51,155 bases of DNA from NCBI GenBank assembly GCA_028697015.1, contig JAQVFW010000002.1:69287-120441 (forward strand). The letters are read 5' to 3'. Position 1 is the first letter of the stretch, and each line of letters opens with the position of its first letter. The stretch is from Candidatus Paceibacterota bacterium (GTDB lineage Bacteria > Patescibacteriota > Minisyncoccia > Minisyncoccales > GWA2-38-27). Shown piece after piece: positions 1 to 51,155 of this stretch. The translations under genes and the position numbers were made by a program. Below the pieces are notes generated by a model. The model was given only the letters and a program-made list of their open reading frames with translations, was not told the DNA's origin and did no database searches.

Positions 1-23
1 CTTTGAAATAAACCCTTTTTATA

Positions 24-52
24 TTGACTTTGCTTTTAATTAATGCAACAAT
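24..52 (+). promoter_or_regulatory. Promoter of the Fur-family regulator
   Basis: TTGACT at 24-29 is followed after 17 bases by AACAAT at 47-52, which matches four of six bases of the -10 consensus. Transcription would begin near 59-61. That is at the ATG of 61, so the mRNA would be nearly leaderless. The -10 lies inside the palindrome at 41-61. Confidence 0.5.
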
Positions 53-61
53 GTTCCATTA
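41..61. promoter_or_regulatory. Palindromic operator, candidate Fur/Zur box
   Basis: A 21-base palindrome with arms TAATGCAACA and TGTTCCATTA flanks a central A at 51. Nine of the ten arm positions are complementary. It covers the predicted -10 and transcription start of the Fur-family gene. TAATG...CATTA arms resemble Fur-superfamily boxes, so metal-dependent autoregulation of the regulator and the importer operon is inferred. Confidence 0.6.
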
Positions 62-477
62 TGAGCATAAAGGAAATACATCAAAAAATAAAGGCAAAAG
101 GAGGAAGGGTAACAAAAGCAAGAAAAGCAATAGTTTCTGTTCTTTTTGATTCCAACTGCATGCTTTCTTCCTCTCAAATAATTTCCAAATTAAAAGAGAA
201 AAGAACAGTCCCAAGCAGAACAACTATGTACAGAGAGCTTCTCTTTCTTATTAAAAACAATATTATCGTTAAAAATACCGCTCTTAAGAAAGATTATTTT
301 GAGATTGTAAAAGATCACCACCACCACCTTATTTGCTTAAATTGCAATTCTTTTAAAAAGATTGCCGTTTATAATGATTTGATAAAAAAAGAAAAAGAAA
401 TAAGCCGGAAAAATAACTTTAAAATAATTAACCATTCATTTGACTTTTACGGCCTATGTCACAAATGTCAAAAATAA
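61..477 (+). CDS. Fur-family metal-responsive regulator (Zur-like)
   Basis: This is a protein of about 138 residues with the Fur fold. It has an N-terminal winged helix (GGRVTKARKAIVSVL followed by the recognition-helix region SRTTMYREL), a His run before LICLNCN, and a C-terminal CHKC. The two CxxC pairs match the structural zinc site of Fur proteins, and the DHHHHL segment supplies sensor ligands. The ATG at 61 is preferred over the in-frame ATG at 43 because it lies at the predicted transcription start and immediately follows the operator. The gene leads directly into znuA-znuC-znuB, which suggests a zinc (or manganese) sensor. The metal itself cannot be read from sequence. Confidence 0.88.
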   Translation: MSIKEIHQKIKAKGGRVTKARKAIVSVLFDSNCMLSSSQIISKLKEKRTVPSRTTMYRELLFLIKNNIIVKNTALKKDYFEIVKDHHHHLICLNCNSFKKIAVYNDLIKKEKEISRKNNFKIINHSFDFYGLCHKCQK

Positions 478-482
478 AAGAA

Positions 483-1421
483 ATGAAAAAAACATTACTT
501 ATTGCAATTGTCATTATAATTTTCTTTATATCCTTGATATTATTCCCAAAAAAGCAAGAAGAAGCAGAAGAGATTAAGGTAATAGCCACTCTTTTTCCTT
601 ATTATGATATGGCAAAAGAAATAGGAGGAGAAAAAATAAGCGTTTCTCTGCTTCTTCCTCCGGGAGCGGAAGTCCATTCTTTTGAACCCAAAACAAGTGA
701 TTTTATTAAAATAAACAATGCCGATATCTTTATTTATACCGGAGATTTTATGGAACCTTGGGCAAAAAGAATAATGGAAAGTATAAGTAATAAAGAAATT
801 ATTGTTATAAGGGCAAGCGATGGAATAAAGCTGCTAGAAGATGAAGACGAGCATGAAGATGAAGACGAGCATGAAGATGAAGACGACAATGGGTACGATC
901 CCCACATTTGGCTTGATATTGAAAATTCTAAAAAGATAGCTGATGAAATAACAAAGGCCCTCATAGCCGTTTCCCCAAAAAATGAGATGTTCTTTATTGA
1001 AAGAAGCAATAATTACATTAATAAACTCCAAAAATTAGATAATGATTTTGCAAAGTCCTTGGAAAAATGCAAAAATGGAGAAATAATATACAGCGGTCAT
1101 TACGCTTTTGCATATCTTGCAGAAAAGTATAATTTAAAACATTCCGCTATCTTGGGAATTTCCCATGATACAGAACCGACAATAAGTTCTCTTCTTTCGG
1201 TCATTGAAAAGATAAAAAATGAAGGTATAAGTCATATTTTCTATGAAGAATTGTCGGACCCAAAAATAGCAAAAATTATAAAAGAAGAAACAAAAGCCGA
1301 AATGCTTCCTCTTAATCCGGCTGAAAATCTGTCAAAAGAAGATTTTGAAAAAGGCGTTTCTTTTATTAAAATAATGGAAGAAAATCTTGAAAATTTAAAG
1401 AATGGCTTAAGGTGCAAATAA
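483..1421 (+). CDS. znuA: Zinc/manganese ABC transporter substrate-binding protein
   Basis: This is the extracytoplasmic metal-binding component of cluster 9 ABC importers. It has an N-terminal hydrophobic anchor (KKTLLIAIVIIIFFISLILF) and then IKVIATLFPYYDMAKEIG. Likely metal ligands are the His in GAEVHSFEP, the His in DPHIWLD, the His in YSGHYAF, and an acidic residue in EELSDP. Before DPHIW lies a charged loop made of an 18-base tandem repeat, the usual place for the ZnuA histidine loop. There is no lipobox cysteine, so it is probably held by an uncleaved signal anchor. In-frame ATGs at 456 and 465 overlap the end of the regulator; 483 was chosen because it gives a clean signal sequence just after the regulator stop. 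Confidence 0.9.
   Translation: MKKTLLIAIVIIIFFISLILFPKKQEEAEEIKVIATLFPYYDMAKEIGGEKISVSLLLPPGAEVHSFEPKTSDFIKINNADIFIYTGDFMEPWAKRIMESISNKEIIVIRASDGIKLLEDEDEHEDEDEHEDEDDNGYDPHIWLDIENSKKIADEITKALIAVSPKNEMFFIERSNNYINKLQKLDNDFAKSLEKCKNGEIIYSGHYAFAYLAEKYNLKHSAILGISHDTEPTISSLLSVIEKIKNEGISHIFYEELSDPKIAKIIKEETKAEMLPLNPAENLSKEDFEKGVSFIKIMEENLENLKNGLRCK
840..887 (+). repeat. 18-bp tandem repeat encoding an Asp/Glu/His loop in ZnuA
   Basis: The unit GATGAAGACGAGCATGAA occurs at 840 and 858, with a partial third copy at 876. It encodes acidic stretches each with one His. This is the low-affinity metal-binding loop region of ZnuA proteins, and repeat-number change would alter loop length without a frameshift. 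Confidence 0.85.
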
Positions 1422-1422
1422 C

Positions 1423-2166
1423 ATGAATATTATTTCCGTAAAAAATCTCTCTTTTAAATATGAAAAAATATCTATTCTTGAGGATATAAATTTTTCAGTA
1501 AATAAAGGAGATTATGTAGCTCTTGCCGGACCAAACGGATCAGGAAAAACAACCCTTATAAGAACGGTTTTAGGGCTTGAAAAAGCAAACGGAGAAATAT
1601 TTCTTTTTGGCAAAAAAATAAAAGAATTCAATGATTGGGGGAAAATAGGATATCTCCCCCAAAAGGCCTCTTTCTTAACTCCCATATTTCCTGCAAAAGT
1701 AAAAGAAGTTGTTTCTTTGGGTCTTCTTTCTTCCAAAAAACATCCCAAAAGAATCAATTCTTTTGACAAATTAAAAATAGAAGAAACGCTAAAGATTTTA
1801 GATATTTTCAATTTAAAAGATATTCTTATCAATAATCTTTCAGGAGGACAACAGCAAAGGGTTTTTCTGGCAAGAGCAATTATTTCAGATCCGCAAATGC
1901 TTATTTTAGACGAACCTTCAAGCGGGCTTGATATAAGTTCAAGGGAAAATTTCTTTGAGCTTTTAAAGAAAATAAACAAAGAAAAGGGAGTTGCCATTAT
2001 CCTTATAACTCACGACGCCTCCGACATCGGAAAATATGCAAACAAGTTGCTCTATTTAGATAAAAAAATACTTTTCTACGGATTATTCTCTGATTTTTGC
2101 AAATCAAAGGAAATGGAAAAATACTTCGGTCACTTTTCCCAGCACTTAATCTGTCACCAGCATTAA
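1423..2166 (+). CDS. znuC: Zinc/manganese ABC transporter ATPase
   Basis: This 247-residue ABC ATPase energises the importer. It has Walker A GPNGSGKTT near residue 36, a Q-loop in IGYLPQKA, the signature LSGGQQQR, Walker B LILDEPSSG, and the H-loop ITHDAS. The C-terminus ends in HFSQHLICHQH, a His-rich tail plausible for a metal transporter subunit. It starts two bases after the znuA stop and ends five bases before znuB, so the three genes are one transcription unit under the upstream Fur-family operator. Confidence 0.93.
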   Translation: MNIISVKNLSFKYEKISILEDINFSVNKGDYVALAGPNGSGKTTLIRTVLGLEKANGEIFLFGKKIKEFNDWGKIGYLPQKASFLTPIFPAKVKEVVSLGLLSSKKHPKRINSFDKLKIEETLKILDIFNLKDILINNLSGGQQQRVFLARAIISDPQMLILDEPSSGLDISSRENFFELLKKINKEKGVAIILITHDASDIGKYANKLLYLDKKILFYGLFSDFCKSKEMEKYFGHFSQHLICHQH

Positions 2167-2170
2167 AACT

Positions 2171-2977
2171 ATGTTTCTAGAACTTATTCAATACGATTTT
2201 ATCCAAAGAGCATATATTGCCGGCTCTTTTATAGCTTTTCTTTGCGGGATTTTAGGCCTTTTTCTAATTCTAAGAAGATTATCTTTAATAGGAGACGGAA
2301 TTTCCCATGTAAGTTTTGGGGCAATCGCTTTGGGACTTTTCTTCGGTTTTTATCCTTTTTATATCGCAATACCAACTGTTATTATCGCCTCCTATTTAAT
2401 TTTAAAAATAACGGAAAAAACGAAACTTCATGCCGATGCGGCAATAGGAATTGTTTCCTCTGCCGGAATCTCTTTGGGAGTAATATTATCTAGTATTTCG
2501 GGAGGATTTAATATAGACCTTTTTTCCTACCTTTTTGGAAATATTTTGGCAATAAGCAAAGAAGAAATGTATTTGTCCGTCTTCCTCTCCGCTTTTCTTC
2601 TTATTGTAATTTATTATTTATACTACGAATTCTTTTCCGTTTCTTTCGATGAGGAATATGCCAAAACAACCGGAATAAATACAAAAAGAATAAATGTAAT
2701 ACTTATTACTTTAACAGCTCTTACAGTAATTTTGGCTATAAGAATAGTGGGCGTTATGCTTTCTTCCGCTCTTCTTATATTACCAGGAGCAACCTCTCTT
2801 TTGTTTGCAAAAAGCTTTAAGTTTGCGATCTTTTTTTCAGGGATTTTGTCCTTGATTTCCGTTTTTTTGGGAATTACTTTTGCCTTTTATCTCGATCTTC
2901 CTCCCGGAGCCACTATAATCGTTTTAAATTTGATTTTCTTTTCTTTCTTTTCTGTTTATAGAAAGATAAATCAATAA
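2171..2977 (+). CDS. znuB: Zinc/manganese ABC transporter permease
   Basis: This 268-residue ABC-3 family permease has about eight hydrophobic segments. Family-like motifs include GILGLFLILRRLSLIGDGISHVSFGAIALG near the N-terminus and VGVMLSSALLILPGATSLLFAKS near residue 195, the conserved late helices. It is the membrane channel of the importer and the last gene of the operon. It is convergent with the pilin-like pseudogene; the stops are only about five bases apart, with a weak AT-only inverted repeat between them. Confidence 0.92.
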   Translation: MFLELIQYDFIQRAYIAGSFIAFLCGILGLFLILRRLSLIGDGISHVSFGAIALGLFFGFYPFYIAIPTVIIASYLILKITEKTKLHADAAIGIVSSAGISLGVILSSISGGFNIDLFSYLFGNILAISKEEMYLSVFLSAFLLIVIYYLYYEFFSVSFDEEYAKTTGINTKRINVILITLTALTVILAIRIVGVMLSSALLILPGATSLLFAKSFKFAIFFSGILSLISVFLGITFAFYLDLPPGATIIVLNLIFFSFFSVYRKINQ

Positions 2978-2982
2978 TTAAA

Positions 2983-3749
2983 TTATTGTCCTAGAAGACA
3001 ACGAATTTTAAGCAAAGTTGAGGACTTAGTGCTGATATAAATATAACCGTTATTGAAATTCACCCACCAGGCGATACTGGCGTTGAACTGAGTAGATGAC
3101 CAGTAGAGCCCTCCAAAAGCATAAGAATCATAAGAAGGAAGACAGCTTCCTTGAGGAGAAGAACATGAGGTAGCTCCCCAACTAGGGCAGTTCTCATCTC
3201 CAAGGTTCCAGAGTTGTCTTCCTTCTGAACAGTATGTATCGTCTCTTGCACAAGCTGTATCACAATTTACGCTTGGACTCTTTGGAATGGCCTGAGTTGG
3301 AAGACGCCACCCTTCGGAGAATCCGGCATAGTTTAAAGTTCTGCAGGCATTGCAGGCGGGGAATTTGCTTATATCCTCGATTGGAACCTCGTTGCAATCA
3401 TTTATACCGTATAATGTGACCACATCTTCATTATAGGGATAAGACCAATAATAAGCGTTTCCTGAGTTGGGGGTACTTTTAATTTATCCTCTCCAAGAGC
3501 GGTGTTTAATGTTACAGACCACATATTAAGGTCACTGTCACAGTAGACGCTGTCTCCAAAAAGGGTGGAAACGCCTGGGTTTATGGAACAATACTTCGCG
3601 GCTTGGCTTCTGTTGTTTCTTGCTTTCATATCGTCTGTTGCCGTTCTTGTTCTTGAAACGATAACAATTACAATGGAGGATAATGTGGTAATAAGGGCGA
3701 TTACAATAAGCAGTTCTATGAGAGTGAAGGATTTTAGTTTTTTGGACAT
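2983..3749 (-). pseudogene. Frameshifted type IV pilin-like gene with Lcl/DUF1566 C-terminal domain
   Basis: The 5' part (3749 to about 3473) encodes a prepilin leader KLKSFTLIELLIVIAL followed by a pseudopilin-like stalk. The 3' part (to 2983), in another frame, encodes a Lcl_C/FISUMP domain: GWRLPTQ, GGLYWSST, AWWVNF, IRCL. The frames join if the G run at 3469-3473 had six bases rather than five; the restored junction would read KVPPNSGNAYYWSYP. The intact product would be about 255 residues, exported and displayed by a type IV pilus or secretion apparatus. It lies just downstream of the large surface-protein gene on the same strand. A genuine frameshift, phase variation in the homopolymer, or a consensus error are all possible. 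Confidence 0.8.
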
Positions 3750-3754
3750 AGGAA

Positions 3755-6700
3755 TTATACCTTAAAATCCTCTTTGATTATTCCTTTTTTAGCGTTAATA
3801 TTGGAAGATGTATAAACATGGCTATATGAGCCATCATCATTCTTTTTTTCCACTTTTACATAATATACGCCTGGGGGAACAAGACAGAAATACTTGCCGG
3901 TTTTACTTGCAACTCGCCTTAAAATTTCCTTATCTATATCCGGCAAAAATATTTTAATTACGGCAAAAGACAAAGGAAATCCCGTATCTTTTTCCATGAC
4001 ATATCCTCCTGCCTTGGGCTTTAATCCTATTTTCCTGAGTATAAAGAGAAAAATGTAAGAAAAAAGGATAATTAGATTGTAAGGATGAGGAGCAAAAAAA
4101 TAAGCGATAACGGCAACAAAAAATCCAAAGAAGAAGAATAAATCGACAATTTTATTACTGAAAAAACGGTCAATTCCTGAATAAAATTTCATTTTATTTT
4201 TTTCTCTTTTGGCAAACTCGTTCCAGTCAAATCCAATCGGGTCCATTGGAATATTTTTAGCTATAACTTCTTCCTCATTTTCAATATCAAGTGTTTCCCC
4301 AAAATAGAGGCGGTCATAAATTCCGTCTTCGTCTTTTCCTTCCAGTTTTTTAGACGGGAAAGTATAATTTGTTTTATTCGCCACAATTTTGTAATTACCC
4401 GGCTTTACAAGAAAGCCGTATCTTCCGTCAAGGTCCGTAATAGAATCGGAAATAATCTCTCCTTTTATATCCTGAAGAAAAACATAAGCGGGATCAAGTG
4501 GCTGTTTTGTAATACTATCATAAACTGTCCCCCACGGCTTGTGCCTTTTCTTTAATCCGATAAGAGTTAAAAATAAAGACCATAATCGAAGCAAAGTAAA
4601 GAAAAGGTTTGAAAAAGAAAAAGGATTTACAAAAATGGCGCTTGCCACCAAACTTGCCGTTCCGGCTACAGCTCCTGTTGTAGAAACAACTCTAGTTGCA
4701 GTTTTTCCCTCGGGCGAATCTATAAACTCTTTTGTTTTTTTAATCACTTCTTCAACTGTTGGAATTACCGGAATAACAGATTGTTCTTTTTCATATTGGC
4801 ATGAGTTATCTTCCGTGTTGGCATTGGGGTTGTAATTTATTGCATCAGGGTCAGTGCAGCCAAAAACTGTTTCTACTTGTCCCCCATTTCCGTTTCCCTC
4901 ATATTGGCATGAGTTATCTTCCGTATTGGCATTGGGGTTGTAATTTATTGCATTAGGGTCAGTGCAGCCAAAAATCTGGTTTTGGCTTCCATTTCCGTTT
5001 CCCTCATATTGGCATGAGTTATCTTCCGTATTGGCATTGGGGTTGTAATTTATTGCATCAGGGTCAGTGCAGCCAAAAACCAAATCTTGGCCGGAAACAG
5101 AAAAATTTGCTCTTAAATTGCGGCTAGAATTCAAAGAAAAAGAATAAATTGCGCTGCTGCTTACAATTAAGTTTTCTTCAGTCCAGTTTAAAAAATCATA
5201 GCCCTCGTTTGGAAAAGCCCTTACTGTCACATTCTCGTCTTTTAGGTATTCTCCTGAACCATCGGTTGTTCCTCTTTCCTCATGGCTTACTGATAAAGAA
5301 ACAGTATATTTTACAATATCTGGTTTTTCAGCTCCTCCCGTGTTTAGAATTTCAACTTCATAAAAACCGTTTATCGGACTAATATTAAGATAGTATATTC
5401 CAGAACAATTTTCATTAATACCTTCAAATGTTTGGACCATAGGGCAGATATAAATATGGTTATTTCCCTTTACACTAGGAATAAGAAGAGTTACTCTCAT
5501 AACGCCCATCTGCTGTCTGTCTTGAAAATGAACAAACGCCCTTCCGTAATTTTCAGCATTTAATGAGTATATCCCGCTATTTGCCTTCAAATTTTCCCAA
5601 TCCAAATCTGATTGGAAATCAATGTTAATTCTGGCAATAGGGCTTTCTCCTTTCTTTAAAATTGAAACAACCTCTCCTAACTTTGGAACTACAGTTAAAT
5701 CTTCGTCTGTTGAATAATCAAAAACACTTAATCCTTCCGGAAGATTTCTAATTAAATATCCTTCTCTTTCAAAATTAGCAACAAAAGTACGATTTGAACT
5801 GACAGAAAAAGAATAAGTTTGATTTGTAGAAATAACCTCATCTCCTTCTTTCCAAGAAATAAAACTATATCCTTCGTTGGGAGTAGCATTTATACTAACT
5901 GAAGCCCCTTCTGCATATGTTCCCGCTCCGGAAACAGTTCCTCCTTCTTCAGGAAAAGTTTCTAAAACAATACTGTAATTATCAGGCAAAGAGATAGAAG
6001 AGGAGGTAAGAAAAGAAACGCAACTCCCCTCTCCTGTTCCGGCAGAGTTGATTGCATACGCCTTATATGAATAAGTCGTATTTGCTAAAAGGCCTGTTAT
6101 CTGCAAAGAGTAACTACCGGCATCAAAACTTCCGCTTTGACTTATATCGCTCTCGTTTTGAACACAGGTATCTCCATCATAAAATTTAAAACCCCTAGTT
6201 GAAGCATTTTCCCCTCCGGTACTTGTAATCTGTCCATTTGCAACAGCAGAAATCTGAAAAACACTGCTTGCGCTATAAGTAGAAAGAGAGGGAGATAAAA
6301 CCGCAAAAGCCGCTAAAAACGGGTATCCGTCGTTTATTATGCCGTCTATATCCCAAAAATCATTATTAGAAACATCATCAAAAGGATTACCTACAAAATC
6401 CCATGGATTATTCAACCCCCCCGACCAAACAACGTCGGTAAAAGTTCTTACATTCTTCATTTCTGCGGTTGCCTTGGGAGTTCCTTTGCCGGTATCGCTT
6501 TGCCCTGAAACATTTTGGTCATAAAAAGAATTAAAAATATTCTCGCATCCATATCCAGGGCATATATTTTCTCCGACAAGTCCTCCTAGATGATTATTGC
6601 CGCTTACGCTTCCGCCAGCATAAGAATAATTAATTGTTCCTTCGCTGTTATAACCGACAAGTCCTCCCGCATATTCTCCCGTAACAAGCCCTCCTGTAAC

Positions 6701-7510
6701 ATTCATTCTTGAGTAGGAATTATCTATTTTGGCAGTTGAAAGAGAAGTAAAAAGAAACCCTACAAGTCCTCCTATATAACTTGAGTTATTATTAATTCCG
6801 GTAGTATTACCGCTTGAATATGACCTATTTATTTCTCCTCTACTATAACCGATTAATCCTCCGACATAATTTTCCCCGTTTACATCTCCTTCCACATAAG
6901 ATTGAATAACGTCTCCCTCATTGTATCCTATTAGTCCTCCGACATAATCTCTTCCTTCAATGCTAATATTTTTAAAGCCGATATTTTCAACCGTTGAAGC
7001 ATCTGAAGTATATCCGAAAAAACCAACATAATCAGTGCTTCTATCTATGTATAAATCGTTTATTTCATGGCCCTGCCCGTCAAATGTTCCGGTAAACTTA
7101 TCTATATTATTTCCTATCGGAATCCATCCCTGACTAGAGTTTGCAGAAGGTCCGGCATAGTCATCGTATCCCGGACTTCCAGAATTTAAACTAATATCCA
7201 GAACATAATTTCCCGAAAGATTTCCCCTTATACTATCTAAATCTTCCCAGCTTGCTATTGATATTAAGGCCTTTGCTTTTTTTTGCTCCAAAAGAAAATT
7301 AAAAAGGCCTATTGTTAAAATAAAAAGAGTAATTAAAAAGAATACTGATATTTTCTGTCGATTATTCTTAAAGGGCCAAAGTATTTTTTCTTTCAATCCA
7401 AAAACAACGGTTTTGGGCCGCCAGTCAGATGATTTTAAAAAAAATAATCTCTTCTTAAGTGTTTCTGTAGCCACAATTTTCAAGGTTATGCGATATTGCC
7501 ATTTTAGCAA
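3755..7510 (-). CDS. Large mosaic cell-surface protein (GLUG, FN3-like, InlB-like, CTDP repeats)
   Basis: About 1,251 residues, in order: a transmembrane/signal anchor (about 54-74); GLUG-type repeats containing GGLIGY or GGLVGY (about 140-345); a fibronectin-III-like domain ending in TYSYKAYAINSAGTG (about 405-500); a divergent InlB B-repeat-like domain with PNEGYSFISW; an unknown domain; a second InlB-like domain with PNEGYDFLNW; three copies of a GCTDP...NPNANTEDNSCQY repeat (about 815-925); a hydrophobic segment; a carboxypeptidase-regulatory-like beta domain (KPWGTVYDS, DGRYGFLVKPGNY); two more hydrophobic helices; and a second such domain. An adhesin or surface-display role is inferred. 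No ATG is available before the anchor: the first in-frame start is TTG at 7510, so the true 5' end is uncertain. Confidence 0.82.
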   Translation of the reverse strand: MLKWQYRITLKIVATETLKKRLFFLKSSDWRPKTVVFGLKEKILWPFKNNRQKISVFFLITLFILTIGLFNFLLEQKKAKALISIASWEDLDSIRGNLSGNYVLDISLNSGSPGYDDYAGPSANSSQGWIPIGNNIDKFTGTFDGQGHEINDLYIDRSTDYVGFFGYTSDASTVENIGFKNISIEGRDYVGGLIGYNEGDVIQSYVEGDVNGENYVGGLIGYSRGEINRSYSSGNTTGINNNSSYIGGLVGFLFTSLSTAKIDNSYSRMNVTGGLVTGEYAGGLVGYNSEGTINYSYAGGSVSGNNHLGGLVGENICPGYGCENIFNSFYDQNVSGQSDTGKGTPKATAEMKNVRTFTDVVWSGGLNNPWDFVGNPFDDVSNNDFWDIDGIINDGYPFLAAFAVLSPSLSTYSASSVFQISAVANGQITSTGGENASTRGFKFYDGDTCVQNESDISQSGSFDAGSYSLQITGLLANTTYSYKAYAINSAGTGEGSCVSFLTSSSISLPDNYSIVLETFPEEGGTVSGAGTYAEGASVSINATPNEGYSFISWKEGDEVISTNQTYSFSVSSNRTFVANFEREGYLIRNLPEGLSVFDYSTDEDLTVVPKLGEVVSILKKGESPIARINIDFQSDLDWENLKANSGIYSLNAENYGRAFVHFQDRQQMGVMRVTLLIPSVKGNNHIYICPMVQTFEGINENCSGIYYLNISPINGFYEVEILNTGGAEKPDIVKYTVSLSVSHEERGTTDGSGEYLKDENVTVRAFPNEGYDFLNWTEENLIVSSSAIYSFSLNSSRNLRANFSVSGQDLVFGCTDPDAINYNPNANTEDNSCQYEGNGNGSQNQIFGCTDPNAINYNPNANTEDNSCQYEGNGNGGQVETVFGCTDPDAINYNPNANTEDNSCQYEKEQSVIPVIPTVEEVIKKTKEFIDSPEGKTATRVVSTTGAVAGTASLVASAIFVNPFSFSNLFFTLLRLWSLFLTLIGLKKRHKPWGTVYDSITKQPLDPAYVFLQDIKGEIISDSITDLDGRYGFLVKPGNYKIVANKTNYTFPSKKLEGKDEDGIYDRLYFGETLDIENEEEVIAKNIPMDPIGFDWNEFAKREKNKMKFYSGIDRFFSNKIVDLFFFFGFFVAVIAYFFAPHPYNLIILFSYIFLFILRKIGLKPKAGGYVMEKDTGFPLSFAVIKIFLPDIDKEILRRVASKTGKYFCLVPPGVYYVKVEKKNDDGSYSHVYTSSNINAKKGIIKEDFKV
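4792..5081 (-). repeat. Three tandem repeats encoding Cys-Thr-Asp-Pro modules
   Basis: Three near-identical units start at 4792, 4900 and 5005 (spacing 108 and 105 bases) inside the large surface-protein gene. Each encodes GCTDPDAINYNPNANTED then NSCQY, with a Gly/Asn-rich linker between. The two Cys per unit could form a disulphide. Near-identity at DNA level implies recent expansion or ongoing homogenisation. Confidence 0.9.
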
Positions 7511-7603
7511 AAAATAAACATTTTTACAAAGACAAAAACAATCTAACCTTTTTTAAAATGGTTCTATTTATTTAACATTTGAAGATTATATAATATTTCA
7601 AAC

Positions 7604-7680
7604 TGGCGGGGATGGCAGGATTCGAACCTGCAACAAACGGTTTTGGAGACCGTCGCTCTGCCAATTGGAGCTACATCCCC
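7604..7680 (-). tRNA. tRNA-Trp (CCA)
   Basis: On the minus strand a full cloverleaf can be drawn. The acceptor GGGGATG pairs with CATCCCC. The anticodon stem ACGGT/ACCGT encloses loop CTCCAAA with anticodon CCA. The T-arm is GCAGG TTCGAAT CCTGC. The 3' CCA is encoded after discriminator G. Confidence 0.96.
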
Positions 7681-7755
7681 TTTATTTGTACTACTTACTA
7701 TTTTATGGTATATTTCAGACCGGTACAATATGCTCTTTTCACAGGGAGAAAGGTA

Positions 7756-8025
7756 ATGGCAACGCTTTGCTTGGAAACTATTAAAGAAGTCGCTGTCATA
7801 ATTATAGACCAGTACGGACTGGTAACTATTACCGACAAAGACGGATTTGTTATTTTCTTTAATCAAGATACTAAGATTAATACCGGAGGAATGCAAGGAG
7901 GATTTGCTATCGTAACTCTTTTGCGCCTTATTACTGGCAATAATTTTATCGTCAAAAAAAAGGACGAGGACAAAAACGGAGATATCATAAAGATCTATTT
8001 TTACAGAGAAGATGTTTCTCCTTAA
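7756..8025 (+). CDS. Small hypothetical protein between tRNA-Trp and rpmG
   Basis: This is an 89-residue reading frame on the opposite strand from its neighbours. It begins MATLCLETIKEVAVIII and has alternating hydrophobic strands followed by a charged tail (KKKDEDKNGD). The ATG at 7756 is chosen because GGGAGAAAGG ends three bases before it, a good Shine-Dalgarno site. In-frame starts further upstream run into the tRNA. TACAAT at 7724-7729 is a possible -10 but has no clear -35. No family was recognised. The strong ribosome-binding site is the main support for it being real. Confidence 0.5.
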   Translation: MATLCLETIKEVAVIIIDQYGLVTITDKDGFVIFFNQDTKINTGGMQGGFAIVTLLRLITGNNFIVKKKDEDKNGDIIKIYFYREDVSP

Positions 8026-8076
8026 TAAAAAATCCAAAAAAAACAAACATGCCCCGCGATAATATCAAAGGGTTCT

Positions 8077-8247
8077 TTATTTCTTCGTTTCTTTATGGGG
8101 CGTATGCTTTCTGTCCCATTTGCAAAATTTGCTAAGAACAAGCTTTTTCCCATCCTTTTCGTTCAACTGTCTTGACTTATGAGTATGATAATTCACTCTC
8201 TTGCAGTTCTCACATTGAATTTTTACGTAAGGTTTTTTCTTTGCCAT
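8077..8247 (-). CDS. rpmG: 50S ribosomal protein L33
   Basis: Translating the minus strand from the ATG at 8247 gives 56 residues beginning MAKKKPYVKIQCENCKRVNY and ending HTPHKETKK. This matches L33 in length and in its basic character. It carries a first zinc-type CxxC (CENC), but the second half has only a single Cys (KFCKWD), so the usual four-Cys set is incomplete. It lies between tRNA-Thr and tRNA-Trp, a common bacterial location for rpmG. ATTATA at 8262-8267 gives a TATAAT -10 on its strand, with no matching -35 in the tRNA-Thr sequence. There is no Shine-Dalgarno site. Confidence 0.93.
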   Translation of the reverse strand: MAKKKPYVKIQCENCKRVNYHTHKSRQLNEKDGKKLVLSKFCKWDRKHTPHKETKK

Positions 8248-8273
8248 ATTTTTTTATTTTAATTATAACCGTG

Positions 8274-8346
8274 AGCCAAGACCGGGGATCGAACCCGGGA
8301 CCTTATCCTTACCATGGATACGCTCTGCCAACTGAGCTATCTTGGC
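8274..8346 (-). tRNA. tRNA-Thr (GGT)
   Basis: On the minus strand the acceptor GCCAAGA pairs with TCTTGGC. The anticodon stem TATCC/GGATA encloses ATGGTAA with anticodon GGT. The T-arm is CCGGG TTCGATC CCCGG. No CCA is encoded after the discriminator. Confidence 0.95.
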
Positions 8347-8358
8347 AAAAAATAAGTG

Positions 8359-8442
8359 TGGGCAGAGAGGGATTTGCACCCCCGTAGGCCAGTGGCCGTC
8401 AGATTTACAGTCTGATGCGTTTGACTACTCCGCCATCTGCCC
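8359..8442 (-). tRNA. tRNA-Tyr (GTA), long variable arm
   Basis: On the minus strand the acceptor GGGCAGA pairs with TCTGCCC. The anticodon stem TCAGA/TCTGA encloses CTGTAAA with anticodon GTA. A class II variable arm (GGCCACTGGCC) precedes the T-arm. The 3' CCA is not encoded. Confidence 0.95.
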
Positions 8443-8487
8443 GCTCAAATATTATGCACTTTCCTATTATTACCATAAAACTTCCCA

Positions 8488-9153
8488 TTATTCAATAATT
8501 CTGCCCTTTTTCTTTTTCCATTCCTCTATTTTTTTATGGTTTCCGGAAAGTAAAACTTTCGGAACTTTCCAGTTTGTTCCTTTTTTAGGAGAAAAAACTT
8601 CAGGCCTTGTATATTGGGGATATTCGATAAATCCTCCATTTTTATCAACTCTTTCTTTTAAGAATTGCTCTTTGCCGATTACTCCGGGAATAAGGCGCGA
8701 AACAGCTTCAATAACAACCATAGAGGGAATTTCCCCTCCCATTAGAACATAGTCCCCTATTGAAATTTCCATATCGGCTATTTCTTTTTTCACCCTTTCG
8801 TCTATTCCTTCATATCTGCCACAAATCAAAATAACTTGATTCATTTTGCTTAGTTCGTTTGCTGTTTTTTGAGTAAACTTCTTTCCTCTGGGAGAAAAAA
8901 GAACTACCTTTGACTTTTTCTTTTTCAAATCCTTCACGGCATTATAAATGGGCTCTATTTTCATCACCATTCCAAGTCCTCCTCCAAACGGCTTATCGTC
9001 CACTTTTTTATGCTTGTCTTTTGACCAGCTTCTTAAATCATGAACATTTATTTCCAATAGTCCTTTTTCAACTCCTTTTGAAATAATACTTTCTTTGAAA
9101 TAGAAATTGAAAATTTCAGGGAAAATAGTGATTATATCAAACTTTTTTTTCAT
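8488..9153 (-). CDS. trmD: tRNA (guanine37-N1)-methyltransferase
   Basis: This 221-residue SPOUT methyltransferase makes m1G37 next to the anticodon in tRNAs reading CNN and GGN codons, preventing frameshifting. Visible family motifs are FDIITIFPEIF at the N-terminus, GGGLGMVMKIEP, LICGRYEGIDERV, and the knot IGDYVLMGGEIPSMVVIEA followed by SRLIPGVIG. It is last in the rpmF-nusB-rnc-rpsP-khpA-trmD series, the usual rpsP-KH-trmD order but lacking rimM. A small GC hairpin in the gap before it may modulate readthrough. Confidence 0.96.
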   Translation of the reverse strand: MKKKFDIITIFPEIFNFYFKESIISKGVEKGLLEINVHDLRSWSKDKHKKVDDKPFGGGLGMVMKIEPIYNAVKDLKKKKSKVVLFSPRGKKFTQKTANELSKMNQVILICGRYEGIDERVKKEIADMEISIGDYVLMGGEIPSMVVIEAVSRLIPGVIGKEQFLKERVDKNGGFIEYPQYTRPEVFSPKKGTNWKVPKVLLSGNHKKIEEWKKKKGRIIE

Positions 9154-9165
9154 ATTTTTATAAAG

Positions 9166-9190
9166 AAAACGGCGCTTTTGGACGCCGCCT
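9166..9190 (-). terminator. Weak hairpin between khpA and trmD
   Basis: On the minus strand CGGCG (9187-9183) pairs with CGCCG (9174-9170) across an 8-base loop and is followed by TTTTC. The short T tract makes this a possible partial terminator or mRNA stabiliser rather than a full stop. Confidence 0.35.
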
Positions 9191-9238
9191 TCCTTTCCAA
9201 TAATTGTGCAGTTTATACTGCAAAACTAAAAAGATAAC

Positions 9239-9571
9239 TTACAGTTTTAAATCATCAAGGTCTTCGCTCTTTTCTTCTTTTACCGGAGCGGACACTTTTT
9301 CAGGCATTCTTCTTCCACCTTCAGGTTCTTCTATTTTAAGATTAACCCTAGCGTGATTCTTTAGTCCGATTATCCTTATCAAAGACCTTATCGCTCTGGC
9401 AGTAGAGCCGGCGCGGCCAATAATCTGGCCCATGTCTTCAGGATTAACGGTTAAAGAAAGAAGAACTCCCATTTCGTCAACCTTCCTTTCAACTTTAACG
9501 TCATCTGGATGGTCAACAAGCGTTTTAACAATAAACTCGAGAAATTCTTGATCGCTGTTTGCTTTTGTCAT
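9239..9571 (-). CDS. khpA: KH-domain RNA-binding protein (KhpA/YlqC family)
   Basis: This 110-residue protein has a single type II KH domain. VKTLVDHPDDVKVERKVDEMG leads to VNPEDMGQIIGRAGSTARAIRSLI, where IIGRAG is the GxxG RNA-binding loop. The domain is followed by an acidic/basic tail (KEEKSEDLDDLKL). The family binds RNA with KhpB and influences ribosome maturation and cell-wall synthesis in Gram-positives. Its position between rpsP and trmD is canonical. The 140-base gap upstream, toward rpsP, holds a perfect TGGCC TCAT GGCCA hairpin around 9620-9635 of unknown role. Confidence 0.92.
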   Translation of the reverse strand: MTKANSDQEFLEFIVKTLVDHPDDVKVERKVDEMGVLLSLTVNPEDMGQIIGRAGSTARAIRSLIRIIGLKNHARVNLKIEEPEGGRRMPEKVSAPVKEEKSEDLDDLKL

Positions 9572-9712
9572 GTTATCTGTTCTTATTACCTATTCAAAAG
9601 TGATTCGACCTTTCCTCTTTCTGGCCTCATGGCCAATTTAACTGATTTTCTGTATATCCGTTATTAATAAAGAATAATTCTTTGAAAAACAAAAGTCAAC
9701 CCTTTTTTTTAT

Positions 9713-10195
9713 TTACGCCGATTTTTCTTCCTTCTCTTCTTTTTTTTCTTCTATTTCTTTACCCTCTTTTTTTTCTAAAACTTCTTTTTTATCTTCGCTT
9801 TTTTCTTCTGTTTTTTCTTGTTCTGAAGATTCCTCTTTTACACTTTCCTTTTCCACCTTCTCCTCTTTCTTTTCTTCAGAAGCTTGTTCTTTTACAGCTT
9901 CTTCCTTTGTTTCTTCATTACTTTGCGGCTTTACTTTATGCAAAGGTATTTTCTCTCCTTCAATAATGCCTTTTTTAACAAGGAGATTATGAACCGTATC
10001 TGAGGGCTTTGCTCCAACCGAAAGCCAATATTTGATTCTGTCCTCTTCAAGGCGACATTCTTTTGTCAGAGGATTTACATATCCTACGCTCTCAACAAAC
10101 CTTCCTCCGGAAGGAGCATTTCTCTTATCGGTAACAACAACCTTAAAAAAGGGTTGGTTTCTTTTTCCTGTTCTAAAAAATCTAATAACTAGCAT
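9713..10195 (-). CDS. rpsP: 30S ribosomal protein S16 with long charged tail
   Basis: The first 80 or so residues are canonical S16: MLVIRFFRTGKRNQPFF, VVTDKRNAPSGGRFVESVG, DRIKYWLSVGAKPSDTVHNLLVKKGII. The remaining roughly 80 residues are an almost pure Glu/Lys/Ser tail (for example EKKEEKVEKESVKEES). The family is normally 75-100 residues, so the tail nearly doubles it. Tails of this sort recur in CPR ribosomal proteins, and the rpmF product here has one too. The gene follows rnc closely and shows no Shine-Dalgarno site. Confidence 0.95.
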   Translation of the reverse strand: MLVIRFFRTGKRNQPFFKVVVTDKRNAPSGGRFVESVGYVNPLTKECRLEEDRIKYWLSVGAKPSDTVHNLLVKKGIIEGEKIPLHKVKPQSNEETKEEAVKEQASEEKKEEKVEKESVKEESSEQEKTEEKSEDKKEVLEKKEGKEIEEKKEEKEEKSA

Positions 10196-10203
10196 AATTT
10201 TTT

Positions 10204-10893
10204 TTAAATTTTTATTTTATCTAATGCTTTTCTGGCGGCCTCTTCTTCCGCCTCTTGTTTTGATTTTCCTTCTCCTGTTGCTATTAAGTCCTTTCCTAAA
10301 TAAACACCCATAGCAAATATCTTGTCATGATCCGGCCCCGATTCTTTTATAACGCTATATGTCGGAGTTATAGATGTCTTTTCTTGGGCTATTTCCTGAA
10401 ACTTGGATTTCGCGCTCTTATGGAGATTTCCTTCTATAATTCTTGGTAAGTGCTTTATAATATGCTCTTTTATAAACTTGGAACAAGCTTCCATTCCCTG
10501 GTCAAGGTAAAGTCCTCCGATAAAGGCCTCCATTGTATTTGCAAGAATATACTGCCTTGATTTATTCTCTTCTTTTTTTTCTCCCTGTGAGAGAAGCAAG
10601 AAATCTCCAAAATTCAATTCTTTTGCAATTTCAAAAAGTATCTTTGAATTTACAAGAGCTGCTCTCCATGCGGTAAGCTCCCCTTCCATTTTATTTGGAT
10701 AAGAAAGAAAGAGACACTCGGTAACAACATGCTCTAAAACCGCATCTCCTAAAAATTCCAATCTTTCATTGTGAAAGAGCTTAAAATCAGGATTTTCATT
10801 AAGATAAGAACGATGGGTAAACGACTGTATCAGTAAATTCTTATCTTTAAAGAAAATTCCTAATTTTTTTTCAAGAAGTGAAAAATCATTCAT
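10204..10893 (-). CDS. rnc: Ribonuclease III
   Basis: This 229-residue double-strand-specific RNase processes rRNA precursors and structured mRNAs. The catalytic domain carries the signature [19 protein letters not shown] (near residue 40), with acidic residues again at [17 protein letters not shown]-terminal double-stranded-RNA-binding domain begins at [10 protein letters not shown] and ends [21 protein letters not shown]. Its start overlaps the nusB stop (ATGA-type coupling), and rpsP follows nine bases after its end. Confidence 0.96.
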
Positions 10894-11317
10894 CTTTTTT
10901 TTCTATTTCTCTGTAAACAGTACCCAAGACCCCGTTTATAAACTTTCCCGAATTTTTTCCTCCAAATGTCTTTGCAAGTTCTATTGCCTCATTTATTGCC
11001 ACTTTTGGCGGGACTTCTTTTTTGTCTTCATAAAGAAGCTCATAAAGACCCAAACGAAGGACATTCCTGTCAATTATGGTAATCTGCTCAATGGGCCATT
11101 CCGGAGCTGCCTTCTCGATTATTTCATCAATTTTTTTAATGTTCGAAACAACTCCTAAAATCAAACTCCATATAAATGTCTTGTCTTCTATTTCTTTTCC
11201 AAACTCCTCTATATTCCTTTCAATTATTTTTTCAAGCAAATTCTTGTCTTTGTTGAAAAAATCCCACTCATACAAGCTTTGCATGGCAATTGACCTTGAT
11301 AGATGACGGGAAGCCAT
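10886..11317 (-). CDS. nusB: Transcription antitermination factor NusB
   Basis: This 143-residue all-helical protein acts with NusE (S10) on boxA to antiterminate rRNA operons. Family features are [14 protein letters not shown] at the N-terminus, [34 protein letters not shown] in the middle, and [15 protein letters not shown] at the end. It ends in TGA overlapping the rnc start, showing that TGA is a stop codon here. It begins one base after rpmF ends. Confidence 0.95.
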
Positions 11318-11318
11318 A

Positions 11319-11600
11319 TTATTTTGACAAGTTTTCCATTGTTAAAGAATCCTGCCCTTTTTCTTCTTTTTCTCTAAGAGAAATTTCTTTTTCTCTTTTC
11401 TTTCTTTCTTTTTTATCAAGTTTCTCCATGACATTGACAATCTCTTCCTTTTTGTAGTATCCGCAGTTATAGCATACGGTATGTGGCCTTATCTTCTTTT
11501 TGCAATGCGAACAAGAAACCAAAGACGGGGTTTCTAAAAAAATATGCATTCTCCTGTTATCTCTTCTTGAACTGGTTTTTCTCTGTTTTGGTACTGCCAT
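11319..11600 (-). CDS. rpmF: 50S ribosomal protein L32 with charged tail
   Basis: [19 protein letters not shown] is the canonical L32 start. A zinc ribbon follows: CSHC and CYNCG around residues 30-47. After about residue 50 there is a Lys/Glu-rich extension ([20 protein letters not shown]). The family is usually 55-65 residues, so this 93-residue form is extended. It is the first gene of the minus-strand run that includes nusB and rnc. No Shine-Dalgarno is evident before its ATG. The divergent plus-strand promoter lies about 80 bases away. Confidence 0.94.
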
Positions 11601-11679
11601 ATTTGTTTTTACACATTACACTAAAAATAAAAATATATCAAGTCCCTATTATCTTTAAAAGCATACAAAACAGAAAAGC

Positions 11680-11709
11680 TTGACAAAATATATTATCCTG
11701 TGTTATAAT
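11680..11709 (+). promoter_or_regulatory. Strong promoter of the orphan small-gene locus
   Basis: Perfect TTGACA (11680-11685) and perfect TATAAT (11704-11709) are separated by 18 bases. Transcription would begin near 11716. It is the best consensus promoter seen in the window and drives a roughly 250-base leader before the first small gene. Confidence 0.75.
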
Positions 11710-11715
11710 CTAAAA

Positions 11716-11960
11716 ATACAAAGCAATGCTTTTGGCAATTAATAGGAAGCAAGCCAAAAAATAGTATCAAGCTTCCCTCTTTCTTTCAAATCACTGGTTG
11801 AATACCGAATCACTTCCAAGACAGGACAGTTTTTCAGAAATAACAATTTTCTTTAGTGGTTTGAAAGAAGGAGAGGGTTTTTGCCGGACCTTTAAAAAAG
11901 AATATGGTCGCAAATCCGCCTTAACGGATTCGGCAATTGCGACTTAGCCATCTTAAATAA
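11716..11960 (+). ncRNA. Long structured leader or independent ncRNA
   Basis: There is no convincing gene between 11601 and 11970. Two strong structures are visible. First, 11775-11795 pairs with 11855-11877 in a stem of 21 pairs (one 2-base bulge, one G-U) around a 59-base loop, followed at once by five T. Second, GTCGCAA (11907-11913) pairs with TTGCGAC (11937-11943), enclosing AATCCG/CGGATT. Upstream, TTTTGGC and GCCAAAA, or GGAAGC and GCTTCC, could form competing stems. The first unit could be a free RNA of about 165 bases with a terminator-like end, or the whole could be a regulatory leader. It does not match the consensus of tmRNA, RNase P or SRP RNA as far as can be judged by eye. Confidence 0.5.
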
Positions 11961-11970
11961 GGAGGAAGAG

Positions 11971-12153
11971 ATGGCACTTGAACACATTTTGGGTATTCTG
12001 CGGGAGAATACCAAAAAAATGACAGAGCCCGGAAGAGCCAGAGAGGCCCAAAGGGCAAAAGAACTTGCCGAGAGAGAGGCAGAGAGAAGGCAAGTTCTTC
12101 GTTCTTTGATTCAGGGGACAAGCAAAGTCAACTGGAAAAGGCGCTATGCATAG
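11971..12153 (+). CDS. Small charged helical protein, unknown
   Basis: A 60-residue protein begins MALEHILGILRENTKK and is almost entirely Arg/Glu/Ala-rich helix (AREAQRAKELAEREAERR), ending NWKRRYA. The ribosome-binding site AAGGAGGAAGAG directly before the ATG is near-perfect, which strongly supports translation. It sits downstream of a consensus promoter and structured leader. The last codons and the TAG stop lie in an 18-base palindrome. No family was recognised; RNA or nucleoid binding would fit the charge but is a guess. Confidence 0.62.
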   Translation: MALEHILGILRENTKKMTEPGRAREAQRAKELAEREAERRQVLRSLIQGTSKVNWKRRYA

Positions 12154-12230
12154 CGCCAAAAGAAACGACGAGAAGTTTGCCCTTGCCTAAGGGTAAACAA
12201 ATAAGGAGTTAGCCAAGCTTGGTTAACTCC
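12140..12230 (+). repeat. Cluster of three inverted repeats after the first small gene
   Basis: GGCGCTATGCATAGCGCC at 12140-12157 is a perfect 18-base palindrome spanning the stop codon. CCCTT GCCT AAGGG follows at 12180-12193. GGAGTTAGCCAA/TTGGTTAACTCC at 12205-12230 is a 12-pair stem with one mismatch, followed by TCTCTTTC. The last could be a weak terminator or processing hairpin between the two small genes. Confidence 0.6.
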
Positions 12231-12278
12231 TCTCTTTCAAAGTTTATCATTTATATATCGTGAATTTTGAAAGGGCAT

Positions 12279-12362
12279 GCTGCTTGCTCTTTAAAAAAAA
12301 CACAAGGTTGTGTCCCCTCCCCCCTTTTGGGATTTTGCCATTTCTATTGGCAAAAAAGCAGC
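12279..12362 (+). promoter_or_regulatory. Nested-hairpin leader of the second small gene
   Basis: GCTGCTT (12279-12285) can pair with AAGCAGC (12356-12362), enclosing ACACAA GG TTGTGT (12300-12313), a C-rich run, and TTTTGCCA/TGGCAAAA (12333-12355). The nested arrangement looks like a structured 5' leader. Its ligand, if any, is unknown. Confidence 0.45.
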
Positions 12363-12395
12363 AACACAACCACGACATGCAATAAGGAGAAAAGC

Positions 12396-12719
12396 ATGTC
12401 TGTACCTTCCACCTTTTCGGCCTCGGTTTTTCTTCCTTCAGTAGAGGAAGAAATAAACGCTTCTTTTCAGAATCAGGAAGCACTAAGGAGGAGCGACTCC
12501 CTTTTTCTTGCCGAAGTAGCTCGGCGAGAAGCGGCAATTATTGCCGTAAAAAAGGAAGTTCAGGAAAACTTGGCCATCAAGGAAGAGGCCAAAAAAAAGG
12601 AGCGAGAACTCCAAGAGCACCAGGCAATAATTTACTGGCTCGAATGCCAGTTGGATCTTGCCTGGGAGAAAGAGGCAAAGCTCAAGGAAGAGCTTGACGA
12701 GCTTCTTTACGGTCTCTAA
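12396..12719 (+). CDS. Coiled-coil protein, unknown, second gene of orphan locus
   Basis: A 107-residue protein starts at the ATG of 12396, preceded by AATAAGGAGAAAAGC, a strong ribosome-binding site. After a short Ser/Pro-rich start (MSVPSTFSASVFLPSVEEE) the rest is a predicted long coiled coil rich in Glu, Lys and Ala (AKKKERELQEHQ, AWEKEAKLKEELDELLYGL). Base use is noticeably more GC-rich than flanking genes. It is followed by a clear terminator. It probably shares the transcript of the first small gene. No homologous family was recognised. Confidence 0.65.
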   Translation: MSVPSTFSASVFLPSVEEEINASFQNQEALRRSDSLFLAEVARREAAIIAVKKEVQENLAIKEEAKKKERELQEHQAIIYWLECQLDLAWEKEAKLKEELDELLYGL

Positions 12720-12751
12720 AAGAGTCCCAGCAAGGGACATAAGAACCTTTA

Positions 12752-12782
12752 AGAGGGCCAATCACAGGTCCTCTCTTTTTTT
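12752..12782 (+). terminator. Rho-independent terminator of the orphan locus
   Basis: AGAGGGCC (12752-12759) pairs with GGTCCTCT (12767-12774) with one G-U, followed by C and seven T. A smaller GTCCC AGCAA GGGAC hairpin lies just upstream at 12724-12738. Confidence 0.85.
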
Positions 12783-12785
12783 GCT

Positions 12786-13415
12786 TTAGAAATTAAAAAA
12801 TATAATTTTAATTATATAAAGAACTATTAAATGAACCGGATAGAAAATATAGAAAAAGTATCTTGGCAAATTGATTTTAATTTTTGGACCGAAAATAAAA
12901 AAAAGGGAAAAAAGAGCGTATATTTGAATAAATAATTGGTAAATAAAAGCATAGGAAAAAGTTGCCAAAGAAAAAAGAACTATTTTCTCTTCTCTTTTTT
13001 TGAAAAAGTAAAATATTAGAATAGTTAAAAGCCCATAAAACCCGTATTCAACAAAAAAAGAAGCTGGTATTATTAAAAAAAGATAAATGAATTTCTTTTT
13101 TTCAAAAACCGAAATTGTAAAAATTCCAAGCATTAAGGAAAAAAGAATGTTTAGAAAAACTGTTTTCCCTATCGATGCATATATAAAATAATAAGGAATC
13201 TGGGAAATAACGGCAAAGAAAAAAAGACGGTTAAGATATTTTTTTCTGCTTGATGTTTTTTGATAACCAACCGTAAGCTGATAGGCAAAAAGAGGAAAAG
13301 CTATTCTCCCTATAATCCTTAATATTGCAAAGGGATAAATAAAAGCCCCAATGTGATCGATAAGCATTGTTATCACCGCCACCAGTTTTATATAATTGCT
13401 TTCTCTTTTATCCAT
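12786..13415 (-). CDS. TraX-family membrane protein
   Basis: This 209-residue polytopic membrane protein opens with NYIKLVAVITMLIDHIGAFIYP and RIIGRIAFPLFAYQLTVGYQKT, typical of the TraX family (named after the F-pilin N-acetylating protein) and related acyltransferase-3-like proteins. The conserved IDHIGA and GRIAFPLFAY motifs are clear. About seven hydrophobic helices follow. In plasmid-free bacteria the family's substrate is unknown, and pilin or envelope acetylation is inferred. It follows the GNAT gene by 11 bases on the same strand. Confidence 0.85.
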   Translation of the reverse strand: MDKRESNYIKLVAVITMLIDHIGAFIYPFAILRIIGRIAFPLFAYQLTVGYQKTSSRKKYLNRLFFFAVISQIPYYFIYASIGKTVFLNILFSLMLGIFTISVFEKKKFIYLFLIIPASFFVEYGFYGLLTILIFYFFKKREEKIVLFSLATFSYAFIYQLFIQIYALFSLFFIFGPKIKINLPRYFFYIFYPVHLIVLYIIKIIFFNF

Positions 13416-13426
13416 TAAAATATACC

Positions 13427-13969
13427 TTAGAAAATTTTAATCATAATCCCCTCTCCTTCCAATTTTCCTTTATATTGAAGCTGCTTTGGAATTTTAGCAA
13501 CTGTTTTGAATCCAATTTTTTTGTAAAGAGCTATAGCCGGCTTATTGCTTAAAAAAACGCTAAGTCGAATAATCTTCGGTCTTGGCTTTAATTCTTTTTT
13601 CGCCTTTTTTAATATTTCATTCATTAAATATTTTCCAAGGCCAATTCTTCTATAACCCTTTCTAATGGTAATGCCAAAACCTCCGATATGGTCTCTTCTG
13701 TCTTTTTCAAGAGTAATGCCCGTTGTTCCGACAATTTTATCTTCACACTCTGCCAATAAAAAAACTTCTTTTAAATTTTCAATTCCCTTTATCTTTCTTT
13801 CTATCCATCTTTTTTCTTCTTCAAGGGACACTCTCTTTTTCATTGAAACCTTTGCCTGTTCTTCAACTAAAGAATCAACAAAATCCTTGAATTTTTGGAC
13901 ATTCTTAAAATCTTCTTCTGAAATATTCCTTATTGTTATTTTCTTGCCTTTAAAAATTTTAGTTTTCAT
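13427..13969 (-). CDS. GNAT-family N-acetyltransferase
   Basis: This 180-residue protein has the GNAT fold. Substrate-side strands run up to HIGGFGITIRKGYRRIGLGKYLMNEIL, where RRIGLGKYL is the acetyl-CoA pyrophosphate-binding R/Q-x-x-G-x-G/A motif. RLSVFLSNKPAIALYKKIGFKTVAKIP is the terminal motif B. It is RimJ/RimL-like in layout. The substrate cannot be assigned. It is paired with the TraX-like gene downstream and preceded by the terminator of the 14,032 gene. Confidence 0.88.
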   Translation of the reverse strand: MKTKIFKGKKITIRNISEEDFKNVQKFKDFVDSLVEEQAKVSMKKRVSLEEEKRWIERKIKGIENLKEVFLLAECEDKIVGTTGITLEKDRRDHIGGFGITIRKGYRRIGLGKYLMNEILKKAKKELKPRPKIIRLSVFLSNKPAIALYKKIGFKTVAKIPKQLQYKGKLEGEGIMIKIF

Positions 13970-13997
13970 ATTTTTTAATTCTATATCATATTATGAA

Positions 13998-14026
13998 ATA
14001 AAAAAAGCCCGAAAAGGGCTTTAATT
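13998..14026 (-). terminator. Terminator downstream of the 135-residue hypothetical gene
   Basis: AAAGCCC (14004-14010) and GGGCTTT (14016-14022) form a stem with loop GAAAA. On the minus strand it is followed by a T-rich run, just after the gene ending at 14032. Confidence 0.85.
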
Positions 14027-14031
14027 TTTTC

Positions 14032-14439
14032 CTAAAGGTTAACACCATGTTTTAGTCCTTGGACATAGGCCAATTTTATTGCAATTCTTATATAAGGAGA
14101 GCACTCATTGGTTCTTGCTTCAGACAAGCTTATCTGAGGATTCTTTTCTTTTATTTTTTTTGCGATAAATCTTAGCATTGCATATGATACAAAATCATGC
14201 AATCTTGAAGTAAAGATATCCCCGGGTTGAGGAACTAAAATGTCTTCGCAATTTATTGCTTTTTCCTCTAGTAAAGAATAATGTTTCTTTAATAATTTAT
14301 CTGGAATATCCATCAATCTTTTGACTTGAGGATCTAGGTCTTCATTATCATCAACCTCTTCTCCAAAAAACCTTCTAACTTCATTTATTTCATTATTGAT
14401 ATGCTCTAGCAAAGTCATCCAATCGCTGGTTTTGTCCAT
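14032..14439 (-). CDS. Hypothetical soluble protein, stand-alone
   Basis: This 135-residue acidic, helical protein (MDKTSDWMTLLEHINNEINE, then EEVDDNEDLDPQVKRLMD) has no signal peptide or membrane segment. The middle contains DILVPQPGDIFTSRLHDFVS. It has its own promoter and terminator, so it is monocistronic, and GAAAGG lies nine bases before the ATG as a ribosome-binding site. No family was recognised. Like the small genes at 11.9, 12.4, 31.2 and 32.0 kb it is an independent unit of unknown function. Confidence 0.7.
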   Translation of the reverse strand: MDKTSDWMTLLEHINNEINEVRRFFGEEVDDNEDLDPQVKRLMDIPDKLLKKHYSLLEEKAINCEDILVPQPGDIFTSRLHDFVSYAMLRFIAKKIKEKNPQISLSEARTNECSPYIRIAIKLAYVQGLKHGVNL

Positions 14440-14478
14440 AGTATTTTCCTTTCAAAAATAGTCAAAGAACCAGGCAGG

Positions 14479-14506
14479 ACTATACCAAAAAAATACTATA
14501 AGTCAA
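14479..14506 (-). promoter_or_regulatory. Promoter of the 135-residue hypothetical gene
   Basis: On the minus strand TTGACT (14506-14501) is followed after 16 bases by TATAGT (14484-14479). Transcription would begin about 30 bases before the start codon. Confidence 0.65.
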
Positions 14507-14519
14507 ATACGAGTATCTT

Positions 14520-15116
14520 TTAATTAATTTCTAAAAGTTCTATTTCAAATATCAAAATAGAATCAGGAGGAATTATATCCCCCGCTCCCTGCTTTCCGTA
14601 AGCAAGCTCGGGAGAAATAGTTAATCTCCTTTTTTCTCCTTTTTTCATTCCCAAAACACCCATTTCCCATCCTTGAATCACTCTGCCTTGCCCGAGAACA
14701 AAAGAAAATGGCTGATTCCTGTCAACACTTGAATCGAACTTTTTTCCATCAAGAAGAGTTCCGGTATAATGCAAAGTCAAATAGTTTCCTTTCTCGGCTA
14801 ATTTTCCTTCGCCCTCAGTTAAGATTTCTGCCTTTAACTGCCCCTTTTTGCAAACTCCTCGCGAAAAATCCCATTCTTCGCACATAGATCCGTCTTCAAA
14901 CAGGCAAAACCCTATTTGGCCGGAAGGAAAATCTTTAATTTCAACTGTCCCTCCTTGCTTCTTGCAATATACTGAAGCAGGATTTGCTAAAGTGGTATTT
15001 TCTTCTTCCGTTTCAAGCAGAGTATCTCCTTTTTCTTTACTGACCAGATAAGCAAAGAAAAAAACAACTAAAACTGCAACTGCAATTATGATGATTAATA
15101 ACATTTTTTTATTCAT
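14520..15116 (-). CDS. Membrane-anchored FKBP-type peptidyl-prolyl isomerase with DUF333 domain
   Basis: This 198-residue protein begins with a signal anchor (LLIIIIAVAVLVVFFFAYLV). Next comes a DUF333-like domain: NPASVYCKKQGGTVEI, GFCLFEDGSMCEEWDFSRGVC, about residues 46-92. An FKBP domain follows: YLTLHYTGTLLDGKKFDSS, PFSFVLGQGRVIQGWEMGV, GEKRRLTISPELAYGKQGAG, PPDSILIFEIELL. Active-site aromatic and Asp positions of FKBP (Y, F, D, W, I/Y) appear retained. It likely assists folding of exported proteins outside the membrane. The Cys-rich DUF333 module may be disulphide-bonded. It is probably not coupled to the beta-CASP gene 48 bases upstream. Confidence 0.92.
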   Translation of the reverse strand: MNKKMLLIIIIAVAVLVVFFFAYLVSKEKGDTLLETEEENTTLANPASVYCKKQGGTVEIKDFPSGQIGFCLFEDGSMCEEWDFSRGVCKKGQLKAEILTEGEGKLAEKGNYLTLHYTGTLLDGKKFDSSVDRNQPFSFVLGQGRVIQGWEMGVLGMKKGEKRRLTISPELAYGKQGAGDIIPPDSILIFEIELLEIN

Positions 15117-15163
15117 ACTTTTATTTTTTATTCAATAAATATTTTAATATATTTATTTTAATT

Positions 15164-16561
15164 TTACAAAGGAAATTCCGACAAATAACTTGGAACGATA
15201 ATCTCACTTTTTATTTTTTCTCTTAAAAAATTAGCAAATTCATTTGACGCTTCTTCTTCTCCGTGAATTATGAATATTTTTTGAGGTTTTTCCTTAAAAT
15301 TATCGATCCATTTAAAAAGATCGCTTTTGTCGGCATGGGCAGAAAATCCTTCAATATTTTCAATATTTGCTTTTACAGAATATTGTTTTCCCAATATTCT
15401 GACGTTTTTTTCTTTTTCTACTATTTCCCTGCCCAGCGTCCCTTTCGCCTGATATCCTACAAAAACAATACTTGATTCTTTTCTTGTTATATTTGATATA
15501 AGGTGATGTTTAATTCTTCCTCCGGTACACATTCCTGAACCTGCCATTATTATGGCAGAACCTTCCATATTATTAATACTTATTGATTGCTCTCTTGTTT
15601 TTGTTAATTTAAGAAGGGGAAAATCAAAAGGCGAATCCCCCTTTTCTATAAGAGAACGGGTATTCTCATCAAAATACTGCAGGTATTTTTTAAAAACTTC
15701 CGTCACGTTTATCGCCATAGGACTATCTACAAAAACAGGAAGAGAAGGAATAACGCCCTCTTTGAAAAACTTGTTCATATAGTATAATATTTCCTGAGCT
15801 CTCTCTAGAGCAAATACCGGTATGACTATATTTCCTCCTTCTTTTGCCGTCCTTCTTATTATCTTCGCAAGTTTGTCTCCTTCTATATCTTCACTCTTAT
15901 GCTCTCTGTTGCCGTAAGTTGATTCCATAAAAACAATGTCCGCTTTCTCAAATAAAGTCGGATCGTTTAAAATCGGCTTGTTCCATCTTCCTATATCTCC
16001 GGAAAATATTATTGTTTTTGTCTTTCCGTTTGACTGCACCTTTAGCTCAATCATTGCGGCGCCAAGTATATGGCCCGCGTCATAAAAAGAAGCGGTAACT
16101 TCATTTGTTACCTCAAATACGGTTTTATACGGATAACCTCTAAGGAGAGGAAAAACCTGTTTGGCGTCCTCTATTGTATACAAAGGAATTTCCGGATGCG
16201 GGCCTTTCCTTCCTTCCTTTTTATGCCTGGACTTTTTTTTAAAAGCGTCTTCTTCTTGTATTTTTCCCGAATCAAGAAGAATTATTTTTACTATTTCAAG
16301 CGTCGGTTCCGTGCAAAATATTTTTCCCTTAAAGCCGTCTTTTACAATTTTAGGCAGATACCCGCAATGGTCCAGATGGCCATGGGTTAAAATTATAGCA
16401 TCAATAGAACTTGGAGAAACAGGAAAATCATCCCAATTTCTGCTTTTAAATTCCCTTTCTTGATAAAGGCCGCAATCTATTAAAATTCTTTTATTTGAAA
16501 CCTCAAGCAAGAATTTTGAACCCGTAACATTTTTCGCGGCTCCTAAAAACTTAATATTCAT
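15164..16561 (-). CDS. MBL-fold beta-CASP ribonuclease (CPSF73/RNase J-like)
   Basis: This 465-residue protein has a metallo-beta-lactamase core with GLYQERE and THGHLDHCGYLPKIV (the HxHxDH zinc site near residue 60), then DAGHILGAAMIEL and SGDIGRWNKPIL. The beta-CASP insertion carries VFVDSPMAINVTEVF and MAGSGMCTGGRIKHHL. It ends with GFSAHADKSDLFKW and IIHGEEEASNEF. This is the prokaryotic YSH1-like subfamily rather than RNase J proper. A role in RNA 5'-end or endonucleolytic processing is inferred. It overlaps the U32 gene by one base (TAATG), implying co-expression. Confidence 0.93.
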   Translation of the reverse strand: MNIKFLGAAKNVTGSKFLLEVSNKRILIDCGLYQEREFKSRNWDDFPVSPSSIDAIILTHGHLDHCGYLPKIVKDGFKGKIFCTEPTLEIVKIILLDSGKIQEEDAFKKKSRHKKEGRKGPHPEIPLYTIEDAKQVFPLLRGYPYKTVFEVTNEVTASFYDAGHILGAAMIELKVQSNGKTKTIIFSGDIGRWNKPILNDPTLFEKADIVFMESTYGNREHKSEDIEGDKLAKIIRRTAKEGGNIVIPVFALERAQEILYYMNKFFKEGVIPSLPVFVDSPMAINVTEVFKKYLQYFDENTRSLIEKGDSPFDFPLLKLTKTREQSISINNMEGSAIIMAGSGMCTGGRIKHHLISNITRKESSIVFVGYQAKGTLGREIVEKEKNVRILGKQYSVKANIENIEGFSAHADKSDLFKWIDNFKEKPQKIFIIHGEEEASNEFANFLREKIKSEIIVPSYLSEFPL

Positions 16562-17760
16562 TATTTTCTTTTTTTTATTTTATAAACTTCGTCGTTTTTA
16601 AAAAATTGAAAAGGAAACTTTATTCCAACTGTCTGTCCCTTTTTTGCAAATTTGACTTTTTTATTCTCTATTTCCATATCAGTAATTTTTATTTTCCCAA
16701 CTCCCGACTTCTTGCCAATTACAATAATCTCCTCTCCGTTTTTAAGATTATTTGACAGTTTAACCGCTCCAACTTTTACCTTGGGATATAAATGAACGAT
16801 TTTTCCCAAAAATTCCTTGTAAGTGTCACTTGCCGAATTTTCAATTTCCGAAAAATCTTTGGGAGTTGGCTTTCCAAGGTAAAAACCAGAAGAAAATCCT
16901 CTGTTATAAACAGATGTTAGCTCTTTCATTAACTTTTGAACTTCATTTTTACTCAAATCATTATCTAGCGCTTTTCTATAAACCTTAACTACAGAATCAA
17001 CATATCTGCTATCCCTGTTTCTTCCTTCTATTTTAAAAGATTTAATTTTTATCTTTTTTAATTCTTCAATAAAAGGAAGAGCGCAGAGGTCTTTTGCCGA
17101 CATTACTCTGCTGTTTTCAAGCTTTAGTTCGTTGCCGTATTTTTCGTCTTTAATAACATAAGATCTTCTACAGGGATGAAAACACTCTCCCCTATTTGCT
17201 GATTTATTAAATAGAAACTGGCTCATAAAGCATCTTCCGGAAATAGAAACGCACATTGCCCCATGGATAAAAACCTCTATTTCAAGCCCTTTTATCTTGC
17301 TTATCTCTTTTATTTGCTTTAAATCTAACTCTCTGGCAAGGACAATTCTCTTTGCTCCCAGTTTTTGATAAAACTTTGCCGTTTCTTTATTGGCAACGCT
17401 TGCCTGGGTTGAAATAAAAAAAGGGACCTTGTATTTCTTGCATAAATTTATTACGGCAAAATCCCAGCAAATTACGGCATCCACCTTGTCTTTTATCTTC
17501 TTTATTAATTTATCCAGCTTTTTTATTTCAGAATCGTAAACAATAGTATTTAAAGTTACGTAAACTTTCGGCTTTTGGGGATACAAATTGCATATTTTTT
17601 TTATCTTTGTAAGGTCAGAAACCTTAAAATTATTCTTTCCAAAACGCATTGAAAAATCATTCAAGCCAAGATAAACAGCGTCTGCTTTTGCCTTGCAAGC
17701 GGCAACAAGAGATGAAAAACTGCCAACCGGAGCCATTAGTTCAAATTTATTCTTTTTCAT
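16561..17760 (-). CDS. U32-family protein (peptidase U32 / tRNA or rRNA hydroxylation type)
   Basis: This 399-residue protein carries the U32 fold. MAPVGSFSSLVAACKAKADAV and YLGLNDFSMR lie at the N-terminus. The signature region IEVFIHGAMCVSISGRCFMSQF leads to NRGECFHPCRRSY, with conserved Cys residues that bind an iron-sulphur cluster in characterised relatives. A C-terminal beta-barrel (VGKIKITDMEI, GQTVGIKFPF) follows. Relatives TrhP and RlhA hydroxylate tRNA and 23S rRNA, and the protease label is historical. The exact substrate is unresolved. It is translationally linked to the beta-CASP nuclease, which would fit an RNA-processing pair. Confidence 0.9.
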   Translation of the reverse strand: MKKNKFELMAPVGSFSSLVAACKAKADAVYLGLNDFSMRFGKNNFKVSDLTKIKKICNLYPQKPKVYVTLNTIVYDSEIKKLDKLIKKIKDKVDAVICWDFAVINLCKKYKVPFFISTQASVANKETAKFYQKLGAKRIVLARELDLKQIKEISKIKGLEIEVFIHGAMCVSISGRCFMSQFLFNKSANRGECFHPCRRSYVIKDEKYGNELKLENSRVMSAKDLCALPFIEELKKIKIKSFKIEGRNRDSRYVDSVVKVYRKALDNDLSKNEVQKLMKELTSVYNRGFSSGFYLGKPTPKDFSEIENSASDTYKEFLGKIVHLYPKVKVGAVKLSNNLKNGEEIIVIGKKSGVGKIKITDMEIENKKVKFAKKGQTVGIKFPFQFFKNDEVYKIKKRK

Positions 17761-17780
17761 TTATTCTTTTTTTATAATAA

Positions 17781-19679
17781 TTAGGCATTAGCATTTCTAT
17801 AATAATCAGAAATAATCTTATTAGACATTTCTACAAGATCGTCATAGCCAGCCCAAGCTCTTTTGTCTTTAACCATATTCATCACGCACTTGTCATCAAA
17901 GCCCAATAATTGCCCTTCTGAAGCCGAAGTATCAGCCTGTCCAATACCATATTTCCTTTGAAATTCATGAATTGCTAAAGTGGGGTCTCCATTATAATAA
18001 ACTATATGTTTTGGTTTTTGCTCCGGGTGCTTTTCAAAATAACGCTCCCAATATTCTTTCGCTGTTATGGTATTTCTTGCCTTTTCCCAATTTGCATTTG
18101 CTGATTTTAGTTTTACATAAGCTGCTTCTTTAGGAGTTAAATTCCCCCAATCAAGCTTGCCGCGAGCTATGAAAGCTCCAATGCCGTCATTTAGAATTTC
18201 TTTTGCAATTCTTGCCGCTGTTTCCTTATCAAAACCAAGTTCTGATATTTCTTGATTAATCACGCTTAAACAAGTCCGTAAGGCCTCTTTTTGCTTCCAA
18301 TAATCTTTTGGCTCTAAACATTTTTTATAGCTTTTTACAATTGAAGATTCTTGATTTAAATTTTCGGCCCATTTAATAAAAGCAGAAATTAGTTTTTCAT
18401 CTTCAATCATAACTCTTTTTTCTTCCCCTTCAACTATTTTCAATTCGGAAGCATATTTTGATCCTGTTTCTTTATCAACCGGAGTATTTTCAGGCAAGAA
18501 AACTATACCAGAATCAGCAGAAATTCCCGTATTATCCAAGGTCGAAGGCCAAATAAATACGTCATTCCATTTTGTTTCGCTTTGAGGTTTGGTAAAATCT
18601 TTTTCCCAACCATTAAAAGCAAAATCATGCTGCGAAGCCAAAACATCAGAGGGGTAAAGGAAAAAAACTTCATTGTTCGATTCTCCGCCATAATAATTGT
18701 CGGCAACAATTTGAGCTGCAAAATGAACAGCAGTTTTATCCGGATAATGAGGGGCAGCTGCCCATGTAAAATTCAACTCTTTGTTTAATCTTTCTTTTGC
18801 CTCTTTCTCTGTTTTCTCTTTTAAAACATGCAATTCAAGGAAATGTCTTACAGCTTCTTTGTCTCTGGCAGATAACCCATTATCCAGTGCTATAGGCGGA
18901 CGAAGCATTTTGCCATCTTCTAGCACTTTTACAAGCCCATTATGAAATTCTTGCAATCCGGCAAAATGATAAACCATCGCGCTATGGTCTCTAAAACCTT
19001 GTCTTGTAACATGCGAAAGAAAATGCGGATTCAATCTGCGCCAAAGGGCAATATATTCTTCCGTTGAAAGTTCTTCTAGTACTTCTTTTTTAAGCAGTTC
19101 TCTTTTCTCGGCATTTGAAAGCGGAATAGTTTCCATTCTTTCGTAATACGCCTCAAGTAATTTTTTGGAATCAGGAATAGTTAACTGTTCCTCTCTAAGT
19201 CTTATTAGTTCAGCCCTATTTTCTTCAGCTTGCCTTGAAAGTTGGTCTATTTCTGCCATTAACAAGTTGACATCTTCTTTTATTTCACCAGTTGCTCTAT
19301 CTTTAATACCGAAAATGCTTTTAATTCGCACCAGAACTTCTTCTGTTTTTTGTTCTAATACAAGAAGTTTTTCTGCTTTTAAGGAATTCAATGTTAAAGA
19401 TTGTTCTTCAATTTGAGCCAAGGTATTTTCTCGTCCCAAGATATTGCTTTGTAAAAATTGGAGTTCTCTTCTTCTGCTGACAGCTTCTGTTGTAATTGTC
19501 TTCCTTTTCTCTTGAGCATGCTTTTTTGATATGACATGAGGATCAAGTAGAGTTTGCTTAATTTGTTCAATGGTCTGTTCTGGCTTTTCTGCTGATTTGA
19601 ATTCATTTGCTGGAATAGAAGTTTCATTCTCTTTCTCTGGATTATTTGAAGTATTAAAGTTTTGTTCTGGAGTTTTCAT
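17781..19679 (-). CDS. Large soluble protein of unknown function with N-terminal coiled coil
   Basis: A 632-residue protein. Residues about 1-60 are polar and disordered (KTPEQNFNTSNNPEKENE). About 60-200 form coiled coil (LIRLREEQLTIP, LNSLKAEKLLVLEQK). The rest looks globular with unusual aromatic-rich stretches such as HFAAQIVADNYYGGESNNEVFFLYPSDVL and KHIVYYNGDPTLAIHEF. There is no signal peptide or transmembrane segment. HDFAFNGWEKDF, DVFIWPSTLD and DSGIVFLPE suggest a mixed alpha/beta domain of enzyme-like character, but no catalytic motif was recognised. It stands alone on the minus strand just upstream of the U32 gene. Confidence 0.75.
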   Translation of the reverse strand: MKTPEQNFNTSNNPEKENETSIPANEFKSAEKPEQTIEQIKQTLLDPHVISKKHAQEKRKTITTEAVSRRRELQFLQSNILGRENTLAQIEEQSLTLNSLKAEKLLVLEQKTEEVLVRIKSIFGIKDRATGEIKEDVNLLMAEIDQLSRQAEENRAELIRLREEQLTIPDSKKLLEAYYERMETIPLSNAEKRELLKKEVLEELSTEEYIALWRRLNPHFLSHVTRQGFRDHSAMVYHFAGLQEFHNGLVKVLEDGKMLRPPIALDNGLSARDKEAVRHFLELHVLKEKTEKEAKERLNKELNFTWAAAPHYPDKTAVHFAAQIVADNYYGGESNNEVFFLYPSDVLASQHDFAFNGWEKDFTKPQSETKWNDVFIWPSTLDNTGISADSGIVFLPENTPVDKETGSKYASELKIVEGEEKRVMIEDEKLISAFIKWAENLNQESSIVKSYKKCLEPKDYWKQKEALRTCLSVINQEISELGFDKETAARIAKEILNDGIGAFIARGKLDWGNLTPKEAAYVKLKSANANWEKARNTITAKEYWERYFEKHPEQKPKHIVYYNGDPTLAIHEFQRKYGIGQADTSASEGQLLGFDDKCVMNMVKDKRAWAGYDDLVEMSNKIISDYYRNANA

Positions 19680-19902
19680 AGGATTTATTTTATTAAATCA
19701 TATTTAAGATTTGTGTTTTGGATAAAGGAATGTTTTTTCAATGCTTTTATTTCTTAAATATACCTTTTAAAAACATTTTAATCAAATAAAAAAACGAGTA
19801 TTAACTCGGTTTTTGGTTTTAGGTTGCTGGTATGAGATTGCTGGGGATAGTAAATAATATTAGAACCTATTCAATTAAAAATTAATAAATTTTAATTTAT
19901 TT
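19680..19902. other. Non-coding gap with terminator and AT-rich sequence
   Basis: This 223-base stretch lies between the small membrane protein (19903) and the start of the 632-residue gene. It holds one hairpin terminator and otherwise AT-rich sequence. No tRNA, additional gene or convincing -35/-10 pair was seen. Confidence 0.5.
19788..19808 (-). terminator. Terminator after the small membrane protein gene
   Basis: On the minus strand CGAGT (19808-19804) and ACTCG (19799-19795) form a stem with loop TAAT, followed by seven T (19794-19788). Confidence 0.7.
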
Positions 19903-20097
19903 TTAGGGTTTTTCTTCTTTTTCACCTATTCCCTTTTTCATATTTTCGACAATTTTTTCTAATAAATTTATTATTTTATTAATTTTCCAATACCAACAAA
20001 GAATCTCTCGACAAACAAAAAAAATAATAATCAAGAAAAAAATAACTATCAAAAACTCTAATGAGAATATAAAATTATAAAAATAATCAAAAATCAT
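19903..20097 (-). CDS. Small single-pass membrane protein
   Basis: A 64-residue protein has one long hydrophobic stretch (residues about 10-32, LEFLIVIFFLIIIFFVCREIL) and then an amphipathic helix (INKIINLLEKIVENMKKG) and a charged tail. This layout (short N-terminus, membrane helix, CWYWKINKI, then a leucine-repeat helix) is seen in many small bacterial proteins of unknown role. It is 28 bases downstream of the coiled-coil membrane protein on the same strand and is followed by a terminator. Confidence 0.6.
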   Translation of the reverse strand: MIFDYFYNFIFSLEFLIVIFFLIIIFFVCREILCWYWKINKIINLLEKIVENMKKGIGEKEEKP

Positions 20098-20125
20098 AAA
20101 TCATATTTTTAAAATATTTAAATTT

Positions 20126-20953
20126 TTAAGATTGAACGCAACCCGGACAAAAGATTGAGTCTGGTTGTTGTAAGGGATGTGCTGGAGGGATATATATACA
20201 CTGACTTCTTTCCCACTTCCAATTTCCTCCCCTATTAAGACACTGGTCTAATTTTATTTCCCATTCTTTTTCTTTATCTAAAATAAAATTAAGAATTTCT
20301 TGAAGTATTTCGAGATCAGACATATTTTTAATTTTACTAACCCTGTGGTTTATGAGAAAATGGTTGTTTTTATAATAATATTCATATCTTACAAAATATC
20401 CATCGTCCCCAATGGAATAAGTAAGCCCGTCTTTTTTTCTAAGTTCAGTTATTATTTTCTTCTTTTCCTTGTCTTCTTCTTGTATTTTTTCCAATCTTTC
20501 TTTTTCTATTTTTTCTATTCTTTCTAATTGTTTTTCATATAATATTCTTTCGGTTAAGTCTGTTAATCTTTTCATTTCTTCTGCTATTTTTTCTAATTTG
20601 CTCTGTTCTTCTTTATCTTCTGATAATGATTTTTCTTGATTTTCTATTTCTTCTATTTTATTGTCTTCATCTTCTCTTTCTATCTCCAATCTGGCTTCTT
20701 CTAATTCTTCTTGAAGCTCAGAAACCTCTTCTGTTTCTTGTATTGCAGGTTCTTCTAATTGTATCTCTTCCGATAATTCTTCAGGCTCTATAGTAATAGG
20801 TTTTTCGGTTCTTCTAAAACCCTCAGAAATACTTGCAGTAAGAGGAGTTAACTTTCCTTGCGTATGCAAAAACACACCAGCTCCTGCAGATGTAATAACA
20901 ACTGAAGTGATAATTCCTATTAATAATGGTATTTGGATAAATCCTTTTTTCAT
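20126..20953 (-). CDS. Signal-anchored coiled-coil protein, CPR-type, unknown
   Basis: This 275-residue protein starts KKGFIQIPLLIGIITSVVIT, an N-terminal anchor of a type often seen in Parcubacteria-like genomes. It is followed by about 120 residues of Glu/Lys-rich predicted coiled coil (EELEEARLEIEREDEDNKIEE onward). The C-terminal part contains DGYFVRYEYYYKNNHFL and a Cys-containing end (CLNRGGNWKWERSQCIYIPP, FCPGCVQS), so it is probably oxidised outside the membrane. No enzymatic motif was seen. Confidence 0.75.
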   Translation of the reverse strand: MKKGFIQIPLLIGIITSVVITSAGAGVFLHTQGKLTPLTASISEGFRRTEKPITIEPEELSEEIQLEEPAIQETEEVSELQEELEEARLEIEREDEDNKIEEIENQEKSLSEDKEEQSKLEKIAEEMKRLTDLTERILYEKQLERIEKIEKERLEKIQEEDKEKKKIITELRKKDGLTYSIGDDGYFVRYEYYYKNNHFLINHRVSKIKNMSDLEILQEILNFILDKEKEWEIKLDQCLNRGGNWKWERSQCIYIPPAHPLQQPDSIFCPGCVQS

Positions 20954-21032
20954 GTTTACTTAGTACCATTATTATACAATATAAATAAACAATTTGCAAT
21001 TATTAAAATTGCATTTAAAAATATTTACAAAT

Positions 21033-21108
21033 TGGCTGCCGGGCTAGGATTCGAACCTAGAAATCTCCTCGTCCAAAGCGAGGCGTGTTACCATTACACC
21101 ACCCGGCA
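21033..21108 (-). tRNA. tRNA-Gln (TTG)
   Basis: On the minus strand the acceptor TGCCGGG pairs with CCCGGCA. The anticodon stem CCTCG/CGAGG encloses CTTTGGA with anticodon TTG. The T-arm is CTAGG TTCGAAT CCTAG. The 3' GCCA (discriminator plus CCA) is encoded. The 5' 15 bases also serve as the last codons of the upstream HTH pseudogene. Confidence 0.95.
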
Positions 21109-21782
21109 ATTATTAAAAATTCCATCTACCCAACCTTGTATTTTTCTGTTTAAATTTGTACTTTTCCTTACGGTAATACTTAATAATCCATAATATTTTT
21201 TCCCAATATTTTTTCGATTCGTGCTAATTTTATTTCTCTTCCAACTCACATTTTTAAAATGTTTTTCCGAAAAACCAACAATTCTTGACCAGTATTTTTT
21301 AACTTCTTTTAATCTATTTTCTGAATTTTCATGCAAGTATACTCTGAAAATAATATCTTTTTTTTTAATTTTACATATTTTGTTAAGCCATTTTAAAAAT
21401 ATTATTACCATTTTTGGGTCAGAATTGCCAAACGTAACTTGACTTGACTTGTCTTTTTCTTTAGATCCTTCTGCCCAATAAAGAGCCGTTCCAATAAGCC
21501 ATAAATCTCTCTGGCTTATTTTTTTGATTTCTTTTTTAGCTTTATCAATAATCAACTTTTTAATATTCAACTTTTCCTGATGACGAGCTTCCCATCCTCG
21601 TTTCATTGCCTTCAATTTTTTTCTGTTAGTTTCTGTCTCTGTCTTTTACTTAAGCCGACATCTCTTAGCCATAAAGAAAGTGTTGATTTTGCAACTGGAA
21701 TTTCTTTTAAAATATCGTTATAAGAAAGGCCTTTTTTTCTTAACTTTATTGCCTTTTCTTTTTCTTTTATTTTTTGGGTCAT
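21094..21782 (-). pseudogene. Frameshifted HTH protein with endonuclease-like C-terminal domain, overlapping tRNA-Gln
   Basis: From the ATG at 21782 the minus strand encodes a helix-turn-helix region (AIKLRKKGLSYNDILKEI, then STLSLWLRDVGLS) that stops after 56 residues. A different frame then continues to 21094 with KRGWEARHQEKLNIKKL, RDLWLIGTALYWAEGSKEKD, FGNSDPKMVIIFLKWL and GWVDGIF. The frames join if the A run (minus strand, 21622-21616) had eight bases instead of seven. The YWAEGSK plus NSDP pattern recurs in an uncharacterised bacterial family that looks LAGLIDADG-like, hence the endonuclease suggestion (inference). The last codons, NCRVV, are read from the first bases of tRNA-Gln. An inverted repeat overlaps its promoter. 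Confidence 0.75.
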
Positions 21783-21784
21783 AA

Positions 21785-21835
21785 AACTACGATATAATAC
21801 TGCTTTATTATATCATCGTAGTTCAAATATTTCAA
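21785..21835 (-). promoter_or_regulatory. Promoter with overlapping 15-bp inverted repeat (candidate autoregulatory operator)
   Basis: On the minus strand TTGAAA (21835-21830), 17 bases, then TATAAT (21812-21807) precede the HTH gene. From 21785 to 21823, AACTACGATATAATA is mirrored by TATTATATCATCGTAGTT with a 3-base insertion, so the repeat covers the -10 and part of the spacer. Repression by the adjacent HTH protein is inferred. Confidence 0.7.
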
Positions 21836-21868
21836 GAATATTTGTCTTTATTTCAACGAACTAAATAT

Positions 21869-22975
21869 TTACTCTTTCGGCAATATAATCTCTATTATTG
21901 CAAGTTCCAAAGGAAGCTGCTGAATGGAAGAATATTTCATTCTATTCTCCGCTTCAAGAAAAAGATTAAGAGCCCTTCTAATATCTTCTTCTTTTAAACC
22001 ATCTGTCTGCTCTTTAATAGCCATTTGTTCTTCTTCTGTCAATCCCGTGATAATCGGATTTGTAATATCCGGATTTATCTTCATTATTAAAGCCTGCCTC
22101 ATATATTGAATAAGAATCTTTAAGAACTCCTGAGGGTCGTACCCTTTTTCAACTATATTTTGAAGATATTTAATTGCTCCTCCGGGATCTTTTTTGACAA
22201 TATATTCGGTAAATTGGCTTGCCATGTTAATATCGGCAATCCCCAGAAGACTCTTAATATCTTCTCTCGTAATCTTTTTCTTTTTTCCGGAAAATGCCAA
22301 AACCTGGTCAAGTAAACTCTCCGCATCCCTTAACGCCCCTCCGGAATTAACGGCAATGATATTAAAAGCATCTTTGTCTATTTCAACTCCTTCTTTCTTT
22401 GAAAGAATCTCCAGCCGTTTTATAAGCTCGTCCATTCTAAGCTTTCTAAAATCAAATCTTTGGCAACGGGAAATGATTGTCGGAATCATCTTGTGAATTT
22501 CAGTCGTAGCAAGAATAAAAACGGCATGAGACGGCGGCTCTTCAAGGGTTTTCAAAAGAGCATTAACTGCTTCTTTTGTTAATTGATGAGCTTCGTCTAT
22601 TATAAAAACCTTGTATTTTTCTTTTGCCGGAGAAAACCTTATCCCTTCCCTAAGATCTCTTATCTCATCTATCCCCCTGTTTGAAGCGGCATCTATCTCA
22701 ATAAGATCAAGAGATCTGTTTTCCGCTATTTCCTTGCAAGAAGGGCAATTATTACAGGGTTCAAACTCCCCTTTCTTCCTATTATGGCAATTTAAGGCCT
22801 TTGCCAAAAGGCGGGCAATAGTCGTTTTTCCGCTTCCCCTTGGGCCCGAAAAAAGATAAGCATGGGAAACGGCCTCTTTCAAAAGGGCGTTTGTTATCGT
22901 TTTTACGACATGCTCCTGGCCTATAAGTTCAGAAAAGCTCTTGGGCCTGTATTTTCTGTAAAGAACGGTTGACAT
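21869..22975 (-). CDS. dnaX: DNA polymerase III gamma subunit (short DnaX)
   Basis: This 368-residue clamp-loader ATPase has MSTVLYRKYRPKSFSELIGQEHVV at the start. Walker A is FSGPRGSGKTT near residue 45. A four-Cys zinc module ends CNNCPSCKEI. Walker B is KVFIIDEAH near 125, the SRC motif is IISRCQRFDFRKL, and domain III runs to LELAIIEIILPKE. It stops where the tau-specific DnaB- and alpha-binding domains would begin, so only a gamma-type product is possible. It lies seven bases after gtrA in the same direction. A frameshift-generated tau is ruled out because no tau-coding sequence follows. Confidence 0.95.
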   Translation of the reverse strand: MSTVLYRKYRPKSFSELIGQEHVVKTITNALLKEAVSHAYLFSGPRGSGKTTIARLLAKALNCHNRKKGEFEPCNNCPSCKEIAENRSLDLIEIDAASNRGIDEIRDLREGIRFSPAKEKYKVFIIDEAHQLTKEAVNALLKTLEEPPSHAVFILATTEIHKMIPTIISRCQRFDFRKLRMDELIKRLEILSKKEGVEIDKDAFNIIAVNSGGALRDAESLLDQVLAFSGKKKKITREDIKSLLGIADINMASQFTEYIVKKDPGGAIKYLQNIVEKGYDPQEFLKILIQYMRQALIMKINPDITNPIITGLTEEEQMAIKEQTDGLKEEDIRRALNLFLEAENRMKYSSIQQLPLELAIIEIILPKE

Positions 22976-22981
22976 AGAATA

Positions 22982-23578
22982 TTATTTCTTAAAGACAAAT
23001 AATTTATAGCCGAAAAAATTCCATAAGAATACGCAAAGAATAGCAATAAAGGCGCCAAAATTACTCCACAGTTCTTCTGAAACCCCAAATTGAGGACCTA
23101 TAGCGTTTACTACAAAAGAAGCAATGGCTACATTTAGAGCAAAACCAATGCCAGCAATTCCCGCAAATTTTCCAAATTCGCTTGTTTTTATAACCCCTGT
23201 TTCCTTTTGCTCAAATGTCCAAAACTTGTTCCAGAAATAGGAATTAACAACGGAACAAAAGAAAGAAAGGGCCTTGAAAAAAGAATATCCGGCTCCGGAA
23301 AATATTGAAGTTGAAAACATCAAAAAGTTCAAAACCCCAAAATCAACAAAAGTATTGAGCGCTCCGACCAAAAGAAACTTCCCTCCCTGATAAAATATTA
23401 AAAACTTCTTTCCTAAAAAAGAAGCGACAAACATTCCTAAAAATACGAGCGGAGAGAAAACAAACGGCAAAGCAAAAAGAAGATTATTTTTTAATCCTGC
23501 GCTCCAAAGAATAACAAGAAAGAATACTCCTATTAAAAAACCGATTATCGGGCTTATTATCTTATCTATTTTTTTCAT
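22982..23578 (-). CDS. GtrA-like membrane protein
   Basis: A 198-residue protein. Two N-terminal hydrophobic helices precede a GtrA domain: FLLVGALNTFVDFGVLNFLMF, SFFKALSFFCSVVNSYFWNKFWTFE, then GKFAGIAGIGFALNVAIASFVV and NFFGYKLFVF. The family (PF04138) is associated with transfer of lipid-linked sugars across the membrane. It overlaps the upstream membrane-protein gene by four bases (ATGA) and runs into dnaX. Confidence 0.9.
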   Translation of the reverse strand: MKKIDKIISPIIGFLIGVFFLVILWSAGLKNNLLFALPFVFSPLVFLGMFVASFLGKKFLIFYQGGKFLLVGALNTFVDFGVLNFLMFSTSIFSGAGYSFFKALSFFCSVVNSYFWNKFWTFEQKETGVIKTSEFGKFAGIAGIGFALNVAIASFVVNAIGPQFGVSEELWSNFGAFIAILCVFLWNFFGYKLFVFKK

Positions 23579-24168
23579 TCTTCCATTATACCTATTTTTT
23601 TAAAAATATGAAATACGTCCTTTCCGTTTTTCTTGCTTTTGTAAAGCAGAAAGACAAAAAGAAAAACCATAATAATTCCCAAAAGCGTTTGCCATCCGAA
23701 ATAGCTCTCAATAGCAATGCCGGCCTTGATTATAAAAAGAACAACAATTCCGGCTATTGCGGCTCCAAGAGAAATAAGGGGAAAGGCCTTTTTAAAAGGA
23801 ATTCCGAAAACAAAAGCGGCAAGCGAGGCGGTCCACACTCCTGTTATCGGCAAAGGAATGGCAACAAAAGTGACAAGAGCTAAAAACCCGTATTTTTTTA
23901 TCCTTGAAGAGTGATTTTTCCTCGTCTTTGAAAAAAGGAAAGAGAAAAACCGGTAAAAAAGAACTGACTTTTTAGAAAGAAAATCAGATATTGGAGAAAG
24001 CAGAAGAAGAATAAAAAAAGCCGGAACAAGATTGCCAAAAAGAGAAATAAAGTAAACAGAAAAAGGGCTAAAATTGTAAGCAATAAGGCCCATCGGAATT
24101 GAAAGGCGCAATTCTCCAACTGGCGTCATTGCCAGTAAAAAGATTTTTATTCCATTTATTATTTCCAT
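23575..24168 (-). CDS. Small multidrug export-like membrane protein (PF06695 type)
   Basis: About 197 residues from the ATG at 24168. Motifs include FLLAMTPVGELRLSIPMGL, ISLFGNLVPAFFILLLL, FVAIPLPITGVWTASLAAFVFGI and GAAIAGIVVLFI, matching the Sm_multidrug_ex family, whose transport role is assumed rather than shown. An in-frame TTG at 24186 would sit at the predicted transcription start, so the ATG 18 bases downstream is preferred. It is the first gene of a unit with gtrA and dnaX. Confidence 0.87.
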   Translation of the reverse strand: MEIINGIKIFLLAMTPVGELRLSIPMGLIAYNFSPFSVYFISLFGNLVPAFFILLLLSPISDFLSKKSVLFYRFFSFLFSKTRKNHSSRIKKYGFLALVTFVAIPLPITGVWTASLAAFVFGIPFKKAFPLISLGAAIAGIVVLFIIKAGIAIESYFGWQTLLGIIMVFLFVFLLYKSKKNGKDVFHIFKKIGIMEE

Positions 24169-24190
24169 TACAGTTTCAAAAAGCAATGGG

Positions 24191-24219
24191 ATTATAATAT
24201 AAAAAAGAGGAAATTGAAA
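24191..24219 (-). promoter_or_regulatory. Promoter of the export-like/gtrA/dnaX unit
   Basis: On the minus strand a perfect TATAAT (24196-24191) lies 17 bases after TTTCAA (24219-24214), which matches only three -35 bases. The same six bases read TTGAAA on the plus strand as the -35 of cysS, so the two promoters overlap back to back. Confidence 0.5.
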
Positions 24220-24242
24220 GACCTTTCCAATTATGGTAGAAT
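24214..24242 (+). promoter_or_regulatory. Promoter of cysS-dnaB-recR (leaderless)
   Basis: TTGAAA (24214-24219), 17 bases, then TAGAAT (24237-24242). Transcription should begin close to 24249-24250, the A of the chosen cysS ATG, so the mRNA would be leaderless. Confidence 0.65.
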
Positions 24243-24249
24243 AATTTTG

Positions 24250-25593
24250 ATGATTAAAATATACAACACTCTTTCAAAAAAGAAAGAATTATTAAGTATA
24301 AAAAAAGAAAAGCCCGGTCTTTTTGTTTGTGGAATAACTGCTTATGACAGCCCCCATTTGGGACACGCCAAAACCTACCTTTTTTTTGATTTTTTTACCA
24401 AATACTTGAAAAGCAAGGGATATAATCTTTTTTATCTTCAAAACATAACCGATATTGACGATAAAATAATAAAGAAAGCCAAAGAAAAAAATATTTCTCC
24501 GATAAAACTGGCAAGAGAATACGAAAAAGAATATCTTGAAGAAATGAAGCTTCTTAAAGTAAACAGCGTCAGTAAATATGCAAGAGCAACGGAAAATATA
24601 AAAGAAATAATTTCTCAAGTTGAAAGATTAATTGAAAAAGGATTCGCTTATCAAATCAAAGACGGAATATATTTTGACATAAAGAAATTCAAAAACTACG
24701 GCAAACTCTCAAGAAGAACAATTCTTCAAGCAGAAGACGGGGTCTCAAGAATTGACGAAGGAAAAGGAAAAAATAATAGAGGCGATTTTTGTCTTTGGAA
24801 ATTTTCAAAAGAAGGAGAACCTAAATGGAAAAGTCCATTTGGAGAAGGCAGACCGGGGTGGCATATAGAAGATACGGCAATTGCCGAAAAATATTTAGGA
24901 TCTCAATATGAAATCCATGCCGGAGGAAGGGATTTAATATTCCCGCACCATGAAGCCGAAATCGCCCAAATGGAAGCCATATCCGGAAAAAGGCCATACG
25001 TAAAATACTGGATGCATACTGGCTTTCTTACCGTAGAAGGACAAAAGATGTCAAAATCTCTCAATAATTTTATTACCCTAAAAGAACTTTTAACAAAATA
25101 CAATCCCAGGATTCTAAGATATTTTCTTTTAAAGCATCATTACAGATCTCCTTTTGATTATGACGAGAAAAAAATAGAGCAAGCAAAAAAAGAACTGGAA
25201 AAAATAGACAATTATATCCTTAAATGCAAAGAATATTCTTTTAAGAAAGACGACTTAAATAAAAAAGCAATAGACAAAATAAAGGAAAAATTTGAAAAAG
25301 CGCTTGAAAATGACTTTAATACACCTATTGCCGTTTCGCTGATATTTGACCTTCTTAAAATTTCTCCTTCAAAAGAAGCTCTTTTATTTATTAAAGAGAT
25401 TGATAAATATTTCAATGTTTTTATATCCAAAAAAGAAATTATTCCTGAAAAAGTAAAAAAACTGGTAAAAGAAAGAGAAAAAGAAAGAAAAGCCAATAAT
25501 TTTGAAAAAGCGGATATAATAAGAGAAAAAATAGAAAATCTGGGATATAAGGTAGAAGACACAAAAAAAGGACCGGCAATAAAAAAGATTTAG
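24250..25593 (+). CDS. cysS: Cysteinyl-tRNA synthetase
   Basis: About 447 residues. FVCGITAYDSPHLGHAKTYL contains the first zinc Cys and the HIGH-type motif (HLGH). TDIDDKIIKKA, GRPGWHIEDTAIAEKYLG, LIFPHHEAEIAQ and KMSKSLNNFI (KMSKS) follow, then the helical anticodon domain. In E. coli CysRS the four zinc ligands include a Cys in the segment WHIECSAM. Here that residue is Asp (WHIEDTAI), while the first Cys, the His and the Glu positions remain. The ATG at 24250 is chosen because a predicted promoter ends just before it. It leads the cysS-dnaB-recR unit and stops with TAG. Confidence 0.95.
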   Translation: MIKIYNTLSKKKELLSIKKEKPGLFVCGITAYDSPHLGHAKTYLFFDFFTKYLKSKGYNLFYLQNITDIDDKIIKKAKEKNISPIKLAREYEKEYLEEMKLLKVNSVSKYARATENIKEIISQVERLIEKGFAYQIKDGIYFDIKKFKNYGKLSRRTILQAEDGVSRIDEGKGKNNRGDFCLWKFSKEGEPKWKSPFGEGRPGWHIEDTAIAEKYLGSQYEIHAGGRDLIFPHHEAEIAQMEAISGKRPYVKYWMHTGFLTVEGQKMSKSLNNFITLKELLTKYNPRILRYFLLKHHYRSPFDYDEKKIEQAKKELEKIDNYILKCKEYSFKKDDLNKKAIDKIKEKFEKALENDFNTPIAVSLIFDLLKISPSKEALLFIKEIDKYFNVFISKKEIIPEKVKKLVKEREKERKANNFEKADIIREKIENLGYKVEDTKKGPAIKKI

Positions 25594-25633
25594 ATTGCCA
25601 GTACTCTTTATTTCTGCTATAAAAAACCTACAT

Positions 25634-27010
25634 ATGGCAAAAGACCCCAATTTCAAAATACCTCCTCAAAATATTGAAGCCGAAAAATCCCTACTCGGAT
25701 GTCTTATGCTTGATAAGAATGCTCTTATGAAAGTTATTGATTTTCTTAGGGCAAGAGATTTTTACAAAGATAGCCACAAGAAGATATATGAGGTAATAAT
25801 GTCCCTCTTTGAAAAAGGAGAACCTGTTGATTTTCTTTCTGCTTCGGCAAAACTGAAAGAAAGAGGAGAGCTTGAAGAAGCCGGAGGAGCAAGCTATCTT
25901 ACCGAGCTTATAAACGCCGTTCCAACCGCCGCCCATGTTTTAAGCTATGCCAAAACGGTGCAGAAAAAACGCCTCTTAAGAGACCTTATTGAAGCTGGCC
26001 AGGACATACATTCAATGGGATACAATGAAGAAGAAGATATAGAAGTTGTTCTTGATAAGGCAGAACAGAAAATCTTCGGAATCACTCAGAAATCGGTAAG
26101 CCAAAACTTTTTAGTTGTAAAAAATATGCTTGGAGAAAGTTTTGAAAGAATTGAAAAACTTTCAAAACATGATGGAGCAATGAGAGGAATAACTACCGGG
26201 TTTAGCTCTCTTGATAATATGCTTTCAGGATTGCAAAAATCAGACCTTGTCGTGCTTGCAGCAAGGCCTTCTTTGGGAAAATCTTCCCTTGCTTTAAATA
26301 TCGCCCTAAACGCAGCAAAAGAAACCAAAATGCCGGTAGGAGTTTTTAGCTTGGAAATGTCAAAAGACCAGATAATAGACCGTTTTATTTCTTCCGTTTC
26401 AAATATTGATCTTTGGAAAATAAGAACAGGCAAACAACTAAGCGAAGATGACTTTGAATGCATACAGCACGCGCTTGGAACCCTTTCAGAGGTTCCTATT
26501 TACATAGACGACGCTTCTTCTTCAAATATTATCCAAATGAGAGCAATGTCCAGGCGCCTTCAAGCGGAAAAAGGCCTTGGGCTTATCATTGTCGATTATC
26601 TTCAGCTGATGGAACCTAGAAATCCTTCAGCAAGCCCGGTCCAGCAGGTTACCGAAATATCAAGATCGCTAAAAGGGCTAGCAAGAGAACTTAACATTCC
26701 TGTTCTTGCCCTTTCCCAGCTTTCAAGAGCCGTAGAACAAAGAATACCCCCAAGACCCCGATTATCCGATCTAAGAGAGAGCGGAGCCATTGAACAGGAT
26801 TCAGATGTAGTTTTGTTTATCTACAGAGAAAGGAAATATAAAAACAACGATGAAGAAAATAAACCCGGAGGTTCCAGCGGAGAAGCGGAGATAATAATTG
26901 CAAAACACAGAAACGGACCAACCGGGACAGTAAAACTTTATTTCGACGAACAAAGAGCCTCTTTCAGAAATCTGGATAAAACGGGAACAGATGATTATAT
27001 GACAAATTAA
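25634..27010 (+). CDS. dnaB: Replicative DNA helicase DnaB
   Basis: About 458 residues from the ATG at 25634. The N-terminal domain PPQNIEAEKSLLGCLMLDKNAL is followed by the linker and a RecA-like C-terminal motor: VVLAARPSLGKSSLALNIA (Walker A), GVFSLEMSKDQIIDR, LGLIIVDYLQLM (Walker B), VLALSQLSRAVEQR, LRESGAIEQDSDVVLFIYRE, and a final IIIAKHRNGPTGTVKLYFD. This is canonical DnaB with no intein. An earlier TTG-type start at 25595 is not needed. It abuts recR with no gap. Confidence 0.96.
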   Translation: MAKDPNFKIPPQNIEAEKSLLGCLMLDKNALMKVIDFLRARDFYKDSHKKIYEVIMSLFEKGEPVDFLSASAKLKERGELEEAGGASYLTELINAVPTAAHVLSYAKTVQKKRLLRDLIEAGQDIHSMGYNEEEDIEVVLDKAEQKIFGITQKSVSQNFLVVKNMLGESFERIEKLSKHDGAMRGITTGFSSLDNMLSGLQKSDLVVLAARPSLGKSSLALNIALNAAKETKMPVGVFSLEMSKDQIIDRFISSVSNIDLWKIRTGKQLSEDDFECIQHALGTLSEVPIYIDDASSSNIIQMRAMSRRLQAEKGLGLIIVDYLQLMEPRNPSASPVQQVTEISRSLKGLARELNIPVLALSQLSRAVEQRIPPRPRLSDLRESGAIEQDSDVVLFIYRERKYKNNDEENKPGGSSGEAEIIIAKHRNGPTGTVKLYFDEQRASFRNLDKTGTDDYMTN

Positions 27011-27613
27011 ATGGATCATCCTATTCAAAAACTAATTGAAGCGTTTTCAAAGTTTCCGGGAACAGGAACCAGAGTAGCCGGACGTTTTGCAAGATATATA
27101 ATCAAAATGGAAAACAGAGAATTTGACGTCTTTTTGAAAAATCTTTCTGAAGTGAGAAAAAAGGTTAAAATATGTTCATTCTGTTTTGATATGTTTGAAG
27201 GTGAAAAAGAAGACAGTTTCTGTCCTATTTGCCTTGATAAGACAAGAAGCAAGGACGTTCTTTGCATTGTTGAAAAAGAATCAGACCTTGAAGCAATAGA
27301 AAAAACAAAAAAATACAAAGGCCTTTATTTTATTCTAGGAGGAACCGTTTCTTTGTCTTTTAAAAAAGAAAATAAATTAAGAATTGAAGAATTAAAATCA
27401 AGAATAGAAAAACTTAAATCTTTGAAAGAAATAATAATCGCCACTAACTTTACAGCAGAAGGAGAAGCAACCGGACTTTATATTGAGAGAATAATCAAAG
27501 AGTTAAGTCCTTCTTTAAAAATTACCCGTCTTTCAAGAGGAATGCCCATAGGAGGAGAACTGGAATATGCCGACAGCGAAACAATTGAAGGCGCCCTTTT
27601 GGGAAGGAAATAA
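27011..27613 (+). CDS. recR: Recombination mediator RecR
   Basis: This 200-residue RecFOR-pathway protein has helix-hairpin-helix KFPGTGTRVAGRFARYII and zinc finger CSFCFDMFEGEKEDSFCPIC. Its TOPRIM domain is LCIVEKESDLEAIE, GLYFILGGTVSLS, IIIATNFTAEGEATGLYI, and ITRLSRGMPIGGELEYADSETIEGAL. The family usually reads YFVLGG-LSP at the central motif, so VSLS is a mild variant. It begins immediately at the end of dnaB and is followed by a strong terminator. Confidence 0.95.
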   Translation: MDHPIQKLIEAFSKFPGTGTRVAGRFARYIIKMENREFDVFLKNLSEVRKKVKICSFCFDMFEGEKEDSFCPICLDKTRSKDVLCIVEKESDLEAIEKTKKYKGLYFILGGTVSLSFKKENKLRIEELKSRIEKLKSLKEIIIATNFTAEGEATGLYIERIIKELSPSLKITRLSRGMPIGGELEYADSETIEGALLGRK

Positions 27614-27638
27614 AAAATGCGGCAAAAGCCGCATTTTT
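27612..27638. terminator. Bidirectional terminator between recR and rplU
   Basis: ATGCGGC AAAA GCCGCAT is flanked by A5 and T5, a near-symmetric intrinsic terminator that serves recR on the plus strand and rplU on the minus strand. Confidence 0.93.
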
Positions 27639-27659
27639 GTTGAAAATATAAAGAAAATA

Positions 27660-27971
27660 TTAAGAATTGATTTTCAATATTTCCACTTCTGTAAACATCT
27701 GCCTGTGCCCTGTTTTCTTTTTGTATCTGGTTTTGGGCTTATATTTAAAAACTATTACCTTTTTTCCCTTTCCCTGAGAAAGAACTTTTCCGGTAACGGT
27801 TGCTTTCTCGATAAAAGGAGTCCCTATTTTGACTTCTTCTTTGTCTTCTATGAGTAAAACCTCATTGAAAACAACCTCTTTCCCCTCTTCGATTTCAAGC
27901 TTTTCCACTTTTATTTTTTCTCCAGGAGAAATTTTATACTGCTTCCCTCCCGTTTTTATTATTGCCAGCAT
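27660..27971 (-). CDS. rplU: 50S ribosomal protein L21
   Basis: This 103-residue protein has canonical L21 features: MLAIIKTGGKQYKISPGEKI at the start, FNEVLLIEDKEEVKIGTPF in the middle, VIVFKYKPKTRYKKKTGHRQMFTEVEI at the C-terminus. The usual partner rpmA (L27) is not adjacent, and the next thing downstream is the terminator and convergent recR. It lies 25 bases after rmuC on the same strand. Confidence 0.95.
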   Translation of the reverse strand: MLAIIKTGGKQYKISPGEKIKVEKLEIEEGKEVVFNEVLLIEDKEEVKIGTPFIEKATVTGKVLSQGKGKKVIVFKYKPKTRYKKKTGHRQMFTEVEILKINS

Positions 27972-27996
27972 ATTTTTTTATCTTTAATTTTTTAAT

Positions 27997-28986
27997 TTAT
28001 AACTTTAAATCAGGCATATCTATTTCTTTTGGAACTTCTTTTTTTTCTTCTGCTTCCGTAATCTTTACCACATCTTTGTCTATTTTGGCAAGCTCTTTAA
28101 GAGCCACATTATAATGCCCTACGGCAATCCCCAATGATCCTCCAAGTTTTTTCATAAACGTCTCGTAATTTCTAATGTGGCCTCCTAGCATTTCCACGTT
28201 CTTTCTAATGCTTTTGGCCGACTCTTCTATCTTAAAGGCCCTTAATCCCTGTAAAACCGTGAGCAAATAGGCGGCAAACGTGGTTGGCGATACAATGATT
28301 ACTTTTCTATCATTAAAAGCATAATTAATCAAGTTTTTTGTGTTCTCTTTTACTGCTCCAACTTCGTTTACCAGAAGATCGTAATAAATTCCTTCGGCCG
28401 GAATAAACATAAAGGCGAAATCCAATGTTCCGTATTTTGGCTTGATATACTTTGAAGTTTCGTCAATTCTCCTTTTTAGATCATTTTTAAAATCTCTTCC
28501 AAGTTTTTGGCGCTTCTCTTCATCTTTTTCATCGATTATTCTTTGATAATTTTCTAGAGAAAACTTGGCATCGACGGGTATCATACCATCTTTAGTAAAT
28601 ATTACTGCATCAACTCTGTCTCCGTCCTCAAAAGAATACTGCATCGAAAAAGAAGTCGGAGGAAGAATATTTTCCAAAACAGCATGAAGTCCTATTTCTC
28701 CCAAAGACCCTCTTTGCTTTTGATTAGTAAGGATTTTTTCAAGATTGTTAAGCTGTTCTGAAAAATCAACAACCTGTTTGTTGGTCCTTTCAAGATTGGT
28801 TAATTTTTCGGTAATATCACGGACAATTCTGATATTTTGCTCATGCTGGACTTGCATCTTGCTGTCAAACTGATAAAGCTGCCTGGCTATTAAAGAATCT
28901 TCGTCTTTTGTCTGCCCTTTTTTTAAAAAAAGAAATGAAAGAAAAAGCACCGCAAAGACCAGAAATATGATTAAGATTTGCTCCAT
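27997..28986 (-). CDS. rmuC: RmuC-family DNA recombination protein
   Basis: This 329-residue protein has one N-terminal membrane helix (IFLVFAVLFLSFLFLKK), a coiled-coil segment, and the RmuC nuclease-like domain: GSLGEIGLHAVLENILP, DAVIFTKDGMIPVDAKFSLENY, LDFAFMFIPAEGIYYDLL, KVIIVSPTTFAAYLLTVLQGLR. It contains the PD-(D/E)XK-like core VDAVIF...IPVDAKF. The E. coli protein limits inversions at short inverted repeats. It follows the exchanger gene by six bases. Confidence 0.93.
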   Translation of the reverse strand: MEQILIIFLVFAVLFLSFLFLKKGQTKDEDSLIARQLYQFDSKMQVQHEQNIRIVRDITEKLTNLERTNKQVVDFSEQLNNLEKILTNQKQRGSLGEIGLHAVLENILPPTSFSMQYSFEDGDRVDAVIFTKDGMIPVDAKFSLENYQRIIDEKDEEKRQKLGRDFKNDLKRRIDETSKYIKPKYGTLDFAFMFIPAEGIYYDLLVNEVGAVKENTKNLINYAFNDRKVIIVSPTTFAAYLLTVLQGLRAFKIEESAKSIRKNVEMLGGHIRNYETFMKKLGGSLGIAVGHYNVALKELAKIDKDVVKITEAEEKKEVPKEIDMPDLKL

Positions 28987-28992
28987 ATAATT

Positions 28993-29952
28993 TTATCCTA
29001 GAAAATAGGAAATTATTTTAGACAAGATAAAAGCAAAATAGACGAAAAGAAGGGCAATTGCCTCTTTTGAATCAATCCTCTTTTCGCTCTTAATAAAGAA
29101 AAAGAATAAAAAACTGGCGATAACAAGGAAAATAAAAATAGGGATAAAGGATGAAAAAAGAACAATCTTAATCGGAGAAATAACGACTATAAAACCAAGG
29201 CCGAAAGTGGAAAGAACAATTACATCTCCTATAATCCCCCCCAAAGCCAGCCAGTCGTTCTGTCTTTTTGCAGCGGTGATTATAAAGAAAAGTTCAGGCA
29301 AGGAAGTCCCAAGAGCAACAATAAAAACGCCGAAAATAGCAATTTGAATATCAAAATAATTTGTGAAAAAAACAGATGATTTGACAATAAGATCTCCTGC
29401 AAAAATTAAAAGAGGAATCCCTAAAAATATTCCCCCCACGCTTTTAAAAAGCAAAGAAACTGGGCGCTTAACGTTTTCTTTCCCATCATACTCATGCTTA
29501 AAAAGCTTTCTCTTTGAAAAAAGCCAAGAGCTATAGAGAAAAAACATTAAAAGAAGAACAACTCCGTCTCCCCTTCCAAGCTCTCCGTCCATAATAAGAA
29601 GAAGAGGCAAAGCAGAAGATACTATAAGAAAAAAAGAGGACTTTTGAATTACTCTACTGTCTGCCATTAGCCCCTTGCTCGTGAGAGCGGCAATACCGGT
29701 AATAAGAGTAAGAGTAATCAAAGTGTTGCCAAGCACGTCTCCAAAAAAAAGCTCAGGGACTCCTTCCATGACAGAAAAAATACCAATAGAAAGATTAGGA
29801 ATAGAAGCGGCCATTACCAGAATAAAATAAACAAGAACAAATTCTCTCCACTTAAAAAGTTTAGCAAGAAAAGTTAAGCTGTTTACGACAAGACGGGCGC
29901 AAAAGATGAGAATAGCAAAAGAAAATATGAAAAGAAAAATATGGTATATCAT
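28993..29952 (-). CDS. Calcium/sodium:cation antiporter (CaCA family)
   Basis: A 319-residue protein of about ten membrane helices with two inverted alpha-repeat motifs. The first, VMAASIPNLSIGIFS then GDVLGNTLITLTLITGIAAL, replaces the usual GTSxPE with AASIPN. The second, FIVALGTSLPELFFIITAAKRQ then GGIIGDVIVLSTFGLG, is canonical. Loss of the acidic residue in the first repeat may affect stoichiometry or ion selectivity. The start overlaps the permease gene by four bases. Confidence 0.9.
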   Translation of the reverse strand: MIYHIFLFIFSFAILIFCARLVVNSLTFLAKLFKWREFVLVYFILVMAASIPNLSIGIFSVMEGVPELFFGDVLGNTLITLTLITGIAALTSKGLMADSRVIQKSSFFLIVSSALPLLLIMDGELGRGDGVVLLLMFFLYSSWLFSKRKLFKHEYDGKENVKRPVSLLFKSVGGIFLGIPLLIFAGDLIVKSSVFFTNYFDIQIAIFGVFIVALGTSLPELFFIITAAKRQNDWLALGGIIGDVIVLSTFGLGFIVVISPIKIVLFSSFIPIFIFLVIASFLFFFFIKSEKRIDSKEAIALLFVYFAFILSKIISYFLG

Positions 29953-31088
29953 GCCTGGTTAAAAAAATAATATATTTCAAAAAAAATTCCCAGAAGAAAA
30001 AAAACAATAATCGGAAAAACCAGAGATTTCAATTTTGGATATCTTATCTTCTCCGGGCTTTGAATGGAAAACTTTCTATACATTAAATTAATTAAAATGG
30101 CCTCCATCGCCCACATTATCGCCCCGACAGCTCCAATAACGGCAATAAAGTTTTTAAGTCCAATAATGTAAAGAAAGTAAGGGGAAAAACAAGCAATAGC
30201 CCAAGAAAGATTTTTTGGAAGGCCCATATCATACCAAAGAACTTTCTTTAAAGTCAGCCCCAGAACAATAAAAGAAGTAAAAGTAGTAAGAATCCCTAAA
30301 AACAAAGTGGCGGAAACCGCTCCGTTTCCAAAAATACTTCTTAATCCGGCAAGAGCTGATTCACTGGTAAAACTTCCTGTAATTCCAAATATTACAAGAA
30401 TGAAAATTATTGAAACAAGAGCCGGAATAAGAACCGCAACAGGAACTATTTTCCTTAATTTTTCTTTTTCTTCTCCAAGCGTTTCTTCTACTTCGGGTAT
30501 TATAACAGCTCCCCACAATGAAAAAAGAATAACTCCGTAAGGAAGAAAAAAATCCTTAGCTCCTCCTGTTTTGACAAGCAAATTTTCTATTTCCCAATAA
30601 GGAAATCCCTTTATAAAAACAAAAAGGAGTATGAGAAAGAAAAGAATAAGCCCGAAAAATTCAACCTTGGCAATTGCTTTTATCCCAAAAAAAATAACCA
30701 GTGATCCAATAAGAAAATAAAGAGTGGTATAAAAAAAAGAACTTCCTGAAAAAACAGGAGAAAAAAGTTGGTAGAGAAATTCTCCTCCTAAAATAATATA
30801 AGCAAGAAGAGTTCCGGAAAGAGCGAAAATAATGACAATTTGAGAGAATTTTTCCGTTTTTTTGCCAAGATATATTTTTACAAAACCCGGTAAACGTTTG
30901 AAATCCGGAGTATTTAGCGCAAGTTCAGCAAAAAAATAATGAACTATGACAGCAACGGGAAAAAGAATAAAAAAATACCCTAAAACTACGAAAAAACCCG
31001 CCTTCATAGCGATATACGGAAGAGCAAAAAGGCCTATTCCTATTATCGTCCCCGATATGACCGAAACACCATAAATAAACTTTAACAT
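29949..31088 (-). CDS. Amino-acid permease, aromatic/HAAAP-like
   Basis: A 379-residue transporter with about eleven membrane helices. The start, FIYGVSVISGTIIGIGLFALPYIAMKAGFF, matches the glycine-rich helix 1 of hydroxy/aromatic amino-acid permeases (TyrP/Mtr) and related APC transporters. Further blocks are FAELALNTPDFKRLPGF, YGVILFSLWGAVIIPEVEETLGEE and FLGILTTFTSFIVLGLTLKKVL. Amino-acid uptake fits the expected auxotrophy of CPR bacteria. The substrate is not determined by sequence. It heads a unit with the exchanger, rmuC and rplU. Confidence 0.87.
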   Translation of the reverse strand: MLKFIYGVSVISGTIIGIGLFALPYIAMKAGFFVVLGYFFILFPVAVIVHYFFAELALNTPDFKRLPGFVKIYLGKKTEKFSQIVIIFALSGTLLAYIILGGEFLYQLFSPVFSGSSFFYTTLYFLIGSLVIFFGIKAIAKVEFFGLILFFLILLFVFIKGFPYWEIENLLVKTGGAKDFFLPYGVILFSLWGAVIIPEVEETLGEEKEKLRKIVPVAVLIPALVSIIFILVIFGITGSFTSESALAGLRSIFGNGAVSATLFLGILTTFTSFIVLGLTLKKVLWYDMGLPKNLSWAIACFSPYFLYIIGLKNFIAVIGAVGAIMWAMEAILINLMYRKFSIQSPEKIRYPKLKSLVFPIIVFFLLGIFFEIYYFFNQA

Positions 31089-31116
31089 AAATTATTTTAT
31101 ACTTTAAATTGGATTG

Positions 31117-31145
31117 ATTATAGCTTAATTTGCTAAATTTTTCAA
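31117..31145 (-). promoter_or_regulatory. Promoter of permease-exchanger-rmuC-rplU unit
   Basis: On the minus strand TTGAAA (31145-31140), 17 bases, TATAAT (31122-31117). Transcription would begin near 31110, giving a leader of about 22 bases. Confidence 0.7.
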
Positions 31146-31151
31146 TCATAT

Positions 31152-31183
31152 AAAAAAATCGCCAGAGGTCAAAGACATGGCGA
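31152..31183 (-). terminator. Terminator of the 142-residue hypothetical gene
   Basis: On the minus strand TCGCCA (31183-31178) pairs with TGGCGA (31164-31159), with inner GTC/GAC pairing, followed by seven T (31158-31152). Confidence 0.8.
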
Positions 31184-31202
31184 ATTACTTGAAAAGAAAG
31201 AT

Positions 31203-31631
31203 TTATGAGTGGACAACCTCCTTAAGGTCAATTTCGAAAACTTCGGCAAGAGCAAGAACGGCTTTGCCCCATCTGTTGTCCTCTTTAAGAACAAGACAAT
31301 CAGAAGCATCCCTTTTCCCAAGAGAAGCTTCTTTTCTCAGCTCTTCATTTTGCAAAATAATATCTTGGATAATAAGTTGTATTGCCTCTCTTTGGGGCTC
31401 GTTACAATCATCATATATTTTTTCACAAACAGACAGATAATCTTTAAAAGAGCTTTTAAAATAACTTATGCAGTTTTTTGAGCCAGAGGCAAAAGCCACA
31501 AAATTGCCAGTTATGGCGTCAAGGACTTGGGCCGACTTATGTCTTGTCCTTACCCCAAAATAAAGAAAACCTCGAAGATCATGCTGAGTTATAACAATAG
31601 CATGATCTATATCTGAAGTTAAGAAAGTCAT
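31203..31631 (-). CDS. Hypothetical soluble protein, stand-alone
   Basis: A 142-residue protein beginning MTFLTSDIDHAIVITQHDLRG. It is mixed alpha/beta with no signal peptide or membrane segment and ends in a helical stretch (AVLALAEVFEIDLKEVVHS). It has its own consensus promoter, a short leader with a stable hairpin, a strong ribosome-binding site (AAAGGAGGG six bases before the ATG) and its own terminator. No family was recognised. Confidence 0.72.
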   Translation of the reverse strand: MTFLTSDIDHAIVITQHDLRGFLYFGVRTRHKSAQVLDAITGNFVAFASGSKNCISYFKSSFKDYLSVCEKIYDDCNEPQREAIQLIIQDIILQNEELRKEASLGKRDASDCLVLKEDNRWGKAVLALAEVFEIDLKEVVHS

Positions 31632-31657
31632 ATTTCCCTCCTTTCAAGGTACTGCTT

Positions 31658-31714
31658 ACCCGAAGAATATTCGGGTTTTGACGAAAATATAGCACAGAAA
31701 AGAAAATGCGTCAA
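31658..31714 (-). promoter_or_regulatory. Promoter and leader hairpin of the 142-residue gene
   Basis: On the minus strand TTGACG (31714-31709), 17 bases, TATATT (31691-31686), then a leader starting near 31679. ACCCGAA (31676-31670) and TTCGGGT (31664-31658) form a 7-pair hairpin at or near the 5' end of the mRNA, ahead of the Shine-Dalgarno site. A 5' stabilising hairpin is likely. Confidence 0.7.
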
Positions 31715-31744
31715 AAAATAAAAAACCTATTCTATGTAAAAATG

Positions 31745-31817
31745 TGGCCCCAACGGGAATCGAACCCGTGTTTCAGCGTTGAGAACGCCGCGTCCTAGGC
31801 CGCTAGACGATGGGGCC
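31745..31817 (-). tRNA. tRNA-Glu (CTC)
   Basis: On the minus strand the acceptor GGCCCCA pairs with TGGGGCC. The anticodon stem CGGCG/CGCTG encloses TTCTCAA with anticodon CTC. The T-arm is ACGGG TTCGATT CCCGT. The 3' CCA is not encoded. Confidence 0.94.
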
Positions 31818-31857
31818 TTCACATAAAAAAATAACATAATTTTTATCTTTTGTCGAC

Positions 31858-31884
31858 AAAAAAAGCCGCCTTGCTGGCGGCTTT
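31858..31884 (-). terminator. Terminator of the 53-residue gene
   Basis: AAAGCCGCC/GGCGGCTTT (nine pairs, 5-base loop) followed on the minus strand by seven T (31864-31858). Confidence 0.92.
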
Positions 31885-31916
31885 GTTCCTAAAAAATTAA
31901 AATGTATTTTAAAAGG

Positions 31917-32078
31917 TTAAGATTCTTCTCTTTGGCTAGAGAGAACAAATTCCTCCTCAAAATAAAACTGGGGGAAAAATCCTCCACAAACTTCCCAGGA
32001 ACTTTCTTCTATTCCTTGTAAAGAGCTATCAAAAGAACTTCTTTCCACTAAATCTTTAAAAATATCAACTTCTCTCAT
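31917..32078 (-). CDS. Small acidic protein, unknown
   Basis: A 53-residue protein starts MREVDIFKDLVERSSFDSS and is rich in Ser, Glu and Phe (FFPQFYFEEEF). The start at 32078 is set by AAGGAGG seven bases upstream; a longer in-frame start at 32114 would place coding sequence across that site. It has a dedicated terminator and lies behind a leader with competing hairpins. No family was recognised. Confidence 0.6.
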   Translation of the reverse strand: MREVDIFKDLVERSSFDSSLQGIEESSWEVCGGFFPQFYFEEEFVLSSQREES

Positions 32079-32111
32079 GACTGTCCTCCTTCTTGAAAAG
32101 AGCTGTGCAAA

Positions 32112-32175
32112 CAAAAAAACCGGCTCTAACCGGTTTAATTTCTAATTTAAAACAAGAAAAAGAAATTAACCGGTT
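32112..32175 (-). promoter_or_regulatory. Candidate terminator/antiterminator leader
   Basis: Three complementary segments lie in order on the minus strand: a, AACCGGTTAATTTC (32175-32162); b, GAAATTAAACCGGTT (32142-32128); c, CCGGTTT (32123-32117). Pairing b with c makes a hairpin followed by a T tract, an intrinsic terminator. Pairing a with b (14 pairs, one bulge) would prevent it. This is the layout of a transcription attenuator before the 53-residue gene. It may instead simply terminate the ftsI operon. Confidence 0.55.
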
Positions 32176-32240
32176 AAAAATCCGGCTTTGACAATAAGGT
32201 TATAATTTTTATTTTCTATTCTCATTTTTTTATTCCGTTT

Positions 32241-32777
32241 TTATTTAAGACGAGAAGAGGAACTGTTTGTTACATCTTTTATGGCCTGGGAAATTTCTAC
32301 AAGATTCATGCCTCTTAAAAAAAGAAGAGCAATAATGCCGGCAATTTCTCCCATATCATTTTTATCAAATTCTACGCTGGCCCAAAAAGGAACAGTGCTT
32401 CCTCTATAATTCAATTTAAAATTAACCTCTCCTGAAACAATATTTATATCGCTAATTTTAAAATCTGAATCCTCTTTTGTACCGTATGTGAAAAAGCCGT
32501 CTTCTTCCTTTTTTTTAAAAAATTCGGAATTTAAAATGAAAATGCCGTTTTTGGAAAAAGAAAATTCTTTCACTAAATCGTTCTTTTCATTGAAAATAAT
32601 TATCGGTTTTTTGGAATATTTAACAAGAAATTTTGCCAAATCTATGTCCTCATCAACGCAAAAGAAAATCTCTTTTTTTGAAAAAAAATCGGAAAATTTA
32701 TCCAATAAAAAATTATGGTCAAAAATAATAACGGAAGGCCTTTTAAAGATATGTATAATTTTCTTTATAATATTCAT
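32241..32777 (-). CDS. Degenerate Mur-ligase-like protein (MurF middle-domain-like)
   Basis: A 178-residue protein. The C-terminal half, SDINIVSGEVNFKLNYRG then EFDKNDMGEIAGIIALLFLRGMNLVEISQAI, follows the pattern of the Mur ligase central domain end (DIR-x-G-x-F-x-L, then the N-x-x-x-x-A-A-x-A-x-x-x-G-x-x-x-x-x-I stretch). The first half, VIIFDHNFLLDKFSD and KKPIIIFNEKNDLVKEF, is a Rossmann-like segment but lacks the ATP-binding GTxGKT motif, and there is no C-terminal ligase domain. It overlaps ftsI by four bases, exactly where murE/murF normally sits in the dcw cluster. It is probably a catalytically dead remnant or a structural factor. Confidence 0.55.
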   Translation of the reverse strand: MNIIKKIIHIFKRPSVIIFDHNFLLDKFSDFFSKKEIFFCVDEDIDLAKFLVKYSKKPIIIFNEKNDLVKEFSFSKNGIFILNSEFFKKKEEDGFFTYGTKEDSDFKISDINIVSGEVNFKLNYRGSTVPFWASVEFDKNDMGEIAGIIALLFLRGMNLVEISQAIKDVTNSSSSRLK

Positions 32778-34429
32778 ATTTCGTAGTCGGGAGGTATTTG
32801 CATATATCCAATTATATATTCTGCAAGATCCCTAAATATGGGCATTGCCGAATATTCGGCAGTTTTTGCCTTTGGATTGTCAAGCTTAATAAATATTAAA
32901 AATTGAGGATTGAATGCCGGCGCAAAGCCGATAAAACTCTGCCATGTCTTTTCCGAATACCCTCTTTTATCAATATCCAAAGCCGGCCATGGAATTTGCG
33001 AGGTTCCTGTTTTTCCGGCAAGATAATAGCCGGGAATTCTAGCGCTTTTGCCAAAACCTTTTTCAATTACATTCACTAACATTGTCGTAACCTTAGAAGC
33101 CGTTTCAGCGGAAATGACCTGTTTTTCTGCTGAAGTTTTAACCGTCTCAACTTTGCCATTTTTTATTGTCTTTTCTACAATATACGGATTTGTTATTTTC
33201 CCTTCGTTCGCAAAAGAAGAAAATGCCCTGACAAGCTGAATAGGCGTTATGTTTATTCCCTGCCCGTAAGAAGCAGTAGCATAATTGACATCATATCCTT
33301 TTTTAAATTCCGCGTTTTCAAAAAGCGCTTCTCCCTGAAGGTCTATTCCTGTTCTTTGAAAAAAGCCAAAATCTTCCAAATATTTAAGGAAAAGGTCTTT
33401 TCCCATAGCATCTCCGGCAAAGACGGCTCCCGTATTTATCGATTTTTCTAAAACCTCTGTCATTGTCACTTTCCCAAAAGATTTATTGCCATAATTTTTT
33501 AAAACTCTTCCTCCAATCCATACTTCCCCTGTATCCAAATACTGTGTTTCAGGAGTTATTTTATTCTGGTCAATCGCTCCAGCCATTGTAATGGGCTTAA
33601 AAACGGAACCCGGCTCAAAAAAATCCTGAACAGCAGAATTTCTATAAACGGATGAATCCTTAACTTTTGAATATTCATTTAAGTCAAATGTGGGAAAATC
33701 TGCCATTGCCATAATTGCTCCCGTTTTTGGATTTGTAACAATAATGGTTCCTCCTTCAATATCAAGCTCTTCCTTGGCCTTGTTTAAAAAATTCATGGCC
33801 ATAAACTGAATATTATAATCAAGAGAAAGAATTAAACTCCCTCCCTTTAGAGACGCTTGCTCAGTGCTAAGAAAATTGTTTTCTTTTAATATCTCTTCTC
33901 CTTTTAAAAATTCTTCATAATGTCCTTCCAGACCGTATTGCCCTTTATTTTCTCCTCCAAGAAATCCGACTACCTGAGAAGCCATTGTTCTTTGGGGGTA
34001 AAATCTCTTTCTTTCTTCTATTGTATAAATACCGCTAATATCTGTTTTTTCAATTTCTTCAATCTCCTGATTTGTCAATCCGTTTTTAACGCTTACCGGA
34101 GAAAAAGCATTTTCAATTTTTTCAAAAATTTGATCTTCTTCTATTTCTAAAATACTGGACAACTTTAAAGAAACATTTTTTTTATCTTCAACTTCTTCCG
34201 GAAGTAAGATAAGTTTTTTTGTATCGGCATTGGTCGCAATAATTTCTCCTCCTTTGAAAAAAATCTCGCCCCTTTCTCCAAGAAAGGATTGGAACTTTTT
34301 TTGCTGTCCTTGGGCCATTGCTCTGTAATATTCGTATTTTAAAACTTGAAAACGGGCAAGATTGCCCGCTACAAATATGCCTACAAGGCCAAAAATAAAA
34401 AGTATTATTTTCGTTTTTTTCCGGTTCAT
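32774..34429 (-). CDS. ftsI: Peptidoglycan D,D-transpeptidase FtsI (penicillin-binding protein)
   Basis: A 551-residue class B PBP. It has an N-terminal membrane helix (KIILFIFGLVGIFVAGNLARF), a dimerisation/pedestal domain, then the transpeptidase domain with SxxK in FEPGSVFKPITMAGAID, SxN in LEKSINTGAVFA, and KTG in YLAGKTGTSQIPWP. It cross-links septal peptidoglycan. It lies in the mraZ-rsmH-ftsL-ftsI order of the division cluster and ends in TGA overlapping the Mur-like gene. There is no PASTA domain. Confidence 0.95.
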   Translation of the reverse strand: MNRKKTKIILFIFGLVGIFVAGNLARFQVLKYEYYRAMAQGQQKKFQSFLGERGEIFFKGGEIIATNADTKKLILLPEEVEDKKNVSLKLSSILEIEEDQIFEKIENAFSPVSVKNGLTNQEIEEIEKTDISGIYTIEERKRFYPQRTMASQVVGFLGGENKGQYGLEGHYEEFLKGEEILKENNFLSTEQASLKGGSLILSLDYNIQFMAMNFLNKAKEELDIEGGTIIVTNPKTGAIMAMADFPTFDLNEYSKVKDSSVYRNSAVQDFFEPGSVFKPITMAGAIDQNKITPETQYLDTGEVWIGGRVLKNYGNKSFGKVTMTEVLEKSINTGAVFAGDAMGKDLFLKYLEDFGFFQRTGIDLQGEALFENAEFKKGYDVNYATASYGQGINITPIQLVRAFSSFANEGKITNPYIVEKTIKNGKVETVKTSAEKQVISAETASKVTTMLVNVIEKGFGKSARIPGYYLAGKTGTSQIPWPALDIDKRGYSEKTWQSFIGFAPAFNPQFLIFIKLDNPKAKTAEYSAMPIFRDLAEYIIGYMQIPPDYEI

Positions 34430-34789
34430 TTACATAGAAACAATTTGATTATTAACAACCTTTATATGATAAACCTTCTTTGCTTTCACAAACCCTTTTT
34501 CGGAATTTTCAAGGAGCAAAACAACACTGCCAAGAGAAGCTTGCCTTGCCATTGCAACTTCCATTGACTCTTTATTGCGTATTAAATCCGAAATCTCTTT
34601 TTCATGGGCAAAAAGAGCGTATTTTTCCGACACTTCCGCATTAGTTTGGAAAATATAGAATACAGATAAAAAGAGAAATGTCATAAAAGAAAGAATAAAG
34701 AAAATCTTCTTCATTTTTTTCTTTTCAGCTATTCCTAGCTTTAGGGTAAAAGGAAGATTAAGAAAAACTGTGCTTGTATTTGTATTCAT
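34430..34789 (-). CDS. FtsL-like division protein
   Basis: A 119-residue single-pass protein: a short cytoplasmic start, membrane helix KIFFILSFMTFLFLSVFYIFQ (about 28-48), then a heptad-like segment (VSEKYALFAHEKEISDLIRN) and a short beta end. Size, topology and its place between rsmH and ftsI are those of FtsL, which recruits the FtsQB complex. Sequence conservation of FtsL is too low for certainty. It is directly adjacent to ftsI. Confidence 0.75.
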   Translation of the reverse strand: MNTNTSTVFLNLPFTLKLGIAEKKKMKKIFFILSFMTFLFLSVFYIFQTNAEVSEKYALFAHEKEISDLIRNKESMEVAMARQASLGSVVLLLENSEKGFVKAKKVYHIKVVNNQIVSM

Positions 34790-34813
34790 AATATTTTTCT
34801 TTTTATTTATATT

Positions 34814-35677
34814 TTATATTTTTATTGCCGCTCTCAATTTGGCGCTTCTTGCTCTTTTATTTTCATTTACTTCTGTATCAAGCGGAATTACCGGCTTTTT
34901 GGTTAAAATTTTTAAATTCTTGCTTTCTTTAAAAATATTTTTGACAAGGCGGTCTTCCAAAGAATGAAAGGAAATTACAACAATCCGCCCGGAAGATGGA
35001 AGAATCTCAATTGCCAAGGATAATCCTTTCTTAACGTTTTCAAGTTCATCGTTTACGGCAATTCTTAACGCCTGAAAGGTCTTGGTAGCAAAATGAATCC
35101 TTCTTTTGCAATACCACCTTGGCACCGCTTTTCTTATAACTTCTACCAGTTGAAAAGTGCTTTTAATTGAATTTTTCCTTCTTTCTTCTGTGATTTCTTT
35201 TGCAATCTTTTTTGCGAATTCTTCCTCTCCGTATTTTTTCAAAATTAATTCAATTTCTTCTTTGGGATATTTATTTACAATATCTTCTGCCGTTATGCCC
35301 TTATCGCTTTTAAAATTATATCTCATGTCAAGCATCTCATCTTTTAAGAAAGAAAATCCCCTTTGGCTTTTATCTATATGAAAGCTGGACATTCCAAGGT
35401 CAAAGAGAATTCCCGAAAAATCTTCAAATCCATTCTCTTTTATTATCTTCTGAAGATTTATATAAGAATCGTTAACAACAATCAGTCGGGGATCTTTTAT
35501 TCTTTGGGATAAAAAAGGGTCCGCTTCAATTCCCAGCACCTTTCCTTTCGGTTTGTTTTTAGAAAGGATGGATATTGCATGCCCTCCCGCTCCTAAAGTG
35601 CAATCAATAAAATTCTCATTCTCCTTCGGTTCAAGATATTTTAAAACTTCTTTTTGAAGAACAGGAATGTGAATCAT
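34814..35677 (-). CDS. rsmH: 16S rRNA (cytosine1402-N4)-methyltransferase
   Basis: This 287-residue SAM-dependent methyltransferase methylates C1402 in the decoding centre. Motifs are HIPVLQKEVLKYL at the start, FIDCTLGAGGHAISIL (SAM motif I), GIEADPF, GILFDLGMSSFHID, RGFSFLKDEMLDMRYN, HFATKTFQALRIAVNDELE, and RIVVISFHSLEDRLVKNIF. It ends RSAKLRAAIKI. It follows mraZ directly, as in most dcw clusters. Confidence 0.96.
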   Translation of the reverse strand: MIHIPVLQKEVLKYLEPKENENFIDCTLGAGGHAISILSKNKPKGKVLGIEADPFLSQRIKDPRLIVVNDSYINLQKIIKENGFEDFSGILFDLGMSSFHIDKSQRGFSFLKDEMLDMRYNFKSDKGITAEDIVNKYPKEEIELILKKYGEEEFAKKIAKEITEERRKNSIKSTFQLVEVIRKAVPRWYCKRRIHFATKTFQALRIAVNDELENVKKGLSLAIEILPSSGRIVVISFHSLEDRLVKNIFKESKNLKILTKKPVIPLDTEVNENKRARSAKLRAAIKI

Positions 35678-36109
35678 TTAAATACCCGCATCTCCCAATT
35701 TTGATGCAAGCTCAGCAAATTTTTCTTCTGTCTTTCCTCTATACTCGTCCCATTTTTTGTCATCCCAAATCTCAAGTCGATTGAAAAGGCCGCAAATTAC
35801 AACCTCTTTATTAAGTCCTGCATAAGATTTCAGGTAATCAGGAATAAGAACTCTGCCTAATTTATCCGTTTCGACTAAAACTGCCCCTGCCAGCATTATT
35901 CTTGCAAATCCCCTTGCTTCCACCTGGCTTGTCGGTAATTTTCCAAGCTTGTCCGACATAATCTTCCATTCTTTCTCCGTATAAACAACAAGACAGTTTT
36001 CAAGACCTTTTGTAATTATTAAAGAACGGCCAAGCCCTTTTCTGAACTTTGAAGGAAGAGCCAGGCGCTTCTTGGCATCTATCGTATATTTATATTCTCC
36101 TATGAACAT
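35678..36109 (-). CDS. mraZ: Transcriptional regulator MraZ
   Basis: A 143-residue protein with two AbrB-like MraZ repeats: FIGEYKYTIDAKKRLALPSKFRKGLG and GAVLVETDKLGRVLIPDYLKSYAGL, the second with its DxxGR signature. MraZ forms ring oligomers that bind tandem TGGGN repeats at the dcw promoter. Three such repeats are present just upstream. It is the first gene of the division unit. Confidence 0.96.
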   Translation of the reverse strand: MFIGEYKYTIDAKKRLALPSKFRKGLGRSLIITKGLENCLVVYTEKEWKIMSDKLGKLPTSQVEARGFARIMLAGAVLVETDKLGRVLIPDYLKSYAGLNKEVVICGLFNRLEIWDDKKWDEYRGKTEEKFAELASKLGDAGI

Positions 36110-36167
36110 TTTTCTCTTTTATTTAATAATTACCTTATTTTAGCTTATGCACAGAAAACCGGGGTTT

Positions 36168-36232
36168 TCCCACACTTTTCCACAGTTTCCCACTTCACAT
36201 CCTTTATACTCCACTTCATAGGGTTAAGTCAA
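36168..36232 (-). promoter_or_regulatory. dcw promoter with MraZ operator (three 10-bp-spaced repeats)
   Basis: On the minus strand TTGACT (36232-36227), 18 bases, TATAAA (36208-36203) form the promoter. Just downstream come TGGGA (36192-36188), TGGAA (36182-36178) and TGGGA (36172-36168), each separated by five bases. This matches the TGGGN-N5 direct repeats bound by MraZ in other bacteria; the central copy deviates by one base. Confidence 0.85.
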
Positions 36233-36260
36233 GCCCTTAGTTTTCCACAGGCCTGTTATA

Positions 36261-36289
36261 TTGATAAACAGAAACAACACTGATATAAT
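36261..36289 (+). promoter_or_regulatory. Promoter of the surface-protein cluster
   Basis: TTGATA (36261-36266), exactly 17 bases, TATAAT (36284-36289). Transcription would begin near 36296, only about ten bases before the ATG at 36306. This rules out the upstream in-frame ATG at 36261. Confidence 0.8.
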
Positions 36290-36305
36290 CTACAAAGAAG
36301 AAACT

Positions 36306-38726
36306 ATGGAAAATAAACTCCTAAAAAAAAGAAAATCATCTCTGAAAAGAAAGATAGGGATGATTTTCTTTTTGTCTTCTTTTTTCCTTTCTTTCAAGTT
36401 GTCTGTTTTGGCAAGACAGCTTGAGGTTGCTTACCCGGGAGGGCCAAGCACGACGGCAGTTCCTCTTGAAACATACATCGTATATATAGCAGAGCTTATC
36501 ATAAAAGGAGGCATCATTCTTGCCGGTCTTATCATTGCAATTTCCGGAGTCCAATATCTTCTTTCTTTTGGAAGCGTGGAGAAGATAATAAATGCGAGAA
36601 ATAGAATATTCGGGGCTTTTTTCGGAGTTCTTATCTTAATATCTTCATTTCTTCTTCTTAGGATTGCCGATCCAAATCTTGTTCTTTTGGAAGTTCCTTC
36701 CATTGATCCTATTCCTCCTGTTATTGTTGAAAATCCTGAAATCGACTATGAACAAATTGATCCGCCTCCTGACCCTTACAAAGGAGCGATTACAACCGAA
36801 GTTCCAATCGGAGTTTTAATCAAAAACATATTTGAATTTAACCAGTTTGAAGGAGGAGAGGGAGAAGAGCCCTATGAGGAGCCAAGAAGGATGGATAGGA
36901 TAAGGAATATTTCCTTGGAAATTAACAATTTAACAACACTTGCGCTAAGCGGAAACGAAAATGTGACGGATGCCTTGAAAAATTGTTCATGTTTTTCTTG
37001 CGATCTCAACAATATACAAACAATAATACAAAACAATACGGAAACTTTTTTATCAGGACTGAAAACAGAATATCAAAAAGGAGTAATTGAGCTGAATAAT
37101 TTAAGAAATGACATTAAAAAATTAGAAGAAGCAGAAAAGGCATTAAAAAACAACCTATCTAATAATATTATAAGCTCTGCTAAATATTATTATCTAAGAG
37201 ATATATATACCAATTGGGAAATTTCTTCCGTTTCTCTTTTTGAAGAATTGGAAGATTATGGAAGTTTCGCTTCGTTCCATTATCCGACAAGCGGAACAAG
37301 CAAAGAGGAATTTCCAACAATCGCGCTTGAAAGCAATTATAATTGGTGCAGTAAGGTACCTGTAGGAGATGCTATTGAATTATCCAAAGTAGTCGGCAAT
37401 AAAATAGCAGAACGTCTTGAAACGCTTTTGAAACTTACATTTCTTGTAATAAGCCATTCAACCGCTCTTAATACTTTTGCTCTAAGCTACAACGACGAAA
37501 TTTATAAGTACGATTCTTGCAGAGGAATAATGCCATATTACGATTCCAATTTTTCAGAATTAACCGAAAAATTTCCAGGACTGTTAAAAGGACCTTACGA
37601 CAGCGTTGAGCTTTTTAATTTATCACAACATTTGTCCCGCCTTCAAAAAGGAAAAACAAGAATAGACGAAGTATGCGATACAATATATAACAAACTATTT
37701 TACCTATACAATTGGGGTTATTTGTTATCAGGAAGCCCCTCTTGGTGGCAATATCCGAATATTCCCTATTTACCAGCATGGTTCCCCAATGGCACTTCCT
37801 TATTTATGACTACGAATCATTTTCCGTCTATAAGTATTGGTGGAGGATATCGTAATCTTTTGGTTAGCTCGTACGGAAGAGATTATGTCGCTTACATATC
37901 TAATACAAAAGACCATTACGCTTCTTTTTCCCTTCCCAGTACAAGTAGAAAATATAGTATTGTTAACTATTATTTTGATTATAATTACAGATATGATAAT
38001 TTCAATCTATTAAAATATCCTCATTATTTTAACGCTGACGGCCGCAGCGGCAATTTATGGTATGAAATATTTTCTCATTATAAAAAAAATTGGTCTTATT
38101 ATCATGACTGTGCTTCATATAATGACCCAAATAGAACATGCAGAAGCGGAACTCGCTTAGTAAGTATTCCTTATTCAATATCTCGATTATCTTCAGAAAG
38201 GCCAAATCCAGCGGTAATGTACTCATTATATTTTGAGCCGTCTCTTTCTTCTTTCTTAATCGATGATTTTACAAACGATTTGTGCGGAAACTTTAAGTAT
38301 TACATTGATTTTTATTCCGGATTATACGAAAATCCCCAAGAAATTTATAATTTATGTGGATTTGAAGATCCAAATGCATTATTAAATCAATTATGTCCCC
38401 AGACAAGCATACCTATTCTTTCAAGTAAAAAGGAACACTCAACTCTTGCTGATTCTTCTGTTTTTCCTTCTTTTAGTACTATAACAGCATTTCCCTATCA
38501 TAATAGAAGTTATTATCAACTAAGCTCGAATAAAGATAAAAAAGAATCATCATTGTCCAAATTTCAGAAAGCACTTTCTTCTTCTGTGCCAGTTGCTCTT
38601 GCTCAAGGACCAATCACAGGATTCAGCGGTCCTTATATTTACCGTCCAACTTCTTGGAGCGCTAATTTTTCCACATGGATAGTTGTAACTCCCTCCCAAA
38701 ATGTATTAAGTATGGGCTATATTTAG
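36306..38726 (+). CDS. Membrane-anchored giant surface protein, 5' part up to an in-frame TAG
   Basis: 806 residues to a TAG at 38724. There is a signal anchor (residues 17-36), then YPGGPSTT, two hydrophobic helices (about 56-80 and 100-120) with a basic loop containing NARNRIFGAFFG, the layout of VirB2/TrbC-type pilin domains. Then come a Pro-rich linker, a Cys-containing coiled-coil region (NCSCFSCDLNN; LRNDIKKLEEAEKALKNN) and a long Tyr/Ser/Asn-rich extracellular region. The reading frame continues without another stop to 40253, and the TAG falls inside a fibronectin-III-like domain. The original protein was therefore probably about 1,315 residues. Start set by the promoter at 36261-36289. 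Surface attachment or a secretion-linked role is inferred. Confidence 0.75.
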   Translation: MENKLLKKRKSSLKRKIGMIFFLSSFFLSFKLSVLARQLEVAYPGGPSTTAVPLETYIVYIAELIIKGGIILAGLIIAISGVQYLLSFGSVEKIINARNRIFGAFFGVLILISSFLLLRIADPNLVLLEVPSIDPIPPVIVENPEIDYEQIDPPPDPYKGAITTEVPIGVLIKNIFEFNQFEGGEGEEPYEEPRRMDRIRNISLEINNLTTLALSGNENVTDALKNCSCFSCDLNNIQTIIQNNTETFLSGLKTEYQKGVIELNNLRNDIKKLEEAEKALKNNLSNNIISSAKYYYLRDIYTNWEISSVSLFEELEDYGSFASFHYPTSGTSKEEFPTIALESNYNWCSKVPVGDAIELSKVVGNKIAERLETLLKLTFLVISHSTALNTFALSYNDEIYKYDSCRGIMPYYDSNFSELTEKFPGLLKGPYDSVELFNLSQHLSRLQKGKTRIDEVCDTIYNKLFYLYNWGYLLSGSPSWWQYPNIPYLPAWFPNGTSLFMTTNHFPSISIGGGYRNLLVSSYGRDYVAYISNTKDHYASFSLPSTSRKYSIVNYYFDYNYRYDNFNLLKYPHYFNADGRSGNLWYEIFSHYKKNWSYYHDCASYNDPNRTCRSGTRLVSIPYSISRLSSERPNPAVMYSLYFEPSLSSFLIDDFTNDLCGNFKYYIDFYSGLYENPQEIYNLCGFEDPNALLNQLCPQTSIPILSSKKEHSTLADSSVFPSFSTITAFPYHNRSYYQLSSNKDKKESSLSKFQKALSSSVPVALAQGPITGFSGPYIYRPTSWSANFSTWIVVTPSQNVLSMGYI

Positions 38727-40253
38727 GGAGAAACAGATCTTTCTTATGATTGCTCGGTAGGAGATACAATAGAACTTGGCACAAATCTTTATGGATCAAC
38801 ATTCTCTATACATTATGGAGTTCAAGATCTTCCCTCTGACGGAATTTTCTTTGTTAAAGCTTATGTTACAAATTCAGAAGGAACAACGGAAAGTCCTTGC
38901 TATTACTTTTATACACCTACATTAATGGTTGCAACTGGTATCCCTAAAATTACCAGCAGTTCAACGGCTATTGTTTTTGGGTCTGCTATTCCCCAAGGAG
39001 ATGGCGCCATTGCCAATGTAGGATTTAAGTGGCGCGAAGAGGAATCGGAAGATTGGAATGATGTAAACAGCAGCACGGCGACAGGGACAGGATTTACGGT
39101 AAATATTTCTGAATCAGGTTTTTGGACATTCCAATATTTATTAACGGGACTTTCTCCAAACACAAACCATCGTGTTGGATCATATGCAACAGTTGAAAGA
39201 ACAGGAAGAACTGTTGGAGGCGGATCCGTTACTTTTTTTACCGAATCAAGACCACCAATAGTTAATACCGGAGGACCAGCAACTCCTCTTATAGAATCGG
39301 CTTTTCTTTATGGAAATGCTTCATCAATAAGATTTCCTCTTAATATGTATTTTACTTGGTATCAATCAAATGATTGTTCAGGAGATGAAAATTATCTGCA
39401 TTTTTCAGATATTCCTTCGACAATATATTTGTATCCCACCATAAATATCACATATTATTACAATACCTTATTAACAAATCTTATTCCAAAAGCTCCTTTC
39501 TCTTACAAGGCATGTGCTACAAATGTGGATGGAACAACTTGCGGTTCCTGTTCTTCTTCACTTGGCCCCTCTAATATACCTGCCCTTGAAAAATTAAAGA
39601 TGCCTGAAAATCATATCGTAGATGAAGGAATGCTTGATGTAATATTTTTCGGCTCCGAAGAAGAATACGGAATAATTTCTCCCTCCGAATCTGTAAAAAA
39701 ACCCTTAGGATTTGAGAATATAGGACTGCTTTACATAATTGATAATATTCTTCCCGATTTTAAAACCTTTTTAAAAGAAATGGTTGAAAAGCCAATGGAA
39801 TCCTGTATTCCAAAAGAAGAAGAAATTTCTGACTTAATAACATGTGCAAGAAGCCGTTATTTTTTAAGTGAAACAGGATTAATTTTAAGCAGTAATCAAT
39901 GTAAATCCCCAAGGACAGATAACCTTTTGCATAGTTTTTTTACCAGAGAAACATTCGGAATTTTTAAACATACCGAGTCCTTCTCTCCCTGCTCTGTTCA
40001 ATGCGGATTTTCCAAGTTTTTCAGAGGTAAGGAAACGGGAGAAGAAGAAAAAGGATACAAATATTTATATACCTATTATGATTCTTATGAAGGAGAAACT
40101 GCAGATTTAACATTAAGCAAAAATTATCAAAATTGTCTTAGAAAATGCTTAGACCGTGAAAGTTACTATACAGATGGCACGCCGGTTCTTTCCACTTATG
40201 AAAACGAGCTGAATTTTTTCTGCTGTCAAAAAGCACCCGGATCATCATATTAA
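38727..40253 (+). pseudogene. 3' part of the amber-split surface protein
   Basis: The frame is identical to that of the upstream gene. GETDLSYDCSVGDTIELG follows the TAG directly and continues as an FN3-like domain (FFVKAYVTNSEGTTESPCYYFY), a second such domain (GLSPNTNHRVGSYATVE), a third ending SYKACATNVDGTTCG, and a Cys-rich C-terminal region (CSVQCGFSKFF, NCLRKCLDRES, NFFCCQKAPGSSY). The first ATG available for independent translation is at 38925, which would remove half a domain and lacks a Shine-Dalgarno site or signal sequence. Treating this as a remnant, or as a readthrough product, is more likely than a separate gene. Confidence 0.7.
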
Positions 40254-40295
40254 AAAATGTATTTAATAAAATAAATTTACTTTCTTAAAAATTAA

Positions 40296-40907
40296 ATGAA
40301 AAAAAAGCTTAAAAAACAATTTATCTTTCTTCTTATTCTTTTCATGTTTTTTTTATTTACTTTTGCCTTTGGAAGAGAGCTGGAAATAGATTATCCTGAG
40401 ATAAGCGGAATATCTCCTCAAAATACTGAAACACCGGTTTATAGCTACTTTTTGTATATCTTCTCTTTTGTGGTTTATGTCGTCGGACTTGTTGCCCTTT
40501 TAGCTCTTATCCTTGCTGGATTAAAATATTTAACCTCCATGGGAAAATCCGAATCAAAAGAAGCAAAAGAAAGATTTTTGAGAGTTTTTTTGGGAGTTCT
40601 TATTATTCTTTCTTCTTTTCTAGTTTTAAACACAATATCCCCCTCTTTTGTTGAGCTGGAGCTTGACGATTTAGGTTCCATACCTCCAATTTCTATAGAG
40701 CTTCCTGAAATTCCCCCAGTTGACTACGGACCAATTGTTTATTCTCCTGAAGTCCTTGATCTTCTTGAAAGGATAGATAATCTATCAAGAAAAATTAAAA
40801 TAGAATCAGTAGAGGCATCGGAAATAGTAAACAACCTAAGAGACGCTACTGAATTTTGCAGCTGCAGCAAGGGACAATCCCTTTGTTCCAGCTACCAAGA
40901 AGAATAA
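40296..40907 (+). CDS. VirB2/TrbC-like membrane-anchor protein (paralogue of the 36.3-kb N-terminus)
   Basis: A 203-residue protein with a signal anchor (8-26), ELEIDYPEISG, two membrane helices (about 52-78 and 94-113) and a basic loop (KSESKEAKERFLRVFLGVLIILSSFLVLN). This parallels the N-terminus of the previous gene: YP motif, helix pair, FGVLILISSFLLL, then a Pro-rich linker with IPP. It ends in a Cys-rich tail (EFCSCSKGQSLCSSY) matching the NCSCFSC segment there. The difference is that it stops here and a second polypeptide carries the large Cys-rich part. Confidence 0.75.
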   Translation: MKKKLKKQFIFLLILFMFFLFTFAFGRELEIDYPEISGISPQNTETPVYSYFLYIFSFVVYVVGLVALLALILAGLKYLTSMGKSESKEAKERFLRVFLGVLIILSSFLVLNTISPSFVELELDDLGSIPPISIELPEIPPVDYGPIVYSPEVLDLLERIDNLSRKIKIESVEASEIVNNLRDATEFCSCSKGQSLCSSYQEE

Positions 40908-40912
40908 AAAAA

Positions 40913-43021
40913 ATGAATAAAATCAGAAATAATATAAAAATAATTTTGATTACGATATCTGTTTTTTTAATTTTTCTTTTTTCGGGAAACTTTGATCAAA
41001 TATTAAAAGAAGGTATCTTTTTTCCCAATTTTAAAATATTTTTCCCGGTCTATGGACAAGAAGAGTCAATATTCTCTTCTGATCTTTTTTTAAGCATTCC
41101 TTCAATAAACAACATTTCCTGTCTTATTGCCGATGAAGATAAAATTTGCCCTCCCTACAAGAATATAGATTTTAAAGTATATCAAGATTTGGTCAGTTCC
41201 AAGATAGATACAATATCTTATTATAAAAATATGGCCTTGAAGGAAGAAAAAGACCTTAGTCAAAGCATCAAAGCTATAGAAGCAAAAATCGCCTGGATTT
41301 TTGAAATAACGGAAAGAATTCAATCATATATAGAAGAACAAGAAGAGGGATTTGAAGAAACCCAGCCTGCTGTTCTTCTTGGAGAATTTCTGGAAGTTCT
41401 AAGAAAAGAAAGAGAATTCAAGGAAAAGGAAAAACAAACTAAAGTAAATATTCTCCCGCTTTTAGAATCACTGTCTTCCAGCACTTCATCTGCTCTTGAA
41501 CCGCTAAAAAACATACTAAATTTTTCAAAGCGGTGTTATACAGATTCAAGCTCTATATGCTATTCAAGCTGTGAATCTAATTGTGAAGAAGGAACTACTG
41601 AAAATTTCAATTGTTTCTATAGTGGCGACTGTACAGGAGGAAATCCCTGCCAATATGCCATTCCCGAAATGGAAAACCAAGTTCAATCATTAAATCCGAT
41701 TTGGAACGATATAGCCGGAGAAAGATGCCAGGAAACAGTTTATAACGTCCGCATTCATAAAGATATAAAAGAATATTTTAATGCCTATATTATAACAAGT
41801 CCGTCACTTTATTATGACATACGCCCTTATTCAAGATATATTTCTTTTCCTATAAATGAAGACGTTTGCGGAAAACTCCGCTTATTATGTGAAAAATATC
41901 CCGATGCAGGATTTTGCCAAATTTATCCCTTCGAAGAAGAAAATTTTATCAATTTTTGTCTTCTCTATCCAAATGAATCATTTTGTAAAATAGGACTCCC
42001 TCCTTATTTTCCTTATAATGTTCCAAGTAAGTTAAGAAGCGCATGTATAGAAACTATAAACAGCTGGTTTATATGCAACCCTTATCCAGTTGATGCTGTA
42101 AATTTCTTCGATGTTGATGATTCAGATCTATGGCAAGGAGTACATCCAACTTCAGGGCCTTATGGCGGATTATGCGGAAAATATTTGTCTGCAAAATTTT
42201 GTTCTTATCCAGATGATTTTCAAACTCGCTGCGGAATATCCCCTCTTTATGAATATTCTAATGTTTGTAAATATCCATTTAGAGAATTTGAAAAGTGCGG
42301 ATTTGAATATTTTTATTATTCCGAGAAATGCTCTATTCCCGACAATCCTAGAAGCATAATGGCAAATGCAGTAAAGAAAAAAGACCCTTGCCTTGTTTGC
42401 AATCAATATTCATATAATTATTTAAATAATTTAAGATTAAATACAATATATGGTGGCAGTTCCCTATGGCTTGGAGGAATTTTTGGAGAAGAATGCGAAG
42501 CAGTCCGATTTTTGTGCGAAACTCTTTCAGACCCAAATGGAAATTTTCAAGAAGACACTACAAATAGAGATTTCTATAATCAGTATATTGCAGATCTTTG
42601 CGTCCAATATCCATTTAATGGATTTACCAAATCACAATGCCGAAATGTATATTCTCTCATTCATAATAGAATTAAAAATCCCTTTCAAGGGTTTCAGACT
42701 TTTTATAGCGAACAGGCAGGATTCCGGCTTCTCTATGAATCTTTTTGCTGGCTTTCTTATTATGATAAAAAATGTCATGAAAGAGAAATAGAAGAAATAG
42801 TAGAAGAATTGGAAGGAGGAGGAAAAACGGGAGAGATATTAAAAGAAGTAAAAAAACTTGGTTTCAATTGTAAATTTGAAGAATTAAAACATCTTTATTA
42901 CACTAAAACCGAAGAGTTTTGCACAAAATGCGAAGAACTTTCAAATGAATTTGAAATTTGCAAAAAAACAGATGACTATGTCTATCTAAGGACAAAATGC
43001 GAAAGTATTTGCCAAAATTAG
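40913..43021 (+). CDS. Large cysteine-rich exported protein
   Basis: About 702 residues from the ATG at 40913, five bases after the previous stop. A signal anchor (KIILITISVFLIFLF) is followed by a coiled coil (KEEKDLSQSIKAIEAKIAWIFEITERIQSYIEEQ). A long region then carries dozens of Cys, often in pairs spaced through aromatic repeats such as LRLLCEKYPDAGFCQIYPF and FINFCLLYPNESFC. A second coiled coil and CTKCEELSNEFEICKK lie near the end. Cys content implies an oxidised extracellular fold. It appears to be the functional equivalent of the C-terminal portion of the split protein upstream. No known family was recognised. Confidence 0.75.
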   Translation: MNKIRNNIKIILITISVFLIFLFSGNFDQILKEGIFFPNFKIFFPVYGQEESIFSSDLFLSIPSINNISCLIADEDKICPPYKNIDFKVYQDLVSSKIDTISYYKNMALKEEKDLSQSIKAIEAKIAWIFEITERIQSYIEEQEEGFEETQPAVLLGEFLEVLRKEREFKEKEKQTKVNILPLLESLSSSTSSALEPLKNILNFSKRCYTDSSSICYSSCESNCEEGTTENFNCFYSGDCTGGNPCQYAIPEMENQVQSLNPIWNDIAGERCQETVYNVRIHKDIKEYFNAYIITSPSLYYDIRPYSRYISFPINEDVCGKLRLLCEKYPDAGFCQIYPFEEENFINFCLLYPNESFCKIGLPPYFPYNVPSKLRSACIETINSWFICNPYPVDAVNFFDVDDSDLWQGVHPTSGPYGGLCGKYLSAKFCSYPDDFQTRCGISPLYEYSNVCKYPFREFEKCGFEYFYYSEKCSIPDNPRSIMANAVKKKDPCLVCNQYSYNYLNNLRLNTIYGGSSLWLGGIFGEECEAVRFLCETLSDPNGNFQEDTTNRDFYNQYIADLCVQYPFNGFTKSQCRNVYSLIHNRIKNPFQGFQTFYSEQAGFRLLYESFCWLSYYDKKCHEREIEEIVEELEGGGKTGEILKEVKKLGFNCKFEELKHLYYTKTEEFCTKCEELSNEFEICKKTDDYVYLRTKCESICQN

Positions 43022-43022
43022 A

Positions 43023-43922
43023 TTATTTTTTCCCTTCAATCAAATCACTAAGATTAAAATATTCTTCCTGTAATTCAATCTCAACCAATTCGTCAATTTT
43101 ATAGTTATTAATTTCTAAACTAAATAATATGTCCTGCCCAAATACCTTTTTGTCTATTTCTTTATTTGCCCTTACTAAATAAAGAAAGTAATCTTCTTTA
43201 TTAATGAAGAATTCAAGCTCGATTTCCCCTGCCAAACGCAAAGATATTTCTTTTATGCTTTCAATCATCTGTATAATTGTCTCTTTTTCCGACAGAAACT
43301 CTTCATTTTCAAAATCAACTAATAAATCAAGCAATTTTACTATTGTCTTGTTATCATTAAAAGAAAGAGTGTAATGATATGCCTCTTTTTTTTCTTTTAT
43401 CTCTTCTTTAATAAAATAATATTCGCTTTGATATATCATCTCCCTGATTTTTTCCCTGTTTTGCAAGTTAGAATCTTTTTGAGGAACTTTAATCCAAATA
43501 TCAACAAATTCTTGGATATTAATACCAGAAGATAGCATCATAAGCTCCAACGAAGAAGAAAGATCTATTTTAGAAAAATTGAAATAAACAGAATCTTCAA
43601 GCTTCTTTATCTTTCCGGTTATAAGGAAAATGTCTTCAAAAGAAAGAATAAAATCGCTTTCTTCTTTTGTCTTGTCAAAAACCGTATCAAGAACAAAAAG
43701 TAGTTCTTCTTTCTCTTTTGTATTTGCACTTAGAGTTATTTTCGTTCTTCCTTTTTCAATCTCTTCCATTTTTAAAAGAGATTTTTCAAGTACTTTTTCA
43801 GGTGAAAAAAAAGAAATAACCTTTAAATCGGAAAAAATAAAAAAAGCGCCAAAAGAAAAAGCAAAAAGAAAAAAAAGACCCAAAGCGATATAAGCGGTTT
43901 TAATCTTGTTTTTTTTAATCAT
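43023..43922 (-). CDS. Signal-anchored beta-rich protein (LolA/LppX-like fold suspected)
   Basis: A 299-residue protein. Membrane anchor TAYIALGLFFLFAFSFGAFFIF (about 9-31) is followed by alternating charged beta strands (GRTKITLSANTKEKEELLFVLDTVF, SLRLAGEIELEFFINKEDYFLYLV). Helix-then-repeated-strand patterns of this kind occur in LolA/LppX-like lipid-binding proteins, but no signature residue confirms it. There is no lipobox Cys. It ends one base from the convergent Cys-rich gene and is the last gene of the Clp-like operon. Confidence 0.65.
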   Translation of the reverse strand: MIKKNKIKTAYIALGLFFLFAFSFGAFFIFSDLKVISFFSPEKVLEKSLLKMEEIEKGRTKITLSANTKEKEELLFVLDTVFDKTKEESDFILSFEDIFLITGKIKKLEDSVYFNFSKIDLSSSLELMMLSSGINIQEFVDIWIKVPQKDSNLQNREKIREMIYQSEYYFIKEEIKEKKEAYHYTLSFNDNKTIVKLLDLLVDFENEEFLSEKETIIQMIESIKEISLRLAGEIELEFFINKEDYFLYLVRANKEIDKKVFGQDILFSLEINNYKIDELVEIELQEEYFNLSDLIEGKK

Positions 43923-43929
43923 CCTTTAA

Positions 43930-46341
43930 TCAGCTTATTTTTAGTTGAAAGTCCTCCGGATTGATTTCAACTTTGTTTCCCTTTTGAAGAGAACCCAAAA
44001 GAACGGCTTCCGCCAGATTATTTTCTATCTTTTCTTGAATAACTCTTCTCATTTCTCTTGCTCCAAATTTTGGGTCATAGCTAAGTTCCACTATTTTCTC
44101 TTTCAACTCCTCTGTTACGAAAAGCTCAATCCCCTTCTTCTTAAGATTATCTTTAAGCGAAGAAAGAATAAGATTTGATATTTCTATTAAGTTTTCCTTA
44201 CTAAGCGGATGAAATACCACTGCTTTGTCAAAACGGTTAATAAACTCTGGCTTAAAAATACCTGTTTTAAAAACATAAGTAAGAAGCATTTCTTTCACCT
44301 TTTCCCATGGATTCTTATTTTCAATAGCATCCAAAATTATCTGATATCCGGCATTGCTTGTCGCAATGATTATCGTATTTTTAAAATCAACTTTTCTTTC
44401 AAATCCGTCCGTAATATTTCCTTCATCCAAGACCTGAAGAAAAAGGTTAAGAATATTTGGATGGGCTTTTTCAAGCTCATCCAGAAGAAGGAGTGAAAAA
44501 GGGCTTTCCTTTACGGGCGAAGTAAGCATTCCTGTTTCTTCTTTCCCCCCGATAAGACGAGATACGTCGCTTACGTTCTGAAACTCCGACATATCAAGAC
44601 GGATTATCCTTTTTTCAGAACCAAAGTAAATATCTGCCAGAGCTTTTGCCGTCTCTGTTTTTCCAACTCCAGTAGGCCCTAAAAAGAGAAAGCTTCCCAT
44701 AGGGCCCTTTCTTGTCTTTATCTCCGCCCTTGCCCTTCTAAGAGAAGTTGATATTTCCATCACCGCCTCTTTTTGGTTTATTATCCTTTCATGAATAAGA
44801 TTTTCAAGATTAAGAAGAATTTCTTTTTCTTTTTCCGCTACTTCTCCTACAGGAATATCCGTCTTTCTGCTTATAACGCTTGCAACATGACTTTTTAAAA
44901 CCATTTTACCCTTTCCTCCTTTTGAAACAAATAAAACAACCTCTTCTAAGATTTCTATCCCCTTCTCGGGAAAAAACAATGTCGGAAGATATTTATCGCT
45001 TAAGTCAACTATTTCCTTTAGGGCAAGATATGAAACAAAAACTTTATTTTTTCTTTCGTAATAAGGAACAAGCGTCTGAAGAATTTTAAGGGTCTGCTGT
45101 TTACCAACTTCTGAAATTTCTATTTTTTCAAAAAGATTAAGAAAAGATGCATTTTTTTCTATTCTTTCATGAAGCCCCGTATAATCTGTAATTCCTATAA
45201 ATTTAAAATCTGGCATATTTAAAAAAGGAGCAACAATTCCGGTAACATCAACTGTTCCAAGTTTATCCTCTCCTCCGACAAATTCATGAATATTATTAAC
45301 AACAAGAATAATATCCCCGGCAGAGGCGGCTTCTTTAAAAATTTTATCCAAAGTAAACTCAACCTGCTCTTTATTTTGAATTCTTGCAAGAAGGGATTCC
45401 ATATCAACTTCTATCACCCTTTTATAATTAATTTCTTCAAGCCCCTTTCCAAAAAGAGATCTTTGGGCAAGATTATAAACAACACTTTTTCTTCCCGATC
45501 CAGGATTTCCAACAATAAGGGCATTGCTTCTTTGGCTTCTCAAAAGAGCTCTTTCTAAAATATCCGCTTCTTCTTTATGGGAAATAAATTCCACATATCT
45601 TCTGATCTGTTCTGTAATATCAATTCCGTAAGTATCAAGTGTAAGAGAATATCCGGAAATCCATCTTTTCCCCAAGGCCCCTTTTGTCCAAAAAAGATCT
45701 TTTCTCTTTTCTTTAAGCAGGGAAAGCCAGAAAAAAACACTCTCAATATCTTCGCTGGAAATATCCATCAGAACAGCCATTTTATTAAGAGAACTGTTGT
45801 CTAAAAAAGATGCCAAAAGAACATCTTGTCCTTCAATTATTTCTCTTCCTTTTCTTTTTGCAATATCTTTTGAAAGTTCAAGCAAAGAAAAAAGTTCCTT
45901 CTCCTTTTCCTCACTCATTTCTCTTTTAAGAGTTTCCATTACTTTTTTAGGAGAAAGAAGAATCCGATAAAAAATAAAGCTAAGATCGCTGTATTCTTTT
46001 AAAATAAAATAAAGAAGGGCGCTTGGATTTTTCGGTTTTTTTCTTAAAAAAATCTTAACAAGGTCAAACTCTAGAAAATCTGCCAAGTTATCCGTTTCTT
46101 TTTTTAGAACCGTCGTTTTTAGTTTTTCCGTTCTAAAATGCCCTATATTTTCAAGAAAAAGAAAAATAAGGAAGAAGAGCGTGAAAAAACCCAAAAAGCG
46201 CTCGTTTTCAAGATAAAGAGCAAAAGCGCCAAAAACAGCACTGGCAAGAAGAAAAAAAGGAGAAAGAAAAACAACTGAGGCAATAATTTTATCCCACTTT
46301 ATCATTCTGCCGGCATAAGTTTTTTGGGGTTCAAAAATCAT
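43930..46341 (-). CDS. Membrane-tethered Clp-like double AAA+ ATPase
   Basis: About 803 residues. Two N-terminal membrane helices (about 20-42 and 48-66) are followed by a Clp N-domain-like helical region (about 100-200). NBD1 is degenerate: GNPGSGRKS at 288-296 with an extra residue before Lys, and VVNNIHEF instead of a Walker B DE pair. NBD2 is canonical: LGPTGVGKTET at 554-564, LLLLDELEKAH at 617-627, ATSNAG sensor 1, Arg finger in INRFD, GAREMRRVIQ sensor 2. There is no IGF/IGL-like ClpP loop, so it probably does not feed ClpP. The start at 46341 overlaps the upstream gene's TGA (ATGA), indicating coupling. A membrane-protein remodelling role is inferred. Confidence 0.88.
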   Translation of the reverse strand: MIFEPQKTYAGRMIKWDKIIASVVFLSPFFLLASAVFGAFALYLENERFLGFFTLFFLIFLFLENIGHFRTEKLKTTVLKKETDNLADFLEFDLVKIFLRKKPKNPSALLYFILKEYSDLSFIFYRILLSPKKVMETLKREMSEEKEKELFSLLELSKDIAKRKGREIIEGQDVLLASFLDNSSLNKMAVLMDISSEDIESVFFWLSLLKEKRKDLFWTKGALGKRWISGYSLTLDTYGIDITEQIRRYVEFISHKEEADILERALLRSQRSNALIVGNPGSGRKSVVYNLAQRSLFGKGLEEINYKRVIEVDMESLLARIQNKEQVEFTLDKIFKEAASAGDIILVVNNIHEFVGGEDKLGTVDVTGIVAPFLNMPDFKFIGITDYTGLHERIEKNASFLNLFEKIEISEVGKQQTLKILQTLVPYYERKNKVFVSYLALKEIVDLSDKYLPTLFFPEKGIEILEEVVLFVSKGGKGKMVLKSHVASVISRKTDIPVGEVAEKEKEILLNLENLIHERIINQKEAVMEISTSLRRARAEIKTRKGPMGSFLFLGPTGVGKTETAKALADIYFGSEKRIIRLDMSEFQNVSDVSRLIGGKEETGMLTSPVKESPFSLLLLDELEKAHPNILNLFLQVLDEGNITDGFERKVDFKNTIIIATSNAGYQIILDAIENKNPWEKVKEMLLTYVFKTGIFKPEFINRFDKAVVFHPLSKENLIEISNLILSSLKDNLKKKGIELFVTEELKEKIVELSYDPKFGAREMRRVIQEKIENNLAEAVLLGSLQKGNKVEINPEDFQLKIS

Positions 46342-46721
46342 AATGTTAAAAAATAAATGCTCCAATAAATTCCAATTAAAAATAAAAGAGGAGAAGCAAG
46401 CCAGAATATCAATATTAAAAATCCTATGGTAAAAATAAGGAGTTCAAAAAATATTCCTATAATAAGAAAAAAGGTCCTTATAACCGCTCCTGCAACTCTT
46501 GACATAGTATTAAAAACAAACGCTTCCGCAAAGCGTTGAAAATCAATCCCCCTTCCATACCCTTGCGATATTCTTTTCCAGGGAGAAAAGAAGGTCTTGA
46601 TTAAAATAGAAATTGAAAAATACTTAAAATAGGAAACAAGATAGATTTTATAAAGACGCAGTATTTCCAAAACCTTGTCTACATAATGCCATTCCAAGTA
46701 TTTTATAAATATAGTCACCAT
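46338..46721 (-). CDS. Membrane protein partner of the Clp-like ATPase
   Basis: A 127-residue protein. An N-terminal amphipathic part (KYLEWHYVDKVLEILRLYKIYL), then SPWKRISQGYGRGIDFQRFAEAFVFNTMSR, then two or three hydrophobic helices (AVIRTFFLIIGIFFELLIFTIGFLILIFWL). The SPWKR-x-x...RGIDF element with following NTMSR looks like a conserved family motif in CPR-type genomes, though no name can be given. It is first in the operon, overlapping the ATPase by four bases. Confidence 0.72.
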   Translation of the reverse strand: MVTIFIKYLEWHYVDKVLEILRLYKIYLVSYFKYFSISILIKTFFSPWKRISQGYGRGIDFQRFAEAFVFNTMSRVAGAVIRTFFLIIGIFFELLIFTIGFLILIFWLASPLLFLIGIYWSIYFLTL

Positions 46722-46767
46722 ATCTTTAATTGTTTATAGCTTTTTTGGAAATATTAATCAAACATTA

Positions 46768-47976
46768 TCATTCATATCTTAGGGCATCCACCGGTTCAAG
46801 TTTTGAAGCCCTATAAGCCGGCAAAGCTCCTGCAACACATCCTATTACAAAAGAAAAACCAAGACCAAGAAGAATTAGGCCAGGAGTAATAGAAACTTCA
46901 AAATCAAACACTGATTGGCTTCTGAAAGAAATTTCTATTATTTTTGCCAGCATAAAGCCAAGTACAAGTCCTCCCACTCCTCCAAGAAGACCGACAATAC
47001 CAGATTCAATTAAAAAAATCATAGTGATTACTTTGTTTTTTGCTCCAATCGCCTTCATTATCCCTATTTCTCTAGTCCTCTCATAAACAGCGGTATACAT
47101 TGTATTCATTATCCCTATTCCCCCTACAAGAAGAGCAATGCTTGCAAAAGAAAAAACTGCAACTTGAATTAAACTCATTATATTCCCAACCATATCAGAC
47201 GCTTTTTCACTTGTAATAACGGAAAAAGAAGTTTCTTCCCCTTTTCTTTTTTTTCTTGTTTCTTCAAGATTTAATTTAATATTTTCAGCAACATCATCAA
47301 CAGGATATTCCAAAGATGCTCTGACAATAGCAACTTGAGCCCCTTCTCTTTTTCCTGTTACAATTTTAAAATCATCACTGTCAAGATGAATCATGGAATC
47401 ATCATCTCTGTTTCCCAAAGACCTTAAAAATCCGGTAACCTCAAAAGGTTTACCCTTTATATTAATTCTATCCCCTATTTCCATTTCCGGAAAAATATCT
47501 CTATGGACAAAACTGCCGACAATAACCTCTCTTCTTCCGGGAATAGGCCATCTTCCATCTGTTAAATCCCATCCCATATCTTCCCTGTAAAGAGGAATAG
47601 CTTCGTTAAAAGGAGTCCCCGTTAAAAGAATAGTTTTACTTTCGTCTCTATGCCTTACGATTTCACCTCCCCAAAGATAAGGAATAACAACATCAACTCC
47701 CTGCGATCTTTTTATGGCATTCAAGTCATTATCCGTTAAATCCATCTCCCCTATAAAAGTTTTCATTATATCGCTTACATCTCCCGGAAAAACCATTATA
47801 AGTTCTGATCCCATCATCCTTAATTGCTTCATTATTGCCTCTTCTACTCCAGTACTCAAAGAAAGAAGAGAAACAACCAAAAAAATACCTATGACAATTC
47901 CAAGTATCGTCAGCCAGCTCCTTAGTTGGCGCGTCCTTAAATTTCTAATAGCGATTTTAAAATACTCTTTTATCAT
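46768..47976 (-). CDS. MacB-type ABC transporter permease (FtsX family)
   Basis: A 402-residue protein. N-terminal helix after AIRNLRTRQLRSWLTILGIVIGIFLVVSLLSLS, a large MacB-PCD periplasmic-type domain (about 50-270), then FtsX core helices: AVFSFASIALLVGGIGIMNTMYTAVYERTREIGIMKAIGAKN, VGLLGGVGGLVLGFMLA, and FVIGCVAGALPAYRASKLEPVDALRYE. It works with the ATPase and the MacA-like adaptor in mechanotransmission-type export. It overlaps the ATPase gene by four bases. Confidence 0.94.
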   Translation of the reverse strand: MIKEYFKIAIRNLRTRQLRSWLTILGIVIGIFLVVSLLSLSTGVEEAIMKQLRMMGSELIMVFPGDVSDIMKTFIGEMDLTDNDLNAIKRSQGVDVVIPYLWGGEIVRHRDESKTILLTGTPFNEAIPLYREDMGWDLTDGRWPIPGRREVIVGSFVHRDIFPEMEIGDRINIKGKPFEVTGFLRSLGNRDDDSMIHLDSDDFKIVTGKREGAQVAIVRASLEYPVDDVAENIKLNLEETRKKRKGEETSFSVITSEKASDMVGNIMSLIQVAVFSFASIALLVGGIGIMNTMYTAVYERTREIGIMKAIGAKNKVITMIFLIESGIVGLLGGVGGLVLGFMLAKIIEISFRSQSVFDFEVSITPGLILLGLGFSFVIGCVAGALPAYRASKLEPVDALRYE

Positions 47977-48662
47977 TTTTTATTTGATTCTTTTGTTATT
48001 TCCCCGTCTTTAATTCTGATAATATGTTCTCCATGGCGAGCTATTTCCGGATCGTGAGTAATAACTACAATTGTCTTTTTTTCTCTTTTATTCAAATGAT
48101 CTAGAATTTCCATTATTTTTTCTCCTGTCTTAGAATCAACGTTTCCTGTCGGCTCATCGGCTAAAATTAAGTCCGGATCATTAGCAAGGGCTCTTGCTAT
48201 CGCAACTCTCTGCATTTCTCCTCCTGACATTTCGTTTGGTTTGCGATGAAGTTTTTTTTCAAGCCCTAAAGAAGAAAGAAGCTCTTTTGCTCTTTCTGTT
48301 CTTTCTTTTTCTGAAAATCCGTTAAAAAGCATGGGCAAGGTTACATTTTCAAAAGCAGTAAGATTCATAAGTAGATTGAACTGCTGAAAAACAAATCCTA
48401 TTTTTTCCCCCCTTATTTCTGCAAGCTTGTCTTGAGAAAAATCGGAAATATTTTCTCCTTTTAAGAAAACATTGCCCCTTGAAGGAAGATCCAAGCAGCC
48501 GACAATATGTAAAAGGGTTGATTTACCCGAACCGCTTGATCCCACAATGGTAATAAATTCTCCTGATTTAATCTCCAAATTTGCATCCTTAAGAGCGACA
48601 AATTCTACTTTGCCCGGTTTATAAATCTTCCAAACGTTTTCCAATCTGATTAAAGAGTCCAT
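47973..48662 (-). CDS. MacB/LolD-type ABC transporter ATPase
   Basis: A 229-residue ATPase. Walker [21 protein letters not shown]-loop [10 protein letters not shown], signature [15 protein letters not shown], Walker [15 protein letters not shown]-loop [29 protein letters not shown] and [11 protein letters not shown] are typical of the MacB/LolD/FtsE group. It lies one base after the adaptor gene and overlaps the permease gene, so the three subunits are co-translated. Confidence 0.95.
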
Positions 48663-48663
48663 A

Positions 48664-50250
48664 TTATTTTACTAAAACCTTTTCCCCTTCCTTTAGGCCA
48701 GAAATTATTTCTATTATTCTTCCATCTCCCCTTGATCCAACCTCAACTTCCCTTTCTTCGGTTGATTTTTTCCCGCTTAAAACTTTTACAAAAACTTTTC
48801 CGTCCATTTTTTGAAGGGAAGCTTCCGGGATAATAAGGACGTTTTCTTTTTCAAGAGTATTTATTATTATATCGGAAGTCATTCCAGGCATTGCTTTTTC
48901 CGGAAGATTCTCAACATCAATCCATATTCTATAATAAACCACTCCGTCTATAATCCTGCTTGAAGGTTCAATTGAAACCACTCTTCCTTCAAATTTTAAA
49001 TTAGGAAAAGCAACAAGCTCCACGCTTGCAGTATCATAAAGGTCTATCCTTGATATTTCTCCTTCATATATGTTGGCTTCTACCTGAAAATTGTTTTCTC
49101 CCAAAAAAGAGAAAAGCGATTCTCCGGGCTGTATAATTTCTCCTTTTTTCTTTTTAACATCGGTAATTATTCCGTCGCTAAAAGCTCTTATTGAAGAATC
49201 CTCAATATATTTTTGAACCAGATTGACTTCCGATTCCATTTGCTTTACTCTTGACTCTAAAATCTTAATATCTTCGTCCCTTGCCCCTTTAAGCGCAAGA
49301 TTAAGCTGGCTTTCGGACTGTTTTAAGTTTCCTTCAGAGAGAACAAGAGCGGCATTTGCGCTATTGAAAGAATTTTTTGAAGAAAGGAGATTTGACAAAG
49401 AAAGAGAAACAGCACTTCTTGCAGTTGAAATATCAGTCCTATATTGGCTTAAAGTCGCTTCATATGACAAACTGTAAACCGAAAAAGAATTTATTGCAAA
49501 GGCAACTTTATCCAAAAAAGAAATTATTTCCTTTAAAGAATTTTCAACATTATCAACAAAAAGAAGCGGATTATCGCCCTTAGAAAAAACCCTTATTTTT
49601 TCAAGCTCATCTTCTACTTTTATTCTCCCGTTATTAATCTCGCTTTTTTGGTTTTGAGGAACAGGAAAAGAATAAACGGTACTTCCGTCTGTTATAGAAA
49701 CTTCAAACTGGGGGCTTTCACTTTTTGGATTTAAAAAAAATTTATCTATTTTCCCGGATATTGCATCATCGGACTTGGTATAAGAATCTTCCATTTGAGC
49801 AATTAAAGATTTTTCTGCGCTGCTAAAAGAAGAATTGGAGCTTTCAAGGGCGCTTCTTGCATTTGAAACAGCTACTTTATAAGTTTCAATTTCTTCATCG
49901 CTAAATCCCGCTCTTGCTTTTTCAAGCTCGGTCATTGAAATTTGAAAAGCTCTTTTTGCCTTTTCAAGCTGTATTTTTAAATCATCACTGTCAAGATTGC
50001 CAAGAACATCGCCCTTTTTGACTTTTTCTCCTGTTTTTACATAAATCTCCCCTATTCTTCCTGCTGTTTTAAAACCCAAATTAATTTCTTCTCCTTTATT
50101 AAGAACTCCGCTCTCGAAAATGTCTTTCACTATATCCCCTCTTTTCACTTCGAAAAAAATCTGCTCTTCTTTTTTGTCTTTTAAAAAATACCATACAAGA
50201 AAGAAAAGAATTATTACAATTGCGCCAATTATTATTTTTTTATTTTTCAT
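48664..50250 (-). CDS. MacA-like membrane fusion / adaptor protein
   Basis: A 528-residue protein. N-terminal anchor (KKIIIGAIVIILFFLVWYF), a biotinyl-lipoyl half motif (GRIGEIYVKTGEKVKKGDVLGNLDSDDLKIQLEKAKR), a long helical hairpin (about 110-340, unusually long and rich in Ser/Ala), the second lipoyl half (SIRAFSDGIITDVKKKKGEIIQPGESLF), a beta-barrel domain, and a membrane-proximal domain ending in ISGLKEGEKVLVK. In monoderm bacteria such adaptors work without TolC. It follows the DUF2238 gene by 17 bases and starts the exporter subunits. Confidence 0.92.
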   Translation of the reverse strand: MKNKKIIIGAIVIILFFLVWYFLKDKKEEQIFFEVKRGDIVKDIFESGVLNKGEEINLGFKTAGRIGEIYVKTGEKVKKGDVLGNLDSDDLKIQLEKAKRAFQISMTELEKARAGFSDEEIETYKVAVSNARSALESSNSSFSSAEKSLIAQMEDSYTKSDDAISGKIDKFFLNPKSESPQFEVSITDGSTVYSFPVPQNQKSEINNGRIKVEDELEKIRVFSKGDNPLLFVDNVENSLKEIISFLDKVAFAINSFSVYSLSYEATLSQYRTDISTARSAVSLSLSNLLSSKNSFNSANAALVLSEGNLKQSESQLNLALKGARDEDIKILESRVKQMESEVNLVQKYIEDSSIRAFSDGIITDVKKKKGEIIQPGESLFSFLGENNFQVEANIYEGEISRIDLYDTASVELVAFPNLKFEGRVVSIEPSSRIIDGVVYYRIWIDVENLPEKAMPGMTSDIIINTLEKENVLIIPEASLQKMDGKVFVKVLSGKKSTEEREVEVGSRGDGRIIEIISGLKEGEKVLVK

Positions 50251-50267
50251 AATTATTTTTTAAAATA

Positions 50268-50966
50268 TCAATTTTCTTTAAATAAACTGGGATTTTCTTC
50301 TTCAAATCTTTTTATCATTCGATTAAAAATGGGAATTTCTTTTCTTTTAAGATAAAGATAACTGGAAAAAGAAGCAATTAAAGCGCCCATTGCGTCCAAA
50401 ATAAGGTCAATCATCGTATCTATCACCCCAAGACGGCTATCGCAAAAATATTCTAAATCACAAAGGTCTCTGGCCCTTTGCATATTTTCCCCAAAAAGAG
50501 AGTCCACTGAAAATTCAAAAATCTCCCATAATACGCCAAGCGAAAGTGCAAAACAAAAAGCAAAAATTGCAATCGTGCCATGACTTGCCTTAAACTTATT
50601 ATTTTTATAAAGAACATATAAAATTAGAAAACCGATGAATCCAAGGCCAATTCCGGCTAAAAAGTGGAGCATTGAATCCCACCACCAAAATTTGACATAA
50701 AATTCTCCTACTCCTCCTAGAAAAACTCCGGCATAAGCAAATAAAACAATTAAAACTTGGAATTCTGCCGGAAGTTCAATTTTATAACTCCTCTCTATTA
50801 TTTTAGGAAAGAAAGTAAGAAAAAAAGTTAAAGCGCTAAAAAAAACAAAAATCCAGTTATTTTCAATAACGCTTGCAACAATAGCGACAATCAAAATAAT
50901 CCTAATAATCAAGCTGAAAACAATCCAAAACTTTTTTGATCTTTCCAGTTTAAAAAAATTATCCAT
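50268..50966 (-). CDS. DUF2238-type integral membrane protein
   Basis: A 232-residue protein with about six membrane helices. YVKFWWWDSMLHFLAGIGLGFIGFLIL and FALSLGVLWEIFEFSVDSLFG resemble the DUF2238 (YjdF) family motifs DxxLHxxxG and WEIxE, and DTMIDLILDAMGALIA matches the conserved D-x-x-x-D-x-x-x-D-x-x-G end. The function of the family is unknown. It is the first gene before the MacA-like adaptor and carries its own promoter near the neighbouring transposase end. Confidence 0.83.
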   Translation of the reverse strand: MDNFFKLERSKKFWIVFSLIIRIILIVAIVASVIENNWIFVFFSALTFFLTFFPKIIERSYKIELPAEFQVLIVLFAYAGVFLGGVGEFYVKFWWWDSMLHFLAGIGLGFIGFLILYVLYKNNKFKASHGTIAIFAFCFALSLGVLWEIFEFSVDSLFGENMQRARDLCDLEYFCDSRLGVIDTMIDLILDAMGALIASFSSYLYLKRKEIPIFNRMIKRFEEENPSLFKEN

Positions 50967-50995
50967 TTTTCCAGTTTTTCAGATATTCTTTCTTT

Positions 50996-51023
50996 ATTAT
51001 AGCCGAAAAAAGAAATAATTCAA
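50996..51023 (-). promoter_or_regulatory. Promoter of the DUF2238-MacAB-like unit, abutting a transposase end
   Basis: On the minus strand TTGAAT (51023-51018), 16 bases, TATAAT (51001-50996). The -35 overlaps the TGA stop of the truncated transposase (51022-51020), so an insertion sequence end may supply or replace the -35. Confidence 0.55.
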
Positions 51024-51155
51024 ATAAATGTATAACCCCACCCTATTCTGGACTCTTGAGACATGTTAAGAATAATTGGTTGCTGTGTCTGCCATTGTAG
51101 CATAAATTGCATTGGAGACAATTTGTTTTGAAAGGCGCAGTGTACTCGCTTGGTA
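51020..51155 (-). mobile_element. Insertion-sequence transposase, C-terminal fragment cut by the window edge
   Basis: On the minus strand from 51154 the frame reads TKRVHCAFQNKLSPMQFML and then WQTQQPIIL to a TGA at 51020. The pattern of Arg-x-His followed by SPxQ/Y-x-x-L is the C-terminal end of the integrase core (rve) of IS3/IS481-like transposases. Only about 44 residues are visible, so intactness of the element and family cannot be judged. Terminal inverted repeats were not identified. Confidence 0.7.

Follow-up and report, generated by a model that had tools for sequence, protein, structure and literature searches.

Three adjacent genes (W1, W2, and W3) of a Candidatus Paceibacterota bacterium, a tiny and uncultured member of the Parcubacteria, can be recognized, from their sequences, as a displaced second copy of the exterior gene set of the type IV secretion system (T4SS) of Patescibacteria, and we consider it fairly probable that this copy presents pilin-anchored, Cys-rich arms whose most likely role would be to contact a host or neighbor cell. 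A previous sequence-only reading of the window, i.e., the whole stretch of 51,155 nucleotides that was analyzed, had proposed a modular surface apparatus composed of a pilus-like base and an extracellular arm, and this architecture is borne out by the association of a T4SS_pilin domain with a stalk and a Cys-rich arm, by the recurrent fusion and fission of these parts, and by their co-occurrence in relatives. The accompanying statement that the apparatus matched no nameable system has to be abandoned, since genes of this kind belong to the Patescibacteria T4SS, where they stand beside PrgI and VirB4 (PMC12102498). The island and its flanks are laid out as follows:

35678..36109, minus strand: mraZ, the left flank of the island
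36261..36289, plus strand: promoter TTGATA-17-TATAAT with a TG before the -10 element (11 of 12 consensus positions)
36261..36911, plus strand: cassette made up of the promoter, a 5' leader, the signal, the pilin helix pair, and the Pro-rich linker, matching the contig C6 copy at 99.4% identity
36306..38726, plus strand: W1, an A-type chain of 806 aa up to a TAG (ORF reading, homology), with, in order, a signal helix, YP (aa 43), a pilin-like helix pair, a Pro linker, CSC (aa 227), a coiled coil, and an arm
38724..38726, plus strand: in-frame TAG, inside a W1-specific insert that is absent from the intact paralogue C1
38727..40253, plus strand: continuation of the W1 frame over 508 codons, with an FN3-like stretch and the conserved Cys-rich C-terminal part
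40296..40907, plus strand: W2, a B-type pilin stub of 203 aa (PF18895 match, AlphaFold), with a signal helix, RELEIDYP, a helix pair (48-80/86-114), a Pro linker, and CSC (aa 188)
40913..43021, plus strand: W3, the B-type arm as a gene of its own (702 aa), with its own signal sequence, a coiled coil, and a Cys-rich exterior
43930..46365, minus strand: ClpA/B/C-like AAA ATPase, the right flank, kept in relatives

As had been noticed from the letters, both W1 and W2 begin with a signal helix, which is followed by a YP motif (at aa 43 in W1 and aa 33 in W2), here extended to R-x-L-E-x-x-YP, by a membrane hairpin of two helices, by a Pro-rich linker, and by a CSC segment (at aa 227 and 188, respectively); they are homologous from the pilin through the CSC region (BLAST, 3.7e-14), helix pairs included. 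The second module does consist of two genes five bases apart, W2 ending at 40907 and W3 starting at 40913, and W3 is indeed rich in Cys (37 residues, 5.1% of the ORF vs. a window median of 0.59%), of which 33 out of 37 are kept in its homologue C4 at an overall identity of 40%, as expected of disulfides. No oxidase of the Thioredoxin_4/DsbA-like (PF13462) or VKOR (PF07884) families was found in the genome. The proposal that the two modules are paralogous stands from pilin to CSC but does not extend directly further, as the profiles of the W1 and W3 arms gave no significant match to each other (hhalign). Because of this, we claim the kinship of these arms through relatives only, namely those that carry both types as single chains: in G004, the A-type chain A4 matches the B-type chain B4 at 3.6e-21 over pilin and arm, and at about 1e-8 over 65 columns for the proximal arm alone. 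The description of the first module as one chain was likewise right in part: a TAG ends W1 at 806 aa, but the frame stays open on to 40253. Such a run of 508 open codons has a chance of about 1e-16, and the post-TAG frame, which has LNFFCC close to its end, aligns with the C-terminal part of C1 at 41% identity (8e-68). An altered genetic code can be ruled out as the cause of this TAG, for the cysteinyl-tRNA synthetase and W3 genes also end in TAG, and a single-base assembly error may possibly account for it.

The full locus lies on contig C6 of the same genome (676 kb, 14 T4SS_pilin matches), in the order x0 - PrgI - VirB4 N-part - VirB4 - DnaJ/TM protein - C1 - C2 - C3 - C4 - C5 - C6, C7, C8 - yidC - rnpA - dnaA, where C1 is an intact homologue of W1 (1174 aa), C2 a homologue of W2, C4 a homologue of W3 with its own signal sequence, and where genes C6, C7, and C8 combine a pilin with another arm. 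By gene order, these exterior genes are members of a T4SS locus: VirB4 (TIGR00929, 1.5e-38, at C6:19901-21457) is directly upstream of them and PrgI/VirB3 (PF12666, 34.7 bits for a cut-off of 27) is found beside VirB4. The genome also has a VirD4-like match (PF02534) and, for the one relaxase family searched (PF03432), no match. The window copy has no VirB4 alongside, VirB4 being on contig C6.

Some further features of this genome can be mentioned in their own right. On contig C6, C3 (L009:12066-14519), located between the W2 and W3 homologues, harbors a very long glutamate run close to the N terminus and, after it, repeated Cys-rich units akin to the N-terminal portion of C4, and the small membrane protein encoded after VirB4 (L009:18763-19776) is fused to a DnaJ domain, a J domain that is absent in relatives (e.g., L018:13884-14288). 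On contig C10, a 350-aa ORF with four tandem T4SS_pilin domains (L010:8489-9541) sits amid an array of short pilin genes, and on contig C14 (L011:5832-10671), a LysM-M23 peptidase and a polytopic protein containing Ser/Thr-Pro repeats are grouped with a pilin-like gene, in a set that resembles a VirB1/VirB6-like group of the same T4SS.

As the arms diverge too fast for a direct search (W3, used as a query against 80 related genomes, gave one outside match), VirB4 was taken as the anchor for relatives, and the scan yielded 80 loci, nearly all of them Parcubacteria-type where named, with Candidatus Nealsonbacteria nearest and one titled Atribacteria. In the neighborhood map, the origin-proximal locus beside yidC-rnpA-dnaA recurs in relatives with the same gene order. 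The modules co-occur elsewhere, in dozens of genomes: among the 36 VirB4 loci of at least 20 kb, 34 have a pilin domain and 32 a pilin together with an arm of 100 aa or more, these arms having a median length of 285 aa (longest, 1947 aa) and a Cys content of 3.3%, versus 0.43% in other ORFs. An intein bearing a LAGLIDADG endonuclease domain (PF14890, PF14528) lies within one VirB4 gene (G007, L101:7496-10999), making an open frame of 1167 aa.

The distinction between a fused and a split module, also drawn in the sequence-only reading, proved real: in three genomes of the same family (G004, G005, and G007), the equivalent of W2 plus W3 is one chain, B (360-378 aa), found in an operon with A (the W1 type) and a third pilin type, when both copies of the window's genome have B as two genes. 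The single chain being commoner within this family, B was probably split in the window's genome. Regarding the A type, its C-terminal half, i.e., the W1-type arm from the motif C..IPIGE to the N-Y/F-Y/F-CC tail, occurs fused in 16 proteins and as a separate, signal-bearing gene at 11 loci; on a VirB4 tree of 22 of those loci (3 outgroups), the state changes at least four times between fused and separate, at least two of these changes being forced by well-supported branches. Since the parts occur sometimes as one chain and sometimes as two adjacent genes, base and arm very likely act together.

The identification of the base as a pilin lies on profiles. W2 scores 28.3 bits against T4SS_pilin (PF18895) in the genome search and 25.8 bits by hmmscan alone, for a cut-off of 26.6, and the gene C6 product, A4, and B4 reach 36.0, 29.9, and 33.9 bits; W1, with 12.3 bits, is below the cut-off and is assigned through its homology to W2. 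Against TrbC/VirB2 (PF04956), W2 falls under the cut-off of 27.9 (19.6 bits, E 0.0011). The AlphaFold model of W2 (66 sequences, mean pLDDT 79) predicts helices at 3-24 (signal) and at 48-80 and 86-114 (membrane hairpin), and that of B7, the single-chain B of G007, predicts a membrane hairpin, a helix, and a Cys-rich turn, then a 53-residue coiled-coil hairpin (pLDDT about 95) and a poorly predicted Cys-rich loop. Foldseek returned no PDB match at E <= 0.001 and no pilin among the matches listed; a bare helix hairpin being too generic to judge likeness to VirB2/TraA/TrbC by fold, the VirB2 link depends on the sequence profiles. A PDB profile search gave a chance match only (E 7.6), no adhesin domain was detected in W1-W3 with Pfam, and the later rounds of an iterated coiled-coil profile were disregarded because such profiles tend to drift on coiled coils. 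Between genomes, the arm is less conserved than the helix pair in the A and T types, and the near-invariant pilin positions sit in and around the hairpin. Positive residues are read both in the loop and ahead of the first helix, which, under the established positive-inside rule, puts the arm on the outside.

On these grounds, the base would be a Sec-targeted, VirB2/T4SS_pilin-like membrane hairpin with both ends outside and the loop inside, and it would tether a coiled-coil stalk and a Cys-rich, probably disulfide-bonded arm to the secretion apparatus, or to a pilus into which it may assemble, either within the structure or at its foot. The anchoring and the exterior location of the arms are likely. 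An arm could belong to the polypeptide of its base or be secreted separately as a partner, as proposed for W3 on W2, the coiled coil and the CxC segment being what would most likely hold it in place. The arms would then most likely touch the host or a neighbor cell, replacing the adhesins usual in monoderm T4SSs; that they adhere is our guess, backed by the published absence of other adhesins (PMC12102498).

From an evolutionary perspective, the 651-bp cassette has a history of its own. It differs from the contig C6 copy at only 4 positions, and identity drops to chance on both sides: the match begins at the first base of the near-perfect promoter and ends abruptly at 36911, between the linker and the CSC segment. 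In protein terms, W1 and C1 are 99.5% identical in the cassette and 41% in the remaining chain, when W2 and C2 are 53% identical in the pilin and 55% after it; downstream of the cassette, the window and contig C6 copies have diverged to about 40-55%. This suggests that the duplication is old and that the cassette alone was recently homogenized, for which recent gene conversion would be the simplest explanation; an assembly error at the repeat might switch its flanks around but could hardly have produced the repeat itself. C7 and C8 offer a milder case of like pilin DNA (415 bp, 94.7%). Neighboring arm genes with alike pilin DNA are also seen in two other genomes (L025:18292-20429, 399 bp, 86.5%; L031:12357-13991, 291 bp, 84.5%). 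A bolder and rather improbable scheme would have a constant promoter-signal-pilin cassette copied between loci by gene conversion as the arms behind it diverge, the mraZ-side copy acting as an alternative expression or donor site; if true, host-specific arms would be presented on a T4SS pilin, in what would be a monoderm equivalent of antigenic or host-range variation.

This recent renewal of the promoter and pilin also bears on whether the window copy is a decaying duplicate, with W1 a pseudogene and the island devoid of a function of its own. We regard this as unlikely, albeit the least unlikely of the alternatives: W2 and W3 are intact, the Cys of W3 are conserved as described, and the frame of W1 remains open after a TAG that is possibly a mere assembly error, but the TAG itself, the lack of a neighboring VirB4, and the absence of the island from the same site in relatives speak for decay. 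Indeed, mraZ and the ClpC-like gene are close together, without the modules between them, in G003, G004, and G008, and the island adjoins mraZ in the window's genome only (one family, 14 genomes compared). A mobile-element origin of the island was provisionally set aside, no Pfam match to a transposase or integrase having been found among its ORFs.

Less probable still, the helix pair could be a mere double membrane anchor borrowed from pilins, and the arms general surface proteins (S-layer-like or sheath) outside the secretion machine. That these genes stay closely linked to PrgI and VirB4 throughout Parcubacteria argues against it, as do a helix pair that is better conserved than the arm in the A and T types and near-invariant positions around the hairpin, unlike what a neutral anchor would show; yet the window copy and VirB4 are on different contigs, structure comparison does not confirm a VirB2 fold, and arms of up to 1947 aa are bulky for pilus subunits. 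It is more doubtful again that the arms serve an inward-working T4SS as receptors for the uptake or docking of DNA, peptides, or other material from the host, which they would feed into it: the lack of a PF03432 relaxase and the listing of nucleic-acid uptake among candidate T4SS roles (PMC11665869) would fit, but no ligand-binding fold was recognized in Pfam or the PDB, and sequence cannot separate uptake from adhesion.

A T4SS exterior with pilin-anchored arms can be set against systems already described. The T4SS of Patescibacteria, its origin-proximal site, and the VirB2-like pilins in it have been described before (PMC12102498; review PMC12857230), and in the only species tested this T4SS proved essential (PMC11665869; PMC12102498). 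The locus of Quinonero-Coronel et al. (2025; PMC12102498), which is MPF-FATA-related, resembles ours in having VirB4, PrgI/VirB3, and VirB2-like pilins beside dnaA/rnpA, a relaxase that is usually missing, and pilin genes in arrays; in that work, VirB2-like pilins are described near virB4 as small proteins, and no adhesins are reported, whereas here most pilin domains near VirB4 bear Cys-rich arms (median 285 aa), fused or split, and a displaced second copy is also present. The essential T4SS of Southlakia epibionticum (Wang et al. 2023, as reviewed in PMC12857230) likewise has several sequence-divergent pilins, six VirB2-like ones, for one T4SS, but the review's account of it does not mention long arms such as the extracellular ones predicted here. 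The Bartonella Trw T4SS, with its variable VirB2/VirB5 copies, is comparable in its amplified, sequence-variable surface parts, proposed to bind different hosts (PMC12857230). In our case, by contrast, the variable part is the arm on the pilin, and the W1 pilin cassette is nearly identical between two copies. A cell-contact role in monoderm T4SSs has also been proposed for the PrgB-type adhesins of conjugation systems, which are surface adhesins and are not known as pilin fusions. None has been found in Patescibacteria (PMC12102498). In the literature examined on the Patescibacteria T4SS, we found no description of pilin-anchored arms or of pilin-arm fusions.

The recurrent fusion and fission of base and arm predicts which chains bind each other. 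Overall, the large pilin-borne arms found beside VirB4 in most of the Parcubacteria loci examined constitute a concrete candidate for a contact device, and through the arm proteins one could directly test by what means these epibionts cling to their hosts or feed from them.
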